The notes beneath the pieces were generated by a model that was given only the letters and a program-made list of their open reading frames with translations, was not told the origin of the DNA and searched no databases. This document shows positions 1 to 57,764 of a DNA stretch of 57,764 bases, piece by piece. A program made the position numbers and the translations under genes. The stretch comes from Bacteroidota bacterium (GTDB lineage: Bacteria; Bacteroidota; Ignavibacteria; Tepidaquicellales; Tepidaquicellaceae), in assembly GCA_018266845.1 (NCBI GenBank), contig JAFDZO010000021.1, positions 1 through 57,764 of the forward strand. The letters are read 5' to 3'. Position 1 is the first letter of the stretch; every line of letters begins with the position of its first letter.

Positions 1-609
1 TTGAAATTGATTCCAAAAGAAAAAAAGTATTATGAAGATAGTTTCAGAATAAGAGATTACTTTTTCAATCTAAAGCTGTTCCCAAATGACATTGAGCCTA
101 CAATATCTAAAGGTCTTATAACGGATACTTTAGCTGCAGCATTGGTTTTGAAAAAATTTGACTGGGCAGAAACTTTTCTAAAAGAAACCTGCCTTTATCT
201 TTCTGAAGATTCCCGAAGTAACGAAATGAACTACCATCTTGGAAGATTAAAATTCCATACAGGAAATTATGAAGAATCAATTGACTATCTTAGCAAAGTA
301 AAATACACTCATGTCGGCGAAAAAATTAATGTAAGATTTTATTCTTTAATGAACTATATTGAATTGAAATCTTATCAACAGGCAATCTCAATGTTAAATT
401 CTATCCGCCAGTTTTATTTAGAGAGCAAAGAAATCCCCGAAATGTTTGCTGTTCTGGTCGAAAATTCATTGAAGTTTTTCAGGGAAATAATCCGCTGCGA
501 AGAAAACAATAAAAAACTGGATTATTCAATTCTTAAAGAAGCGCAAAACGCAGGAAGATACTACCAGAAGCAATACATACTTGCTAAGCTGGAAAAGCTT
601 AGTAAGTAA
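1..609 (+). CDS. Helical-repeat protein of unknown function, 5' truncated by window edge
   Basis: Only the C-terminal 202 codons are in the window; the TTG at base 1 is probably internal. The protein is all-helical and TPR-like, with repeated patterns such as NYHLGRLKFHTGNYEESIDYL near residues 77-96. It aligns by eye with the C-terminal third of the two long paralogues at 54653-56110 and 56152-57615: the same order of a paired-helix block, an 'E(Y/F)..SL.Y.SK' block, then a helix ending near 'R.FYL/YLYR'. I infer it is a third member of that family, whose full length is about 490 residues. No catalytic motif is visible. Function unknown. Confidence 0.7.
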   Translation: MKLIPKEKKYYEDSFRIRDYFFNLKLFPNDIEPTISKGLITDTLAAALVLKKFDWAETFLKETCLYLSEDSRSNEMNYHLGRLKFHTGNYEESIDYLSKVKYTHVGEKINVRFYSLMNYIELKSYQQAISMLNSIRQFYLESKEIPEMFAVLVENSLKFFREIIRCEENNKKLDYSILKEAQNAGRYYQKQYILAKLEKLSK

Positions 610-678
610 TTATCCCCGCCTATCGCCATCGTTCAATTTCATTTATCGCCTTGATTATAAAATTTTATTTTTTCATTT

Positions 679-697
679 TACATACAGTATGTATGTA
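679..697. promoter_or_regulatory. Perfect inverted repeat, probable TetR/AcrR-type operator
   Basis: TACATACA and TGTATGTA are perfect 8-bp inverted arms around a GTA spacer, ending 15 bp before the ATG of the TetR-family gene. The half-sites match those I recall for the E. coli AcrR operator (TACATACA...TGTATGTA). Position and symmetry suggest autorepression of the downstream regulator. Confidence 0.7.
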
Positions 698-712
698 TAA
701 TTTCATTATTAA

Positions 713-1309
713 ATGAAAAGAACAAAAGAAGAAGCCGAAAAAACCCGGGATAACCTGATTAACATTGCTCTGAGGGAATTTATCAAGCACGGAGTAGAAA
801 ACATCACGCTTGAAAATATTGCAGCAAAAGCAAAAGTAACGCGCGGCGCAATATACTGGCACTTTAACAATAAGGAAGACCTGCTTGACTCGTTCATAAA
901 GATAAAAGATGCCGAGTCGCTTGAGTTTACCAGAAGTATTTTCTTATCGGAAGATTCTGCGATGAACAGAATATTCAGGCTTATTAATGCAAACTTTCCC
1001 GAACTGAAAACGAGAAAACAGGAACTGAACTATGCAAGATTGAAGATTGACCTGTATAACTACTATCTCAAAAACGGAGATAACAGAAAAATCGGCGATA
1101 CGTTTGTAAAATATATAAAACTACTAATCATAAAGGCGCAGAGGGACGGCGCAATAAGAAAGAATGTTAATGCCGCAGAAACGGCATACACAATATACAG
1201 TTTAATAGGAGGAGCAACCCTCCGTTTCGCAACTAATCCCGGCAAGGATGACACTTTTAAAAAACAAAGAAAAATTTTTAAGACTTATTTTGACCAGCTC
1301 AAGCCCTAA
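713..1309 (+). CDS. TetR/AcrR family transcriptional regulator
   Basis: This 198-residue protein has the TetR N-terminal DNA-binding fold: helix 1 around residues 8-26 (TRDNLINIALREFIKHG) and the helix-turn-helix at about 32-52 (ITLENIAAKAKVTRGAIYWHF), followed by NKEDLLDS. YWHF after the recognition helix is typical of the AcrR subgroup, which usually represses efflux or envelope genes and is released by hydrophobic ligands. The C-terminal ligand domain is unassigned. A perfect palindrome lies just upstream. The next gene overlaps or abuts its 3' end in another frame. No efflux pump is visible nearby, so the regulon beyond autoregulation is unknown. Confidence 0.9.
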   Translation: MKRTKEEAEKTRDNLINIALREFIKHGVENITLENIAAKAKVTRGAIYWHFNNKEDLLDSFIKIKDAESLEFTRSIFLSEDSAMNRIFRLINANFPELKTRKQELNYARLKIDLYNYYLKNGDNRKIGDTFVKYIKLLIIKAQRDGAIRKNVNAAETAYTIYSLIGGATLRFATNPGKDDTFKKQRKIFKTYFDQLKP

Positions 1310-2714
1310 AATTTTTTTTAAAGCTAAAGCAATTTTTTTTCTTTTACTGCTTTTCGCCTCAGCTAATCAAGGTAACTCTCAAACTTTCGACACGGCTTAT
1401 GCGAGAAAACTTCAGACAGCTCTCAATACGCTAAGAGCAAACAACAATATAGTGGGCATGTCAGCCGCAGTTTATGTACCCGGTCAGGGTGTTTGGAAAG
1501 GAGCTTCAGGAATTTCAGAACCGGGCGTAAACGTTACTCCCGACATGGTTTTTTCAGTCGGAAGCATAACGAAAAATTTTGTAGCAGCAACAATTCTTCA
1601 GCTTGTTGATGCAGACAGCCTTACCTTAAACGACCGGCTGTACCAATGGCTGCCGCGCTATAATAATATTGACAGCAATATTACCATCCGTCAGCTTTTG
1701 AATCACACAAGCGGAATTTACAATTTTACGGATAACCCTTCATTCATTAATGCGGTAAATGCAAACCTGACAAGAGTATGGCAGCTTGAGGAATCGCTGC
1801 CGTATGTACTAGCGCCGTATTTTCCTGCCGGCGCTTCATGGCATTACTCAAACACAAACTACCTTCTGCTTGCCATGATAATAAAAAAAATTACGGGAAA
1901 TAGTTTCGGAGCTGAGATTCACCAAAGATTTTACTCTCCGCTTCAAATGACAGGCTCATTTATCGAAGTGGAAGATTCACTTACAACTTATTGGGTTCAC
2001 AACTGGGTAGATTTAAACGGCGATGGAATTTTAGATGACGCATCGTTCATTCCGCAGACATCTTTCGCATCTTCAACCGGAGGAGCAGGCGGTGTTATCA
2101 CGCGTCCTGAAAATCTCCTTATATGGCTTCGCAATCTTTACAAGCCGGGAGTGATACTTTCACAAAGCTCTCTCAGCGCAATGACAACTTTTACAAGCGC
2201 AAATATTTCCGGCGCTAACGGTTACGGTCTTGGAACAATGCGGTATAATGTGCAGGGAAAAACCTGCTGGGGACATGGCGGAAACAGCTTTGGGCATTCA
2301 TGCGTAATGATGTCTTATCCGCAAGATACAGTTTGCATCGCAATTATGATGAACATTGATATTAATACTGGACCCATAGCAAACAGCTTTATGAATACCG
2401 TTCTTACAAACAGACCTGTAGGAGTTTCAAACATCTCATTCGAAACACCGGAAAATTTTAAATTGTATCAGAATTTTCCCAACCCTTTTAATCCTGAAAC
2501 GAATATTAACTTTGATTTAAAGAACAGCGGACACGTAAAGCTTTCGGTATATGATTTGCAAGGAAAAGAAGTTGAGATTTTGAGCAATGAAAATTTAAAA
2601 GCCGGAAGCTACTCTTACAGGTGGAACGCGCAAAACTTTCCAAGCGGTGTTTATTTCTATAAGATTTCCGCAAACGGAATTGAAACCACAAAAAAAATGA
2701 CTTTGATAAAATAA
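1290..2714 (+). CDS. Secreted serine hydrolase of the class C beta-lactamase/D,D-peptidase fold with T9SS sorting domain
   Basis: Counting from the TTG at 1290 (474 aa), a signal peptide (KAIFFLLLLFASANQGNSQ) is followed by the beta-lactamase/transpeptidase-like domain. The SxxK motif is S92-I-T-K95, the YSN motif starts at Y186, and HGG starts at H329, so the catalytic set is complete. The last ~85 residues form a T9SS type A sorting domain with NFPNPFNPETNI and a final GIETTKKMTLIK. An ATG at 1248 would add an implausible extension overlapping the TetR gene by 62 bp. The product is probably exported and surface-anchored or secreted. Substrate (D-Ala peptide, ester or beta-lactam) cannot be told from sequence. 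Confidence 0.88.
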   Translation: MTSSSPKIFFKAKAIFFLLLLFASANQGNSQTFDTAYARKLQTALNTLRANNNIVGMSAAVYVPGQGVWKGASGISEPGVNVTPDMVFSVGSITKNFVAATILQLVDADSLTLNDRLYQWLPRYNNIDSNITIRQLLNHTSGIYNFTDNPSFINAVNANLTRVWQLEESLPYVLAPYFPAGASWHYSNTNYLLLAMIIKKITGNSFGAEIHQRFYSPLQMTGSFIEVEDSLTTYWVHNWVDLNGDGILDDASFIPQTSFASSTGGAGGVITRPENLLIWLRNLYKPGVILSQSSLSAMTTFTSANISGANGYGLGTMRYNVQGKTCWGHGGNSFGHSCVMMSYPQDTVCIAIMMNIDINTGPIANSFMNTVLTNRPVGVSNISFETPENFKLYQNFPNPFNPETNINFDLKNSGHVKLSVYDLQGKEVEILSNENLKAGSYSYRWNAQNFPSGVYFYKISANGIETTKKMTLIK

Positions 2715-2734
2715 AAAGTTGCAATCTCCGCCAG

Positions 2735-2780
2735 AAAAAGTCCGGGAATGTTTTTTTGTTTCCGGGCTTTTATTTTTTTA
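2735..2780 (+). terminator. Rho-independent terminator after the serine hydrolase
   Basis: A stem with arms near 2736-2748 (AAAAGTCCGGGAA) and 2759-2771 (TTTCCGGGCTTTT), containing G-U pairs, has a T-rich loop and is followed by a T tract. It ends the transcription unit before the glycan operon promoter. Confidence 0.75.
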
Positions 2781-2823
2781 ATTCTTGTTACAGCGCTCCG
2801 GCGTAGAAATCATACCTCCGCAA

Positions 2824-2851
2824 TTACAATTAATTTCAATTTTATTATAAT
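2824..2851 (+). promoter_or_regulatory. Sigma-70-like promoter of the surface-glycan operon
   Basis: TTACAA and TATAAT are separated by 16 bp and lie just after a terminator and 36 bp before the methyltransferase start. Transcription would begin near 2858 and include the GGAGGA ribosome-binding site at 2875-2880. Inferred from motif and position; start sites in this lineage may follow a different consensus. Confidence 0.5.
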
Positions 2852-2886
2852 TATTTTCTCTATAAATCCCAAGCGGAGGAAATTCT

Positions 2887-3582
2887 ATTTTACAATTACC
2901 GGAAAATAAAGATTATCTAGAGTGGGATACCTATGCCTGGTCTGAAGCGCTAAATGAATGGAGAAATTACCTCCGGCAAAATAAAATCCGCGGAGGAAAA
3001 GCTTTAGAGATTGGGGCAAAAAATGGAGGACTTACCCTATTCCTTTCAATTGAAACAGACGCTGAAATAATTAGCAGTGATTTGAACGGAGTAACCGGTA
3101 AGGCAAAAGATTTGCATAAAAAATTTAATGTGCAGGAGAAAATAAAATATGATAACGCCGATGCTGTTAATCTAAAATATGACTCTGAAACATTTGATAT
3201 TGTAATAATGAAATCTGTATTAGGCTCCGTCGGGAAAAATGATAATAAGAAAAACCAGGAAATTGCTGTTAGAGAAATTCACCGGGTACTCAAAACAGGC
3301 GGAGTTTTTTTATTCGCTGAAAATGCCGAAGCTTCCTTTTTGCATTCTGAAGCAAGAAAGTTTTTCAGAAAGTGGGCTTCGTATTGGAGATACTTAACTA
3401 AAAATGAGATGGACGGGATGCTGCAAATATTTTCAGAAAGAAAAATTTATACATTTGGATTTTTATCTGCATTTGCTCCCGGAGATTTCATTAAAAAAAT
3501 GATATACCATTTAGACAAAATTATCTCCCGGATAACTCCATCCTCATCTCATTATATAATTTACGGATACGCTAAAAAATAA
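2887..3582 (+). CDS. Class I SAM-dependent methyltransferase, probable ATT start
   Basis: The reading frame is open from 2866. SAM motif I (ALEIGAKNGGLTLFL) and the motif II acidic residue (SSDLNG) lie upstream of the first conventional start (TTG at 3082), so the real start must be earlier. A strong GGAGGA at 2875-2880 stands 6 nt before ATT at 2887, giving 231 residues. Motif IV-like (FDIVIMKSVLGSVG) and post-motif (EIHRVLKTGGVFLFAEN) blocks follow. As first gene of a glycan operon it may methylate a sugar or lipid-linked intermediate; that is inference. The use of ATT is the odd point; an ATG lost by mutation or a sequence error is the alternative. Confidence 0.75.
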   Translation: MLQLPENKDYLEWDTYAWSEALNEWRNYLRQNKIRGGKALEIGAKNGGLTLFLSIETDAEIISSDLNGVTGKAKDLHKKFNVQEKIKYDNADAVNLKYDSETFDIVIMKSVLGSVGKNDNKKNQEIAVREIHRVLKTGGVFLFAENAEASFLHSEARKFFRKWASYWRYLTKNEMDGMLQIFSERKIYTFGFLSAFAPGDFIKKMIYHLDKIISRITPSSSHYIIYGYAKK

Positions 3583-3588
3583 CGGAAG

Positions 3589-4593
3589 ATGACTGAAACT
3601 GTTTCCATAATCTGCGTTACTTATAATGAAGAAAAACTTATAGCGAGAACTATAGAAAGTTTCATAAGGCAGGAAACTAACGGGATGCAGATTGAGATTT
3701 TAATTATTGACGGTTTTTCGGAAGATGGAACGCGTGATATAGTAAATTCGTACACTAAAAAGTTTCCGAATATACGGCTTATTGATAATCCCGACAGGAA
3801 AAACCCTTATGGGCGCAACATCGGTTTATGCGAGGCAAAGGGAAATTACATCGCCCTTCTTGGCGCTCATACAATTTACGAGAGTAATTATATCCGCATT
3901 TGTATAGATGAAATAAAAAAAACAAATTCAATTGGAGTTTCAGGAAAAGTGATAACCTCTTTTGAAAGCGATGGCAGTGAAGCGCAGTTATGCGAGCTAA
4001 TTCTTACAAGCCCGTTCGGAGTTTCGGGAAAATCATTCAGGACTATCGAAGAAGGATATACCTCAATGGTAAACTTCCCTGTTTATAGAAGACGCGTAAT
4101 TGATGAAATCGGATTTTATGATACTGCATTACTCCGTAATCAGGATAATGATTTTAACAGGAGGATTATCGAAAAGGGTTTCAAGCTGTATTGCACATGG
4201 AAAACCTCCTGCAAATATTTTCCTTCTGACAGCTTAAAGCAGATTTTTTCGTATGCAAACAGAAACGGATACTGGAATGCGAAAAGTTTATCGGTGGCGC
4301 CCAAGTCAATGATGATGCATCATTTTATTCCTCTGCTGTTCGTTACGGCAGTGCTGCTGTTCGCTGCCGATAGTGTTGTAGGATTTTTTTTAGGCTCGGT
4401 AATACCTTTGATAATTTTTCTTCTCATAATTTTTACTCATCTCCTAACCGGATTTTTCTTTGCTCTTAAGATAAAGAAATTCAAAAGCGCGCGGAATATT
4501 TTTGCGCTTCCGTTTTTATTTTTTGCATTTCATTTTTCGTACGGCTTTGGGACTTTAAAAGGATTGTTTACACCAATGCCAAAAAAAATTTAA
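3589..4593 (+). CDS. Family 2 glycosyltransferase with C-terminal membrane segments
   Basis: This 334-residue GT-A enzyme begins with the GT2 signature (SIICVTYNEEKLIARTIESFIRQ) and carries IDGFSEDGTRDIV, the equivalent of the D-x-S-x-D-x-T nucleotide-binding block, at about residues 42-54. RNQDNDFNRRI near 180 fits the acceptor-site acidic region. Residues ~245-330 hold three hydrophobic segments, so it is membrane-bound, as in ExoA-like polymer transferases. The start has CGGAAG directly upstream and follows the methyltransferase by 6 bp. It probably adds a sugar to the lipid-linked glycan; donor and linkage are unknown. Confidence 0.88.
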   Translation: MTETVSIICVTYNEEKLIARTIESFIRQETNGMQIEILIIDGFSEDGTRDIVNSYTKKFPNIRLIDNPDRKNPYGRNIGLCEAKGNYIALLGAHTIYESNYIRICIDEIKKTNSIGVSGKVITSFESDGSEAQLCELILTSPFGVSGKSFRTIEEGYTSMVNFPVYRRRVIDEIGFYDTALLRNQDNDFNRRIIEKGFKLYCTWKTSCKYFPSDSLKQIFSYANRNGYWNAKSLSVAPKSMMMHHFIPLLFVTAVLLFAADSVVGFFLGSVIPLIIFLLIIFTHLLTGFFFALKIKKFKSARNIFALPFLFFAFHFSYGFGTLKGLFTPMPKKI

Positions 4594-4600
4594 CAATATA

Positions 4601-5710
4601 ATGCCAGTACCGTTTCTTGATCTAAAAGCACAATATAATTCAATCAAAAAAGAAATAGATTCCGCAATTGCTTCCGTGATAAATGACTCTGCTTTCATTG
4701 GAGGAAAATATGTAAAAGAGTTTGAACAAAATTTTGCAAACGCCTATGGTATAAAACATTGTATCGGCTGCGGAAACGGAACTGACGCAATTTACATTAT
4801 TCTCCGAATGCTCGGCATCGGAGCCGGAGACGAAGTAATCACCGCCGCAAATACATGGATTTCCACTTCGGAAACAATTTCGCAAACGGGCGCGCGCCCT
4901 GTATTTGCAGATATTGACAATGAGTATTATACCATTGATGAAAATCTAATCGAAGCAAAAATCACACCCAAAACGAAAGCTATTATCCCTGTTCATCTTT
5001 ACGGACAGGTTTGCAATATTGACAAAATAAAATCTTTGTGCGAAAAGCATAATCTTTATTTAATAGAAGACTGCGCGCAGTCTCATTTTTCGCAGTATGA
5101 AAATAAACTTGCAGGAACGTTCGGCATAGCATCGTCATTCAGTTTTTATCCCGGTAAAAATCTCGGAGCATACGGAGATGCCGGCTGCATTATCACAAAC
5201 GATGATGCTTTAGCAGAGCGGATAAGAAAGTTCGCAAACCACGGCTCAGCAAAAAAACACGAACATGAATTTGAGGGCATTAACAGCCGGCTTGACGGCA
5301 TTCAGGCAGCCGTTCTAAATGTAAAACTAAAGCGCATTCACGAATGGACGGAAAGAAGAATTGCAAATGCAAGTTTATATTCCTCGCTTCTTCATGAAAC
5401 GGGCGATGTTATCACTCCCGCAATAAGGGAGAACTCGAAGCACACTTTTCACCTCTATGTTATACGAACAAAATACAGAGACGCGCTGAAAAAATTTCTT
5501 GCGGAGAATGAAATCGAAACATCTATTCACTACCCTGCTGCCCTGCCGAATCTTGAAGCATACAAATATCTTAACATTCCTCCCGAAGATTATAAGCTCA
5601 CGAATATTTTTCAGAACGAAATTTTATCTCTTCCCATGTATCCCGAATTAACAAACGAGCAGATTCATTTTGTTGCTGCTAGCATTCGGGATTTTTTCTC
5701 GTCAAGATAA
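4601..5710 (+). CDS. DegT/DnrJ/EryC1/StrS-family nucleotide-sugar aminotransferase (first copy)
   Basis: This 369-residue fold-type I PLP enzyme has the family blocks GNGTDAI, GDEVITAANTWIST, PVHLYGQ, IEDCAQSHF and SFYPGKNLGAYGDAGCI. The PLP-binding lysine is K186. These enzymes transaminate 3- or 4-keto nucleotide sugars with glutamate. It differs clearly from the second copy, which has SFHAVKN around its lysine, so the two probably act on different keto-sugars or positions. The GNGTDAI/YPGKNLGAYGDAG pattern resembles 3-keto-hexose aminotransferases (FdtB/QdtB-like). That is a family-level guess, because no isomerase is visible in the window. Confidence 0.9.
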   Translation: MPVPFLDLKAQYNSIKKEIDSAIASVINDSAFIGGKYVKEFEQNFANAYGIKHCIGCGNGTDAIYIILRMLGIGAGDEVITAANTWISTSETISQTGARPVFADIDNEYYTIDENLIEAKITPKTKAIIPVHLYGQVCNIDKIKSLCEKHNLYLIEDCAQSHFSQYENKLAGTFGIASSFSFYPGKNLGAYGDAGCIITNDDALAERIRKFANHGSAKKHEHEFEGINSRLDGIQAAVLNVKLKRIHEWTERRIANASLYSSLLHETGDVITPAIRENSKHTFHLYVIRTKYRDALKKFLAENEIETSIHYPAALPNLEAYKYLNIPPEDYKLTNIFQNEILSLPMYPELTNEQIHFVAASIRDFFSSR

Positions 5711-5764
5711 TTTATGAAGTATCTTTGTAAAATTTCTTTTGTTATTTTTAAAAAAATTTTTTAA

Positions 5765-6982
5765 ATGATACCCTTTTATCTCCCCTACGTTAACGATGAT
5801 ATAATTGACAACCTGATTGAAACGATAAAATCCGGCTGGATTACAACAGGTCCGCAGGTGAAAATTTTGCAGGAGGAAATTGCAATCATTACCGGAGTTA
5901 ACCATGTGCTTTGTGTTAACTCAGCTTCCTCCGCATTAACGCTTGCTCTGCACTGGTTTGGAGTAAAGCCCGGAGATGAGGTTATAATCCCGGCTTATAC
6001 TTTTGCTGCGACAGCATTATCAGTGCTTCATCTCGGAGCAAAGCCCATTATGGTTGACATCAAAGATGATTTTTGTATTGATACTGCAAATCTCGCCTCT
6101 GCCATTACGGAAAAAACTAAAGCAATTATCCCCGTAGATATTGCAGGGCTTCCCTGCGACTACAACGAAATTTATGACGTTGTAAATTCAAAGGAAATCA
6201 GAAGCAAATTTCAGCCGCTGGGAGATAATCAAAAAAAGCTCGGAAGAATTCTCATTCTCTCCGATGCAGCCCATTCCTTAGGCGCTAAATATCACGGCAG
6301 ACCGACCGGCTCGCTTGCAGACATTAGTGTATTTTCTTTTCACGCCGTGAAAAATATAAGCTCGGCTGAAGGAGGAGCTATCTGCATAAATCTTCCGCAG
6401 CCGTTTGATAATAAAAAAATTTATGATTTCCTGCGCGTAGTTTCTTTTAACGGACAGACAAAAGACGCTTACGCAAAAACGATGGGCGCTGAATGGAAAT
6501 ACGATATTATTTATCCCGGCTACAAAATTAATATGCCGGATATTCTTGCATCAATAGCCGTGGCGCAGATTCAGGTTTACAAGAAAAAACTTCTTCCCCG
6601 AAGGAAAGAAATTTTTTCGCTTTACGACAAGGCTTTTGAAAATTATGACTGGGCTATCGCCCCTCCAACACGCACAAAGAAAAAGGAAACCTCTTACCAC
6701 GTTTACCTTCTAAGAATAAAAGATATTACAGAGAGCCAGAGGGATTTTATAATTGAGGAAATTTTCCGTAACGGCGTTTCCGTGAATGTGCACTTTCAGC
6801 CGCTTCCCATGCTTACTGTTTTTAAAAATCTCGGCTATAAAATTGAGGATTACCGGCTCAGCTATAAGAACTATTCTATTGAAATTTCGCTTCCTGTTTA
6901 CCCTCAACTAACAAATGAGAATATTAGCTATATAGTAGAATGTGTTGTAAAAGCATACAATAAGGTTTTAGGAAAAAAATAA
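5765..6982 (+). CDS. DegT/DnrJ/EryC1/StrS-family nucleotide-sugar aminotransferase (second copy, PglE-like)
   Basis: This 405-residue PLP enzyme starts IPFYLPYVNDDIIDNLIETIKSGWITTGPQVKILQEE, typical of the 4-keto-6-deoxy sugar aminotransferases (PglE/PseC/ArnB type). Other blocks are CVNSASSALTLALHWFGVKPGDEVIIPAYTF (split by eye), LSDAAHSLGAKY, and SFHAVKNISSAEGG with K196 as PLP lysine. Together with the downstream 4,6-dehydratase it would convert a UDP-4-keto-6-deoxy-hexosamine to the 4-amino sugar. It is ~36 residues longer than the first copy because of an insertion after the PVDIAGLPCDYNEIY block. Confidence 0.9.
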   Translation: MIPFYLPYVNDDIIDNLIETIKSGWITTGPQVKILQEEIAIITGVNHVLCVNSASSALTLALHWFGVKPGDEVIIPAYTFAATALSVLHLGAKPIMVDIKDDFCIDTANLASAITEKTKAIIPVDIAGLPCDYNEIYDVVNSKEIRSKFQPLGDNQKKLGRILILSDAAHSLGAKYHGRPTGSLADISVFSFHAVKNISSAEGGAICINLPQPFDNKKIYDFLRVVSFNGQTKDAYAKTMGAEWKYDIIYPGYKINMPDILASIAVAQIQVYKKKLLPRRKEIFSLYDKAFENYDWAIAPPTRTKKKETSYHVYLLRIKDITESQRDFIIEEIFRNGVSVNVHFQPLPMLTVFKNLGYKIEDYRLSYKNYSIEISLPVYPQLTNENISYIVECVVKAYNKVLGKK

Positions 6983-7065
6983 TTTCTTTAATTTTTCAAA
7001 TAAAAACCTTAAATTTTAACTGTTCTCGTAAAATAGCGTAAAGCTTGCTTGCGCTAATCTTATAA

Positions 7066-7677
7066 ATGATCAGATTTCTTGATCTTCTAATTTCTTTCTT
7101 CGGGCTTATTCTTTTCAGCCCTATACTGGTTATAGTTTCAATTTGCATTATTATTGATTCAAAATTACCGGTATTCTATACGCAATGCAGAGTTGGAAAA
7201 AATAATCGGGATTTTAATGTCGTTAAATTCAGAACTATGAAAACAGATAACGAAAGCAATTTTTTTTTAACTGCGAAGGAGAACGCCAGCCGGATTACAA
7301 AAGTCGGAGCCTTTTTGAGGAAGTCAAAGCTTGATGAACTTCCGCAATTGATTAATGTCCTCAAAGGCGAGATGAGTATTGTCGGTCCCAGACCGGAAGT
7401 AAGAAAATATGTAAACATGTATTCGGAAGAGCAAAAAGAAATTTTAAAAGCAAGACCGGGCATCACAGATTATGCAGCAATAAAATATTTCAACGAAGAG
7501 GCAATTCTGGCGAATTCCGATAATCCCGAGCAGCTTTATATTACAAAAATTTTACCGGAAAAAATCTTATTGAATAAATTATACATTAATAATATTTCCG
7601 TTAAAGAATATCTTAAGATTATATTTATCACTTTAAACTGTATTTTTAGACAAGGTATGGGGGAAACAAAGTCGTGA
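7066..7677 (+). CDS. Monotopic phosphoglycosyltransferase (PglC/WcaJ-type sugar transferase)
   Basis: The 203 residues cover the small bacterial sugar transferase family: an N-terminal membrane hairpin (residues ~1-30), P-V-F-Y-T-Q-x-R-V-G-K, FRTMKTD, LRKSKLDELPQLINVLKGEMSIVGPRPE and a C-terminal RPGITDYAA block. The length matches the minimal PglC form rather than the 450-residue WcaJ form. The enzyme moves sugar-1-phosphate from a UDP-sugar to undecaprenyl phosphate, the first membrane step of glycan assembly. Its stop overlaps the GTG of the dehydratase by 3 nt (GTGA), suggesting translational coupling. Confidence 0.93.
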   Translation: MIRFLDLLISFFGLILFSPILVIVSICIIIDSKLPVFYTQCRVGKNNRDFNVVKFRTMKTDNESNFFLTAKENASRITKVGAFLRKSKLDELPQLINVLKGEMSIVGPRPEVRKYVNMYSEEQKEILKARPGITDYAAIKYFNEEAILANSDNPEQLYITKILPEKILLNKLYINNISVKEYLKIIFITLNCIFRQGMGETKS

Positions 7678-9575
7678 AATACATTAATCCGTTTCTAAAA
7701 AAAATCAGGAACAGGCATCTGTTCTTTCTTGATATTGTTTTATTTTCGCTGTCTCCTTTCTTAGCGCTGCTATTAAGAGTTGAAGACCCGCGCTACATAA
7801 TTCTGCACATCGGACCTATTCTTAATTATGTAGCAATGGCTCTTGTGATTAAAATTCTCGTCAACTATTTTCTTGACCTTTATAAAAAATTCTGGCATGT
7901 TGCAAGCATAGATGAACTTGCCAAAATAATTTTAGCTTTTGTATTATTCAATCTCTTCCAGAATTCTCTTCTGCAATTATTGAAATATAAAATTGAATTC
8001 TACTGGTCTATCCCGAATTCACTACCGTTAATAGATTCTTTCATTACCTATATTTTCTTTACTGCATCCAGATTCAGCATACGTCTTGCCGAAAGAATAG
8101 AGCAGAGACAAAACTTCACCGGAAGCGGAGAAAAAGTTTTGATTTACGGAGCAGGAAAAGCCGGAGTGAAAATTGTTGAAGAAATGCAAAGGCATCCAAA
8201 TTACGGATTGAATCCCGTTGCTTTTATAGATGACGATAATAAAAAAATCGGCTTAAAGATAAGAGGGCTTAGCGTTATCGGCGGGCAGGATTCTTTCAAG
8301 AAAGCCATCAAAGACTACAAAATTTCGAAAGTAATCATAGCAATGACTTTGCTGCAGGGTGAAGAGGTAAGAAACATCGTAAACACCTGCGCAAAGCTTG
8401 GAGTGAAAACCCGCACTCTTCCGAATACTTTCGAGCTTCTCGATAACAAAGTAAGAGTTGACAGCATACGCGATATTCAAATCGAAGACCTTCTCAAACG
8501 CGACCCGATTCAGACGGATATAAAAGAAGTAAAAAATATGCTGAAGGGCAAGAAGGTGCTTGTAACCGGCGCAGGAGGCTCTATAGGAAGCGAGCTTTGC
8601 AGGCAGATTTTAAACTGCAATCCCTCCGAGCTTTTCATTCTCGGTCATGGAGAGAATTCAATTTTTGAAATTCAAAACGAGCTTACTGCAAGAAAGAAAA
8701 AGAATCTTAATCACGTAATAATAAAAGCGATAATTGCCGATATAAGAAACAAGGCGCGCATTGAACAGGTTTTAAAAGATTATATTCCTGATATTGTTTT
8801 CCATGCTGCAGCGCATAAGCACGTACCGCTAATGGAAATGAATGCCTGTGAAGCTGTTACCAATAATGTTCTCGGAACGAAAAATTTAATTGAAGCCTGC
8901 GGAAAAAATGATATTCAGAACTTTGTAATGATTTCAACCGATAAGGCAGTTAACCCGACGAGCATTATGGGAGCAACAAAAAGAATGGCTGAAATGCTTG
9001 TGCTGAAAGCAGCGAAAGAATACGGCAAAAATTATGTTGTTGTCAGATTTGGAAATGTTCTCGGAAGCCGCGGCAGCGTTGTGCTTACTTTCAAAAAGCA
9101 GATTGCAGAGGGCGGTCCTATTACTATCACTCACCCTGATATTGTAAGATATTTTATGACAATCCCTGAAGCCGTTCAGCTTGTTTTACAGGCGGCGGAA
9201 ATCGGTTCAGGAGCCGAAATTTTTGTGCTTGATATGGGTAAGCCGATTAAGATAATTGACCTCGCTCATGATATGATAAACCTTTCGGGCTACAAGCCGG
9301 GTGAAGAAATAAAAATTGTTACAACGGGACTAAGACCGGGTGAAAAACTATATGAAGAGCTTTTCATCACGGGAGAAGAATACGGAAGAACTGTTCATAA
9401 GAAAATTTTCATCGCATCCAATGCCAGCAGCATGATAATTGATAATATAGAAAATACAGCCGAGACTCTGATTTCTTACACCGATACTCACAACGATGAT
9501 ATAGTTGTAAACTACCTGAAAGAATCTCTGGTAGAATTTCAGCATACAAACGGTCTTACTCTAACTAATCACTAG
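7674..9575 (+). CDS. Membrane nucleotide-sugar 4,6-dehydratase (CapD/WbpM/PglF family)
   Basis: The 633 residues have four N-terminal membrane helices (~10-140), a first Rossmann domain with GAGKAG near residue 156, and a second extended SDR domain with TGAGGSIGSE near 295. The active-site region reads STDKAVNPTSIMGATKRMAE near 418-437. The usual SDR tyrosine is methionine here (S-M-K instead of S-Y-K), as in WbpM/PglF. The family converts UDP-GlcNAc to its 4-keto-6-deoxy form, the substrate for the neighbouring aminotransferases. It starts with GTG and overlaps the transferase gene. Confidence 0.92.
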   Translation: MKYINPFLKKIRNRHLFFLDIVLFSLSPFLALLLRVEDPRYIILHIGPILNYVAMALVIKILVNYFLDLYKKFWHVASIDELAKIILAFVLFNLFQNSLLQLLKYKIEFYWSIPNSLPLIDSFITYIFFTASRFSIRLAERIEQRQNFTGSGEKVLIYGAGKAGVKIVEEMQRHPNYGLNPVAFIDDDNKKIGLKIRGLSVIGGQDSFKKAIKDYKISKVIIAMTLLQGEEVRNIVNTCAKLGVKTRTLPNTFELLDNKVRVDSIRDIQIEDLLKRDPIQTDIKEVKNMLKGKKVLVTGAGGSIGSELCRQILNCNPSELFILGHGENSIFEIQNELTARKKKNLNHVIIKAIIADIRNKARIEQVLKDYIPDIVFHAAAHKHVPLMEMNACEAVTNNVLGTKNLIEACGKNDIQNFVMISTDKAVNPTSIMGATKRMAEMLVLKAAKEYGKNYVVVRFGNVLGSRGSVVLTFKKQIAEGGPITITHPDIVRYFMTIPEAVQLVLQAAEIGSGAEIFVLDMGKPIKIIDLAHDMINLSGYKPGEEIKIVTTGLRPGEKLYEELFITGEEYGRTVHKKIFIASNASSMIIDNIENTAETLISYTDTHNDDIVVNYLKESLVEFQHTNGLTLTNH

Positions 9576-10809
9576 CAGCTTTATCAGAAACGCAGGATTC
9601 AGAAATTATTTACTTGCAGGTTCTTTTACAGCTTCGGTTTTTTTTTGTTCCTTCGACCAGAAATTTACCGGAGTAAGAGCTGCCTTTCCAATCCTGCTTT
9701 GGCTTCTGATTTTCACATCGGGAAATGAACTGATTGCTTTTATAAAAGACTTAAAAGCATCAAAGTTTTTTCTTGCAGTTCTTTTGTTATTCCCCGCGCT
9801 TCACGGCATTACGCTGATTTACTCCTCAAATTTTCCTTACGGTCTTTCCAAATTCTATGGAATTATTTTCAATCTAATTTTAAATATTCTTGCCTTAAGG
9901 TTTATTCTGGTAAATTTCTCCAAAGAACTATTCAAAAAAATTATTGAGGTAATTTTGTTTGCAGGTTTACTGCTTACTGTAGTTTCGGCTATAAGAGGAC
10001 CCTTCGTTTCATTTTATGATGAATATGCTCAAATGAAAATTTTCGGAATAGGAATGTGGAGCCATGTCGGCTTCGGAAGATACATGGGCTTTGCTTTTCT
10101 TATTTCAATAATAAACTTGACGCGGCTAAATTTTTTAAAGGGATTTCATTTAGATAAAATGTTACTTCTTACAAGTTTTGCAGGGCTGATATTAAGCGGC
10201 CTGCGAAGCGCAATATTCACTTCCCTCTTTGCCTCTCTACTTTTTTTAATCTATACAGCAAAGGATAAAAAAGTTTCATTCGGAAAAATATTTTTGTTTA
10301 TTGTTTCGGGCAGCGCAGTTTTAGCTGCTGCAGCGTATATCAATAATTCATTCGGAATTCTGATTGAAAGACTCTCGCAGATAGGAAATATTTTCAATCA
10401 GAGAAACCTCTCTGACGGAGCTATCTCTACACGCATACACATTTACAAACATTCATTCGATTTGTTCATTCAGAATATTTTTACAGGAAGAGGCTTGGGC
10501 GGATATTATGATGAAAAATTATTTGAGTACACCAGAGGATTAAAGTACCCTCACAATATTTTTATCGAGTACGGCATAGAATTAGGCGCTGCCGGACTTG
10601 CATTCATCTTAGCTATTATTTTTTTGATTTTCAAATCCGTAGCAAAAGTAAATACAGCGCTTGTGTTCGTTTTTATTTACTTTGTTCTTCTCTCAATGTT
10701 CTCTTACTCCATCCCCTTTCAAACGGGAATGTTTTGTTTCATTGCGTTTATCGGATTAGGTAAAACTGTAACTGAAAAACTTAAAGCTGATTACCGGTCT
10801 CCCGCGTAA
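9568..10809 (+). CDS. O-antigen ligase/polymerase-like polytopic membrane protein, start unclear
   Basis: From the first conventional start (TTG at 9784) the product has 341 residues and many membrane helices. A large periplasmic loop near its C-terminal half ends in GRGLGGYYDE...YPHNIFIEYGIELG, and 'HN.fle...e.G' is characteristic of Wzy/WaaL-type proteins. The frame upstream to 9565 also encodes hydrophobic family-like sequence (VRAAFPILLWLLIFTSG), so the true N-terminus is earlier. No ATG, GTG or TTG exists there; ATC at 9568, overlapping the dehydratase stop, or ATC at 9583 are candidates. The role is polymerisation or ligation of lipid-linked glycan. Confidence 0.75.
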   Translation: MTSSFIRNAGFRNYLLAGSFTASVFFCSFDQKFTGVRAAFPILLWLLIFTSGNELIAFIKDLKASKFFLAVLLLFPALHGITLIYSSNFPYGLSKFYGIIFNLILNILALRFILVNFSKELFKKIIEVILFAGLLLTVVSAIRGPFVSFYDEYAQMKIFGIGMWSHVGFGRYMGFAFLISIINLTRLNFLKGFHLDKMLLLTSFAGLILSGLRSAIFTSLFASLLFLIYTAKDKKVSFGKIFLFIVSGSAVLAAAAYINNSFGILIERLSQIGNIFNQRNLSDGAISTRIHIYKHSFDLFIQNIFTGRGLGGYYDEKLFEYTRGLKYPHNIFIEYGIELGAAGLAFILAIIFLIFKSVAKVNTALVFVFIYFVLLSMFSYSIPFQTGMFCFIAFIGLGKTVTEKLKADYRSPA

Positions 10810-11021
10810 GAGACTGTGCGAAAAATTCTTACACCTCATTGCGAAACCCCTGTTTCGCAAGGAAAATTGTTTTATGAAACTCCGTTTTATTGTGAAACAG
10901 AATTTTGCATTTACTTTCCATACCAAATAATCCGCTGCAACGAACTATTAAAGACATAGAATCAATAACCTTACCACACGATAAAAATTTTTATTGGAAA
11001 ATGATTGATTGAAAAGCACAG
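10810..11021. other. Intergenic sequence with a perfect hairpin repeat
   Basis: TTGCGAAAC (10839-10847) and GTTTCGCAA (10852-10860) form a 9-bp perfect stem with a 4-nt loop after the last glycan gene. A related sequence occurs near 30711-30724 (TTGCGAAAC...TCGCAA), so this is a dispersed repeat family rather than a simple terminator; no T tract follows. The rest, to 11021, shows no coding or structural signal. Confidence 0.6.
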
Positions 11022-11384
11022 GTAAAGACGCAATGTATTACGTCTCTACAAACCATCCGACGCTGCAGCAGAACTTCACCCATTCGCGTGGAATGAAAAA
11101 AGTTACAGTAGAAATACTAAGTTATATGCGTGGAGTAGAGACGCAATACATTGCGTCTCTACAAACCATCCGACGCTGCAACGGAACTTCACCCATTCGC
11201 GTGGAATGAAAAAGTTACAGTAGAAATACTAAGTTATATGCGTGGAGTAGAGACGCAATACATTGCGTCTCTACAGAAACACGATGCTGCAGCAGAACTT
11301 CACCATTCGCTTGTAATGAAAAAAGTTACAGTAGAAATACTAAGTATATGCATGAAGTGGAGACGCAATACATTGCGTCTCTAC
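11022..11384. repeat. Tandem repeat, about 112-bp unit, each with a 28-bp palindrome
   Basis: Palindromes at 11022-11049, 11135-11162, 11247-11274 and 11357-11384 share the arms GTAGAGACGCAAT and ATTGCGTCTCTAC around a 2-nt centre; the first and last copies carry changes. The ~84 bp between them are also conserved (CGCTGCAGCAGAACTTCACC, then GTTACAGTAGAAATACTAAG). The periods are 113, 112 and 110 bp. Open frames across this array are repeat-derived and I do not regard them as genes. Confidence 0.93.
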
Positions 11385-11626
11385 AAACACACTAAACACC
11401 GCGAATACTTTTTTGAATACCTCAGATTTTGTATCCTCCTCTCCCACAAAGTCCAGGATTTAATATATTTACAATTGAAAAATGAATTTTTTTGTGTAAT
11501 TAACAAGAAAATCCTGCTTTCCTTGCCCGGCTTTGGAGGGAAGCACAGGCTCAGTTTATTGTAGTTCTGTTACTTGGTCGTAATTCGATTCAAACTCCTT
11601 ATTTATACTAAGTCTAAATAAAGCTA
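11385..11626. other. Intergenic sequence without recognised gene
   Basis: AT-rich sequence between the tandem repeat and the promoter region of the ABM gene. An inverted pair of CCT/AGG tracts is present, but I see no coding frame with family-like sequence, RNA gene or mobile element. Confidence 0.5.
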
Positions 11627-11657
11627 TTGCAATAAAAATGTATTATTAATAAATTTG
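11627..11657 (+). promoter_or_regulatory. Possible Bacteroidota-type promoter (TTG / TAnnTTTG)
   Basis: TTG at 11627-11629 and TAAATTTG at 11650-11657, spaced 20 bp apart, fit the -33/-7 pattern known for Bacteroidota primary sigma factors. It lies ~95 bp before the ABM-protein start at 11751. Whether this organism uses that consensus is not established here. Confidence 0.35.
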
Positions 11658-11750
11658 CATTATCAAAATTAAACATCACATTCTAAATAAATGCAGGAGC
11701 TAATTAAAGATATTAAACCCGCAGATACAGATATAAACGGCGGAAATAAT

Positions 11751-12077
11751 ATGAACAAAAAATTTGTTGCTATAAATTACATTACATGTAAAGACGAATA
11801 TAAGAAAAGATTTGAGCAGCTTTTCGCCTCAAGGGCAAAAGCAATTGACAGAATGCCCGGCTTTCATGATATGCAGGTACTTAAACCGACAGACGGAAAT
11901 GTTTACCTGATTGTAAGCCAATGGGATAGTCCCGACGCATTTAGGAACTGGACTAAATCTCCCGAGTTTATTGAAGGGCATAAAAGAGGTTTTGAAGATA
12001 TTAAGAAATATAAAGAGGAGGGCAAAGAACCTCCGATGAGTTCAGATTTTAAAACTTATCAAGTTATCGCGCAATAA
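11751..12077 (+). CDS. ABM-domain protein, heme-degrading monooxygenase-like (IsdG/HmoA type)
   Basis: The 108-residue product fits the small dimeric alpha/beta-barrel ABM family: an N-terminal strand (FVAINYITC), helix (YKKRFEQLFASR), RMPGFHDMQVLKP, then YLIVSQWDSPDAFRNWTKSPEFIEGHKR. The MPGF..M.VL.P and W.S..AF..W..S..F...H pattern matches IsdG/HmoA-like proteins, whose C-terminal histidine binds heme. I chose the second ATG because GGCGGA precedes it and the domain begins there; the ATG at 11691 adds 20 unconserved residues and has no ribosome site. Heme degradation is a family-level inference. Confidence 0.75.
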   Translation: MNKKFVAINYITCKDEYKKRFEQLFASRAKAIDRMPGFHDMQVLKPTDGNVYLIVSQWDSPDAFRNWTKSPEFIEGHKRGFEDIKKYKEEGKEPPMSSDFKTYQVIAQ

Positions 12078-12091
12078 AATTCATCTACAAC

Positions 12092-12217
12092 ATGGGAAAG
12101 CAGAAATTATTTCTTTGGATTAAGAGATTAGGCATATTGGGTTTTATATTTTTTCTTATAAAAGGTCTGCTATGGTTGATGGTTCCTGCAATAATAGCTT
12201 TTTACTCTTCAAAGTAA
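12092..12217 (+). CDS. 41-residue single-pass membrane peptide
   Basis: A short ORF 14 bp after the ABM gene encodes a basic N-terminus (MGKQKLFLWIKRLG), one long hydrophobic segment interrupted by a lysine (FIFFLIKGLLWLMVPAIIAF) and a polar end (YSSK). Small proteins with a similar basic-hydrophobic FFLIKGLLWL core occur in Bacteroidota; I recall them only as uncharacterised. Its position suggests co-transcription with the ABM protein. Too short to exclude chance, but the clear membrane topology supports it. Confidence 0.5.
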   Translation: MGKQKLFLWIKRLGILGFIFFLIKGLLWLMVPAIIAFYSSK

Positions 12218-12302
12218 TAAATATCAAACCATGCGCAGCTCAAAAGTAGAGCCGCATACGAATATTTTGCGAGTGTATTAATTTAAAAGAAAAGTATTAC
12301 AG

Positions 12303-12812
12303 TTACCATTCGCCCGCATAAGAAAGACTCTCCCCTTCCGATGCTTTTAAAAATTCATACTTCAACTTAGTTATCTGCCGGATGTGCAAGTAATCATGCG
12401 CGAGCCAGTTTACAAAGAACATTTTCGCGCTTACTGCTCCAAGCTTAGAGTGTATGTGAATATTTTCCCACTTGGGATTTTTAAGCTCCCTCAACATCTT
12501 GAGTGAATGAGAGCGCTCTTCTAAAAAATCATTCAGCTTATCGTTGTAATTTTGTGAAGCGTAGTTTCGCGAGCTTACCCAACCCTGCGGGTCAATGGGA
12601 GAAAGGCTTACTTCGGGGTTTTCAAGCACGCTGAATACCCGCGCGCGGAAATCCTCGCGCTCCTCATCATAAAGATGGCAGAGAATTTCGAGGAGGTTCC
12701 ATTTTCCTTCACTCATGCGCCGGAGATAAATTTCAGGCGGGAGGTTTTCGAGAAGGGATTTGAAAACAGATTTGTTTCTTTCAAGCTCATCTATGATGTA
12801 AGAAGTATCCAT
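12303..12812 (-). CDS. DinB/YfiT-like putative metal-dependent protein
   Basis: The 169-residue four-helix-bundle protein begins with the DinB_2 pattern (IIDELERNKSVFKSLLENLPPE...GKWNLLEILCHLYDEEREDFRARV) and ends with NWLAHDYLHIRQITKLKYE. H47-like (ILCHLYDEE) and the paired histidines of LAHDYLH are the three metal-binding positions of the superfamily. Members include thiol S-transferases using bacillithiol, mycothiol or similar, and proteins of unknown function. It stands alone between two noncoding stretches; substrate unknown. Confidence 0.85.
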   Translation of the reverse strand: MDTSYIIDELERNKSVFKSLLENLPPEIYLRRMSEGKWNLLEILCHLYDEEREDFRARVFSVLENPEVSLSPIDPQGWVSSRNYASQNYNDKLNDFLEERSHSLKMLRELKNPKWENIHIHSKLGAVSAKMFFVNWLAHDYLHIRQITKLKYEFLKASEGESLSYAGEW

Positions 12813-12893
12813 GAAGTATAAATATATATTTTTTCAATAATAGCGAGGGATTTCCCGGAACTCCACACTCTGTTTTATCAATAATTTATCGCA

Positions 12894-12926
12894 AAACTTA
12901 CGAGGGGGCGTAAGTTTCACTATATG
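12894..12926. repeat. Short hairpin repeat (copy 1; copy 2 at 57660-57690)
   Basis: AAACTTACG and CGTAAGTTT pair perfectly around the loop AGGGGG, followed by a conserved TATATG tail. The second copy, at the right end of the window, keeps the loop (AGGGGA), the tail and the pairing, with a G-U wobble in the stem. Confidence 0.65.
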
Positions 12927-13050
12927 AAAATACAGTATTTATGATGAAAAAAAATCCGTCCAAAGGTTTTGCTTAGACAGATACCCCTGCTCTTACGCGT
13001 ATTACTTTGCGAATATTCACCTGCCTTAGCTCAAAGATATACCCGTCTAT

Positions 13051-13671
13051 TTAATATCGCACCAACTTATTGAATTTTTTCAAGAAGCTCTTATGGGTCG
13101 TATAGTGAATTGTATTAAATTTTAATTTTTGAGCGGAAACAATATATGCCTTGATGTCATCAATAAAAACCGAGCTTTCGGGCGTAATATTGTACTTTTG
13201 CATCATATCAACAAAAATTTTCTTTTCCGGTTTTGCTGACTTCATTTTGTAGGAAAGCACCTTATTTTTAATCAGATTAACGGACGGGAAATTCTTTAAA
13301 ATAAAATTAAAATGGGAGGGGTCTGTATTGGAAAGTAAAAAAATTTTATGCTTCTTTTTTTCAATTAAATTTTCGAGCAGTCTTATCATAGGCTTATTCT
13401 CCCAGAAAACATCGCTGTAGAGATAGATAAAATCCGAATAACTCGTTTTAATGTCAAATTTTTTCTTGACTGCCCTAAAGAACTCGCGGCTTGTAATCCT
13501 GCCCGTATTTATTTTTACATCAAGCTTTTTATTACTAATAAATTTTTTCAGTTTATTAGCATTCAGCCCCTTTTCAAGGTTTGCTAAGCCGTCATAAAAA
13601 TATGAATGGTCAAAAAAAATTAAAGTATTTCCGAGGTCGAAAATAATATTTTTTATCTTTGGCTGCTCCAA
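13051..13671 (-). CDS. HAD-superfamily hydrolase (YihX-like subgroup)
   Basis: The 206 residues contain HAD motif I as IIFDLGNTLIFF with nucleophile D12, motif II in KIFLLSNTDPSH, a lysine in YKMKSAKPEKKIF and motif IV in SVFIDD. The second motif-I acid (position +2) is glycine, as in FDLGNV/FDLGGV proteins such as YihX, so it may be a sugar-phosphatase-like member or less active than classical phosphatases. A helical cap lies between residues ~20 and 95. It lies upstream of nothing on its strand and follows gpmA in the same direction by 42 bp. Substrate unknown. Confidence 0.85.
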   Translation of the reverse strand: MEQPKIKNIIFDLGNTLIFFDHSYFYDGLANLEKGLNANKLKKFISNKKLDVKINTGRITSREFFRAVKKKFDIKTSYSDFIYLYSDVFWENKPMIRLLENLIEKKKHKIFLLSNTDPSHFNFILKNFPSVNLIKNKVLSYKMKSAKPEKKIFVDMMQKYNITPESSVFIDDIKAYIVSAQKLKFNTIHYTTHKSFLKKFNKLVRY

Positions 13672-13713
13672 AGAGAAATATTTGATTTGAGTAGAATTCT
13701 TATTTTAACTCCG

Positions 13714-14319
13714 TTACAGGTAAATCACCTCGAGAACATTTAAGTTTTTATCCAAAGTATATAGCCGGGGTGTTCCTGTCGGAATTTCAAATTCAAGAAT
13801 TTGGGCAGGTGTCATCTTTTCGAGATACATAATCAATGCTCTCAAACTGTTGCCATGAGCAACAATAAGAATATTTTGTCCATCTCTGAGCAGCGGTTCA
13901 ATCTTATCGTGGTAATAAGGCAGCACTCTGTCAGCCGTATCCTTTAAAGACTCTCCATTTGGCGGAGGAATATCATAGCTTCGTCTCCAGATTTTTACCT
14001 GATCTTCTCCGAACTTTGCGCGGCATTCGTCTTTATTCATGCCCTGCAAGTCTCCATACATTCTCTCGTTCAGCGCCTGATCCTTTACTATAGGAGTTAC
14101 AAGTTTCTTATTTTCTTCAAGAATAATTGAAAGTGTTCTTTGTGCGCGTGTCAGGGCAGAAGTAAAAGCAATATCAAACTCAAAGTTAGCCAGTTTCCTG
14201 CCGGATTCCTTAGCTTCATCTTCTCCCTTCGTGGATAGGTCAATATCTATCCATCCGGTAAATTTATTTTCAAGATTCCATAATGACTGTCCATGCCGGA
14301 CTAGAACTAAATTAGGCAT
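13714..14319 (-). CDS. gpmA: 2,3-bisphosphoglycerate-dependent phosphoglycerate mutase
   Basis: The 201 residues show the dPGM signature: LVRHGQSLWN with catalytic H9, FTGWIDIDLSTKG, SALTRAQRT, proton donor E85 in LNERMYGDLQGMNK and H155 in VAHGNSLRAL. It interconverts 3- and 2-phosphoglycerate in glycolysis and gluconeogenesis. It is shorter than the 230-250 residues of enterobacterial GpmA, lacking part of the C-terminal extension, but the FGEDQVKIWRRSYDIPPP block distinguishes it from general histidine phosphatases. Confidence 0.93.
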   Translation of the reverse strand: MPNLVLVRHGQSLWNLENKFTGWIDIDLSTKGEDEAKESGRKLANFEFDIAFTSALTRAQRTLSIILEENKKLVTPIVKDQALNERMYGDLQGMNKDECRAKFGEDQVKIWRRSYDIPPPNGESLKDTADRVLPYYHDKIEPLLRDGQNILIVAHGNSLRALIMYLEKMTPAQILEFEIPTGTPRLYTLDKNLNVLEVIYL

Positions 14320-14341
14320 AATTTTTTTTTAAAATTCTCTT

Positions 14342-14893
14342 TTAGTTTTTCCATTTAATCGAGCATCCCATAGAAGGAATCTGCTCAATGGATGAAATAC
14401 TCTTTCCCTCTAATATCATTTCAGTTACCATCTCCAAATCATTTTGTGTTACATTAGATTCGTCCTTCCAGTTATTGTCAAATCTTCCTCTGTATTTCAA
14501 AATTCTGTTCACATCGTAAAGGTATATATCAGGAGTGCAGACAGCTCCGTAAGCCTGAGCCGTCTCTTGAGTTTCATCAATAAGATAAGGGAAATTCATT
14601 TTATATTCTTCGTAAAACTTTTTCATGTTTTCAAAAGAATCCTGAGGATAAGTAGAAACATCATTAGGATTGATACCGATCAGCTGAACTCCTTTTGATG
14701 AATAATTTTCCTGAAACCTGGCAAATCTTTTCACCACAGCTTTCACATACGGACAATGATTGCACATAAAAATAATGACCAGAATCTCCCTATCCTTAAA
14801 ATCCTCCGTAGAATAAAAATGTTCGTCAGTTCCTTTTAAATTAAAATTTATTAAAGGAGTGCTTAGGTTATTTTGAGTACTTTGAAGGAGCAA
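14342..14893 (-). CDS. Thioredoxin-fold redoxin/AhpC-TSA-like protein
   Basis: The 183-residue protein has a redoxin domain: PLINFNLKGTDEHFYSTEDFKDREILVIIF followed by MCNHCPYVKAV, giving a C44-N-H-C47 active site. Strand and helix blocks GVQLIGINPND and FPYLIDETQETAQAYGAVCTPDIYLYD include the cis-proline (TP). It has no signal peptide, so it probably acts in the cytoplasm as a thiol-disulfide oxidoreductase or peroxiredoxin-like protein. It lies 22 bp before gpmA on the same strand. Partner unknown. Confidence 0.85.
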   Translation of the reverse strand: MLLQSTQNNLSTPLINFNLKGTDEHFYSTEDFKDREILVIIFMCNHCPYVKAVVKRFARFQENYSSKGVQLIGINPNDVSTYPQDSFENMKKFYEEYKMNFPYLIDETQETAQAYGAVCTPDIYLYDVNRILKYRGRFDNNWKDESNVTQNDLEMVTEMILEGKSISSIEQIPSMGCSIKWKN

Positions 14894-14910
14894 CTTGCGG
14901 GGATTAAAAT

Positions 14911-15408
14911 TTAAAAATCTTCCTCTTCATCGTCATCCATTTCAGGATGAAAATCCTCATATATAAAACTTATATGGGAATTTTTATTTTTTTTATCTTC
15001 TTCAACTGCCTCTTTAAAAATTTCTTCCGTTACAAATCTGTACTTTTCGCTTACCGGATAATCATTATGAAAATGCACAATTATATTGTGCTCATCAAGG
15101 AGCAGCATTATTCTTTTATACTCTTCCTGAATCTTATCTTTCTTTAGTTCAGAAAGTTTTTTGAATTTTGGGGAACCGATTTTCTTATGAACAGTTACAA
15201 CTTTTGAATTCGAGTGCTCCTTTTCAAATTTCATCACCTCGTTCATAAACTCAGGATTGTCCTCTTCATCTTCAATAGATTCTATGAAGTCATCTTCAAC
15301 AACTTCATCTTCATCCATAATAGAATCTTCTGTGAACCCCAATTCCTCTTTCAGGGAATCCTTTTCTTTTTTTCCGTTATTTTTATCTTTAGATTTTCGT
15401 TCTGACAT
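14911..15408 (-). CDS. Highly acidic hypothetical protein
   Basis: The 165 residues start with a lysine-rich stretch (MSERKSKDKNNGKKEKD), then two acidic low-complexity regions (about residues 27-53 and the end, MDDDEEEDF). In between (residues ~78-150) is a compact alpha/beta section: FKKLSELKKDKIQEEYKRIMLLLDEHNIIVHFHNDYPVSEKYRFVTEEIF, then ISFIYEDFHPE. I do not recognise the domain; the 'VHFHNDYP..EKYRF..EE.F' pattern looks conserved-like. It starts the minus-strand run redoxin-gpmA-HAD. Function unknown. Confidence 0.75.
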   Translation of the reverse strand: MSERKSKDKNNGKKEKDSLKEELGFTEDSIMDEDEVVEDDFIESIEDEEDNPEFMNEVMKFEKEHSNSKVVTVHKKIGSPKFKKLSELKKDKIQEEYKRIMLLLDEHNIIVHFHNDYPVSEKYRFVTEEIFKEAVEEDKKNKNSHISFIYEDFHPEMDDDEEEDF

Positions 15409-15479
15409 TTGATAAATACATTAGCTTATTATGCAATTAATAAGTTTATAAATATTTTTTCAAGTCAAGTTTTTATTAA

Positions 15480-16289
15480 TTACACTCTGAAATTATATAT
15501 AAAAAATTTTGAAAATTCCAAGTAAAGAAATATCAATGGTGTTACAAAAATCAAGCTGTCAAACCTGTCCAAAACTCCCCCGTGTCCCGGGATTATATTG
15601 GAAGAATCTTTCACTCCCAGCTTTCTTTTAATAAGAGACTCAAACAAATCTCCCACTTGAGAAAATATTCCCGCCATTATACCAATGCAAAGAGCATCCT
15701 TCAAAGAGATTTCATTAGAGTAAAAATAATAAACAATCAATGCTGCTATGATTGTAAACAAAAATCCCGCTATGGAACCCTCCCAAGTTTTCTTGGGGCT
15801 AATTTCAGAAAGTTTATGTTTACCGAAAAATTTCCCGCCGAAGAAAGCCATTGTATCGCACGTCCATATCAATACAAAAATAAAAATAATATAATTAAAA
15901 CTCTGATGCGAAATTATTTTATTCAACATTACAAAAGGAACTGTAATGTAAACCAAACCTCCAATAACAATTAACGAATTAAGCGGGTTCTTTTTTTCTT
16001 TTCTGAAAATCTCCGATGAAAAAATCAAAATAGCTGCTAAAGGTAAAAATGTAATCGCAAATCCGTCATTCAAATAATTTCCAACAATTATTATAGCTGA
16101 CACCGCAATAGGAATCATTATTAGCGGAAAATATTTTTCCTTTTTAAACATCAAGTAAAACTCCCATAAAGCAATGCTTGAAAGGATGAGAGATAAGCAC
16201 AGGAAATAAATTCCTCCTTTGTAAATTAAAAAAATAAACAAAGGTATTCCTATTACGCCTACTAATATTCTTGTCGCTGTGTTACTCAA
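15480..16289 (-). CDS. cdsA: Phosphatidate cytidylyltransferase
   Basis: The 269-residue integral membrane protein has about eight hydrophobic helices. The C-terminal CdsA signature runs SLIKRKLGVKDSSNIIPGHGGVLDRFDSLIF, with the conserved K-D and D-R-x-D residues that bind Mg2+ and CTP. It makes CDP-diacylglycerol from phosphatidate and CTP at the inner membrane, the branch point of phospholipid synthesis. The 5' end overlaps the CPBP gene by 8 nt, implying coupled translation. Confidence 0.95.
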   Translation of the reverse strand: MSNTATRILVGVIGIPLFIFLIYKGGIYFLCLSLILSSIALWEFYLMFKKEKYFPLIMIPIAVSAIIIVGNYLNDGFAITFLPLAAILIFSSEIFRKEKKNPLNSLIVIGGLVYITVPFVMLNKIISHQSFNYIIFIFVLIWTCDTMAFFGGKFFGKHKLSEISPKKTWEGSIAGFLFTIIAALIVYYFYSNEISLKDALCIGIMAGIFSQVGDLFESLIKRKLGVKDSSNIIPGHGGVLDRFDSLIFVTPLIFLYLEFSKFFIYNFRV

Positions 16290-17226
16290 TAATTTGAAGC
16301 CGGTTTACTTTTCTTGTAGCTGATAATTTAAGGATTGCAAAAACAACCAGCGCAAATAACACTAATGAAACTATTCCCATGGTTACGACCTGCGAAACTT
16401 CATCTGCAGGAATGTCTTTCGAAATAAACTCATCCTTGCCATATAGAAATACTGCAAGCGCTGAAATAAAATTATTTATAAAATGGCAAACTATTGCCGT
16501 AAGAATACTGCCGCTGTGATATGCAATAAAAGAAAGAAAAATTCCTAAAAGAGTTAACGGAATCAGATTAAACGGATGAAAATGAAACATTGCAAAAAGC
16601 AATCCAGAGAAAAAAATTGCCGCCGCCTCTTTGCTTTTCTTTTCAAAATTAGATAGTACAAACCCTCTGAATAAAAATTCTTCACAAATTGCAGGGGTAA
16701 TTGCAATAACAAGAACAATCACTAAAAATTCACTTACTGAATATGCCGTTACCAGTCGCAGAGTTGATGCTTCAAGAGAATCAAACAATTCCTTCATAGA
16801 CTTCAAAAATTCGTTTGCAAACGGAAGCGAAAAAATTATTTTATTCTGAAAATACATATAGAGCTGTATAAAGGGCTGAACTGTGAAAATTCCTATCACA
16901 CTTAAAACAAACACAGACGGCTTCGGCGGCTTTAATCTAAATGTATCCTTAATCTTATCTCCCTGCAGCAATGAGAAAAAAATAGCAGGCGCAAGTATAA
17001 ATGCAAATTGAGAAAAAGTGATAATTATTCTTGTTGCAGCAAGTTTTCCTGTGGTTGACGAAAAGTCAATCCCAACGGCTAAGTACTGAATCACTCCACC
17101 TATAAATTGGTACAGGAAAAACACAACTGCCAGCACGACAAAAATATAAACAATCGGATTGGCGTTTAAAAATGGAGCTTTCCCTGATATTTGATTTTCC
17201 GAAGTATTCAAAACTATAAACAACAA
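16282..17226 (-). CDS. CPBP-family intramembrane glutamic/metalloprotease
   Basis: The 314 residues form about eight membrane helices with the CPBP (Abi/CAAX protease-like) motifs in order: E182-E183-F-L-F-R187 (EExxxR), F211-A-M-F-H215 (FxxxH) and H248-F-I-N-N252 (HxxxB). All catalytic positions are present. These enzymes cleave membrane proteins or prenylated peptides; substrates in this lineage are unknown. Its 3' end overlaps cdsA, so both are probably one transcript. Confidence 0.92.
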   Translation of the reverse strand: MLFIVLNTSENQISGKAPFLNANPIVYIFVVLAVVFFLYQFIGGVIQYLAVGIDFSSTTGKLAATRIIITFSQFAFILAPAIFFSLLQGDKIKDTFRLKPPKPSVFVLSVIGIFTVQPFIQLYMYFQNKIIFSLPFANEFLKSMKELFDSLEASTLRLVTAYSVSEFLVIVLVIAITPAICEEFLFRGFVLSNFEKKSKEAAAIFFSGLLFAMFHFHPFNLIPLTLLGIFLSFIAYHSGSILTAIVCHFINNFISALAVFLYGKDEFISKDIPADEVSQVVTMGIVSLVLFALVVFAILKLSATRKVNRLQIIE

Positions 17227-17434
17227 TATTATTAAAAAAGATTTATGAAAAAAGTCTCATTTCGGTTTTACGGATATGCTCTTAACCGAAAATTTTCCCT
17301 CACATTACTTTACGCGGAAAACAATTATAAGACGCAATTAAGCTATTAAATTTCCTCAGCTTGAAAATCTCCATAAAAATCCTCCTGCCTTATTCATTTA
17401 ATCTAAGCTAACATATTCGTATATTTAGGGTTTA

Positions 17435-18259
17435 ATGGAAAACGAAGTCAACGAAAATACTGCAGTTACAACTGAGCAGGAATATATTCCAAAAACTCAC
17501 GATTATTGGGCAAAATTGCCCGAATTCGAGGGTCCGTTAGATATTCTTCTGCACTTCATAAAGGCGGACGAGTTGGATATTTTCAACATTCCGATTTCTA
17601 AAATCACAAAAGATTTTCTCGGCTATGTTGATTATATGCAATCTCTGAATATTGAATTTGCAGGTGAGTTTTTGCTTATGGCTTCCGAGCTGATGAAGAT
17701 TAAAGCAAAAATGCTTATCCCTGTAATTAATGAGGATGGTGAAGTTGTAGATGAGGAAGACCCAAGACTGACTCTTATTAAGAAGCTGCTTGAGTACAAA
17801 AGATTTAAAGATGCAACGGAAGAACTGGCGATGCTTGAAATGGAAGCACGTAAAAAATTCTCCAGAAATTATTTTGACAGCGATGTGAAAATTTCAGATA
17901 CGAACATTGATGCCGCTAATGACCCTTCGTTAAAGAATATTAATATTTTTAATTTAATAAAAGCATACAAGATTGTTTTAAGCGGACTGAACAGGCAGCA
18001 GACTGTTCACCCGATTGAAGTTCTTGATGTTTCACAGGACGGGCAGACAGAATATCTTCTGAACTTGTTAAGCGAAAAAGAGGAAGTCGATTTTTTTGAA
18101 ATACTGATTCTATTGCAGGATAGACTGAAAATTATTTTTACATTTTTAGCGCTGCTACAGTTAGGATTAGACGGAGTAATTGAAATTAAAGTTGACCCCC
18201 AGAATCTCAACAGCTTTAAGCTGAAAAAAAGATTAATCCCGCTAGACCAATTGCCGTAA
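17435..18259 (+). CDS. scpA: Segregation and condensation protein A
   Basis: The 274 residues match ScpA (kleisin): FEGPLDILLHFIKADELDIFNIPISKITKDFLGYVDYMQ is the N-terminal SMC-neck-binding domain, followed by LASELMKIKAKMLIP-like sequence and the DPR..L..KLLEYKRFKDA block, with a winged-helix end (EEVDFFEILILLQDRLKIIFTFLALLQL). It bridges the SMC ATPase heads with ScpB in chromosome condensation. It opens a + strand cluster and is followed by scpB after 23 bp. Confidence 0.96.
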   Translation: MENEVNENTAVTTEQEYIPKTHDYWAKLPEFEGPLDILLHFIKADELDIFNIPISKITKDFLGYVDYMQSLNIEFAGEFLLMASELMKIKAKMLIPVINEDGEVVDEEDPRLTLIKKLLEYKRFKDATEELAMLEMEARKKFSRNYFDSDVKISDTNIDAANDPSLKNINIFNLIKAYKIVLSGLNRQQTVHPIEVLDVSQDGQTEYLLNLLSEKEEVDFFEILILLQDRLKIIFTFLALLQLGLDGVIEIKVDPQNLNSFKLKKRLIPLDQLP

Positions 18260-18282
18260 TTAATAAAAACTTTTCACACTAA

Positions 18283-19098
18283 TTGGTAAACAACGATATA
18301 AAAAATATTATCGAATCCCTGATTTTTGCTTCTGAAGAACAAATTTCGGCAAAGCAAATCCGAGAGATATTATCTTCATTCAGCATCAAGACTGATGCGA
18401 ATAAAATCGAGCAAGCAGTTGATAAGCTTAACGAAGAATATAACGAAGCCGGAAGCTCATTCGAGATAATAAAAATCGCAGGCGGATATCAGTTCGCTAC
18501 ACGTAAAGAATACGGAGTATATGTAGGAAAGCTGTTTGACGAAAAGCAGAGAAAAAAACTTTCGCAGTCATCAATTGAAACGCTTGCAATCATTGCTTAC
18601 AAGCAGCCGATAACCAGAAACGAAATTGAGTTTATCCGCGGAGTGAATGTTGACTACATTGTGAACTCTTTGCTTGAAAGAGATTTGGTTTGCATAACAG
18701 GAAGAGCCGAAACTCCGGGAAGGCCTATTCTTTACGGTACTACGGATACATTTCTGAAAGTGCTTGGATTGAATTCTCTGACAGATTTACCGAAGCTGAA
18801 GGAAATAAACGAGATTCTTCAGAACGAAAAAATTGAAGGCATAACAGAAGCAGATATAGATTTATTCAATTCAGTTAATCAAAGCTTCGTTCCTAAAACT
18901 GACGAACAGCCTGAGACACAGCAGGAAATAAATTTTGATGAAAATGGTAATGCAATTGTACCTGAAGAGACTGAGGTTATTACAGAAGAATCCGAAATGG
19001 AAGTTACTGAAATTCCTGATATAGATATAAACGAACTTGAAATAAAAAGCACCATAGAGATTGATAAAAATTTAGAAGAGGATAAAGATACAGATTAA
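18283..19098 (+). CDS. scpB: Segregation and condensation protein B
   Basis: The 271-residue protein has two winged-helix domains typical of ScpB: IIESLIFASEEQISAKQIREIL and, in the second, SQSSIETLAIIAYKQPITRNEIEFIRGV (read as separate segments), then GRAETPGRPILYGTTDTFLKVLGL. Residues ~200-271 are an acidic disordered tail, longer than in many homologues. It starts with TTG without an obvious ribosome site. Its TAA overlaps the ATG of the next gene (TAATG). It acts with ScpA and SMC. Confidence 0.95.
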   Translation: MVNNDIKNIIESLIFASEEQISAKQIREILSSFSIKTDANKIEQAVDKLNEEYNEAGSSFEIIKIAGGYQFATRKEYGVYVGKLFDEKQRKKLSQSSIETLAIIAYKQPITRNEIEFIRGVNVDYIVNSLLERDLVCITGRAETPGRPILYGTTDTFLKVLGLNSLTDLPKLKEINEILQNEKIEGITEADIDLFNSVNQSFVPKTDEQPETQQEINFDENGNAIVPEETEVITEESEMEVTEIPDIDINELEIKSTIEIDKNLEEDKDTD

Positions 19099-20051
19099 TG
19101 GAAGAGCGGTTAAATAAATTTATTGCAGCAAACGGATTTTCATCAAGAAGAAAAATTGACGAGTTTATTCAGCAAGGCAGAGTAACAGTAAACGGCAAAA
19201 CAATTTTTGATTTAGGGTACAAGATAGATACCGATACCGATAAGGTTGCAGTTGACGGAGAAAGAATAAAGCAAAGCGAAAAGAAAGATTACATAATGAT
19301 GAATAAACCTGACGGAGTTGTAACGACTGTCAGCGATGAAAAGCACAGACCTACAGTAATAGATATTTTAAATTCGAACACAAAAATTTTTCCTGTAGGA
19401 CGATTAGATTACCACACTACAGGATTATTGATACTAACGAACGACGGAGACTTTGCAAATAAACTAATGAATCCTTCCTTCAAGGTTTATAAAACTTACA
19501 TTACAAAGTTATCAAAACCTCTGGAAGCAAAGCACAGAATGGCATTAGAGAAAGGTATAAGGCTCGAAGGAAGATACACTCTGCCCGCAAAAATTTCTTT
19601 TTTAAACGATAAAGATTTTACTAAAGTAGCTATTACAATCAGCGAAGGAAAAAACAGGCAGGTTCGCAGAATGTTTGAGCATTACGGATATTTTGTAAAC
19701 AGTTTACACCGCTCAGAATATGGAAGTTTAAAGCTCGGCAATTTAAAACCGGGAGAATGGCGAAAGCTGACAAAGCAGGAAACTGAAAGCTTGTTAACAA
19801 ATCAAAAACCTATTGTTGTTAAACAGCAGCCGCTAAAAGACGATAAGATTAAAGACAGAGGTAATAAGCCGGTACCGGGTAAAAAAGATTTTGAGAATAA
19901 GTTTTCCGGCGATAAAAGAAAAAGCAACTCAAAACCGGACTTCAAAAAGAAATTTAAAAAAGACGGAACAAAAAAATTTACAAATAATCATAAGGAGAAA
20001 AAATTTGACGGAACAAAACGAGCTGATAAAAAGAAGATACGAAGAGCTTGA
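19098..20051 (+). CDS. rluB: 23S rRNA pseudouridine synthase, RluB family, with basic tail
   Basis: An S4 RNA-binding domain covers residues 1-60 (RLNKFIAANGFSSRRKIDEFI), then the RsuA/RluB/E/F catalytic domain with IMMNKPDGVVTTV and GRLDYHTTGLLILTNDGD; D104 is the catalytic aspartate. EGKNRQVRRMFEHYGY is the conserved C-terminal motif. Residues ~230-317 are a lysine-rich disordered tail, commonly seen in RluB homologues, and the last 47 nt overlap the start of lysS. RluB isomerises a uridine in the peptidyl-transferase region of 23S rRNA; exact family position (RluB versus RluE/F) is inferred. Confidence 0.9.
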   Translation: MEERLNKFIAANGFSSRRKIDEFIQQGRVTVNGKTIFDLGYKIDTDTDKVAVDGERIKQSEKKDYIMMNKPDGVVTTVSDEKHRPTVIDILNSNTKIFPVGRLDYHTTGLLILTNDGDFANKLMNPSFKVYKTYITKLSKPLEAKHRMALEKGIRLEGRYTLPAKISFLNDKDFTKVAITISEGKNRQVRRMFEHYGYFVNSLHRSEYGSLKLGNLKPGEWRKLTKQETESLLTNQKPIVVKQQPLKDDKIKDRGNKPVPGKKDFENKFSGDKRKSNSKPDFKKKFKKDGTKKFTNNHKEKKFDGTKRADKKKIRRA

Positions 20052-21570
20052 ACATATTAAAAGTATGGGTATAAATCCTTATCCCCATAGATTCGATATT
20101 TCGCATTACTCAAAAGATATTATAAATAATTTTACTGACCCTGCTGACGATACTGAAAAAGAGAAACAGAAAGAGAATATTGTTACTGTTGCAGGTAGAA
20201 TTATGGCAATCCGCAAAATGGGTAAAGCCTGTTTTGTTCATATAAAAGACGAGCAGGGAAAAATTCAATTGTACATCCGCAAAGATGATGTTGGCGAGGA
20301 AAGCTATAACCTGATGAAGCTTCTGGATATTGGGGATATTATCGGCGCTAACGGATATGTATTCAGAACGAAGACAGGTGAAGTTTCTATTCATTGTCAT
20401 TCGTTTACATTGTTAACAAAATCACTTCATCCCCTTCCTGTTGTGAAGGAAGAAGTTACCGAAACAGGCGAGAAAATTATTCACGATGCTTTTGCCGATG
20501 TTGAACTAAGATACAGACAGAGATACATTGATTTAATTGTTAATGACGGAGTAAAAGATGTTTTCATAAAGCGAACAAAAATTATTCAGTCTATAAAAAG
20601 AACTTTAGAGAATAAAAATTTCTTTGAAGTTGAAACTCCTACTTTGCAATCGGTTTACGGGGGAGCAAATGCAAGACCGTTTATAACTCATCACAATGCC
20701 TTAGATATGCGATTATATCTCAGAATATCCAACGAGCTATATCTGAAAAGATTAGTTGTTGGGGGTTTTAACCGCGTTTATGAATTTGTCCGCGACTTCA
20801 GAAACGAAGGCATAGACAGAACTCACAATCCTGAATTTACACAGGTGGAATGGTATCAGGCATACGGTGATTATTTTGACAGTATGGATACATTTGAAGA
20901 AGTAGTTGAGCAGGCATGTATTGCTGCCAACGAAACTACAAAAGTTATGTACGGAGAAACTGAAATTGACTTCAAACGCCCGTGGAAGAGATTAAAGATG
21001 GTTGATGCTATAAAAGAAAAAACCGGACTTGATGTTATCTCTATGAAAAAAGATGAAATCATTGATTATATGGTGAAGAATGAAATTGAATTGGATAAAA
21101 AAATTACACACAGCAAAGGACTTGTCATTGCATCGCTTTTCGAATCGTTATGCGAGGATGATTTAGTTCAGCCAACTTTTGTAATTGACCATCCGATTGA
21201 TACAACTCCATTATGCAAGCCGCTTAGAGAATACTCAATGCAGCAGCTTGAAGAAATGAAGAAGGACCCTGAAGCTGTAATATTTGTAGAAAGATTTGAA
21301 CCGTACATAAATAAATGGGAACTTGGCAATTCATACACTGAATTGAACGACCCCGTTCTTCAGAGAAGCTTGCTTGAGCAGCAAGTTGAAAGAGGCAGAG
21401 GCGGCGAAGAAGAAACTCATCCAATGGATGAAGATTTTTTACGAGCTATCGAAATCGGTATGCCTCCGACAACAGGCGTAGGATTGGGTGTGGATAGATT
21501 AGTTATGCTTCTTACAAATTCACAAACAATAAGAGATGTAATATTTTTCCCTCTTATGAGACAAATTTAA
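20005..21570 (+). CDS. lysS: Lysyl-tRNA synthetase, class II
   Basis: The start is TTG at 20005, preceded by AAGGAG, giving MTEQNELIKRRYEELEHI and 521 residues; the frame is open further upstream but that part lies inside rluB. An OB-fold anticodon domain (residues ~50-160) precedes the catalytic domain with motif 1 (RYRQRYIDLIVN...VETPTLQ), motif 2 (FRNEGIDRTHNPEFTQVE) and motif 3 (GVGLGVDRLVMLLT). It charges tRNA-Lys. The ~47-nt overlap with rluB suggests coupled translation. Confidence 0.96.
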   Translation: MTEQNELIKRRYEELEHIKSMGINPYPHRFDISHYSKDIINNFTDPADDTEKEKQKENIVTVAGRIMAIRKMGKACFVHIKDEQGKIQLYIRKDDVGEESYNLMKLLDIGDIIGANGYVFRTKTGEVSIHCHSFTLLTKSLHPLPVVKEEVTETGEKIIHDAFADVELRYRQRYIDLIVNDGVKDVFIKRTKIIQSIKRTLENKNFFEVETPTLQSVYGGANARPFITHHNALDMRLYLRISNELYLKRLVVGGFNRVYEFVRDFRNEGIDRTHNPEFTQVEWYQAYGDYFDSMDTFEEVVEQACIAANETTKVMYGETEIDFKRPWKRLKMVDAIKEKTGLDVISMKKDEIIDYMVKNEIELDKKITHSKGLVIASLFESLCEDDLVQPTFVIDHPIDTTPLCKPLREYSMQQLEEMKKDPEAVIFVERFEPYINKWELGNSYTELNDPVLQRSLLEQQVERGRGGEEETHPMDEDFLRAIEIGMPPTTGVGLGVDRLVMLLTNSQTIRDVIFFPLMRQI

Positions 21571-21619
21571 AATTAGGGCTATAAAAAATATTTTTATCAA
21601 CATTAAAATTTTTGAAACT

Positions 21620-22978
21620 ATGAAGTACTATAATAATGTAATCGAGCTTATTGGAAACACTCCGCTGTTAAAAATTAACAAGCTTACAGAAGGCTATAAA
21701 GCAACTGTTCTTGCAAAGCTTGAGTCGTTAAATCCCGGAGGCAGTGTAAAAGACAGAATTGGTATTTCAATGATAGAAGCTGCCGAACGCGATGGGACAT
21801 TGAAACCCGGCGGAACAATCATTGAAGCAACAAGCGGTAATACAGGCATAGGGCTTGCGCTCGCTGCAAATCAAAAAGGATATAAGTGCATTTTTGTAAT
21901 GACTGAAAAAGCATCTGCCGAAAAGAAAAATTACCTTAAAGCTTTAGGAGCTGAAGTAATTATAAAACCCCTCTCTGCAAAACCCGGAACACCCGACCAT
22001 TATGTTGAGACTGCAAAAAGATTAGCCAGAGAAATTCCTAATTCATTATTCCCATATCAGTACGCAAATACTGCAAACCCCGATGCGCATTACAAAACGA
22101 CGGGACCGGAAATCTGGGAAGCCACTGAAGGAAAAATTACACACTTCGTTGCAGGTATCGGCACAGGCGGAACCATCATCGGCACTGCAAGATATTTAAA
22201 AGAAAAAAACCCAAATATAAAAGTTATCGGTGCTGATCCGTATGGCTCAATATTCAAAACTTTCAAACAAACAGGGCAGACTCCTGAAGGTGTCCCCTAT
22301 CTTGTTGAAGGTATCGGTCAGGATATAATTCCCGATAATGTGGATGTAAACCTGATAGATGAAATTATAAACGTAACAGATTTAGATTCCGTAAAAATGT
22401 GCAGGCAGCTTTCTAAAGTTGAAGGCATCTTCTGCGGCTCATCCACCGGAACAATTGCAAAGGTGGCTTTAGATGTTGCGAAAAATTTAGATGAAAATGC
22501 AGTTGTTGTATTCATTGTCTGCGATACAGGCGAAAGATATTTAAGCAAATATCACTCTGATGAATGGATGAGAGAAAAACGTTTGCTTGATAAAGATATG
22601 GTTACGGTTGGAACAATCTTCCATACAAAAGCTGCAAAAGATACGCCTGAGCTTGTAACCGTAAGTTCAGACCAGACTGTATCAGATGCATTGTATCTTA
22701 CAAACCAATATAACCTTACAACAATTCCTGTATTTGACGGAGATAAATGTGTTGGCTCATTGAACGAGCAGAAATTATTGAACGGCTTAATGAAGGACAG
22801 AAATATAGCAAGCAAAAACGTAAAAGAAGTAATGGACGCAAAGCCTCCGATACTTGAAGTAAATGAAAATATAGAAAAAGCAATTGATGAATTGAAAACA
22901 CATCCAGCTGTGCTTGTTTCTGAATACGGTGTAATATCAGGAATATTAACAAACTACGACGTATTAGAATTCGTATAA
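21620..22978 (+). CDS. Cystathionine beta-synthase with C-terminal CBS pair
   Basis: This 452-residue fold-type II PLP enzyme carries NPGGSVKDRIG with PLP lysine K44, EATSGNTGIGLA and the GTGGT phosphate loop. The C-terminal region (~residues 335-452) forms two CBS motifs (AAKDTPELVTVSSDQTVSDAL, then MDAKPPILEVNENIEKAIDE), as in eukaryotic CBS and some bacterial enzymes, rather than CysK/CysM, which end near 310. It condenses homocysteine with serine (or makes cysteine) and is paired with a gamma-family lyase 14 bp downstream, indicating reverse transsulfuration. Confidence 0.9.
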   Translation: MKYYNNVIELIGNTPLLKINKLTEGYKATVLAKLESLNPGGSVKDRIGISMIEAAERDGTLKPGGTIIEATSGNTGIGLALAANQKGYKCIFVMTEKASAEKKNYLKALGAEVIIKPLSAKPGTPDHYVETAKRLAREIPNSLFPYQYANTANPDAHYKTTGPEIWEATEGKITHFVAGIGTGGTIIGTARYLKEKNPNIKVIGADPYGSIFKTFKQTGQTPEGVPYLVEGIGQDIIPDNVDVNLIDEIINVTDLDSVKMCRQLSKVEGIFCGSSTGTIAKVALDVAKNLDENAVVVFIVCDTGERYLSKYHSDEWMREKRLLDKDMVTVGTIFHTKAAKDTPELVTVSSDQTVSDALYLTNQYNLTTIPVFDGDKCVGSLNEQKLLNGLMKDRNIASKNVKEVMDAKPPILEVNENIEKAIDELKTHPAVLVSEYGVISGILTNYDVLEFV

Positions 22979-22992
22979 AAAAACTCAAAATT

Positions 22993-24147
22993 GTGAAAAC
23001 TAACTCAACTAAATTTGCGACAAAGGCAATACATGCCGGACAGCATCCCGAAGAAACCACGGGCGCTGTTATAACTCCTATATTTCAAACCTCAACATAT
23101 TCAAACTCCAAACTTGGAGAATCAAAAGGATATGATTACGGCAGAACAATAAATCCCACAAGAAAAGCGCTTGAGGAAAATCTTGCTGCATTGGAAAACG
23201 GAAAATACGGCTTTTGTTTTTCATCGGGCATGGGGGCAATACAATGCCTTATTACTTTTTTTAAACCGGGCGACCATATACTTGTAACGAACAACACCTA
23301 CGGCGGTACATACAGATTGTTTGAACAGATTATAAAAAATTATGGAATAGAATTCTCCTATGTAGATACTTCCGACATAAAGGAAACTGAAGCAGGCATC
23401 AAGGAAAATACAAAAATGATTTTCATTGAGACTCCTACGAATCCGATGTTAAGACTTACGGATTTAGATGCCCTTGCAAAACTTGCAAAATCAAAAAACA
23501 TTTATACCTGCGTTGATAATACTTTCATGAGTCCTTATTTCCAGAATCCTTTGGATTTCGGAATTGATGTAGTTACTCATAGCTCGACAAAATATATTAA
23601 CGGGCATAGTGATGTAATCGGCGGATGCTTGATTACTTCCAACGAAACTTTGGCAGAAAGATTTAAGTTTTTCCAGAATTCCATCGGCGCCGTTCCGTCA
23701 CCATTTGACTGCTGGCTTGTGCTTCGCTCTACAAAAACTCTGGCGCAAAGAATGAAGGCTCACAATGAAAATGCTCTGGCTATCTGCGAATATTTAAAAG
23801 ATAATCCAAAGATACAAAAAGTATTTTATCCCGGACTTCCTTCGCATCCACAGCATGAACTTGCTAAAAAACAAATGAGAGGATTCAGCGGAATTATTTC
23901 TATTGAGCTTGGCAGCTATGAGCAGGCGCAGAATTTCTGCAATGCTCTTGAAATATTTCAGATTGCGGAATCTCTCGGCGGAGTAGAATCTCTTGTTTGT
24001 CATCCTGTATCAATGACTCATGGAAGCATTCCGAAAGAGCTAAGAGAAAAGATTGGATTAAGCGATGGACTGGTTAGACTCTCAGTCGGCATTGAAGACC
24101 AGGAGGATTTAATCGAAGCAATTAAAAACGCTTTAGATAAAATTTAA
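22993..24147 (+). CDS. Cystathionine gamma-lyase/gamma-synthase family enzyme
   Basis: This 384-residue Cys/Met metabolism PLP enzyme has YDYGRTINPTRKALEENLAALE, FSSGMGAI, YVDNTF-like TCVDNTFMSPYFQNPL and HSSTKYINGHSDVIGG with PLP lysine K200. The C-terminal LRLSVGIED-like block (VRLSVGIEDQEDLIEAI) is standard. It starts with GTG. Lyase versus synthase cannot be decided by sequence alone, but location behind cystathionine beta-synthase favours cystathionine gamma-lyase making cysteine. The stop overlaps the ATG of the PAP2 gene (TAATG). Confidence 0.92.
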   Translation: MKTNSTKFATKAIHAGQHPEETTGAVITPIFQTSTYSNSKLGESKGYDYGRTINPTRKALEENLAALENGKYGFCFSSGMGAIQCLITFFKPGDHILVTNNTYGGTYRLFEQIIKNYGIEFSYVDTSDIKETEAGIKENTKMIFIETPTNPMLRLTDLDALAKLAKSKNIYTCVDNTFMSPYFQNPLDFGIDVVTHSSTKYINGHSDVIGGCLITSNETLAERFKFFQNSIGAVPSPFDCWLVLRSTKTLAQRMKAHNENALAICEYLKDNPKIQKVFYPGLPSHPQHELAKKQMRGFSGIISIELGSYEQAQNFCNALEIFQIAESLGGVESLVCHPVSMTHGSIPKELREKIGLSDGLVRLSVGIEDQEDLIEAIKNALDKI

Positions 24148-24944
24148 TGAAAAAAATAATATTACTCTTAATATTATTTTTTTCAATTAACTCATACTCA
24201 CAAAACAAAATTGAAACGGAAAATCTTGACATCAGGATTTTCCGTTCTATTAATAATAACCGCTCACATTTTTTAGACAAATCAATTTCACTCACTGATA
24301 AATCTGTTTTCCCTGCAGCAATAGTAACTCCTATCACATTATTTGCATTTGCACGAGCAAATAAAACCACATACGATGAAAATTCTTCTGTACTTCTTGG
24401 AGCCTCTGAAGTTACATCTTTGGGAACAGCAATATTTATGAAACATCTTTTTAAACGCGAGAGACCATTTTCTACTCTTAACAATGTTTACTATCAAAAG
24501 GATAATTCGCCCACAGACAAATATTCATTCCCTTCATCTCACACGGCAACAGCTTTTTCAATGGCAACAACTTTAACTTTACGATACACTGATAAGCCGT
24601 TTTTAATAGCGGGTATGTTTACTTATGCGGTAATAGTAGGATATGGAAGAATTTATCTTGGAGTGCATTATCCTTCGGATGTTCTAGGAGGAGCATTGAT
24701 TGGAGCAGGAAGTTCGGCGTTGATTTATTCTTTGAGAAAAGAAATTCTTAAGGCAAAAAACAGTGTATTTGGTGAAGATTATTCGGACGAAAGGAATAAC
24801 AGCATAAACGAATTTGCAGCGATTGGAAGCCTGGCTGGAATTATGGCGATTAATAATTTATTTTCTCACTCTAAAATTCCCATACTTAGCAAAACAAATC
24901 TTTCTACAGATTTAAATACCCTAAATATACAAATAAACTTTTAA
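24147..24944 (+). CDS. PAP2-superfamily membrane-associated phosphatase
   Basis: A signal peptide (KKIILLLILFFSINSYSQ) precedes a PAP2 acid-phosphatase domain. Its motifs appear in order as KRERPF, FPSSHTATAF and GRIYLGVHYPSDVLGG, all catalytic residues present. The total is 265 residues with few strong membrane helices, so it may be periplasmic or outer-membrane associated. Substrates in the family include undecaprenyl diphosphate and phospholipid phosphates. It ends the + strand run; its stop codon overlaps that of the convergent queE gene by 3 nt (TTAA). Confidence 0.88.
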   Translation: MKKIILLLILFFSINSYSQNKIETENLDIRIFRSINNNRSHFLDKSISLTDKSVFPAAIVTPITLFAFARANKTTYDENSSVLLGASEVTSLGTAIFMKHLFKRERPFSTLNNVYYQKDNSPTDKYSFPSSHTATAFSMATTLTLRYTDKPFLIAGMFTYAVIVGYGRIYLGVHYPSDVLGGALIGAGSSALIYSLRKEILKAKNSVFGEDYSDERNNSINEFAAIGSLAGIMAINNLFSHSKIPILSKTNLSTDLNTLNIQINF

Positions 24945-25672
24945 ACTCCTCTTTTGTTTCCCCATATAATAACGTGAAGCCTGTCAGTATAATTGAACTG
25001 ATATTTCTTGCAAAGCTCAATTACATTTAAACGTTTGAGAGTCAATTCTTCCTCTGATATACCTTCAGGCATCAGATAAACATCTTTGCTTTTAAATCCT
25101 ATTTCTTTTTGAAGATTTAAAATTTCTTGTAAATCTTCGTCAGATGTTATCACAAACTTCCACTGAATATCAATTATTTTTTTTTCTTTGCATTCATTAA
25201 ACTGATTGAAGCTCTCAAGATTAATGCGATTATTAGAATGCATCTTTTCATAGGGAGTAGCAAAAGGAGTTGATGATTTCAGCTTTGGGCTTATGCTTAT
25301 CAAATCTGCATATTCAACATACTTCCCAAAAATTGTTCCATTCGTTTCAATTGTAATAACGCATTCAGGATTTATTCTCTTCAATTCACTGCAAAGTAAA
25401 TTCAAATCCTCAGTAAACATACTCGGTTCACCGCCTGTTATTACTACATCCATACAATTGTATTTTATATATTCACCGATAATTCTTTCTATTGGAATAT
25501 CACCAATATTTTTTTCATCATCGGGATTCCAGCTTGTATAAGCAGTATCGCACAAATTGCCACCGGCAAACTGGCATCGCAGATTGCAGTGATTTGTTCT
25601 AATAAAAAAAGAGGGCTTTCCTGCCCTCTTTCCTTCGCCTTGTATAGAATAAAATAATTCTGAAATCTTCAT
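24941..25672 (-). CDS. queE: 7-carboxy-7-deazaguanine synthase (radical SAM), variant cluster motif
   Basis: The 243 residues begin ISELFYSIQGEGKRAGKPSFFIRTNHCNLRC, the QueE hallmark. Further blocks are DVVITGGEPSMF (GGE motif), ECVITIETNGT and WKFVITSDED. QueE makes CDG from carboxy-tetrahydropterin in queuosine (7-deazaguanine) synthesis. The iron-sulfur cysteines are C29, C33 and C41, i.e. CX3CX7C ending LCDT, where the common form is CX3CX2C ending WCDT; five residues appear inserted. No queC, queD or queF is in the window. Confidence 0.88.
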   Translation of the reverse strand: MKISELFYSIQGEGKRAGKPSFFIRTNHCNLRCQFAGGNLCDTAYTSWNPDDEKNIGDIPIERIIGEYIKYNCMDVVITGGEPSMFTEDLNLLCSELKRINPECVITIETNGTIFGKYVEYADLISISPKLKSSTPFATPYEKMHSNNRINLESFNQFNECKEKKIIDIQWKFVITSDEDLQEILNLQKEIGFKSKDVYLMPEGISEEELTLKRLNVIELCKKYQFNYTDRLHVIIWGNKRGV

Positions 25673-25676
25673 TACA

Positions 25677-26486
25677 TTATTTCTTTGAACTTAATGGTCC
25701 CACACCGGAATATTCAGTCAGGTCAACATCTACAGAACCGATAATAATTTTCGAGCTAACCTTCACCGGCATTTTTCTGTCATCATCAGTTAGCCAAACT
25801 GTAATATCACCTTCACTCTTAAATAAACCGCCTTCTATAAAGTACGGCTGAACTTTTATACAATTGAATTCACCTGCTGGAACTTCAATAGTCTCTTTCC
25901 CCAGATATTTTACATCGAGAGGATAAGTTTTATCATTATAAAAATTTTGCAGCTTCATTACATCACCGGGTTTCATCCCCGCAAAACTTTGTGTTCTAAC
26001 GAAGTAAAAAGCGCTGATGCCGTCATGAACATATTGAGGAATATCATATTCCCCTTCAAATTTTTTCGGGTCCTTTTCACCGGTGTATGTCTTAACTTTT
26101 TTATAAACCTGATCAAAGAGAGCTTCAAAATCCCGTTGATAATTTCCTTCTTTAATGTGCTGCTCAAACCTCCATGGAAATAGTCCTGCCTGGTCAAGAT
26201 AACATTTGTAATAGTCATTAACTTTGTAAACCGAACCGAATGCAGAGGAAGAATTAACAGTAAAAGTAATATCATAAACGGGCCTTGCATTGATGTTTAC
26301 AGTGTTAGGCGCAATCATCATTTGCGCAGTTCCTGCTGTTATAAATCCGTAATTAATTTCAAATGTCAGTTTTTCACCTGGCTTGAAAGCATTATTCGGA
26401 ACAGTTCGCAAAATTGTATCCTGCGCAACAGTGATTTTTAAAGTAACGAAAAGGAGTAAAATTGTTAAAATTATCTTATTTTTCAT
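25677..26486 (-). CDS. DUF3108 exported protein
   Basis: The 269 residues start with a signal peptide (MKNKIILTILLLFVTLKITVAQ). The mature part shows the DUF3108 pattern: FKPGEKLTFEINYGFITAGTAQM, VNDYYKCYLDQAGLFPWRFEQHIKEGNY, YVHDGISAFYFVRTQ and DITVWLTDDDRKMPVKVSSKI. The fold resembles lipid-binding periplasmic beta proteins; function is unknown. It lies 4 bp upstream of queE on the same strand. Confidence 0.88.
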   Translation of the reverse strand: MKNKIILTILLLFVTLKITVAQDTILRTVPNNAFKPGEKLTFEINYGFITAGTAQMMIAPNTVNINARPVYDITFTVNSSSAFGSVYKVNDYYKCYLDQAGLFPWRFEQHIKEGNYQRDFEALFDQVYKKVKTYTGEKDPKKFEGEYDIPQYVHDGISAFYFVRTQSFAGMKPGDVMKLQNFYNDKTYPLDVKYLGKETIEVPAGEFNCIKVQPYFIEGGLFKSEGDITVWLTDDDRKMPVKVSSKIIIGSVDVDLTEYSGVGPLSSKK

Positions 26487-26535
26487 ATGTAATATTTATA
26501 TAGCTTTAACTTATGAACTCAGCAAATTGTTTCAT

Positions 26536-27531
26536 TTATTTCAGAAGCAGCCTAGTGGCTTCTAAAATTTTTTTAATAGAGATTGACTCCATTTTATCTT
26601 CATTTTCCGGCTCTAAAATTATTGCATTGCTGCTTAAAGGTTTCCATCTTGTTTTGCTTGCCGGAAGATGGCGCGGATAAAATCCGATTATATTTTTATT
26701 CAACGCTCCTGCAATGTGAATCGGTCCTGTTGAGTTTGAAATAAACAGCTGTGATTTTTTTATAAGAACTTTCAGCTCTGAAAGAGAGAGCAATGCACAT
26801 AAATTCACAATATTAGTTTTATCTTCAATTTTATTTATCACCGAATTTATATTATCTTCTTCGCCGTCAACTCCGGTAAAAATAACTTTTACATCTTTAA
26901 ATTCAGAGTTAAATCGGTTTATATATTCCGCAAATGTTTCACACGGAAGTGTCGCTGCTGAACCTTTACTTGGAACATGAACGATTATAAAATCGGAATT
27001 CAAATCCAATTTGTCCTTCAGCTTTTCCGATAAATTTTTTATCTCATTTCCTGTAACGTGGAAATTAAACTCAACCGGGAATTTTTTATCGCGTACAACA
27101 GTATTCAATAAATTTAAATTATATTCTGCCTCATGTTTCTCCGCAGTTTTTCTGTGCTCGTGATTTCTTTTATTAAAAAGATATGAATACCACCTGTAAC
27201 CCGTTCCCGCTCTTATTTTTACTCCCGCTAGAAAAGCCGCAAGCGCAATTTCAAATCTAGGATATACATTAAACATTAAGTCAAAACTTCCGGCGCGAAA
27301 GAATTTTCTCAATGACGCAGAAGAATTCAAATCATCTATGAAAGCAAAATCATTAATCCCGGGATAATCTTTTATTAAATCGTAAACATATTTTTTCACC
27401 AAAAATGTTACTTCTGCATTGGGAAAATTTTTATTAATCTGAGTAATCAAAGGTAGTGTAAGTATTACGTCTCCCAGATTGTCAGTGCGGGATACAATAA
27501 TTTTTTTTATACTTTCATTGTAAATATCCAT
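26536..27531 (-). CDS. Family 9 glycosyltransferase (ADP-heptose:LPS heptosyltransferase-like)
   Basis: The 331 residues begin KKIIVSRTDNLGDVILTLPLITQINKNFPNAEVTFLV, the GT9 start. The C-terminal donor site is ISNSTGPIHIAGALNKNIIGFYPRHLPASKTRWKPL, with the conserved TGP.HIA and W.P. GT9 enzymes add heptose to lipid A-core; in this lineage the acceptor may differ. The gene overlaps the LON-domain gene by 17 nt. Confidence 0.9.
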   Translation of the reverse strand: MDIYNESIKKIIVSRTDNLGDVILTLPLITQINKNFPNAEVTFLVKKYVYDLIKDYPGINDFAFIDDLNSSASLRKFFRAGSFDLMFNVYPRFEIALAAFLAGVKIRAGTGYRWYSYLFNKRNHEHRKTAEKHEAEYNLNLLNTVVRDKKFPVEFNFHVTGNEIKNLSEKLKDKLDLNSDFIIVHVPSKGSAATLPCETFAEYINRFNSEFKDVKVIFTGVDGEEDNINSVINKIEDKTNIVNLCALLSLSELKVLIKKSQLFISNSTGPIHIAGALNKNIIGFYPRHLPASKTRWKPLSSNAIILEPENEDKMESISIKKILEATRLLLK

Positions 27532-28156
27532 CGCTCTGAATTATTTGCGAAATTCTGTCTGCCTCAACAATCTTCGGCATCACTTCATTAAAATAATTAA
27601 GAAGATACTTTAATCTTTCCTGTTCTTTATCAATTTCAAGAAGCTGCTGCCGTTCTTGTAAATTCAATCCGCATTTTTGTGCCATGAAAAATGAAACTGA
27701 CTCGCTCCCGTCAATCCATTTTATATCAGCAGGATTTATTTTTTCAAGCGTGCCTTTATAAGCAGCATCAATAAGTTTATTATAATTTTCAACTGCTTTA
27801 TAAAAATCTTCTTTGTCAAAGTTTGTTTCCTCTTCCAGATATTTTATCTCTCCTATAAAATATCCTTCCGAAGAAAGATTATAATTTAGCAATTCGTATC
27901 TTGATTTGCCTTTTATAATTATATCCATCTCTCCATTCGGCATAACATTGAATTTGTTCAGCACGCTCGCAGTTGAACCGATTGCGCTTATATTATTGTT
28001 CGACATTAAATTTATCCCGAACGGTCCGCCTTCCTCCATACATTTAGTTATCATTGATTTATATCTCTCCTCAAAAATATGAAGAGGCAGCTTTGAGTGT
28101 GGAAACAGAACAAGATTCAAGGGGAATAAAGGTATTTTTATCATCCGGTTTTGCAT
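27515..28156 (-). CDS. LON substrate-binding-domain protein
   Basis: From the ATG at 28156 the product has 213 residues and starts MQNRMIKIPLFPLNLVLFPHSKLPLHIFEERYKSM, the N-terminal LON domain, without the ATPase and protease domains of Lon. GPFGINLM and a C-terminal four-helix bundle (MAQKCGLNLQERQQLLEIDKEQERLKYLL) fit the stand-alone family. An upstream ATG at 28195 would translate straight through a perfect hairpin and its T tract, so I reject it; M18-equivalent at 28144 is another possible start. Function of stand-alone LON domains is not settled. Confidence 0.85.
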   Translation of the reverse strand: MQNRMIKIPLFPLNLVLFPHSKLPLHIFEERYKSMITKCMEEGGPFGINLMSNNNISAIGSTASVLNKFNVMPNGEMDIIIKGKSRYELLNYNLSSEGYFIGEIKYLEEETNFDKEDFYKAVENYNKLIDAAYKGTLEKINPADIKWIDGSESVSFFMAQKCGLNLQERQQLLEIDKEQERLKYLLNYFNEVMPKIVEADRISQIIQSDGYLQ

Positions 28157-28192
28157 AAAAAAAAACTTCCTCAATACAAAATTGAGGAAGTT
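28157..28192 (-). terminator. Hairpin with T tract between iscX and the LON-domain gene
   Basis: On the minus strand AACTTCCTCAAT and ATTGAGGAAGTT are perfect 12-bp arms around a 5-nt loop, followed by nine T and then the ATG at 28156. It is a strong rho-independent terminator for fdx-iscX. The 3' arm also carries AGGAAG, the only purine-rich ribosome-site candidate for the LON gene, so the hairpin could also mask initiation. Confidence 0.85.
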
Positions 28193-28224
28193 CATAATAA
28201 CTAAAATTCAAAAATTTTTACTTC

Positions 28225-28452
28225 TTATTGGTTATCCTTCCACTCTTCATACCATGCCATTTGAACAGCCTCCAGCTTTGATTCATTTGATTTAGAAATA
28301 TCATCATCAAAGTTTCCCAACGCTTTTATCCAGTCAAGCAAATCTGTAAATCTTATAGTAAGCGGGTCAACATTTGGCATTTTCTCATAGAGAGCAATGC
28401 CAATATCTTCAGTATCTTCCCATTTTAATTTATCAAACATCTTAATGTTCAA
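28225..28452 (-). CDS. iscX: Fe-S assembly protein IscX
   Basis: The 75 residues match IscX (YfhJ): LKWEDTEDIGIALYEKMPNVDPLTIRFTDLLDWI...LEAVQMAWYEEW. The ATG for MFDKLKW, four codons in, is an alternative start. IscX is a small acidic partner that binds IscS and iron and modulates cluster assembly. Its 5' end overlaps fdx by 11 nt, so the two are translationally coupled, as in enterobacteria. Confidence 0.93.
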   Translation of the reverse strand: MNIKMFDKLKWEDTEDIGIALYEKMPNVDPLTIRFTDLLDWIKALGNFDDDISKSNESKLEAVQMAWYEEWKDNQ

Positions 28453-28801
28453 TTGCGTTTACAGGTTTTCCCTCATGGAAAAAAGACCTTATCTGTTCGT
28501 TGATTAATGGTATTTCGACAACAATATCTTCACCTTCTTTGAGCATTATTTTGCATTGGCATCCCAATCTTGAATCAAGAGTTAGTCCTTCTGCTTCGTC
28601 AAGCTGATCGGCTTCTTCATCTGTCATTTCATCAAAGTTATTCATGCCTTTTTTTACTATGACGTGGCAGGTTGAACATGCGCAAACTCCCCCGCAGTTA
28701 TGCTGAAGGTCTATATCATTTTCCAACGCAATATCCAGAAGTGATTGTCCGGGCTTTCCCTCAAAAGTTTTGTTATCCGGTAAAAATGTTACTTTAGGCA
28801 T
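28442..28801 (-). CDS. fdx: Adrenodoxin-type [2Fe-2S] ferredoxin of the isc system
   Basis: The 119 residues carry ligands C36, C42 and C45 (HNCGGVCACSTCHV) and C81 (RLGCQCKI), the CX5CX2C...C pattern of Isc ferredoxin. It supplies electrons for sulfur reduction in cluster assembly on IscU. Pairing with iscX marks it as the isc fdx rather than a general ferredoxin. In this genome it is separated from hscA by three non-isc genes. Confidence 0.94.
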   Translation of the reverse strand: MPKVTFLPDNKTFEGKPGQSLLDIALENDIDLQHNCGGVCACSTCHVIVKKGMNNFDEMTDEEADQLDEAEGLTLDSRLGCQCKIMLKEGEDIVVEIPLINEQIRSFFHEGKPVNAIEH

Positions 28802-28868
28802 AATTATTTATATAGTCTCCGATACGAATATCTTTGTAATAGTTTCTTTTTTAAAAAAAATCTAATTT

Positions 28869-29366
28869 TTATTTATAAGTTATAACAATTGATGTATTTT
28901 TCTTTTCATCATTTACGCCGAGCATAAGACCAACCTCTTTAGCGCCTTTTTTCCAGCCGACGATTCCACCTTTATCGCTCATTAATACTTCGCCGCCTTC
29001 TCCTAATTCGTATCCATTCTTTTTCATTTCTGCTTTATAAAAATCTAGCACATCTTTAACACCCTGCGTTGATTCAAATGTAACAACTGTGCCTTCAGAG
29101 CTATTCAATGAACCGAGGCATTTACTATCTTTAGGCTGAGGAACATCTGACGGAAAATTGCCCGGTAAACCGGTGCTAAGTCCTAAATCATTGGAGCCGG
29201 ATTTTTCTTCTTTTGCAGTTTCTCCAGAAGATTTATTCTCATTAGAATTTGTCTGACCTGTTTCAGTTTTTTTATCATTTGCAGTATCACCTGTCTTTAC
29301 ATCTACTTTACATCCAATAACTGCAACCAGCCCAATTGCGAAAAGAGTTAAAAATATTTTTTTCAT
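28869..29366 (-). CDS. Putative lipoprotein of unknown function
   Basis: The signal peptide ends in a lipobox (LVAVIGC19), followed by a K/T/N/S/E-rich linker (residues ~25-60) and a small globular domain (PGNFPSDVPQPKDSKCLGSLNSSEGTVVTFE read in parts, then VLDFYKAEMKKNGYELGEGGEVLMSDKGG). The 'FP.D.P.P..s......' plus 'v..FY...m...GW'-type pattern occurs in many envelope lipoproteins that share a fold but lack known function. It sits in the run between sodA and fdx. Confidence 0.8.
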   Translation of the reverse strand: MKKIFLTLFAIGLVAVIGCKVDVKTGDTANDKKTETGQTNSNENKSSGETAKEEKSGSNDLGLSTGLPGNFPSDVPQPKDSKCLGSLNSSEGTVVTFESTQGVKDVLDFYKAEMKKNGYELGEGGEVLMSDKGGIVGWKKGAKEVGLMLGVNDEKKNTSIVITYK

Positions 29367-29390
29367 TTTTATATTTAGATTAAAAGAATT

Positions 29391-29972
29391 CTAATTCGAA
29401 CAACGGATTGCTTCAAACTTTCCTGCAATCCAGCTTTTTGCTTCATCCTTAAAACAAATTGCAATCTTTCCTTTCACAACTTCTTCGTTTATTTCTTCAA
29501 TAAATAAAGCGCAGTTCCACGGCACCGTTATTTTTTTCATATTATCTTTCTCCGTAATATGATAATCGGCAATGAAGCTATCCATATTCGCATCGAAGGA
29601 AGATTTTACAAACTCCCCTTTCGGAATATCTCCGGCTTTCTTCATCAGAGTTACTGCATTATCATTTTCAACATAGCCGCAATTTTGCGACGGCTTCTTA
29701 TCTCCGAAGTTAATTACATTATCTCCGCTCCCGCGCCACTTTTCAAAATTGATATAATCAATTTTAAGCTCCTTACCTTTCAAAAATCCTTTAATCGGCG
29801 CATCGGGAATATCAGCAACACTGATTTTTTCTTTCCATGAAAAATCTTTGCTGTTATTTCCCTGAGGCGGTTTGACATCATCTGATTTTTTACAGGATTG
29901 TAAAACAAAAGAACTTGAAATTACGCAGATTAATAATACTGCAGTAAAATATTTTTTTACTATTAGAGTCAA
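29391..29972 (-). CDS. Putative lipoprotein of unknown function
   Basis: The 193 residues have a type II signal peptide (TAVLLICVISSSFVLQSC27) followed by KKSDD. The mature part (ISVADIPDAPIKGFLKGKELKIDYINFEKW...) is beta-rich and ends WIAGKFEAIRC. I do not recognise a family. It lies 24 bp upstream of the previous lipoprotein and 17 bp downstream of sodA, same strand, suggesting one transcript. Confidence 0.78.
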   Translation of the reverse strand: MTLIVKKYFTAVLLICVISSSFVLQSCKKSDDVKPPQGNNSKDFSWKEKISVADIPDAPIKGFLKGKELKIDYINFEKWRGSGDNVINFGDKKPSQNCGYVENDNAVTLMKKAGDIPKGEFVKSSFDANMDSFIADYHITEKDNMKKITVPWNCALFIEEINEEVVKGKIAICFKDEAKSWIAGKFEAIRCSN

Positions 29973-29989
29973 ATTACAAAAACCAATTT

Positions 29990-30616
29990 TTACTTAATGA
30001 ATTTTTTATATCTTTCATTTATTCTTCCCCAATGCAGACCATTAATGAAGTTATCAATATATTTTGCTCTGCCCGGACCGTCTTTATGATAATATGCGTG
30101 CTCAAATACATCGCATGCTACAAGCGGAATACCGCCCCAGATTGCTCCGTAATGATGCTCGTCCGCTGTAATGTTTAACAACCTTCCGCTGTAGAGCATA
30201 TCGAATACCAATACTCCCCAGCCGGATAACTTTGCCGACATACAGGCTGCTTTGAAATCTGCTTTCCAGTTATCAAAGCTTCCGAAGTGCTCTTCGATAG
30301 CTTTTTTAATTTCAGGTGCATTGTCAATGTTTCCGTCGCCGCCGAGGTTATCCCAATATACATCGTGCATTAAAGTACCTGCGTGGTTCCATGTAAATCT
30401 TCTTTTTAACTCACCAAACTGGCTATAGTTTCCATTAGCACCGGCTTTATCTGCGCTCTCTAATCCTTTTTCGATATTGTTTAATGCTGTTACATAACCT
30501 TTGTGGTGAGTGTTGTAGTGCCAGTCAGTAGTTTCCGGCGACATAACATCCTTCAGTAAGGTTTTTGCTTCATCGTCTGAGTAAGGTCTTTGGTTGAATT
30601 TCCATTCGAATGCCAT
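29990..30616 (-). CDS. sodA: Fe/Mn superoxide dismutase
   Basis: The 208 residues contain the four metal ligands H33 (DWHYNTHHKGYV), H84 (LMHDVYWDNLGG), D169 and H173 (ACDVFEHAYY). The second-sphere region reads SGWGVLVFD. The pattern around H84 (NHAGTLMHDVYW) differs from common Mn-SOD (NHxxFYW), suggesting a divergent subgroup; metal choice cannot be read with confidence. It detoxifies superoxide and would protect Fe-S clusters, which fits its place between hscA and fdx. Confidence 0.92.
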   Translation of the reverse strand: MAFEWKFNQRPYSDDEAKTLLKDVMSPETTDWHYNTHHKGYVTALNNIEKGLESADKAGANGNYSQFGELKRRFTWNHAGTLMHDVYWDNLGGDGNIDNAPEIKKAIEEHFGSFDNWKADFKAACMSAKLSGWGVLVFDMLYSGRLLNITADEHHYGAIWGGIPLVACDVFEHAYYHKDGPGRAKYIDNFINGLHWGRINERYKKFIK

Positions 30617-31002
30617 TTGAATTTCTCCTTTTATGAATTTAAGAATATATTTATTTAAAAATTGTTTTTAAACTTAAAAAAAATCTTTAGTAAAGTTCTC
30701 CTTGCGAAACTCCAGTATCGCAATGTTACCGTCCCAAACAGGAGTTTGGGACGGAGTGATATAGCGCTTTTAAAAAAAATCTTTGACTGGTCTTATAACA
30801 GTCTCCCCCTCTGAACACGTTATTTATATATTGCGGGATATAAGCTAAACTCCTCCCTTAAGGGAGGTGGCTCGCTGAAAGCGAGACTGTGGGTGTTTTA
30901 TCAGACACCCCTCCCTCCGCTGCGCTGAGTACTCCCCTCAAGAGGAGACTTTTATAATTCAACTCAGTACCTAACACGAGTCTGGGATAACTTGTAAGGA
31001 GT
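30617..31002. repeat. Intergenic cluster of palindromic repeats (sodA-hscA gap)
   Basis: Four perfect or near-perfect hairpins follow each other: CCGTCCCAAAC/GTTTGGGACGG (30729-30754, 11-bp arms), CCTCCCTTAAGGGAGG (30852-30867, no loop), CTCGC/GCGAG (30871-30885) and GGGTGT/ACACCC (30891-30910), then a CTCC..GAGGAG pair near 30932-30948. A TTGCGA...TCGCAA element at 30711-30724 resembles that at 10839-10860. No ORF is credible. These look like REP-type dispersed repeats. Confidence 0.8.
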
Positions 31003-32862
31003 TTACAACTCCTGCAGCGATTTATCTTTTAACGCTTTATTAATCGAATCATCCATAATTCTGTGTGCCAACGGCTCAGTTTCCTTATCAAGTCTTTCCT
31101 GAATTTGCTTTACTAATTCAGTATTTTTTGCTTCGATTGCTGCTTTTAATTCTCTTAACATCGAATTTATAATATCGCTCTCTTCTTTTGTAATACTCTC
31201 TTTTCGGGTTTCAAGAACTTTTTCAACTGCATGAATCAATCTTTCTGCATCGGTCTTCGTTTCTATGAATGTTCTTTCCTTCATATCAGCTCTTGCATTT
31301 TTCAATCCTTCCACAATCATTGCCTCTATTTCGTTATCGGTCAATCCGTATGACGGCTTAACTTCTATTTCCTGTTCTTTATTTGTCTTCAAATCTTTTG
31401 CGCGCACGCGAAGAATTCCGTCTGTATCAATAATAAAACTTACCTCTATCTTAGGCATTCCCGCAGGCTGCGGAGTGATGCCCTTCAAGATAAACTGCGC
31501 AAGACTCCTGTTATCTTTTACAAATTCCCTTTCGCCTTGGAAAACATTTATTACTACTCCCGTCTGGTTATCCATAAAGGTAGTGTAAGTTTCTTTTTGC
31601 TGAGTGGGAATTGTAGTATTCCTAGGAATAAGCACGCTCATTACTCCGCCGATTGTTTCGATTCCGAGTGAAAGCGGATTTACATCAAGCAGCAAAATAT
31701 CTTTTCTGTTGCCTGCAAGAATATCTGCCTGCACTGCTGCGCCAAGCGCTACAACATCATCGGGGTCAATTTCATTGAACGGCTTTTTACCGAAAATTCT
31801 TTCAACTGTTTCTATCACAAGCGGAACCCGTGTAGAGCCGCCTACCATAACAACGGTATCTATTTTATTTAAATCTATTTTTGAATCTCTTATAGCTGCT
31901 TTGCATGCAACTTCAGTTTTGTTCACAATTGTTTTTATAAGCGACTCAAAAAGCTCTCTCGTAATTTTTTTATTCAGCTTAAACTTCGAATCGGGCAGCT
32001 CTTCATTAATTTCAATTTCATTCTCATAGGTTAATTTCTTCTTCGTATCTTCTGCAATTTCGCGCAGCTTGCTTAAATCCTGCTTCGATAAGCTCTGATT
32101 AATTTCTTTTATCAAATAATCCATCAATGCCTTGTCAAAATCATCACCACCTAAATATGTATCGCCGTGAGTTGCAAGTACTTCAAATATTCCGTCTTTC
32201 AATTTTAATATGGAAATATCGAACGTTCCTCCTCCTAAATCATAAACTGCAATTATTTTTTCTTCCGAGCCGGAAACATTTTTATCCAAGCCATACGCCA
32301 AAGCAGCAGCAGTGGGTTCATTGATAATGCGAAGCACATCAAGCCCTGCAATTTTACCTGCATCCTTTGTTGCCTGTCTTTGAGAGTCGTTGAAATAAGC
32401 CGGAACGGTAATCACGCACTTTTTAATATCGTGCCCAAAATATTTTTCTGCGCGTTCTTTTAGTTCGGATAAAATAAATGAGGAGAGTTCAATTGGACTG
32501 TAATCTTTTTGAGCAAGCGTAAGGCGTACCAAGCCCTCCTTCGCCTTCTCGCTTATATTGTACGATACTAAATGAGAATCTCCCTGTATATCTTCGTAGG
32601 ATTTTCCCATTAGCCTTTTTACCGAATAAACGGTTTTATCTGTATCAGTGATAAGATGCTTTTTTGCATCGCTTCCTATCAGAATATTTTTTTCATCGTC
32701 TATAAATATTACCGATGGTACTAATTTATCTTCGCCTTCGTTTGCAATTATTTTCGGAGCGCTTTCATCAACATAAGCTATCAGCGAGTTAGTCGTGCCC
32801 AAGTCAATTCCGACAATAACATCATTTTTCTTTAAATGCTTTGGTATCTCTATCTGCAGCAA
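31003..32862 (-). CDS. hscA: Fe-S assembly Hsp70 chaperone HscA
   Basis: The 619-residue Hsp70 begins [17 protein letters not shown] and has [21 protein letters not shown] and the linker [14 protein letters not shown] before the substrate-binding domain. Its length, lack of the DnaK C-terminal tail and position next to hscB identify HscA. With HscB it drives ATP-dependent release of [2Fe-2S] from IscU, recognising the LPPVK motif that is present in this IscU. Confidence 0.94.
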
Positions 32863-32868
32863 AACTTT

Positions 32869-33447
32869 TTAATGTTTAATCTTTTCTCCGCCGAAAACTT
32901 CGGCATTTATGGTATGAATTAATGTGTTAATGTAATTTCTTTTATGCAATAAAGTCTTAAGCTTCATAAGCTGCTCTATTGTATCATTTCCCTTTTCTGC
33001 CTCTTCATCATATTTTTTGAACACATTGGAAATTTCTTCCAGAATATTATTCACATCGCCATTCAAATCTCTCTTTATATCTGCAAGTTCGTTTACAATC
33101 TCTTCTTTTTTATCAGCGGGAGCATCGTGATGCGCTTCAATCGTTTCCTGTATTTCCATTACCTTCATCAATAAATCCGGCGCAACTGAGTTATCTTTTT
33201 CAGCAAGCAGCTGCGGAGCATCAAGAGCTAAAATATAATTTACACGCGTAAGCGGATCTCTTAAACTTTTATATGCCTGATTTATTTGTGAAGATTTTCC
33301 AAGAGCCTCTAGATATTTTTCTTCTCCAAGATTGAGAAAAAAATCAGGGTGATTTTTTTTACTTAAATCATGATAAATTTTTTCCAGTTCGTTTACATCA
33401 ACATCCAGCTTTTTCGGAATTCCTAATACGTCAAAGTAGTTTGTCAT
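32869..33447 (-). CDS. hscB: Fe-S assembly J-domain co-chaperone HscB
   Basis: A J-domain (residues ~1-75) with H33-P34-D35 is followed by the three-helix C-terminal domain for IscU binding (LLMKVMEIQETIEAH...). The total is 192 residues, slightly longer than the E. coli protein (171) because of the 84-96 linker and helix extension. It recruits IscU to HscA and stimulates its ATPase. Six bp separate it from hscA. Confidence 0.93.
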   Translation of the reverse strand: MTNYFDVLGIPKKLDVDVNELEKIYHDLSKKNHPDFFLNLGEEKYLEALGKSSQINQAYKSLRDPLTRVNYILALDAPQLLAEKDNSVAPDLLMKVMEIQETIEAHHDAPADKKEEIVNELADIKRDLNGDVNNILEEISNVFKKYDEEAEKGNDTIEQLMKLKTLLHKRNYINTLIHTINAEVFGGEKIKH

Positions 33448-33483
33448 TATATAAAGTAACCTATTCCAGTTAAGAATTTAATT

Positions 33484-33626
33484 CTCCCCTTGAGGGGAGT
33501 ACGACCATTAGGTCGGGAGGGGTGTTTTAAGAATTACCAATCTAAAATCTCCACAAAGGAAGTTTATATTTCTCCTTTACCACCCCCCAACCCCCTCCTT
33601 AAAAAAGGAGGGGGCGCAATCGAAAT
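33484..33626. repeat. REP-like palindromes between iscA and hscB
   Basis: CTCCCCTTGAGGGGAG (33484-33499, perfect) is followed by CGACC/GGTCG (33502-33515) and GGGAGGGGTGTTTT. A second element near 33573-33614 has CCCCCTCC/GGAGGGGG arms around a TTAAAAAA centre. The same CCTC-rich palindromes and GGGTG motif occur in the sodA-hscA gap. Confidence 0.75.
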
Positions 33627-33647
33627 CTAAACTTTATAAAAATATAA

Positions 33648-33683
33648 AACCTGACCGTCCGTTAGAACGGAATGAGTCAGGTT
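33648..33683 (-). terminator. Hairpin downstream of iscA
   Basis: AACCTGAC and GTCAGGTT form an 8-bp stem, with an inner CCGT/ACGG pair. It has a T tract on the + strand side (ATTTTTTTT) and a weaker AT-rich stretch on the minus side. Placed between iscA and hscB, it may act as a partial terminator that lowers hscBA expression. Confidence 0.55.
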
Positions 33684-33712
33684 AAAGAAAATTTTTTTTA
33701 CAGCTAATTACT

Positions 33713-34090
33713 CTATACTCCGAATGAGCTTCCGCAGCCGCAGGTTCTCTTTGCGTTAGGATTGTTGAACACAAATCCTCTGCCGTTCAAGCCGTCTGTG
33801 AAATCAAGCTCAGTTCCGCTTAGATACAAATTGCTTTTCATATCAATAAAAACTTTTACGCCGTCTTTCTCAATAATATTATCGCCCGGTCTTTCTTCGG
33901 CATCAAATCCAAGAGTATATGTAAGCCCCGAACATCCACCGCCTTTAATGCCTACACGCAATCCATATTCAGCGGGAATGCTATTTTCTTCCATTATCTT
34001 TTTTACCTCAGTTATCGCCTTATCGGTAATATTAATATCTTCGCTTACTCCGGGAATAAATTCCGGCTTTACGTCTATCGTTTCTGCCAT
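33713..34090 (-). CDS. iscA: A-type iron-sulfur carrier protein IscA/HesB family
   Basis: The 125 residues carry the three A-type cysteines: C53 in GGGCSGLTY, and C117 and C119 in RTCGCGSSF. The domain starts near residue 20 (INITDKAITEVKKIMEE). These proteins carry Fe-S clusters to targets. Assigned iscA by its place directly after iscU; ErpA-like activity is equally possible on sequence alone. Confidence 0.92.
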   Translation of the reverse strand: MAETIDVKPEFIPGVSEDINITDKAITEVKKIMEENSIPAEYGLRVGIKGGGCSGLTYTLGFDAEERPGDNIIEKDGVKVFIDMKSNLYLSGTELDFTDGLNGRGFVFNNPNAKRTCGCGSSFGV

Positions 34091-34116
34091 AGTTAAAAAA
34101 ATTTTAAGTTTTTAGT

Positions 34117-34524
34117 TTAGGCTGCAGCTTCTTCTTTTACAGGCTCGCCTTTTTTCTTTTTGTAATCTTCAATAGCCATCTTTATAGCATCTTCCGCCAA
34201 AACCGAACAGTGAATCTTTACAGGAGGAAGATTTAACTCCTCTACAATTTGTGTATTCTTTATGTTGTATGCTTCGTCAAGAGTTTTACCCTTTAACCAT
34301 TCAGTTGCAAGCGATGATGAAGCAATTGCGCTTCCGCATCCGTATGTCTTGAATTTTGCATCTTCTACAACACCGCTTTCGTTTACTTTTATCTGAAGCT
34401 TCATAACGTCTCCACACTCAGGAGCGCCGACTAAGCCGGTACCGACTGAAGGGTCATTCTTATCAAAGCTTCCGACGTTTCTCGGATTTGTGTAATGGTC
34501 AACTACTTTATCTGAATAAGCCAT
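34117..34524 (-). CDS. iscU: Fe-S scaffold protein IscU
   Basis: The 135 residues match IscU with C37 (PECGD, D39), C63 (YGCGSAIASSS) and C106 (IHCSVLAEDAI), all at E. coli numbering, and LPPVK at 99-103 for HscA binding. It is the scaffold on which IscS sulfur and iron form [2Fe-2S]. A short lysine/glutamate/alanine tail follows. The neighbouring genes are the expected partners. Confidence 0.97.
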   Translation of the reverse strand: MAYSDKVVDHYTNPRNVGSFDKNDPSVGTGLVGAPECGDVMKLQIKVNESGVVEDAKFKTYGCGSAIASSSLATEWLKGKTLDEAYNIKNTQIVEELNLPPVKIHCSVLAEDAIKMAIEDYKKKKGEPVKEEAAA

Positions 34525-34566
34525 TTTATTAAATCTCCTTAATAATATATTTTAAATTTTAAATTC

Positions 34567-35781
34567 TTAGTGAGCAGCCCATTGGACTGATTTTAAGTCA
34601 ATTCCGTCTTTGAACATTTCCCATAACGGTGAAAGCTCTCTTAAGTGATTGACCGTTTCAATTGTTTTCTCAATTGCAAAATCTACTTCTTCCTCGGTTG
34701 TGAATCTTCCGAGACCGTATCTTATAGATGAGTGAGCAAGCTCATCGCCTCTTCCTAATGCTTTTAACACATAGGATGGTTCAAGAGTTGCCGATGTGCA
34801 GGCGCTGCCTGAAGATACTGCTAAATCCTTTATACCCATCATAAGACCTTCACCTTCAACGTATTCAAAGCTTACGTTTACATTGTGAGGAAGTCTTTCT
34901 GTCGGATGCCCGTTCAAATAGCTATACTCTACTCTTTCTAAGAAAGTATTAATCATCTTATCTCTTAATCTTATCAGTCTTGCCGATTCTTCTGCCATTT
35001 CATTTTTACAGATTTCGCATGCCTTGCCAAATCCTACAATACCGGGAACGTTCAATGTTCCGCTTCTCATCCCTCTTTCGTGTCCGCCGCCGTGCATCTG
35101 CTCGGCTAATTTTACTCTCGGACTTCTTTTTCTTACGTATAATGCTCCGACACCTTTTGGTCCGTACATTTTATGAGCAGTAAAGCTCATTAAATCAATA
35201 TTCATTGCATTCACATCAACGGGGATTTTTCCAACGCCTTGTGTTGCGTCTGTGTGGAAGATAACACCTTTCTCGCGGCAGATTTTTCCTATTTCTGCAA
35301 CAGGCTGAATTGTGCCGATTTCATTGTTAGCCATCATAATGGTAACAAGAATAGTAGTATCCTTAATTGCGTTTCTTAATGCATCAAGGTCAACCATTCC
35401 GAATTCATCAACGCCAAGATATGTTACTTCTTTGCCGTGTCTTTCAAGATATTTGCAGGTATCTATTACAGCTTTATGTTCTGTAGGAAGAGTGATTATA
35501 TGATTTCCTTTCGGCGCATACATTTCTGCAATACCCATAATAGCAAGATTATCTGATTCGGTTGCGCCGCTGGTAAAGACAATTTCTTTAGAAGTTGCGC
35601 CGATTAAATCAGCAATCTGCTGTCTTGCTTTTTCAACAGCTTCCTCTGCTTCCCAGCCGAACTGGTGACTTCTGCTTGCTGCATTTCCGTAAACGTTTGT
35701 GAAGTACGGCATCATTGCTTCAAGCACACGCGGGTCCATAGGCGTGGTAGCGTTGTGGTCCATGTAAATCGGGAAATTCAT
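34567..35781 (-). CDS. iscS: Cysteine desulfurase IscS
   Basis: The 404 residues, equal in length to E. coli IscS, begin [18 protein letters not shown]. The PLP lysine is in [18 protein letters not shown], and the catalytic loop is SSGSACTSA with C328. It takes sulfur from cysteine and hands it to IscU and tRNA-thiolation partners. It lies 42 bp upstream of iscU and 179 bp downstream of iscR. Confidence 0.97.
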
Positions 35782-35834
35782 TTTAAATTTTTTCTCCTGT
35801 GAATTTTATTTTAAACTTTTGTTGAACTAATTTT

Positions 35835-35953
35835 AATTCGTTGAACTCGTTGCGACGCTCTAGCGTCGTAACGTTATTTAAACCGCCCCTCAGTCCTCTC
35901 CTTAGTAAGCTAACGCATATCATCGTCCCGCTTTAGTGGGAGACGGGAAAAGT
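35835..35953. repeat. Short palindromic repeats in the iscR-iscS gap
   Basis: CGACGCT/AGCGTCG (35853-35868) is a perfect 7-bp inverted repeat with a 2-nt centre, and a CCCGC...GGGAGACGGG cluster follows near 35929-35947. They belong to the same kind of dispersed palindromic sequence seen in other gaps of this window. Confidence 0.6.
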
Positions 35954-35960
35954 CATTGGT

Positions 35961-36365
35961 TTACACAAAATCAGAAACAGTCTTGCTCTTAAAAATATCT
36001 TCAATTTCCTTCTGCATTTTCGTAACCGGTTGCTTTATGGTACATAATTCTTTCAATGTGCATTTTCCGTTTTCGTTGTGCGAACATTGACATTCGGTCA
36101 AAGCCATATCGCCGTCAATTGTGTGCATTAAAAAAAACAAATCAATCTCATCAGGTTTTTTAAGAAGCTGATAGCCGCCTTTTGTACCCTGAATAGAAGA
36201 AAGCACTTTATCCTTTTTTAACTTCTGAAGAATTTTTGCAAGCAGTTCGTAAGGGATATTGTGCTTTTCGGAAATTTCCTTAGCTGTTACAATTCCCCCT
36301 TCAGCCAATGCAAAATGCTTCAACGCCATCAGAGCGTATTCCATTTTTTTCGATAATCTTACCAT
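35961..36365 (-). CDS. iscR: Rrf2-family regulator IscR
   Basis: The 134 residues have an N-terminal winged helix (YALMALKHFAL...ISEKHNIPYELLAKILQKL) and a cysteine cluster C92, C94, C102 and C108 (TECQCSHNENGKCTLKELC), near the [2Fe-2S] ligand positions of E. coli IscR (C92, C98, C104). Spacing between the ligands is altered, so the exact ligand set is uncertain. It should sense Fe-S status and repress the isc genes; the palindrome 12 bp upstream of its ATG supports autoregulation. Confidence 0.92.
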   Translation of the reverse strand: MVRLSKKMEYALMALKHFALAEGGIVTAKEISEKHNIPYELLAKILQKLKKDKVLSSIQGTKGGYQLLKKPDEIDLFFLMHTIDGDMALTECQCSHNENGKCTLKELCTIKQPVTKMQKEIEDIFKSKTVSDFV

Positions 36366-36377
36366 GTGATTTTAATC

Positions 36378-36394
36378 AAGACTAAATTAGTCTT
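36378..36394. promoter_or_regulatory. Perfect palindrome upstream of iscR, probable Rrf2/IscR operator
   Basis: AAGACTAAATTAGTCTT has 8-bp perfect arms around one central base. Its GACT...AGTC half-sites match the core I recall for type 1 IscR sites. It ends 12 bp before the iscR ATG, so a bound regulator would block transcription or early elongation. Confidence 0.7.
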
Positions 36395-36500
36395 ATTTGG
36401 GGAGAAAAAAAAGGGAGAAAGGATTACATAATATAAATAACTTTCCCTCTGTTTTTAATAAAAATTAAGTTATAGCGCCTCTCATTAAATTAACAAATAC

Positions 36501-37475
36501 TTATTTGACAAGCATCATTTTTCGTATTTGAGTAAAATTGTTGGCTTCAAGTTTATAGAAATAAAGTCCGCTTGAAAACCGGGATGCATCCCAGCTATAA
36601 TCATAAACACCAGCAGAAAGTTGTTCATTGTTAATTTGCACCGCTTCACCCAGACTGTTGTAAATTGTAATTTTAACAAATGAACTTTTGGGTATTTCAA
36701 ATTTTATTTTCGTAAACGGATTAAAAGGATTGGGATAATTCTGAGATAAAGAATAACCTGTAGGCACGTTTGAATTCATATTTTTAATCCCAACAATGTA
36801 TTCTCTGAAATCATTCTTTGCTCGAATATTAATTTTAATATCAACGGTTAATTTATAAGTACTTATTCCTCCTATAACAACCGTTTCAATAGATTTCAAA
36901 TACATGATACCAAAACACTCATAAGTCAATCCATAATTTACCTTTTTACCCTTCAGCCAAAAGCCATAACATCTTATATCAGACTGAACAAAATTTCTTC
37001 CTAGTGAATATGTGCTCCACTTATAAAAATCATTTGAAGGAAAAATAGGGTCAGGATGCCCCGTTTCTATTCTTGTGATAGTGTCAAAATTTACCTGCGA
37101 ATATGCTGTGCCTCTTGTATTAAAAAACGGAACAAATTTAGTCTCCTGCCCTTGAGGAAAGAAATCTTGATTCCCGTCTCCTGAACGGAGAAAAAATCTA
37201 TCTCTACCAATCCCCGTGGAATCAGCAAGCTCGGCATCTCTTATTGCAACATTTGCAAGTAACGTTTGACCATCATATAAATCTAGTGATGATAAAGAAT
37301 TCGAACTAAAATACTCATAAACAGATACGTTTCGAAATACTTTTACTTCAGGATTTAGTACAGTATCTGACGTAACAAATTTTCCTGCTTTAAAAAAAGA
37401 TTCTGCATTTGATTCACTCCGCAGGAATATGAAAAATAATAATAATATTAAGGGTGTAATAATATTTTTTAGCAC
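36501..37475 (-). CDS. Secreted protein with T9SS sorting domain
   Basis: The 324 residues begin with a signal peptide (MLKNIITPLILLLFFIFLRSESNA) and end with a T9SS type A domain (GYSLSQNYPNPFNPFTKI..., then GLYFYKLEANNFTQIRKMMLVK). The central ~220 residues are beta-rich with no recognised motif. Likely a cell-surface or secreted product of the type IX route. It is monocistronic. Confidence 0.85.
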   Translation of the reverse strand: MLKNIITPLILLLFFIFLRSESNAESFFKAGKFVTSDTVLNPEVKVFRNVSVYEYFSSNSLSSLDLYDGQTLLANVAIRDAELADSTGIGRDRFFLRSGDGNQDFFPQGQETKFVPFFNTRGTAYSQVNFDTITRIETGHPDPIFPSNDFYKWSTYSLGRNFVQSDIRCYGFWLKGKKVNYGLTYECFGIMYLKSIETVVIGGISTYKLTVDIKINIRAKNDFREYIVGIKNMNSNVPTGYSLSQNYPNPFNPFTKIKFEIPKSSFVKITIYNSLGEAVQINNEQLSAGVYDYSWDASRFSSGLYFYKLEANNFTQIRKMMLVK

Positions 37476-37572
37476 GTCATTTTATTTTCATAAAATTAAG
37501 AAATAATAATACATAAAACAACAATTTTAGTAAATAAAAAATTTTCTAAATTTTTTAAAATTGGCACTTTCA
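37476..37572. other. AT-rich leader region, no gene seen
   Basis: Upstream region of the T9SS cargo gene. AT-rich with no coding frame; it should hold that gene's promoter on the minus strand, which I cannot pin down. Confidence 0.4.
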
Positions 37573-37682
37573 GGGAGCCTCCTCTTTCGCCTCCGGCGAA
37601 AGCTGCACAAACTTTTTTCTTCAGATACTGAAGAAAAGAGTTTGCATCAAAGCCCGACTGAAAGCCGGGCTACGAGGCACCC
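37573..37682. repeat. Cloverleaf-like multi-hairpin element
   Basis: Outer arms GGGAGCCTC (37573-37581) and GAGGCACCC (37674-37682) pair except for one A-A. They enclose three hairpins: CTTTCGCC/GGCGAAAG (37584-37602, 3-nt loop); a 17-bp stem with one G-U pair from CAAACT at 37608 to TTTG ending 37644 (loop ATA); and AGCCCG/CGGGCT (37651-37671). Could be a REP-type element, a structured RNA or a MITE. Strand unknown. Confidence 0.65.
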
Positions 37683-37947
37683 CGTTTGCTTCCTATCTGT
37701 CAAGTACAAAAGAAAAAATTTTGCTCATTAGTAGTAATAGGCAAATTTTTAAAACACCTTCAGAGTATTCTTATTATATTAAGATAGTTCTTTTACATCT
37801 TCTCATGAGGCAAAAAATCCTTATTTTGCAGAAATGTTACAAAAATGTTACTTTGTAACAATTTTTCAGGAAAACTCTGCGTTGTTTTAACAACACTTAA
37901 CAATCGGTTCTGTAACATTTTCTTTTTGGGGGTTGAAATTTTACTTT
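37683..37947. other. Intergenic sequence with short inverted repeats, no gene seen
   Basis: The stretch between the cloverleaf element and the promoter-like site holds several TGTTAC/GTAACA and TTGTT/AACAA pairs (about 37846-37920) but no coding frame. Confidence 0.4.
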
Positions 37948-37963
37948 CGGCACAGGAATTGAA
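37948..37963 (+). promoter_or_regulatory. Possible sigma-54-type promoter
   Basis: CGGCAC, five bases, then TTGAA approximates the -24/-12 consensus TGGCAC-N5-TTGCA, with correct spacing but changed first base and a GA in place of GC at -12. It lies 66 bp before a small ORF. Weak evidence. Confidence 0.25.
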
Positions 37964-38029
37964 TTATACGCACCTCAAATAAACGTTAATAATAAAAATA
38001 ACTGAATAATAGGGGGGATTTACAAAACT

Positions 38030-38200
38030 ATGAACAGTTCAATAAATAAAGAAAGTGAAGAAACTACAAAAGAGCAGAACATGACTCTCCTTTTGCTTCT
38101 TTCATATAATAGAATGAAACTGTATAACGAAAATTTTTCCAATATAACAGATTATTATAGATTGAAAAGACAGCAGGATAATACCCGTCATGTTCAATAA
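38030..38200 (+). CDS. 56-residue hypothetical protein
   Basis: ATG at 38030 lies downstream of a GGGGGGA tract at 38012-38018, a plausible ribosome-binding site. The product is MNSSINKESEETTKEQ then a hydrophobic run (MTLLLLLSYNRMKLY) and a charged tail. It is followed 29 bp later by a strong terminator. A gene with its own start region and terminator fits a genuine small gene. No family recognised; could be a regulatory peptide or a regulatory RNA instead. Confidence 0.5.
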   Translation: MNSSINKESEETTKEQNMTLLLLLSYNRMKLYNENFSNITDYYRLKRQQDNTRHVQ

Positions 38201-38229
38201 TTTTCGTCTCACCTTGCCTCTAATAAAAG

Positions 38230-38255
38230 AGCCGAAATGAAAATTTCGGCTTTTT
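38230..38255 (+). terminator. Rho-independent terminator after the 56-residue ORF
   Basis: AGCCGAAAT and ATTTCGGCT form a 9-bp perfect stem with a 4-nt loop, followed by TTTT. It lies between the small + strand ORF and the 3' end of the minus-strand GH26 gene, and may serve both. Confidence 0.85.
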
Positions 38256-38277
38256 AAAATAAGTTAAATTAAAGCTG

Positions 38278-39486
38278 CTATTTTGAGGCAAGTGTATCAG
38301 CATTGGATTTCAAACTATCTCTTCTGATCCGGCTGGAATCGCTCCATGATTTTATGCTTTCAATAATTGCCTTCGTGCTTGCAGTATCGTATTTCACATA
38401 CCAGTTCAGCGGCTGCTGCGTAGTTGTCTTATCGTCAGAATAATGGAAAAACAATATAGCTTTGACTGCGGGGTATTGTGAAGGCAAATCAACGAGCGCA
38501 TCACTATACCATTTGCTTCTGCTGCCGCCGACTCCAAGCGAACCGAACTCAGTAAGCATAATCGGCTTTTTGAAAGCAGCAAGTTCTTTATAATGATTAC
38601 CGAAAATTTCATCGAAGCTCCACCATTGGCTCCATGTTGCAACGGTACCGTAGTTAAGTGTTCCTACTCCTACATAGTCAACAAAAGCGCTGCCGGGATA
38701 GAATGCTTCAAAGTAACCATAGGCAGGGTGCGGAGACCAAATCCAGATAACATTATCTGCCCCAACTTCTTTGAATATATCGTGCACATGTTTCCATGCC
38801 GAAACAAACTCGCGCGCTGAATTATTATGTGGTCCCCATGGGTACCTGTATGGGTCATTCATTTCGTGTCCCATACGCAGGAAAAAAGGACGGTTAATTT
38901 CTTTTGCATCTTCAGCCCATTTTTTTATGTATAAATCGTACAGTCCTCTTGCAACATCATTCATTCCGCCTTTGTCTCTAAGCTCGGGCTTTTTGAGATT
39001 TGGAATAATTTTAGAATCAAAATCAGATAGCCACGGCTCCCATGTAACAACGGGAATTGAACCTAACTGATAAATAGATTCCATCTGAAGCTTTGGAAAT
39101 TGTTCTTCGGGCTTGCTTCCCCATGCAGTATAGACATGTATGAGAGGAAAATTTGTTTTAAGTGTATCTTCAAGATTTATGACGCTCTCAAAATTTTCTT
39201 TTGCCTGATTATCAAATGCACCGATTAAAATTTTATTTGGATTTTTTAGCACTTCCAAATCTGACTTGTATTCCTGAAACCACGCAAGTTTATCGGCGCG
39301 CTTTTTTTCTCTGGACTGGTATATCATGTTGTTCTCAATTTTCTGAACAACATCTCCTGCGCCGGAAAATAAATTTTCCAACGGTCCTTTTGATTTGCTT
39401 CCTGCGAATGAAAGCGCTACTACAATTCCTACGCTGATAACAAGCGCAAGAACTGTAAATAATATTCTATGAGATTTCTTAATCAT
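38278..39486 (-). CDS. GH26-type (mannanase-like) membrane-anchored glycoside hydrolase
   Basis: The 402 residues start with one membrane helix (ILFTVLALVISVGIVVALSFAG), then a TIM-barrel glycosidase domain. FFLRMGHEMND has catalytic acid/base E208 after H207, and IMLTEFGSLG has nucleophile E313, the GH26 pattern; MGHEMN.PW.PW-like YPWG supports it. GH26 acts on beta-1,4-mannan, beta-1,3-xylan or mixed-linkage beta-glucan. It overlaps the GT2 gene by 8 nt, so it probably trims the polymer made by that synthase, as BcsZ or AlgL do in other systems. Confidence 0.85.
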   Translation of the reverse strand: MIKKSHRILFTVLALVISVGIVVALSFAGSKSKGPLENLFSGAGDVVQKIENNMIYQSREKKRADKLAWFQEYKSDLEVLKNPNKILIGAFDNQAKENFESVINLEDTLKTNFPLIHVYTAWGSKPEEQFPKLQMESIYQLGSIPVVTWEPWLSDFDSKIIPNLKKPELRDKGGMNDVARGLYDLYIKKWAEDAKEINRPFFLRMGHEMNDPYRYPWGPHNNSAREFVSAWKHVHDIFKEVGADNVIWIWSPHPAYGYFEAFYPGSAFVDYVGVGTLNYGTVATWSQWWSFDEIFGNHYKELAAFKKPIMLTEFGSLGVGGSRSKWYSDALVDLPSQYPAVKAILFFHYSDDKTTTQQPLNWYVKYDTASTKAIIESIKSWSDSSRIRRDSLKSNADTLASK

Positions 39487-41083
39487 CGTCTTTTGTTTTA
39501 ATACTTTTTAAATCTACAGAATCCCAGGGGTCTTCTTCCTTTAAAATGTTTGCTTCAAGCGCAGCGAGAACCCCTCCGACACTCATAAGAAAAGCAATGA
39601 AGGCAAAGCCAAGCATACCCCATGTTTTTTCTGCTGTAAAAACTAAATCAACTTCGTTTATAAAATATCTTCTATAAATAAAAACACTGATAAAAGTTAT
39701 AATAAAAATAATAATATGAATGACTAAAGGTCTGGCAAATGGAGTAAAATAACCTCTTTGAGCTTTTTTAGCTGTTGGAATATATGGAATATCTGCGTTA
39801 ACAACAGCCAGTATGAATCCAAGAAAAAATACCGGCGCTGCTGCAAATTTTAAAACCATTCCGCGCCAATGAAGACCTCGTTCAGTTTCGGGATGGCACA
39901 TCCATTTCTGCATGTAAAAGTAAATTGATATACCGAAAAATGTTACGAATGCTCCTTGTATAAAAAATTCCGAGAAGCTCATATGTGCAGGCAAAATTCC
40001 GGTGGCAAAATATAAAAACGGAATCAGCACAAAGAAAAAAGATGTTGCGCCGACTAAATAATAAGTACCGATAGTCAGGTATGAAATTTTTTGAAACAAT
40101 GTAAGCTTTGTAAAAAGCTTTGGAATTTCTACGAATGTTACTTCAAATACTCCTCTTGCCCATTTTAGCTGCTGCTTGCAGAAGGAGCCAAAATCTTCGG
40201 GAACAAGTCCCCTGCTGACTACAACGGGATTGTAAATTGATTTCCATCCTGCAGCATGAATTCTTATTGAAGTAATTAAATCTTCAGCCAAACCGATTCC
40301 GTGCCCCCCGATGCTTTCGATTGCTTTTCTTCTGAAGGTACAGTTTGCGCCGATTGCAACACTACATCCGTATCCATGAAGACTCATCTGCATCGGACCA
40401 TAGAAAGTGTATGTTTGCTCTGCCGCGCCCTTTGCCGTGAAAGAACGATACTGATTATAATACGCCTGTGATACCTGAACAAAGCCAACTTTTTCATCCT
40501 GAAAAAATCCCAGAGTATTATCTAAAAAATTGGGAAACGGAATATGGTCAGGATCAAGAATTAGAATAAAATCTTCCTTCGTTCTTTTTAATGCTTCGTT
40601 TACTTTGCCCGCCTTTGCTCCGGGATAACCAACAAGCTCAAGCCAAACTGCCCCGTTTCTTTCGGCAGTTTCTTTGAAAGCAGGAATTCTGGTATCATCG
40701 AGCAAATATGTTGTATGAGGATAAGTTATATTCCTGCAAGCGGCGAGAGTTTTTTCAAACATCTCAAGGGGTTCGCCCGGAGAGCTTGTAGTAAAAATTG
40801 CAACGCTTAATCCTTCTTTAGGGCTTGGAGTTACGGGTTTTGCAACGCCAAGGTAACTTATCCAAATGATAATTATTCTGAATATTCCGTACCAGAAAAT
40901 TAAGCTTAGCAAAACATACATCCAGATATTGCCGATATTTTCTTCTTTAAACCACCAGTCGGCAAAACGTATTATGCTTAATGTTCCCGCTGCTGATAAA
41001 GTTAGCAGAACTAATTTATCCCTGTATCTTACATTCGCGGATTGCCTGAATTCCCAGAGGTTTTTACTTCTTTTTCTTTTCAT
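39479..41083 (-). CDS. Processive family 2 glycosyltransferase (cellulose/mannan synthase-like, BcsA-type core)
   Basis: The 534 residues have two N-terminal membrane helices (~25-80), a GT-A core and ~five C-terminal helices. Core motifs are DD129-130 (YLLDDT), D177-P-D179 (LDPDH), E267-D268 (GLAEDLITS) and QxxKW at Q304-W308, where the usual motif is QxxRW. There is no PilZ domain, so c-di-GMP control through PilZ is unlikely. It would polymerise and export a beta-linked polysaccharide. Polymer identity is unknown; the GH26 partner points to a beta-1,4-mannan or mixed-linkage glucan. Confidence 0.85.
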   Translation of the reverse strand: MKRKRSKNLWEFRQSANVRYRDKLVLLTLSAAGTLSIIRFADWWFKEENIGNIWMYVLLSLIFWYGIFRIIIIWISYLGVAKPVTPSPKEGLSVAIFTTSSPGEPLEMFEKTLAACRNITYPHTTYLLDDTRIPAFKETAERNGAVWLELVGYPGAKAGKVNEALKRTKEDFILILDPDHIPFPNFLDNTLGFFQDEKVGFVQVSQAYYNQYRSFTAKGAAEQTYTFYGPMQMSLHGYGCSVAIGANCTFRRKAIESIGGHGIGLAEDLITSIRIHAAGWKSIYNPVVVSRGLVPEDFGSFCKQQLKWARGVFEVTFVEIPKLFTKLTLFQKISYLTIGTYYLVGATSFFFVLIPFLYFATGILPAHMSFSEFFIQGAFVTFFGISIYFYMQKWMCHPETERGLHWRGMVLKFAAAPVFFLGFILAVVNADIPYIPTAKKAQRGYFTPFARPLVIHIIIFIITFISVFIYRRYFINEVDLVFTAEKTWGMLGFAFIAFLMSVGGVLAALEANILKEEDPWDSVDLKSIKTKDDD

Positions 41084-41091
41084 TAACTGAA

Positions 41092-42600
41092 TTAATAAAA
41101 ATTAATTAGAAGATTTAAACCTGCTGTCCGCCTTATATAAAAATTCGTGCTGCTATAGTCAAAATTAAAACCTAATGAAACATTTTTTGATGCCTGCAAT
41201 CCCATGAAGAAGTTTACATTCAAAGGAGAAAAATCTTCATCCAGATAATTTCGGGTAATAAATTTTACCCCTTCCTTATTTGAATCAAGATATAAATATG
41301 GAGTTTGCGTTTTTGCAATTACTCCGTAGTTTACTGTTAATCCCGCTCTAAATATTTTTCCGGGATGAAAAGTAAGCGATGAAATTAACGATGTTACTCT
41401 ATGATTTTGAGGGGTAAAATATGGCTTATAAACTCCTTTTATCTGGTAACCCTCAACATATTCTGCCATAATAGAATCCAGCGATTTTTCAGAAACAAAT
41501 CTGTTTTCTTTTGACATACTGTAATTAAATCCGCATCCAAGTCTGAAATCAATATCAGAAATTTTTATTTTCGGGCTTAGTACCCATGATGAAAATGAAT
41601 AAGTGGAATTGTCATCATAAAAAATATTTGTTTCATACGCGGCTCTTCCTGTCCAACTGTCTTTCGTGTTTAATGCAACTGAAACTCCTGCGAAGCTCTC
41701 CATTATAGACGTATCTATGCTGGATAGAGTCGAAAGGTACGGCTTTCTCTCAAATATTCCTGATAGAGTTACAACATTTTCTACAAGTTTATCTACCTGA
41801 ATTTTGCCGGTAAAATTGGTTTTAACATCAGGATATTTTATTAAACCTGCACCAAGAGTTAATTCCATCGCCGCATCAAAAAAAGCAGATTTATTTTCTA
41901 TCTGAAACCAATTTATGTTTACACTGCTCTCTGAACGCTGATATACCAAGGGAGTTAAAGAAACTTTCATTGCAGATAATGAACTAAACAACTTCCCGGC
42001 TTCAATTGTTGGCGCAACATTTTCTAATGGCTGTGAATCATTAAAATATGAGCCGTTAATTTTCAGCCATGGGGACTTCATGTATTTTATATTTTCATAT
42101 AGAGTAAAAGCTTCCTGATTACCCGTCTCTTTTTTAAAAACGACATTCAGATTATTTTCTGCTTCGGAATAATCTCCGCTCCAGTATAATATTTTTGCTT
42201 TCAGAAGTGAAGCATCAGCACTTGTTTTATCATACGCAAGATAAGAATCAATAATAGGAGTCGCTTTTTCAAACCTTCCTAAATCAACTAGAATTTTTGA
42301 ATAATCAAGCTTCAGATAATAATTACCTGGTTGAAGTTCCATAGCTTCTTCGTACAGATTTATGGCGTTATCAATATTGTTATTCCAATAAGTAGTTTGA
42401 GCGTAAAGCCATGTTGAATTAAAATCCAACGGATATGATTTATGATATTCTTTCAGAAGCTTTTCCGCCTCTAAATACTTCTTTTGGTTTCGCAGAACTT
42501 TTGCCGCTGTTACAACACTATCGGAATTTTGCGAATGCAGCTTACCGGCAAATAGAATAAATGCCAGTAGCAAAAAAAAGTTAAGATTATTTTTTTTCAC
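41092..42600 (-). CDS. TPR plus outer-membrane beta-barrel protein for polysaccharide export
   Basis: The 502 residues start with GTG and a signal peptide (FFLLLAFILFAGKLHSQ). Residues ~30-180 are four TPR-like repeats (e.g. AAKVLRNQKKYLEAEKLLKEY), and ~185-502 are amphipathic strands ending LLINFY, a C-terminal aromatic as in outer-membrane barrels. The TPR-barrel layout matches BcsC/PgaA-type exporters or YaiO-like proteins. It lies 8 bp upstream of the synthase in the same direction and probably forms the export pore. Confidence 0.75.
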   Translation of the reverse strand: MKKNNLNFFLLLAFILFAGKLHSQNSDSVVTAAKVLRNQKKYLEAEKLLKEYHKSYPLDFNSTWLYAQTTYWNNNIDNAINLYEEAMELQPGNYYLKLDYSKILVDLGRFEKATPIIDSYLAYDKTSADASLLKAKILYWSGDYSEAENNLNVVFKKETGNQEAFTLYENIKYMKSPWLKINGSYFNDSQPLENVAPTIEAGKLFSSLSAMKVSLTPLVYQRSESSVNINWFQIENKSAFFDAAMELTLGAGLIKYPDVKTNFTGKIQVDKLVENVVTLSGIFERKPYLSTLSSIDTSIMESFAGVSVALNTKDSWTGRAAYETNIFYDDNSTYSFSSWVLSPKIKISDIDFRLGCGFNYSMSKENRFVSEKSLDSIMAEYVEGYQIKGVYKPYFTPQNHRVTSLISSLTFHPGKIFRAGLTVNYGVIAKTQTPYLYLDSNKEGVKFITRNYLDEDFSPLNVNFFMGLQASKNVSLGFNFDYSSTNFYIRRTAGLNLLINFY

Positions 42601-42898
42601 GTAGGGGGTAAAATTTACAATTAAAAAATATTACAGCGAAATCAATATCGTAATGAGTGCTTCAAGTAAATGCTATTAAATAATTAGACGTAGAATATAT
42701 GAAGAAACTTGCGGGGACTTGATCGCATTTTTGAAACGATTGCAGTTTATTGCGCAGATAGGTTTAGAGGAAGTGAAACTTCAGCTCGCTGCTGTATTTC
42801 ACAAATTAATCTTAACTGAGGCAGATATATCTCTTGTAGATTGAATATTGTATAGTGGTTTTATGAAGCGGCTTCTTAAAGCATATCAACCTTGTCTA

Positions 42899-43603
42899 TT
42901 AATATAAAGATTCGATTACTCCTTTGTAATCTCTTCCAATGGGAATTGAAACTCCGTTGACTTCCACCGCCTCCGCATTGAATGATTCTATTCTTTCAAG
43001 CGATATAATAAACGACCTGTGTATCCTTTTAAACAAAGATGCCGGAAGTCTTGACTCTATTTCACTTGTGCTGATTTTTGCCATGTATGTTTTTTTTGCT
43101 GTAACAATTTTTACATACTCCTTCTGGCTTTCGATATAAATCAAATCAGCAAATAATATCTTAACTTTCTTTTTTTGTATATTCAGAAAGATAAAATCCT
43201 GCGTGCCTGATTTTATTTCCTGCTTTTCATTTTTTTCATGGCTATGCTTCACCTTGTTCACCGCTTTCAGGAACCTCTCAAACTCATAAGGCTTTAGCAG
43301 GTAATCAACTACACTCAAATTAAACCCCTCTACAGCATATTCGTGATAAGCCGTCGTAATTATTACAGCAGGCGGATTTGTCAAGGTTTTTAAAAAAGCT
43401 ATCCCCTTCAATTTAGGAAGATGTATATCCAAAAAAATAAGGTCCACTTTGTTTTCCCGCAAAAAATCTGCGGCTAACATCGCGTTCTTAAACCTTCCTT
43501 TAAGCTCCAAAAAATGAACCTCCCCTATGTAATCCGATAAAATTTTTGCTGCTAATGGCTCATCTTCGATAATGATACACTTAATTTTGGACATGACTTG
43601 CAA
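42899..43603 (-). CDS. LytTR-family response regulator
   Basis: A receiver domain (residues 5-125) with acidic pocket EDE and phospho-acceptor D59 (FLDIHLP), followed by a LytTR DNA-binding domain from about residue 140 (LNIQKKKVKILFADLIYIES... FKRIHRSFIISLERIESF). 234 residues, or 231 from the ATG of MSKIKC. It overlaps the kinase gene by 23 nt and is its cognate partner. Confidence 0.92.
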   Translation of the reverse strand: MQVMSKIKCIIIEDEPLAAKILSDYIGEVHFLELKGRFKNAMLAADFLRENKVDLIFLDIHLPKLKGIAFLKTLTNPPAVIITTAYHEYAVEGFNLSVVDYLLKPYEFERFLKAVNKVKHSHEKNEKQEIKSGTQDFIFLNIQKKKVKILFADLIYIESQKEYVKIVTAKKTYMAKISTSEIESRLPASLFKRIHRSFIISLERIESFNAEAVEVNGVSIPIGRDYKGVIESLY

Positions 43604-44630
43604 GGTTTATTTTTAACTCAGCAGTAAAGGTTGCTTCTTTTTGCAAAGTATTCAAGCTAAATTCTCTGTACAAAAGCTCAAGCTGTCTTCTCAAGTTTGC
43701 CAGTCCAATATTTTCTTTCACTTTTAGCTCTTGGTCTGCGGGTTCACTTGAATTTTTGACAATATAGCTTAACTGCTTTCTATTTACCGATAAATTAATT
43801 GAAATAAAAGGGCTGTTCCCTGCTTCGGATACTCCATGCTTAAAAGCATTTTCTACAAATGGAATTAAAAGGAACGGAGGTATAGCCTGCTTCACATCTT
43901 CAATCTCGTAGTTAAAGCTTACTTCCAAGGTATCATCATACCTCAGTTTCTCAAGCTCAATATAATCGCTTATTAGCTTTAGCTCTTGCTCTACAGTAAT
44001 GAACTCTCCGCGCGTTTCCTTTAAAATAAATCGTAAGATTTTAGAAAGCCGCAGTATGGATTCAGGAGCGGCGTCTGATTTATCTCTGGCAAGAGAATAA
44101 ATATTGTTCAATGTGTTGAACAAAAAGTGAGGATTAATTTGAGATTTAAGAAAGTTTAGCTCAGCCTGCTGCTTCTCAATTGTAAGCTGCTGGGCTGCGA
44201 GTTTTAGTTTTCTATAGTTATAAAAATGTTTCAGTACTCCGAAAAAAATTATCGAAGGAATACCCAATGAAGCTTGCGCTGTAACACCATGCATAAGACT
44301 TTTGAATTCTACCAGCGGTGAAAAAACATGAACCGTAACACCAATCTCCCTCCATAGATAAAGCCCAAAAGAGTTTATAAGTAAATGCGCAATTATCAAT
44401 GGAAGCGCAAAGAAAAGTTTTTTCCACGATGTCCTTAAAAAGGGCAGTGTAAACTCAAATAGTACAAAGTTGAAGAACAGGATAAAAATAATTTGCCAAG
44501 ACAAGTTTATTACTCTAACAAATGCTGACTCGGGATAGCTGATGCCTTCCACAAGACCGGTAATAATAAAATAGATTACGGCAATCCAAACATAGATATT
44601 AAATTCTTTGCCTTTAAAAAATGACTTCAT
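43581..44630 (-). CDS. LytS/YehU-type membrane sensor histidine kinase
   Basis: The 349 residues have four membrane helices (~10-140), then the His_kinase (PF06580-type) region LNFLKSQINPHFLFNTLNNIYSL with phospho-acceptor H168, and the ATPase N box PPFLLIPFVENAFKHGV. There is no extracellular ligand domain, so signal sensing may be in the membrane helices. It shares overlap with the LytTR regulator. Divergent from DUF4395. Confidence 0.92.
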   Translation of the reverse strand: MKSFFKGKEFNIYVWIAVIYFIITGLVEGISYPESAFVRVINLSWQIIFILFFNFVLFEFTLPFLRTSWKKLFFALPLIIAHLLINSFGLYLWREIGVTVHVFSPLVEFKSLMHGVTAQASLGIPSIIFFGVLKHFYNYRKLKLAAQQLTIEKQQAELNFLKSQINPHFLFNTLNNIYSLARDKSDAAPESILRLSKILRFILKETRGEFITVEQELKLISDYIELEKLRYDDTLEVSFNYEIEDVKQAIPPFLLIPFVENAFKHGVSEAGNSPFISINLSVNRKQLSYIVKNSSEPADQELKVKENIGLANLRRQLELLYREFSLNTLQKEATFTAELKINLASHVQN

Positions 44631-44648
44631 ATACCTTTTTATCGGGAA

Positions 44649-44710
44649 GTATCAAATACTGATACAATTAGTTTAATTCGTTTTAAAAAAAAATTCAATA
44701 CTCATACAAT
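44649..44710. promoter_or_regulatory. Direct and inverted repeats in the kinase/DUF4395 divergent promoter
   Basis: AATACTGATACAAT (44655-44668) and AATACTCATACAAT (44697-44710) differ at one base and start 42 bp apart, four helical turns. The first copy sits in an inverted repeat GTATCA/TGATAC (44649-44665). Such tandem sites suit LytTR-domain regulators; likely binding site of the neighbouring response regulator. Confidence 0.5.
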
Positions 44711-44894
44711 ATACAAATATTACATAAAAAGTTTGTCTTTTTTAGTTGACCAAAATCTGCTTTGCATATACTCAAACTTGCAATATGTTGACACACTATT
44801 TTAGCTATAAACAATATTATATATTTTTGTTTTCAGGATAACATAAAACTTAGCAGCAGCTAAATAAAATTTAGAAATAAAATTATATACATCA

Positions 44895-45566
44895 ATGAGA
44901 GAAATTCTAAAGTTTGGTGAACGAGTTGAAGGGTTCGAGATAGCAGTTCTTAATGAAAGAGAAATCAGAGCCGGAGCGGGACTTCTATTTGTACTATTCT
45001 TCTTTTCAGTAAACAGCGCAATACTAAAAGGCGATTTTACTGCTCTTAAATACTCTGTAACGTTATTTCTCACCGATTTAATAATCAGAGTATTAATCAG
45101 TCCGCGTTTCTCCCCGTCGTTGATTCTTGGAAGGATGATAGTAAGAAATCAAACACCGGAATACGTTGGCGCAAAGCAAAAGAAATTTGCGTGGATTATA
45201 GGAATTGTACTGGCTTCAATAACATTCATTCATTTAGTGATTTACAATTCGAGAAGTCCGGTTACGGGGTTGATATGCCTGATATGTCTGGCTTTTTTAT
45301 TTTTTGAAACTTCTTTTGGTATATGTCTTGGCTGCAAATTTTATCCGTTTTTCACCCGCGGTAAAATTCAATATTGCCCGGGAGAAATCTGTGATGTAAA
45401 AACTAAGCAAGAGATTCAGAAAATTTCCTTTTCGCAAATTCTGATAACCATTTCTTTTATCGCGTATTCAATTGTTCTGATTTTCCTATTTGGTGATAAT
45501 TTCAAAAAGCAGCCGGTTGATTTATTGGCAGGTGAAAAGAAAAGCTCTGAGCAATTAAGCAAATAG
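44895..45566 (+). CDS. DUF4395 membrane protein
   Basis: The 223 residues have about five hydrophobic helices. Family marks include LNEREIRAGAGLLF, PSLILGRMIVRNQTPEYVGAKQKKFAW and ETSFGICLGCKFYPFF, the latter with paired cysteines (CLGC). A further CPGEIC pair follows. DUF4395 proteins often occur next to rhodanese or thioredoxin genes and are presumed to handle sulfur or thiol groups in the membrane; function is unproven. It starts a + strand set with the two sulfur-transfer genes, 27 bp before the next. Confidence 0.85.
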   Translation: MREILKFGERVEGFEIAVLNEREIRAGAGLLFVLFFFSVNSAILKGDFTALKYSVTLFLTDLIIRVLISPRFSPSLILGRMIVRNQTPEYVGAKQKKFAWIIGIVLASITFIHLVIYNSRSPVTGLICLICLAFLFFETSFGICLGCKFYPFFTRGKIQYCPGEICDVKTKQEIQKISFSQILITISFIAYSIVLIFLFGDNFKKQPVDLLAGEKKSSEQLSK

Positions 45567-45592
45567 AAGCCTTCTAATTTTTTGATGTTAAA

Positions 45593-47560
45593 ATGGATAC
45601 TATAGAACAGAATTCACAAAAAGCTTTACTGGAGCTTGAACAATCAATAAGCTCAGCAGCAGCTTCTTATTCCAATGTGCATAGAGGAGCTGGATACTGC
45701 TCGGAAATAACAACTCAATTGTATGAAAAAGCGAAAGGGATTGTCCTTGATTTCCTAAATCTGAACGCAAAAAAATACTGCGTAATTTTTTGCACCCCGG
45801 AACATTCACGCCGCTTGCGGCAGAAACTTAAAAATGAGGACTACAAAATTATCACAAGTTGTGAAATCTGTTTGCCGGTTGGATTACATGCTCTTGCCAT
45901 TAAAACAAAAGCAGTACCTCGAGGCGTTCCCATTTTGAAAGGCGGAAGCACGGTGAAAATTGTATCTTCACATTCTGTAATGTGGGCAGATGCTCCTCAA
46001 AAACTGGAAGCAGGAACCCCTTCGGCAATAAATGCAATTGCATTTGCAGCAGCTTTACAGATTTGCAAAAAATATAAAATTAATTCGCTCAAGTATATTC
46101 AGCAATCTGATTTTTTAACCTTTGATTTATTGCACAATGATAGTCTTGCCAGATACCATGGGCAGGAACTTTACATAAAAGTGAAAAATCAATTGAGGGG
46201 ACGCGCTTTAAAAGTACCCGTTGAAACAGGCGAAAATTCATTCACAAGTCTTGATAATGCAGCGAGCACTCCTGCGCTTCTGCCCGTCTTAGATGCTGCT
46301 CTTAAGGCTCTGCGTATCCTGCCTTCGCGCAGCCCGGAAATTATTGGTGAAGTAAAAAAAATACTATCTGATTTTTTTGAGATAGATTTAGAGAAATTTG
46401 AGATAATATTTACCGGAAACACTACAGAAGCTGTTAATATAGCAGCACAGTTTATTCAGGCAGAGTATGAACAAACTTCAAACCTTGTTATTCTTAGTTC
46501 CGAACTTGAACATAACTCCAATGAACTTCCATGGCGGTTTATTCCGGGAGCAACTTTAATAAGGCTTCCCGTTGACAAGGAGGGTTTTATTTCTCACTCG
46601 GAATTGGAAGAGGTACTAAAAAATTATAACACGGAAAAAAAATACGGAGAAAAAAGAATCAGAGTAGTTGCAATCAGCGGAGCTTCGAACGTTCTCGGTA
46701 CTTTTAACAATATTGAAGCAATCAGTAAAATTACTCACAAATATAACTCAAGACTATTCGTAGATGGAGCACAGTTGACAGCGCACCGCAGCATTAATAT
46801 AGATTATGCCGGAGTTGATTATTTTGCATTTTCAGGACATAAAATTTACGCGCCTTTCGGAACCGGCGCGCTTATGATCAGGAAAGAATTTGTTAAAGCT
46901 GACGCTGACGAACTTGAATTAATTAAATCTTCGGGAGAAGAAAATATTGTAGGAATAGCTGCTATAGGAAAAGCTATTTCAATTATGCAAAGAATAGGAA
47001 TTGATACAATCGAAGAAAATGAAAAAAAGCTGATAAAAAAATTACTGAAAAGCATTTCAGAAATGCAAGATTTGGAGTTTTTTGGAATTAAAGATTGGGA
47101 GATAGAAAAATTATATCAGCGGGCAGGGGTGATTTCATTTTGCATGAAAGGGATACCCCATAATCAAGCTGCAAAATATCTGTCTGAAAAAAGCGCCATA
47201 GGTGTTCGCAGCGGATGCTTCTGCGCGCACATACTTTTGCGAAAGCTTCTGAAAATAAATGCAATTACTTTTGTCCTTACAAAGATTGCATTCAAATTAA
47301 CACCTCGACTTGCAAGGTCTTTTCTTCCCGGACTTTTAAGAGTTAGTATAGGATTACAAAACGACGAGTCAGATATAGATAGATTAATCAGCACCTTGAA
47401 AGAAATTATTGAATCAAAACCTACTGCCGTTAACAGAATTTTAGCAAAGTATAGAAGCGGAAGTCCGTTTGTAAATAAATCCTATGCGAGTGAAAAGTTT
47501 AAAATTTTTACTGAAAATTATGTAAACAAAGTTTACCCAAATATCGAAACCGGCATTTAG
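45593..47560 (+). CDS. Class-V aminotransferase/cysteine desulfurase-like protein with degenerate N-terminal copy
   Basis: The 655 residues contain a full class-V domain from about residue 217: SLDNAASTPALLPV, FTGNTTEAVN, ISGASNVLGTFN, VDGAQLTAHR, FSGHKIYAPFGTG with PLP lysine K417, and GVRSGCFCAHILL with C542 and C544 at the catalytic-loop position. The first ~205 residues show only the edge motifs of a second such domain (SYSNVHRGAGYCSE early, LEAGTPSAINAIAFAAAL late) and lack the lysine. So the protein is a fusion of a shrunken and a complete copy. It may mobilise sulfur from cysteine or a related substrate. Confidence 0.82.
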   Translation: MDTIEQNSQKALLELEQSISSAAASYSNVHRGAGYCSEITTQLYEKAKGIVLDFLNLNAKKYCVIFCTPEHSRRLRQKLKNEDYKIITSCEICLPVGLHALAIKTKAVPRGVPILKGGSTVKIVSSHSVMWADAPQKLEAGTPSAINAIAFAAALQICKKYKINSLKYIQQSDFLTFDLLHNDSLARYHGQELYIKVKNQLRGRALKVPVETGENSFTSLDNAASTPALLPVLDAALKALRILPSRSPEIIGEVKKILSDFFEIDLEKFEIIFTGNTTEAVNIAAQFIQAEYEQTSNLVILSSELEHNSNELPWRFIPGATLIRLPVDKEGFISHSELEEVLKNYNTEKKYGEKRIRVVAISGASNVLGTFNNIEAISKITHKYNSRLFVDGAQLTAHRSINIDYAGVDYFAFSGHKIYAPFGTGALMIRKEFVKADADELELIKSSGEENIVGIAAIGKAISIMQRIGIDTIEENEKKLIKKLLKSISEMQDLEFFGIKDWEIEKLYQRAGVISFCMKGIPHNQAAKYLSEKSAIGVRSGCFCAHILLRKLLKINAITFVLTKIAFKLTPRLARSFLPGLLRVSIGLQNDESDIDRLISTLKEIIESKPTAVNRILAKYRSGSPFVNKSYASEKFKIFTENYVNKVYPNIETGI

Positions 47561-47674
47561 AAATCAACAAAAAAAATTATGAAAAAAATAATTCAACACA
47601 GATACTTCAGCCAATCCGAAAATGATTGTGAAACGACAATAAGAATTACGCACTTTCTATTTTCAAAAACTAAT

Positions 47675-49288
47675 ATGAAAGTTTTGCTTGTAATTTTATT
47701 TTTATTGTTAGCTGCATTACATCCTGAATTTGTATTCGGACAGAATGGAGTTTCGGGCAGCCTTGTAAACGCTGAATGGCTTCAAAGCAATATTAATGAC
47801 ACAAACATACTAATATTGGATGTGTCGATGCCAAATGTATATGTTGAGAAACATATCCCCGGCGCAATTAACGCAGTATTATTCACTTACGGAACAACAG
47901 AAAAACCCGTTGGACAAATGGAGCTTTTATTTCAGTCATTCGGGATAAGTACAAACAAAAAAATTGTGCTTTACGATGAGGGCGGAACGTTTACAGCAAC
48001 AAGGTCTTTTTTCTCGTTATTCTATTACGGTTTCCCGGTTGAAAATCTATTTATTCTGGATGGCGGTTTATCAAAATGGCTGGAAAAAGGTTATGCCTCA
48101 ACTAATGAAACAGCGCAAGCTAAATCTAAGGGTAACTTCAAAATTAGCAGTATTAATGAGTCGGTTAGAATCAAACTTACTGAATTCATAAGCGCAACGG
48201 GAGATTTAGAAAACAACTCCATAGTAGATGCGCTCGGACCTGATTGGCATTTTGGCGGAACACAATTTTTTGACCGAACAGGGCATATACCAAATTCCAT
48301 AATGATTCCGGTATCCGATTTTTTCAATCCTGATAAAACTTTCAAATCACAGGATGACATGAAAAAAATTTTTGATTACTATAAAATAAGTGATAAAAAG
48401 CAAATCCTAACTCATTGCGGAGGCGGAATTGCAGCAAGCGTTCCGTTCTTTGCATTAAGGTTTATTCTCAAAAATACTGCAGCAAAATTATTTATAGAAT
48501 CGCAGATTGGATGGCTATCTGACCCCAGAGGGCTTCCAATGTGGACGTATGACGCTCCCAATTTATTAAGAGAAACGAATTGGCTTCAAACTTGGGGAGG
48601 AAAAAAACTTAAAATGTATGGAGTATCTACAGTCTGCATTATTGATATCCGTTCACCTGAGGACTTTGCCAAAGGGCACTTGCCGTTTGCTATAAATATC
48701 CCATCCGGTATTTTTATGGACCACTTTAATGATTCAGAAAAATTATCAAAAATTCTTGGAGAAGCAGGCATAAATCCATCTTTCGAGGCTGTTATTGTCT
48801 CAGGCTCGGGACTAACAAGGGAATCAGCATTAGTTTTCCTGGCATTGGAATCCATAGGACAAAATAAAATATCAATATTTGTGGATACGATGGAAAGAAG
48901 TGAGAGCTTGGGGTATAAAATGACCTCTGACATTTCTCCCGGCAAGCCGGTCTCATATTCTACAAATAAAAATGAAAAAATGTTTATTTCAGATTTAAGT
49001 AGTTCTAAAGGAGTTTATCAAAAAATTCTGATAACCTCTTCACCTGACACACATCAAAGCGATGAAGGATTAACAAAGACTGCAGTTCCATTTTCCGAGT
49101 TAATAAATGAAGATGGTAAACCAAAAGAAGCAGTAGAGATATGGCGAGCATTAACTAAAGCCGGAGTTCCAAGATATGGTGAGCTTGTATGCTGTTCGGA
49201 TGACATCAGAGAAAGCGCTTTGCATTATTATATATTGAAAATAATGGGTTACCCTGATGTAAAAGTATTGATAAATGGAAAAAAATAA
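47675..49288 (+). CDS. Exported multi-rhodanese sulfurtransferase
   Basis: From ATG 47675 (537 aa) a signal peptide (MKVLLVILFLLLAALHPEFVFGQ) is followed by two full rhodanese domains, as in mercaptopyruvate sulfurtransferases, and two further ones. Loop 1 (YDEGGTFTATR, ~100) lacks cysteine; loop 2 (LTHCGGGIAAS) has C248; loop 3 (VSGSGLTRES) has S376 where cysteine is expected; loop 4 (VCCSDDIRES) has C506/C507. An ATG at 47579 adds 32 residues before the signal and is less likely. It probably handles thiosulfate or persulfide sulfur in the periplasm. Confidence 0.85.
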   Translation: MKVLLVILFLLLAALHPEFVFGQNGVSGSLVNAEWLQSNINDTNILILDVSMPNVYVEKHIPGAINAVLFTYGTTEKPVGQMELLFQSFGISTNKKIVLYDEGGTFTATRSFFSLFYYGFPVENLFILDGGLSKWLEKGYASTNETAQAKSKGNFKISSINESVRIKLTEFISATGDLENNSIVDALGPDWHFGGTQFFDRTGHIPNSIMIPVSDFFNPDKTFKSQDDMKKIFDYYKISDKKQILTHCGGGIAASVPFFALRFILKNTAAKLFIESQIGWLSDPRGLPMWTYDAPNLLRETNWLQTWGGKKLKMYGVSTVCIIDIRSPEDFAKGHLPFAINIPSGIFMDHFNDSEKLSKILGEAGINPSFEAVIVSGSGLTRESALVFLALESIGQNKISIFVDTMERSESLGYKMTSDISPGKPVSYSTNKNEKMFISDLSSSKGVYQKILITSSPDTHQSDEGLTKTAVPFSELINEDGKPKEAVEIWRALTKAGVPRYGELVCCSDDIRESALHYYILKIMGYPDVKVLINGKK

Positions 49289-49314
49289 TTTGACAGATGC
49301 CTCTTGGGTAAAAG

Positions 49315-49348
49315 AAAGCCCTGCAATCATAAGATTGCAGGGCTTTTT
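49315..49348. terminator. Terminator between rhodanese gene and pseudo-tRNA-Glu
   Basis: AAAGCCCTGCAAT (49315-49327) and ATTGCAGGGCTTT (49334-49346) form a 13-bp perfect stem with a 6-nt loop and TTTTTA after it on the + strand. It ends the + strand sulfur module and could also serve the minus-strand tRNA relic. Confidence 0.88.
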
Positions 49349-49352
49349 ATTG

Positions 49353-49421
49353 CGGTCCCAACGGGATTCGAACCCGTGTTTTCACTGTGAAAGAGTAATT
49401 CATAGTTAGAAAAATGGGAAA
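49353..49421 (-). pseudogene. Degenerate tRNA-Glu (TTC anticodon)
   Basis: Read on the minus strand, the 3' half is tRNA-Glu: CTTTCAC anticodon loop (TTC), T arm ACGGG/TTCGAAT/CCCGT, and acceptor 3' strand TGGGACC. The 5' acceptor is TTTCCCA, so the outer two pairs are lost, and the D arm is shrunken to TTC/GAA. Total length is 69 nt instead of 73-76. The first half is T-rich and decayed while the second is intact. The 3' sequence is identical to that at the right window end. Confidence 0.75.
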
Positions 49422-49508
49422 TTTTAGCAGAATTAAACTTTTTTCTCACCAGATTTACCCAATTTTACCTGAATTTTTCCAAAATTACTAACAGAAATTT
49501 ACAACTAA

Positions 49509-50564
49509 TCACTTCAGCAAAATCATTTTTTTAGTCTGATTAAATCCGTTTGCCGAAACAGAATAAAAATAAATTCCACTGGATAAACCGGCTGCATTGA
49601 AATCTGCCGTGTAATATCCCGCCTGCTTAACTTCATTAACCAATGTCCTTACTTCCCTTCCCGAAACATCGTAAACTTTTAAGTTAACCAATCCGTCTTT
49701 AGGAATTTCAAAATTTATTTTTGTAGAAGGATTGAATGGATTAGGATAATTCTGAGAAACTGCAAACGATTTCGGAACATCTATTATTACTTCATTTGTA
49801 AGCTCGTAGTACTTTATGTTACCGTTAAAATCAGTTTGCTTCAATCTGTAAATATATTTACCTGACTGTAAATTCGATTCACTGAAAGAATAATTTTTTA
49901 CTTCTGATGAATTCCCGGCACCATTCACAAAACCTGCTTCTGTATATTCACCGCCTTCTTTTTTTCTTTCAATCGAGAATCCTTTATTGTTCTGTTCTGA
50001 AGCAGTGCTCCATTTTAACTCTACAGTATTCTTATTTATTATAGAAGTAAATGATGAGAGTTCCACCGGCAGTAAAGCATTTTCCGGATTTACAAATGTA
50101 AGAGCAACATCATCTCCTATATCTGTTATTACCGCAGTAAAAGTAGTATGCCATGTGATATTATGATTTGCATTAGGATTTGTAATCGGAAGTCTAATCA
50201 TACCAACTAAAGTTGAGGTTACCGGCACATCTGCTCCGGGATTTGTATTCAATGTTACTTCTACTGAACGGGCAACTCCTCCGTAAATCGCTGTGTACAT
50301 GCCTCCGTAGTTTCCATTGTTTGCTACATCCCATATACCTTTGGTTTGTAATGCTGCTCCTGAATTATTAATTGCTGAATTATTAAGATTAAACACAAAG
50401 CTTCCTTCACCTAAATTCCATGCAGTTCCTCCTGTTCTTTTCAGAAAAACTGATACATCTATGTTAGTACCGTTATTTGTCTGTGTGATTGACACTTCTC
50501 CTGTCTGCGCTTTTAATATATAAGGCATCAGTGATAACAGTATTACATAAAAAATCTTTTTCAT
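49509..50564 (-). CDS. Secreted protein with cohesin-like beta domain and T9SS sorting domain
   Basis: The 351 residues start with a signal peptide (MKKIFYVILLSLMPYILKAQ). Residues ~22-165 are a beta-sandwich region (EVSITQTNNGTNIDVSVFLKRTGGTAWNLGEGSFVFNLN read in parts) of cohesin-like type; then a fibronectin-like section (LPVELSSFTSIINKNTVELKWSTASEQNNKGFSIERK) and a T9SS type A domain (QNYPNPFNPSTKINFEIP ... KKMILLK). It lies 36 bp downstream of the dockerin-bearing gene on the same strand, so the two may bind each other. Confidence 0.82.
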   Translation of the reverse strand: MKKIFYVILLSLMPYILKAQTGEVSITQTNNGTNIDVSVFLKRTGGTAWNLGEGSFVFNLNNSAINNSGAALQTKGIWDVANNGNYGGMYTAIYGGVARSVEVTLNTNPGADVPVTSTLVGMIRLPITNPNANHNITWHTTFTAVITDIGDDVALTFVNPENALLPVELSSFTSIINKNTVELKWSTASEQNNKGFSIERKKEGGEYTEAGFVNGAGNSSEVKNYSFSESNLQSGKYIYRLKQTDFNGNIKYYELTNEVIIDVPKSFAVSQNYPNPFNPSTKINFEIPKDGLVNLKVYDVSGREVRTLVNEVKQAGYYTADFNAAGLSSGIYFYSVSANGFNQTKKMILLK

Positions 50565-50600
50565 ATTTTTTAATATTATATTTTAAAAAGTATTTTTAAT

Positions 50601-53600
50601 TTAAGGTCTTTGTTTTGCTATTCCTGAGTTATTCCTTACTATTGTTCTGTCCGCTGCGTTCACTACTCCATTGCCGTCTAAGTCATACCTTGTATATCCG
50701 GTTACGCCTCCATTGTTTCTTACAAGAGTTCTATCGGTTGCATTTACAACTCCGCTTCTGTTTACATCACCGCTAAAAAGGCAGTATTTGCCGGCTTTAA
50801 GCTTTAAGTTGCTTCCGTAAGCATTAGCCGGGTTCGATGTGAAATCATATGAGTTGCTACCGTTTTTAGTGAACGGTTCACCGCCTGTTTTGCTCCAGGT
50901 TTCAATGCAGTTTCTGTGAACGATTGCAAGATAGTATGTTCCGCTTGGCGCATATTTAAAATTGAAATCTGCTAGGAAGGTCATAGAGTCAATCACTGAT
51001 ACTGCCGAATCCACTATTTCGCTTCCGGTTAAATCCCATAGGAAAGCCCTTACTGTATCACGCATTCTTAGCTGGTTCGTCTGCGTATTGTATAACCCTT
51101 CGGGAATGATTTTCACGTTATAAATTGTAATACTTTCAAGCGATGCAGTATCTGCATTAGAATATGCGCTTATATTAAAATGTATATCCCTTGCTGCAAT
51201 TTTATAAATGTAGGTTGAATCTGAGCTTGCGGTTAAATCGCTGAATGAATTTGTTGTTACCTCGCTTATTTTTCTTCCGTTCCTATAAACAAGGTAGTCT
51301 CTGAGGTCTGCTTCAGTGTTGGCCCTCCAGGTAAGATTAATTGAGTTAGTCATTCCGGATGCTGCCAGATTTGCAGGGGCATCCGGTGATAAGTTATCTG
51401 TTGAGCGGCCGCTTACTACTTCACTTCTGAAGTACTCGCTTTCAGTTGTATTTCTGGCTGTGATTCTGAAAAAATAATTTACAGAATCAGATGGCGTTGA
51501 AGCTGTATAGGAATAAAATAAATTATTAGTGGCAGGGATGGTACCAATAGTCTGCCATGCAAACTGCCCGTTGAAAGGCGCATAGCTTCTTTCTACTATA
51601 TAATCCGTTATACGGCTTATTCCTGATGCATCGTAACCGCTTCTTGCCCACTTTATATTCACGTTACCTCCCTGGTCTCTTGCAACATCTTTTACATAAT
51701 TCAATACCGGACTTGCCGAAGGACTTGATGATAAATATAGAAATGCATTTCCGCCGGCAGTACCAGAGCTATTGCCTATCTGAAAACTTGTTAAAATATC
51801 ACCAATACCATCGTTATTATAATCCCCAGCATAAGTAGCAAGATACTTTGGATAAATATTGGTATCCGGCATGGTTTCGAGTTGTATATCCGGAAAATCA
51901 TCAACTGTTTTACCTCCAAAATAAACTCGAGCATCAAGATACCTTGATATAATAATATCATCATAACCATCATTGTTTACATCACCTAATGAAAGACTTT
52001 TGAAAATAGCTTGTTCATAATCATTAATTACGAAACTAGGCTGTAGAGTAGGAAACAAGCCGCCTAAGTAAATTGTAATTTTATTATTGCTACTAATAAC
52101 ATAATCTGAATATCCGTCTCCATTTATGTCACCATTACTTGCAAATGTACGGCCTGTACCTATAAGGAGAGATTGAACTTTATAGACTCCATTAGACCTA
52201 CCATAATATAATACGTGTCTCCCGGTGGTTTGATAGCCGGGTTCCCCAACAATAAAATCCGAATAACCATCTTTATTAAAATCACCTCCTCCTGAAACAC
52301 AAAATCCCCATTGTGTCCCAAAATTATCTGGTTTCAGAACAATATCAGGCGTATTATTCATGTTTGTTCCTCCAAAATAAACATAAACAAATCCTGTATC
52401 TGTAGGATTTATACCAGGTGCACCTACAATCACATCTGAAAATCCATCTCTGTTAATATCACCGCCTGTAGAGACCGAGTATCCAAACATGGCATTGTTA
52501 CTTCCTGAAGATAAAAAAATATCAGGATAACCATTTGGAGATGAGCCTCCCAAGTATATATAAGCTCTACCGACCCCATTGTAGGGCGCTCCAACAATAA
52601 TATCAGAATAACCGTCTCCATTGACATCACCTGCACAATCAACTGATGCACCTAAGGCATCTGGAGTTTGTCCAATTCCTATTAAATTTATTGATACCTG
52701 ATTTTCAGGATAAGCACCCCCTAATTTCAAAACAGCTTTTCCTACACCATTATTATAAGAATTTGCTCCAATTACTACATCGTCAAAACCGTCACCATTG
52801 AAATCACCCGCTTTTGATATGCTGGCACCAAATCCATCTGAAGAACCAGTACCGGAGAAAACTATATCGTGAACATCATTTCCCGACATGGAATTTTGAT
52901 AAATATATACTGCGCCATTTGGACTTTTGGCAGGAGCGCTGATAAGCATTTCAAAATATCCGTCATTATTCAAATCTCCTGCATATGAGACACTTGTGCC
53001 AATTTGACCGGAACCATTTAAAAAAGTCATCCCAAAAGTCGTTGAAATATTACCATTTGGATTTGCATTACCATAAGCTAAAAATGCTTCGCCATTTAAA
53101 TTTGAATAATTTGGTGCTCCTATTAAAATGTCAGTATAACCGTCTCCGTTTATATCTCCGGCCTGAGAAATTGAAGTGCCAATTTTGTTTAAATAGTTTA
53201 AAGTGGTATATACGGCATTAGGTTCACCTGTAATAGCTATTCCCCCTAAGTATAAATATACACATCCTGCTGACTGCATGTACATTGACTGATAAGGAGC
53301 TGAGACCATAAAGTCGGAATATCCGTCTCCGTTAAAATCACCGGCTGACGAAACACAGGAGCCGAATCTATCACCTGTAGACTGATACAAGCCGTTTAAA
53401 TAAATTCCATTAAGATTTGTTAATACGGCTTTACCATAAAAAAGAAGAGCTTTACCTGAATGTGTGGGTGAAGCAACATCATTGTTTCCACCTACAAGAA
53501 TATCCGAATATCCATCAGCATTAACATCTCCTGCACAGGCTATAGAAGTACCAAATAACATGTTTGTCACCTGGCCCTCAAATGTATAGTCAGCTGTGAA

Positions 53601-54281
53601 ATCCGGGAATATACCACCTAAGTATAAATATACCCTTCCTAATTGATTTGCAGCAATTGGCGAACCTATGATTATATCAGAAAATCCGTCTCCATTAAAA
53701 TCACCTGCAGTAGAAATTGAGTTTCCGATACTTTCATTAGCTGAACCGTAAATAACTGCATCAGCCAAAGAGTTCATTCCCACTCCTCCGTAATAAATAT
53801 AAACTTTTCCAACCTGTGTTCCTCCTATTTTGTAGCCTTTAGCTCCCACTATTATATCATCATACCCGTCACCGTTGAAATCGCCTGCAGATGCCACTGA
53901 CGAGCCAAATAAATCTGCTGCAGTTTCTCCTGTAAGTATTACATCTGGTATTATATCATATGAGGGACCGCCGTAATAAATATATGCTTTACCTGTTTCT
54001 GAAGTTGGATATGGAGCGCCGACAATTATATCAGGGTATCCATCTCCATTTACATCACCTGCAGTTGCGGTTGAGTTTCCAAATAATGAATTTGCAGTCT
54101 GACCATACAAAGTACTCATACTCAGAGCATCTGATTCGATTTCTATTGTTTTTTTACCGGTAAGATTTGCATCATCCAGCTTTATTATTTTCGTATCGCT
54201 GCTTTGGGAGAAAGCATTTCCGAACGATAAAAGGATGAGTAAGAAAGTAAATGAAAATGTTTGTATTTTCTTTGCTCTCAT
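50601..54281 (-). CDS. Large FG-GAP/beta-propeller protein with FN3 and dockerin domains
   Basis: The 1226 residues begin with a signal peptide (FTFLLILLSFGNAFSQ). I count 14 FG-GAP repeats of ~60 residues, each with a Ca-binding loop like GDVNGDGYPDIIVG; this suits two seven-bladed beta-propellers as in integrin alpha chains. Two fibronectin-like domains follow, then a ~60-residue C-terminal dockerin-type pair (GDVNRSGVVNATDRTLVRNN and YDLDGNGVVNAADRTIVRNN). There is no T9SS domain. Likely an extracellular adhesive or scaffold protein, held through a cohesin-like partner. Confidence 0.88.
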   Translation of the reverse strand: MRAKKIQTFSFTFLLILLSFGNAFSQSSDTKIIKLDDANLTGKKTIEIESDALSMSTLYGQTANSLFGNSTATAGDVNGDGYPDIIVGAPYPTSETGKAYIYYGGPSYDIIPDVILTGETAADLFGSSVASAGDFNGDGYDDIIVGAKGYKIGGTQVGKVYIYYGGVGMNSLADAVIYGSANESIGNSISTAGDFNGDGFSDIIIGSPIAANQLGRVYLYLGGIFPDFTADYTFEGQVTNMLFGTSIACAGDVNADGYSDILVGGNNDVASPTHSGKALLFYGKAVLTNLNGIYLNGLYQSTGDRFGSCVSSAGDFNGDGYSDFMVSAPYQSMYMQSAGCVYLYLGGIAITGEPNAVYTTLNYLNKIGTSISQAGDINGDGYTDILIGAPNYSNLNGEAFLAYGNANPNGNISTTFGMTFLNGSGQIGTSVSYAGDLNNDGYFEMLISAPAKSPNGAVYIYQNSMSGNDVHDIVFSGTGSSDGFGASISKAGDFNGDGFDDVVIGANSYNNGVGKAVLKLGGAYPENQVSINLIGIGQTPDALGASVDCAGDVNGDGYSDIIVGAPYNGVGRAYIYLGGSSPNGYPDIFLSSGSNNAMFGYSVSTGGDINRDGFSDVIVGAPGINPTDTGFVYVYFGGTNMNNTPDIVLKPDNFGTQWGFCVSGGGDFNKDGYSDFIVGEPGYQTTGRHVLYYGRSNGVYKVQSLLIGTGRTFASNGDINGDGYSDYVISSNNKITIYLGGLFPTLQPSFVINDYEQAIFKSLSLGDVNNDGYDDIIISRYLDARVYFGGKTVDDFPDIQLETMPDTNIYPKYLATYAGDYNNDGIGDILTSFQIGNSSGTAGGNAFLYLSSSPSASPVLNYVKDVARDQGGNVNIKWARSGYDASGISRITDYIVERSYAPFNGQFAWQTIGTIPATNNLFYSYTASTPSDSVNYFFRITARNTTESEYFRSEVVSGRSTDNLSPDAPANLAASGMTNSINLTWRANTEADLRDYLVYRNGRKISEVTTNSFSDLTASSDSTYIYKIAARDIHFNISAYSNADTASLESITIYNVKIIPEGLYNTQTNQLRMRDTVRAFLWDLTGSEIVDSAVSVIDSMTFLADFNFKYAPSGTYYLAIVHRNCIETWSKTGGEPFTKNGSNSYDFTSNPANAYGSNLKLKAGKYCLFSGDVNRSGVVNATDRTLVRNNGGVTGYTRYDLDGNGVVNAADRTIVRNNSGIAKQRP

Positions 54282-54296
54282 AAGTTCTATTGGGGA

Positions 54297-54473
54297 TTAA
54301 TTTTGAAAATTCTGTTTAATTTCTGCTGTGTTAAAGTTTTTTATAAAATGCACACAGGCTTTGTAAATAGCTTTATCTGTATCTGTATTGAGCAGTTTCT
54401 GAAGCTCAGCAATTTTTTTATGTGTTTTCGGATACAACCTGTACCCTCTCGCTATTTTTGTTATTTTTTTCAT
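54297..54473 (-). CDS. Small ribbon-helix-helix-like DNA-binding protein
   Basis: The product from ATG 54473 has 58 residues: MKKITKIARGYRLYPKTHKK followed by IAELQKLLNTDTDKAIYKACVHFIKNF. One strand with basic residues and two helices fits a ribbon-helix-helix (CopG/Arc-type) regulator. A longer ORF start at 54554 would extend it through the repeated upstream boxes and adds nothing family-like. Three GTGCAC boxes lie directly upstream. It sits just downstream of the divergent paralogue gene and just after the dockerin gene. Confidence 0.65.
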   Translation of the reverse strand: MKKITKIARGYRLYPKTHKKIAELQKLLNTDTDKAIYKACVHFIKNFNTAEIKQNFQN

Positions 54474-54484
54474 TGTCTTTGTCC

Positions 54485-54521
54485 TGTGTGCACAAATCCG
54501 TGCACTTACTTGTGCACACAG
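54485..54521. promoter_or_regulatory. Three GTGCAC boxes at 12-bp intervals, candidate RHH operator
   Basis: GTGCAC occurs at 54488-54493, 54500-54505 and 54512-54517, exactly 12 bp apart. The outer boxes lie in perfect 12-bp inverted arms, CTGTGTGCACAA (54484-54495) and TTGTGCACACAG (54510-54521). The array is 11-48 bp upstream of the small regulator's start, the arrangement used by ribbon-helix-helix repressors that bind in tandem. Confidence 0.7.
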
Positions 54522-54652
54522 AACAAAAATATATTTGCGAATCTGTTTCTCCAACGACAGTTTTTATTAATTTTCATTCAGTACATTTATAGTTTTGTTG
54601 ATTTTTGCGCTGTTTTTACATATTTTCTTTTAAATTTGTCACAAAAAATAAA

Positions 54653-56110
54653 ATGCTGAACACTCAGATTTTGAAATTATTCAGGTCTTTTCAGCCTGAA
54701 GAATTTGAAGATTTTAATGACTTTGTCCGCTCACCATATTTCAATAAGTCAAAATCCCTTATAGGGCTTTGGGATGCTGTAAAGAAATACTCACCGGAGT
54801 ACAATAGTGAAAACCTTAAAAAAGAAGCAATTTTTGCAGAAGTTTTTAAAGACAGGGAGTACAAAGACGGGACAATGAGAAATCTGATTTCGTCAATGAA
54901 TAATCTCATCGAGAAATTTCTGGAAATAAGATTTCATGAAATGGATAAATTTCAGTGTAACTACAATACGCTGATATACTGCCTTATAAAAAACTACCCC
55001 GAACTTTTTCAGAAAAATTACAAAAAAATACTGGCGGACTATGATGATAAAAGTGAAGGGCAGGACTATCATTACCTAAACAAATATATGATTCAGCGGC
55101 TGGGTTCTGCTTTCGGCAATCTAACCGGCAAAATATCAACAGGAATTTATGCTCAGGGAGAGTCACTTATTTGTTTTTTCCTCATTCATTTTTTTCAGGC
55201 ACAATTTAATGCAGCTGTATTGAAGATTCGTCGGAATGAAGAAATTAAAGAAACTGCAATGAAGGACTTCAGAGAGAGTTTCGATATGGAGAACTTTCTG
55301 GAGAAGTTCAAAAATAAGAATGATATTGATTATAAAATTCTGAGCCTCTATTACTATATGCTGCTAAGTTTCGAAGATAGTGAAGACACAGAGATTTTTA
55401 ACAAGTTTAAAAAATCTTTTTATGAAACTACAGGATTAATTCAAAAGCATGAACAGGAGAATGCATTAAGTTCTATTTTAAACACAAGTGTTAACAGGAT
55501 TAATATGGGGATAAATGGAGCGTACCGGGAGTACACAGAAATTCAAAGGTTTCGTATAAAAAGTGATTTTAATTTAAAAGTTACAAACGATAAAATAAAC
55601 ACCGCTAAATTAATTATTATAATAAAAAATCTATTTGAAGCCGGTGAAATTGAACTTGTAACCTCTGAGTACCTTCAATATAAAGATGCATTAATTGAAG
55701 AAGAGAAAGAAAGCATAGATAACTTTTTTAATGCATTTAAGTGCTTTTCCGAAAAAGATTACAATTCTTCATTGTCTTATTCATCTAAATTCAGACCAAA
55801 AATAGAAATACATAAAATATATTTAAAGCTACTCCAGTTAAAATGTTATTATGAATTAAATGAATCCGAAGCGTTTGACTATGCTCTGGATTCATACAGA
55901 CAGATTTTATATAGGAACGATGCATTCAGTGAAGAACTGAAAACTTACAACAAGAATTTTGTAACCTCACTTAACAATCTCTTTCAATACAAACTTTTTC
56001 CCAAAGGAAATTTTGACGATATAAAATTTGAGATATTAAATAATAAAATGGTTGGCAAAGACTGGCTGAAAGAGAAAATGGAAGAGCTGGAGAGTAAGAT
56101 AAAGAAATAA
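54653..56110 (+). CDS. Helical-repeat protein of unknown function (paralogue 1)
   Basis: 485 residues from ATG 54653, chosen because it aligns with the start of the next gene (MLNTQILKLFRSFQPEEFEDFNDFVRSPYFNKSKSL against MLNRHITGFIKSLLPEEIEKFDDFIRSPFFNKTKSL, read in parts). The frame is open further upstream to 54605, but that stretch is unconserved. The whole chain is helical with TPR-like periodicity and no signal peptide or membrane helix. FxRSPxFNK-type starts are found in uncharacterised proteins of Bacteroidota-type genomes, as I recall. Function unknown; 41 bp upstream of the second copy. Confidence 0.78.
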   Translation: MLNTQILKLFRSFQPEEFEDFNDFVRSPYFNKSKSLIGLWDAVKKYSPEYNSENLKKEAIFAEVFKDREYKDGTMRNLISSMNNLIEKFLEIRFHEMDKFQCNYNTLIYCLIKNYPELFQKNYKKILADYDDKSEGQDYHYLNKYMIQRLGSAFGNLTGKISTGIYAQGESLICFFLIHFFQAQFNAAVLKIRRNEEIKETAMKDFRESFDMENFLEKFKNKNDIDYKILSLYYYMLLSFEDSEDTEIFNKFKKSFYETTGLIQKHEQENALSSILNTSVNRINMGINGAYREYTEIQRFRIKSDFNLKVTNDKINTAKLIIIIKNLFEAGEIELVTSEYLQYKDALIEEEKESIDNFFNAFKCFSEKDYNSSLSYSSKFRPKIEIHKIYLKLLQLKCYYELNESEAFDYALDSYRQILYRNDAFSEELKTYNKNFVTSLNNLFQYKLFPKGNFDDIKFEILNNKMVGKDWLKEKMEELESKIKK

Positions 56111-56151
56111 TTAATAAGAATATTTTATTTATAGATAATTTATAAAACAGA

Positions 56152-57615
56152 ATGCTGAACCGTCATATAACAGGATTTATAAAGTCACTTTTGCCTGAGG
56201 AGATTGAAAAATTCGATGATTTTATCCGCTCGCCATTTTTTAACAAAACAAAATCCTTAATTGCACTCTGGGATGAATTAAAAAAATATTTGCCGGAGTT
56301 TGAAATTGATGAACTGGAGAAGGAAAAAGTTTTCAAAAAAATCTTCCCGGGAAAAAGCTATAATGCAGGGACAATGAAGAACATGCTTCATTCTTTCAAC
56401 CGGCTGTTTGAAAAATTTCTGGTAAACATTGAGTTTAACTATAATGAATTCCAGCAGGATTATAATTTGCTTTCAATGTGCCTTTACAATACGCAGTTTG
56501 ACTTTATGAGAAAAAAATTTGAAAAAATTATAGAGAAATATGAAAGGAATAAAAGGAATGAAAAAAATAATGAATTTAATAACTTGTACCTGCATAGTTT
56601 ATATTATAGACGTTCGCAGTTAGAAATTATCAATCATAAAGATATATTTGATAAATATATCTTTAAATCCGGCGAAAATTTGATTTATTTTACACTTACT
56701 GAGATTAGCAAATTAGCTCACAACATTGAAGTTGATTTGATGAATAAAAAAATAAAGGTAGATAATAGCTTGCCTGCTGCATTTTTAAAATCAATTGATA
56801 TAGATTATCTTGTAAATGAAATCCGGAAGATTGATTATAATAGCTCATTGGAAGTAGAGCTGTATTATTATCTATATAAAAGCAGAATTGATCCGGAAAA
56901 TGATGAAGCCTTTGAAAAAACAGTCCGTATTTATTATGAATATTGCAGAGTATCAGAAAGCAAAAGAATTAATGGTTTATCAACTCCCATTTTCAATATA
57001 TGTACACAAAGAGATATATTAGGAAAACCGGCAAGCAATCGCATAAAAGCTGAAGTTGCAAGATATGGTTTAGATAACGGGTTAATTATCAGCAGCACTC
57101 TTAGATATTTTGATAAAACGCTATTTGCAGAATATCTGAAAATATTTTTAAATGTAAATGATTTTGAATACGCTGAAAAATTTTACAGACAACATTTTGA
57201 TAAACTGAGTGAAGATGAAAAAGATAATATTAATAATTTATATGATGCGTTAAAGTGTTTACAGAAAAAAGAATATAATAAATCACTTGAGTACATTTCA
57301 AAAATAAATCCTAATTTTAAAAATAGTAAAGCAGTGATAAAAAATGCGCATTTGAAATGTTTTTTTGAGCTGAATGATGTACAGGGATTTGAGTATTCAC
57401 TTGATGCATTCAGGCAGTATTTATACAGGGATACAAGCAGAGGGGAATTTCATACGAATTTGTTCCTCAATTATCTTACAGCAATGTCGGGACTTTTCAA
57501 TATGAAAAACAATCCCAATCAAGATAAAGAGGAAATGAAGTTCTATATTGAAAACACAAAAATGCAGAATAAAGAGTACGTATTGGAGAAGCTGAAAGAA
57601 ATAGAAGGAAAGTAA
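56152..57615 (+). CDS. Helical-repeat protein of unknown function (paralogue 2)
   Basis: 487 residues, clearly paralogous to the preceding gene along its length: SPFFNKTKSLIALWDELKKYLPEF near the start, GTMKNMLHSFNRLFEKFLV around 75-95, and KKEYNKSLEYISKINPNF...LKCFFELND.QGFEYSLDAFRQYLYRD at the end. All-helical; no catalytic motif. Codon use is AT-rich like its neighbours. Three members, counting the gene cut by the left edge, suggest recent or lineage-specific expansion. Confidence 0.78.
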   Translation: MLNRHITGFIKSLLPEEIEKFDDFIRSPFFNKTKSLIALWDELKKYLPEFEIDELEKEKVFKKIFPGKSYNAGTMKNMLHSFNRLFEKFLVNIEFNYNEFQQDYNLLSMCLYNTQFDFMRKKFEKIIEKYERNKRNEKNNEFNNLYLHSLYYRRSQLEIINHKDIFDKYIFKSGENLIYFTLTEISKLAHNIEVDLMNKKIKVDNSLPAAFLKSIDIDYLVNEIRKIDYNSSLEVELYYYLYKSRIDPENDEAFEKTVRIYYEYCRVSESKRINGLSTPIFNICTQRDILGKPASNRIKAEVARYGLDNGLIISSTLRYFDKTLFAEYLKIFLNVNDFEYAEKFYRQHFDKLSEDEKDNINNLYDALKCLQKKEYNKSLEYISKINPNFKNSKAVIKNAHLKCFFELNDVQGFEYSLDAFRQYLYRDTSRGEFHTNLFLNYLTAMSGLFNMKNNPNQDKEEMKFYIENTKMQNKEYVLEKLKEIEGK

Positions 57616-57659
57616 AAATATAATTTTTAGTTATAGATGAAACAGTATTTTAAATGAAT

Positions 57660-57690
57660 ACTTGCGAGGGGACGTAAGTTTCGTTATATG
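57660..57690. repeat. Short hairpin repeat (copy 2; copy 1 at 12894-12926)
   Basis: ACTTGCG and CGTAAGT pair with one G-U around the loop AGGGGA, followed by TTTCGTTATATG, closely matching the copy at 12894-12926. The base change in the stem keeps pairing, which hints that the structure matters. Confidence 0.6.
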
Positions 57691-57703
57691 TTTATACAAT
57701 AAA

Positions 57704-57737
57704 AAAGCCTTTCGGATTTTGAGATCAGAAAGGCTTT
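57704..57737 (-). terminator. Terminator downstream of the partial tRNA-Glu
   Basis: AAAGCCTTTC (57704-57713) and GAAAGGCTTT (57728-57737) are perfect 10-bp arms. On the minus strand the stem is followed by a run of T, so it ends transcription from the tRNA to its right. Confidence 0.85.
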
Positions 57738-57744
57738 ATCTTTG

Positions 57745-57764
57745 CGGTCCCAACGGGATTCGAA
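57745..57764 (-). tRNA. tRNA-Glu 3' part, cut by window edge
   Basis: Only the acceptor 3' strand (TGGGACC plus discriminator G) and most of the T arm are present on the minus strand, identical to the 3' end of the decayed tRNA-Glu at 49353-49421. A normal terminator follows. I infer that the gene outside the window is tRNA-Glu and probably intact; anticodon not visible. Confidence 0.6.

Follow-up and report, generated by a model that had tools for sequence, protein, structure and literature searches.

Do three consecutive genes for a DUF4395 membrane protein, a long class-V protein and an exported rhodanese form one sulfur relay across the membrane, as a preliminary description of this DNA proposed, and why does the class-V protein carry a second, shrunken copy of its own domain? 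The window, i.e. the whole stretch of 57,764 nucleotides analysed here, is one whole contig within a 3.53-Mb genome of 46 contigs, Ignavibacteria-like to judge from its relatives. The fused class-V enzyme is the most interesting object of the locus.

Genes of the locus and their setting

The three plus-strand open reading frames were intact and consecutive, and belonged to the Pfam families first assigned to them (Table 1). A LytTR-type regulatory pair was divergent from them; its kinase scored 94.5 with PF06580 (cut-off 25.2) and its regulator 57.4 with PF04397 (cut-off 22.6), both above threshold.

Table 1. Features of the locus (window coordinates; aa, amino acids)
Feature	Position	Strand	Evidence or remark
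ISC operon (HscA, HscB, IscA, IscU, IscS, IscR)	31003-36365	-	same window, ~7 kb further upstream
LytTR response regulator	42899-43603	-	PF00072 9.4e-18 and PF04397 1.8e-15
LytS-type histidine kinase	43581-44630	-	PF06580 4.6e-27; divergent from the operon
Three GTtgAC-like repeats in 21-bp steps, candidate LytTR sites	44743-44750, 44764-44771, 44785-44792	+	promoter periodicity
DUF4395 membrane protein, 223 aa	44895-45566	+	ORF list; PF14340 8.8e-24; alignment of 10 relatives; hydropathy
Fused class-V (SufS-like) protein, 655 aa	45593-47560	+	Pfam Aminotran_5 2.2e-73; AlphaFold2
N-module, aa 1-190	45593-46162	+	desulfurase fold without PLP core
V29-H30-R31-G32-x-G34, equivalent of the SufS His55/Arg56 loop	45677-45694	+	alignment, phmmer
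Gly-rich loop, beta-hairpin (beta-latch), Pro and EAGTP, aa 117-143	45941-46021	+	equivalent of SufS about 251-279
C-module, aa 190-655	46160-47557	+	SufS monomer fold and PLP site, without His55/Arg56 loop and latch
K417, PLP Schiff-base lysine (SGHK)	46841-46843	+	invariant, 29/29
C542-x-C544, C544 aligned to SufS Cys364	47216-47224	+	C544 29/29, C542 28/29
Rhodanese protein, 569 aa from first ATG	47579-49288	+	Pfam Rhodanese 4.2e-35, three stretches
Exported four-domain rhodanese from likelier start M33	47675-49288	+	two inactive-active pairs
Rhodanese domain 2 active-loop Cys (HCGGGIAAS)	48416-48418	+	invariant, 14/14
Rhodanese domain 4 active-loop Cys	49190-49192	+	invariant, 14/14; next Cys variable

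The GC content of the fused gene (0.374) was close to that of its neighbours (0.365 and 0.369), and its GC3 matched likewise. With native operon genes on either side as well, an assembly chimera was considered unlikely. The parts of the locus are not a product of chance, because every part recurred in other genomes. A role of the class-V gene as the housekeeping Fe-S desulfurase was also considered unlikely, since the window holds a separate ISC cluster. Downstream of the three genes, two large proteins were encoded on the minus strand (49509-50564 and 50601-54281), and the former ended, judged by eye, in a C-terminal sorting-like tail of the type IX-secretion-like kind, PNPFNPSTKINFEIP.

Two complementary modules in the class-V protein

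The class-V protein had been described as an enzyme with a shrunken second copy that lost its PLP lysine. This copy was present, at the N-terminus (N-module), but its conservation and its complementarity to the C-terminal copy (C-module) had been overlooked. When aligned to single-copy relatives, the two copies had complementary gaps. In comparisons with solved structures, phmmer matched residues 26-57 to SufS 58-89 and 110-155 to SufS 252-297, and HMMER matched residues 270-434 to SufS 94-250 and 457-553 to SufS 292-380. These pieces alternated, indicating that one desulfurase was covered about once by the two copies together, the 26-57 and 110-155 matches filling the gaps of the C-module relative to SufS.

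The missing parts could be delimited by spacing. The stretch from K417 to G454 was 38 residues long (36 in one) in 13 fused proteins versus 57 in 16/16 single-copy relatives, a deletion of 19 residues (21 in one) that removed the beta-latch and the Gly-rich loop. The stretch from P227 to N276 had 50 residues in fused versus 59-60 in single-copy proteins, and the ~10 missing residues corresponded to the VHRG loop region. In all fused proteins the C-module was without a beta-latch and Arg56 loop of its own, and both were located in the N-module. The window protein and each of 13 homologues contained VHRG and EAGTP exactly once each, both in the N-terminal part, and NTTE, SxHK and RxGxxC were confined to the C-terminal module. 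At the position of SufS Arg92, a cross-dimer residue, K or R was found in 16/16 single-copy proteins versus G, S, T or A in 12/13 fused ones, as expected if the partner helix is gone. K417 and the PLP-stacking H307 were invariant in 29/29 aligned sequences, as were, in the alignment, the catalytic cysteine C544 and both arginines, the Cys-loop arginine included.

In SufS, the Gly-rich loop and hairpin (beta-latch) act in the active site of the adjacent monomer (PMC10011822), and the Arg56 loop likewise serves the adjacent monomer and touches the substrate sulfur (PMC11408855). These trans-acting parts match the remnants in the N-module, indicating that the N-module kept the trans parts and the C-module the cis parts. 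Judged from the alignments, the class-V protein is a conserved two-module chain, not an enzyme with a decaying copy attached.

The full chain was modelled by AlphaFold2 from a 29-sequence alignment with pLDDT 90.8 and pTM 0.93, both modules being confidently placed. Residues 190-613 of the C-module superposed on SufS-type chains with Z about 30-31 and rmsd 1.9-2.0 over ~370 residues. The N-module alone (residues 1-164) matched SufS 2-300 discontinuously with Z up to 9.3, a value of modest weight as the model had pLDDT 66. The latch (112-137) had pLDDT <50 when the N-module was folded alone and averaged ~73-84 in the full chain, which fits a latch packing on the C-module; that the latch needs the C-module to pack on is only suggested, as the two runs also differed in alignment.

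Comparison with known class-V enzymes

The C-module shared with SufS, CsdA and CsdB the fold (Z about 30 over ~370 residues, 24-29% identity), the PLP lysine, the active-site His, the Cys on an RxGxxC loop and the Arg379 equivalent. Those enzymes are homodimers whose subunits each carry a latch, an Arg56 loop and a PLP site of their own, whereas the fused protein had its trans parts confined to the N-module and its cis parts to the C-module of one chain. The NCBIfam SufS model gave 245.4 bits against a cut-off of 475.1, and no cut-off of a named desulfurase was reached.

The closest sequence kin of both modules (about 30-36% identity) was a single-copy class-V family of ~470 aa, which shared the CxCAH loop with the fused protein and displayed the motifs H/N-SN-D/E-LPW and HKxYAPF. 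In 53/60 of its members one VHRG and one EAGTP, and no more than one of each, lay in one intact domain. Structurally, the C-module matched best with the family 2A encapsulin cargo desulfurase (8kg1), on a par with SufS chains. This cargo enzyme likewise has an N-terminal extension, but that of the fused protein is a folded, desulfurase-derived module, and identity with the encapsulin cargo was rejected (NF041166 score 186.1, cut-off 800). A PF19307 search of the genome for an encapsulin gave no hit, and the control search was silent too. PADLOC matches to SspA (1.2e-36) and DndA (3.8e-34) were generic class-V matches, the NCBIfam DndA model scoring 92.8 against 480.

A widespread family of fused proteins

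An earlier scan of genome contigs with the single sequence returned no homologue, the patterns being poorly conserved. An alignment-based scan, whose other retained hits were single-copy proteins, yielded 13 full-length fused homologues with 39-45% identity along most of their length. They came from five Bacteroidota (one an Aquimarina), two Lokiarchaeota, two Chloroflexota, two Myxococcales (Myxococcota), one Aminicenantes and one WOR-3; the family is thus widespread, with at least 13 members besides the window protein, in bacteria and in Asgard archaea. Identity to the window protein was 39-50% in the N-module and 40-50% in the C-module, and 17-37% in the linker.

In a quick maximum-likelihood tree a branch with support 100 separated the fused set (13 rows) from the other rows, consistent with monophyly and one origin. 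The nearest kin of the window protein were the Lokiarchaeota and Aminicenantes proteins. The window protein and the 13 homologues were thereby united by N-terminal VHRG and EAGTP, by C-terminal-only NTTE, SxHK and RxGxxC, and by apparent common descent. No description of a fused desulfurase of this type was found in the open-access literature searched.

The exported rhodanese

The preliminary description had counted four rhodanese loops, two of them without cysteine, and the alignment bore this out: in 14/14 homologues, domains 1 and 3 had no loop Cys, and domains 2 and 4 had one. The loop cysteines are C280 and C538/C539 when counted from the first ATG, and C248 and C506/C507 when M33, the likelier start, is residue 1; C507, the second Cys of domain 4, was peculiar to the window among 14 homologues. 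The two halves of the protein were homologous to each other (hhalign probability 97%) and represent a duplicated inactive-active pair. Two-domain rhodaneses (thiosulfate and 3-mercaptopyruvate sulfurtransferases) likewise have an inactive first and an active second domain, but here the pair is duplicated and exported. The score with the 3-mercaptopyruvate sulfurtransferase model NF008557 (99.7) was below its cut-off of 250.

Homologues 50-53% identical were present in 15/390 other genomes of the class. One rhodanese match (L174, G255:C36:18987-20609) was listed with a single TAA in its interior.

The DUF4395 protein

The protein scored 84.7 with PF14340 (gathering threshold 24.5) and had about 5-6 hydrophobic segments by hydropathy. 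That it is a membrane protein with cysteine pairs had been noted correctly, but instead of two loose CxxC-like pairs the alignment of 10 relatives revealed six invariant cysteines, C128xxC131, C144xxC147 and C161x4C166. To our knowledge DUF4395 has no known function, and it was rarely named in the literature searched.

DUF4395 was found beside a rhodanese, a TauE-type exporter and an MBL-fold hydrolase on a Microbacterium plasmid, and beside a thioredoxin-domain protein on a Thiothrix plasmid. It adjoined a single-copy class-V gene on a Methylobacterium aquaticum plasmid and in one other proteobacterium (L158), so the pairing of class-V and DUF4395 genes may have arisen twice. These neighbours make a sulfur or thiol role of DUF4395 likely. 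Heavy-metal genes surrounded DUF4395 and the single-copy class-V gene at two loci (CusA-type and P-type ATPase genes at L080; at L158 a MerA-like reductase, identified by eye), a setting which suggests a tie of DUF4395 to thiol or metal stress.

DUF4395 occurred in 13/44 genomes of the same order, the window included, and in the others of them no class-V or rhodanese gene adjoined it. It was present somewhere in 6/13 genomes with the fused enzyme, which is little above the order-wide rate of 30%, so this co-occurrence says little.

A recurrent operon with a divergent LytTR pair

The proposed relay had been made to depend on linkage of the three genes in other genomes, and there the genes parted company: DUF4395 and the rhodanese were linked elsewhere, and the class-V gene was not. 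Four other genomes had DUF4395 adjoining the rhodanese, again behind the divergent LytTR pair. In 7/15 rhodanese genomes its slot was taken by two Sulf_transp (PF04143, YeeE/YedE family) half-genes and a small rhodanese; 4/15 had neither DUF4395 nor Sulf_transp. Across the window and the 15 genomes, DUF4395 and a YeeE/YedE-type transporter never stood beside the rhodanese together. A LytS-type kinase was divergent beside the rhodanese in 8/15 other genomes, and several of the remaining loci ended at contig edges. The rhodanese and the divergent LytTR pair make up a recurrent operon.

YeeE/YedE proteins import thiosulfate or sulfur (PMC11582611, PMC11073785), and their presence in the DUF4395 slot speaks for a sulfur step at the membrane, next to a periplasmic sulfurtransferase. 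DUF4395 resembles YeeE/YedE proteins (TsuA, SoxT; PF04143) in being a membrane protein, in having conserved cysteines and in its operon slot, but it had no PF04143 match at E up to 1, DUF4395 being the sole Pfam family listed, and its transport function is putative. The small rhodanese that followed the Sulf_transp half-genes at five loci (e.g. L177, 11665-12363) was a single domain with an N-terminal hydrophobic stretch, and had no counterpart in the DUF4395 version of the operon.

No DUF4395 or related rhodanese gene was found in the flanks (up to ~7 kb where the contig allowed) of the 13 fused homologues, and no class-V gene near the rhodanese at the 15 other rhodanese loci. Only in the window is the fused gene inserted in the rhodanese operon, and a three-gene relay is specific to this genome at best.

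When the divergent promoters were scanned for motifs in general, AT-rich matches prevailed. A period of 21 over eight divergent promoters scored 134, against a mean of 109 and a maximum of 118 in 300 shuffles, for a GTnnAC-like repeat consensus that was picked post hoc, after viewing, and with a signal that was weak in some of the eight.

A proposed mechanism and its alternatives

The fused protein is probably best explained as a pseudo-dimer made of a single chain, in which one composite site resembles that of type II desulfurases; its gene would have joined a LytTR-controlled envelope operon. A gene would have been duplicated and fused, and labour then split between the halves. The C-module would hold PLP on K417 and provide the catalytic C544 and the substrate-binding arginines. 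The N-module, its PLP core lost, would supply in cis the parts that come in trans from the second subunit of SufS, namely the His/Arg loop, the Gly-rich loop and the beta-latch covering the persulfide. We infer in this way the composite active site itself, the pseudo-dimer geometry, and the activity and substrate: the predicted chemistry is that a cysteine-type substrate is cleaved at its C-S (or C-Se) bond in a PLP-dependent reaction, with a persulfide left on C544 and perhaps handed to C542. A precedent is the glycine decarboxylase P-protein, in which one of two fused fold-type-I halves is without PLP.

A functionless N-terminal duplicate in decay, with the C-module working alone or as a homodimer, would explain why the N-module is without PLP lysine and PLP core. 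However, conservation of the N-module equals that of the C-module in several phyla and in two domains of life, and the C-module is without latch and His/Arg loop in 13/13 homologues; neither fits a decaying copy, so that decay was rejected on this equal conservation and the reading is very improbable. It is unlikely, too, that the N-module is a regulatory or docking domain which replaces the SufE/SufU site or binds a partner, the enzyme acting on another substrate (sulfoxide, selenocysteine or sulfinate) or as a class-V lyase or epimerase, although this overlaps in part with the composite-site explanation. Type II desulfurases need SufE/SufU, class-V enzymes perform many reactions and the gene neighbours of the 13 homologues are varied, all in keeping with such a domain, but the residues retained in the N-module are ones that give the active site its shape and the persulfide its cover, and C544 and the Cys-loop arginine are invariant.

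For the locus as a whole, the fused enzyme would most likely add or drain sulfur on the cytoplasmic side, and the operon would handle envelope sulfane sulfur, DUF4395 taking beside the exported rhodanese the slot held in relatives by YeeE/YedE transporters. One co-evolved membrane-crossing relay, from cysteine through desulfurase and DUF4395 to the periplasmic rhodanese, is doubtful. The linkage of DUF4395 to the rhodanese, its exchange with Sulf_transp and its place beside a single-copy class-V gene in two proteobacteria lend the preliminary proposal partial support, but the fused gene was missing from the operon in 15/15 other rhodanese genomes, and 13/13 fused homologues were without both partners nearby. 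Conversely, the fused gene could have jumped by chance between DUF4395 and the rhodanese and share only their promoter, which is somewhat unlikely: the linkage was seen once, the gene is absent from a same-genus genome and its closest kin are Lokiarchaeota and Aminicenantes proteins, whereas its GC and GC3 resemble those of the neighbours, its reading frame is intact, and a sulfur enzyme in a sulfur operon would be an unlikely accident. Tentatively, a split-module family with one site might here feed or drain sulfane sulfur through a DUF4395 carrier to the exported double rhodanese under LytTR control, and DUF4395 might then represent a new kind of sulfur carrier in the membrane, exchangeable with YeeE/YedE; any flow across the membrane is conjectural, and the operon reading stands as a solid lead.

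In the symmetric dimers formed by SufS-type desulfurases, the active site of each subunit is completed by the other, so that the role of a single site, the trans latch and the cross-talk between sites are difficult to tell apart. On the composite-site reading, the fused family has separated them, with one chain, one site, and the trans and cis parts in different modules, and makes latch function and site-to-site coupling directly testable. DUF4395 gains a concrete hypothesis, that of a membrane sulfur protein swapping with YeeE/YedE transporters.

Two further kinds of gene recurred in these neighbourhoods. DUF4386 membrane proteins were seen near the fused class-V gene at two loci (L088, L093) and near the rhodanese at three (L200, L202, L206), and zinc-type dehydrogenases near DUF4395 (L056), near the rhodanese (L203) and at the same two fused class-V loci.
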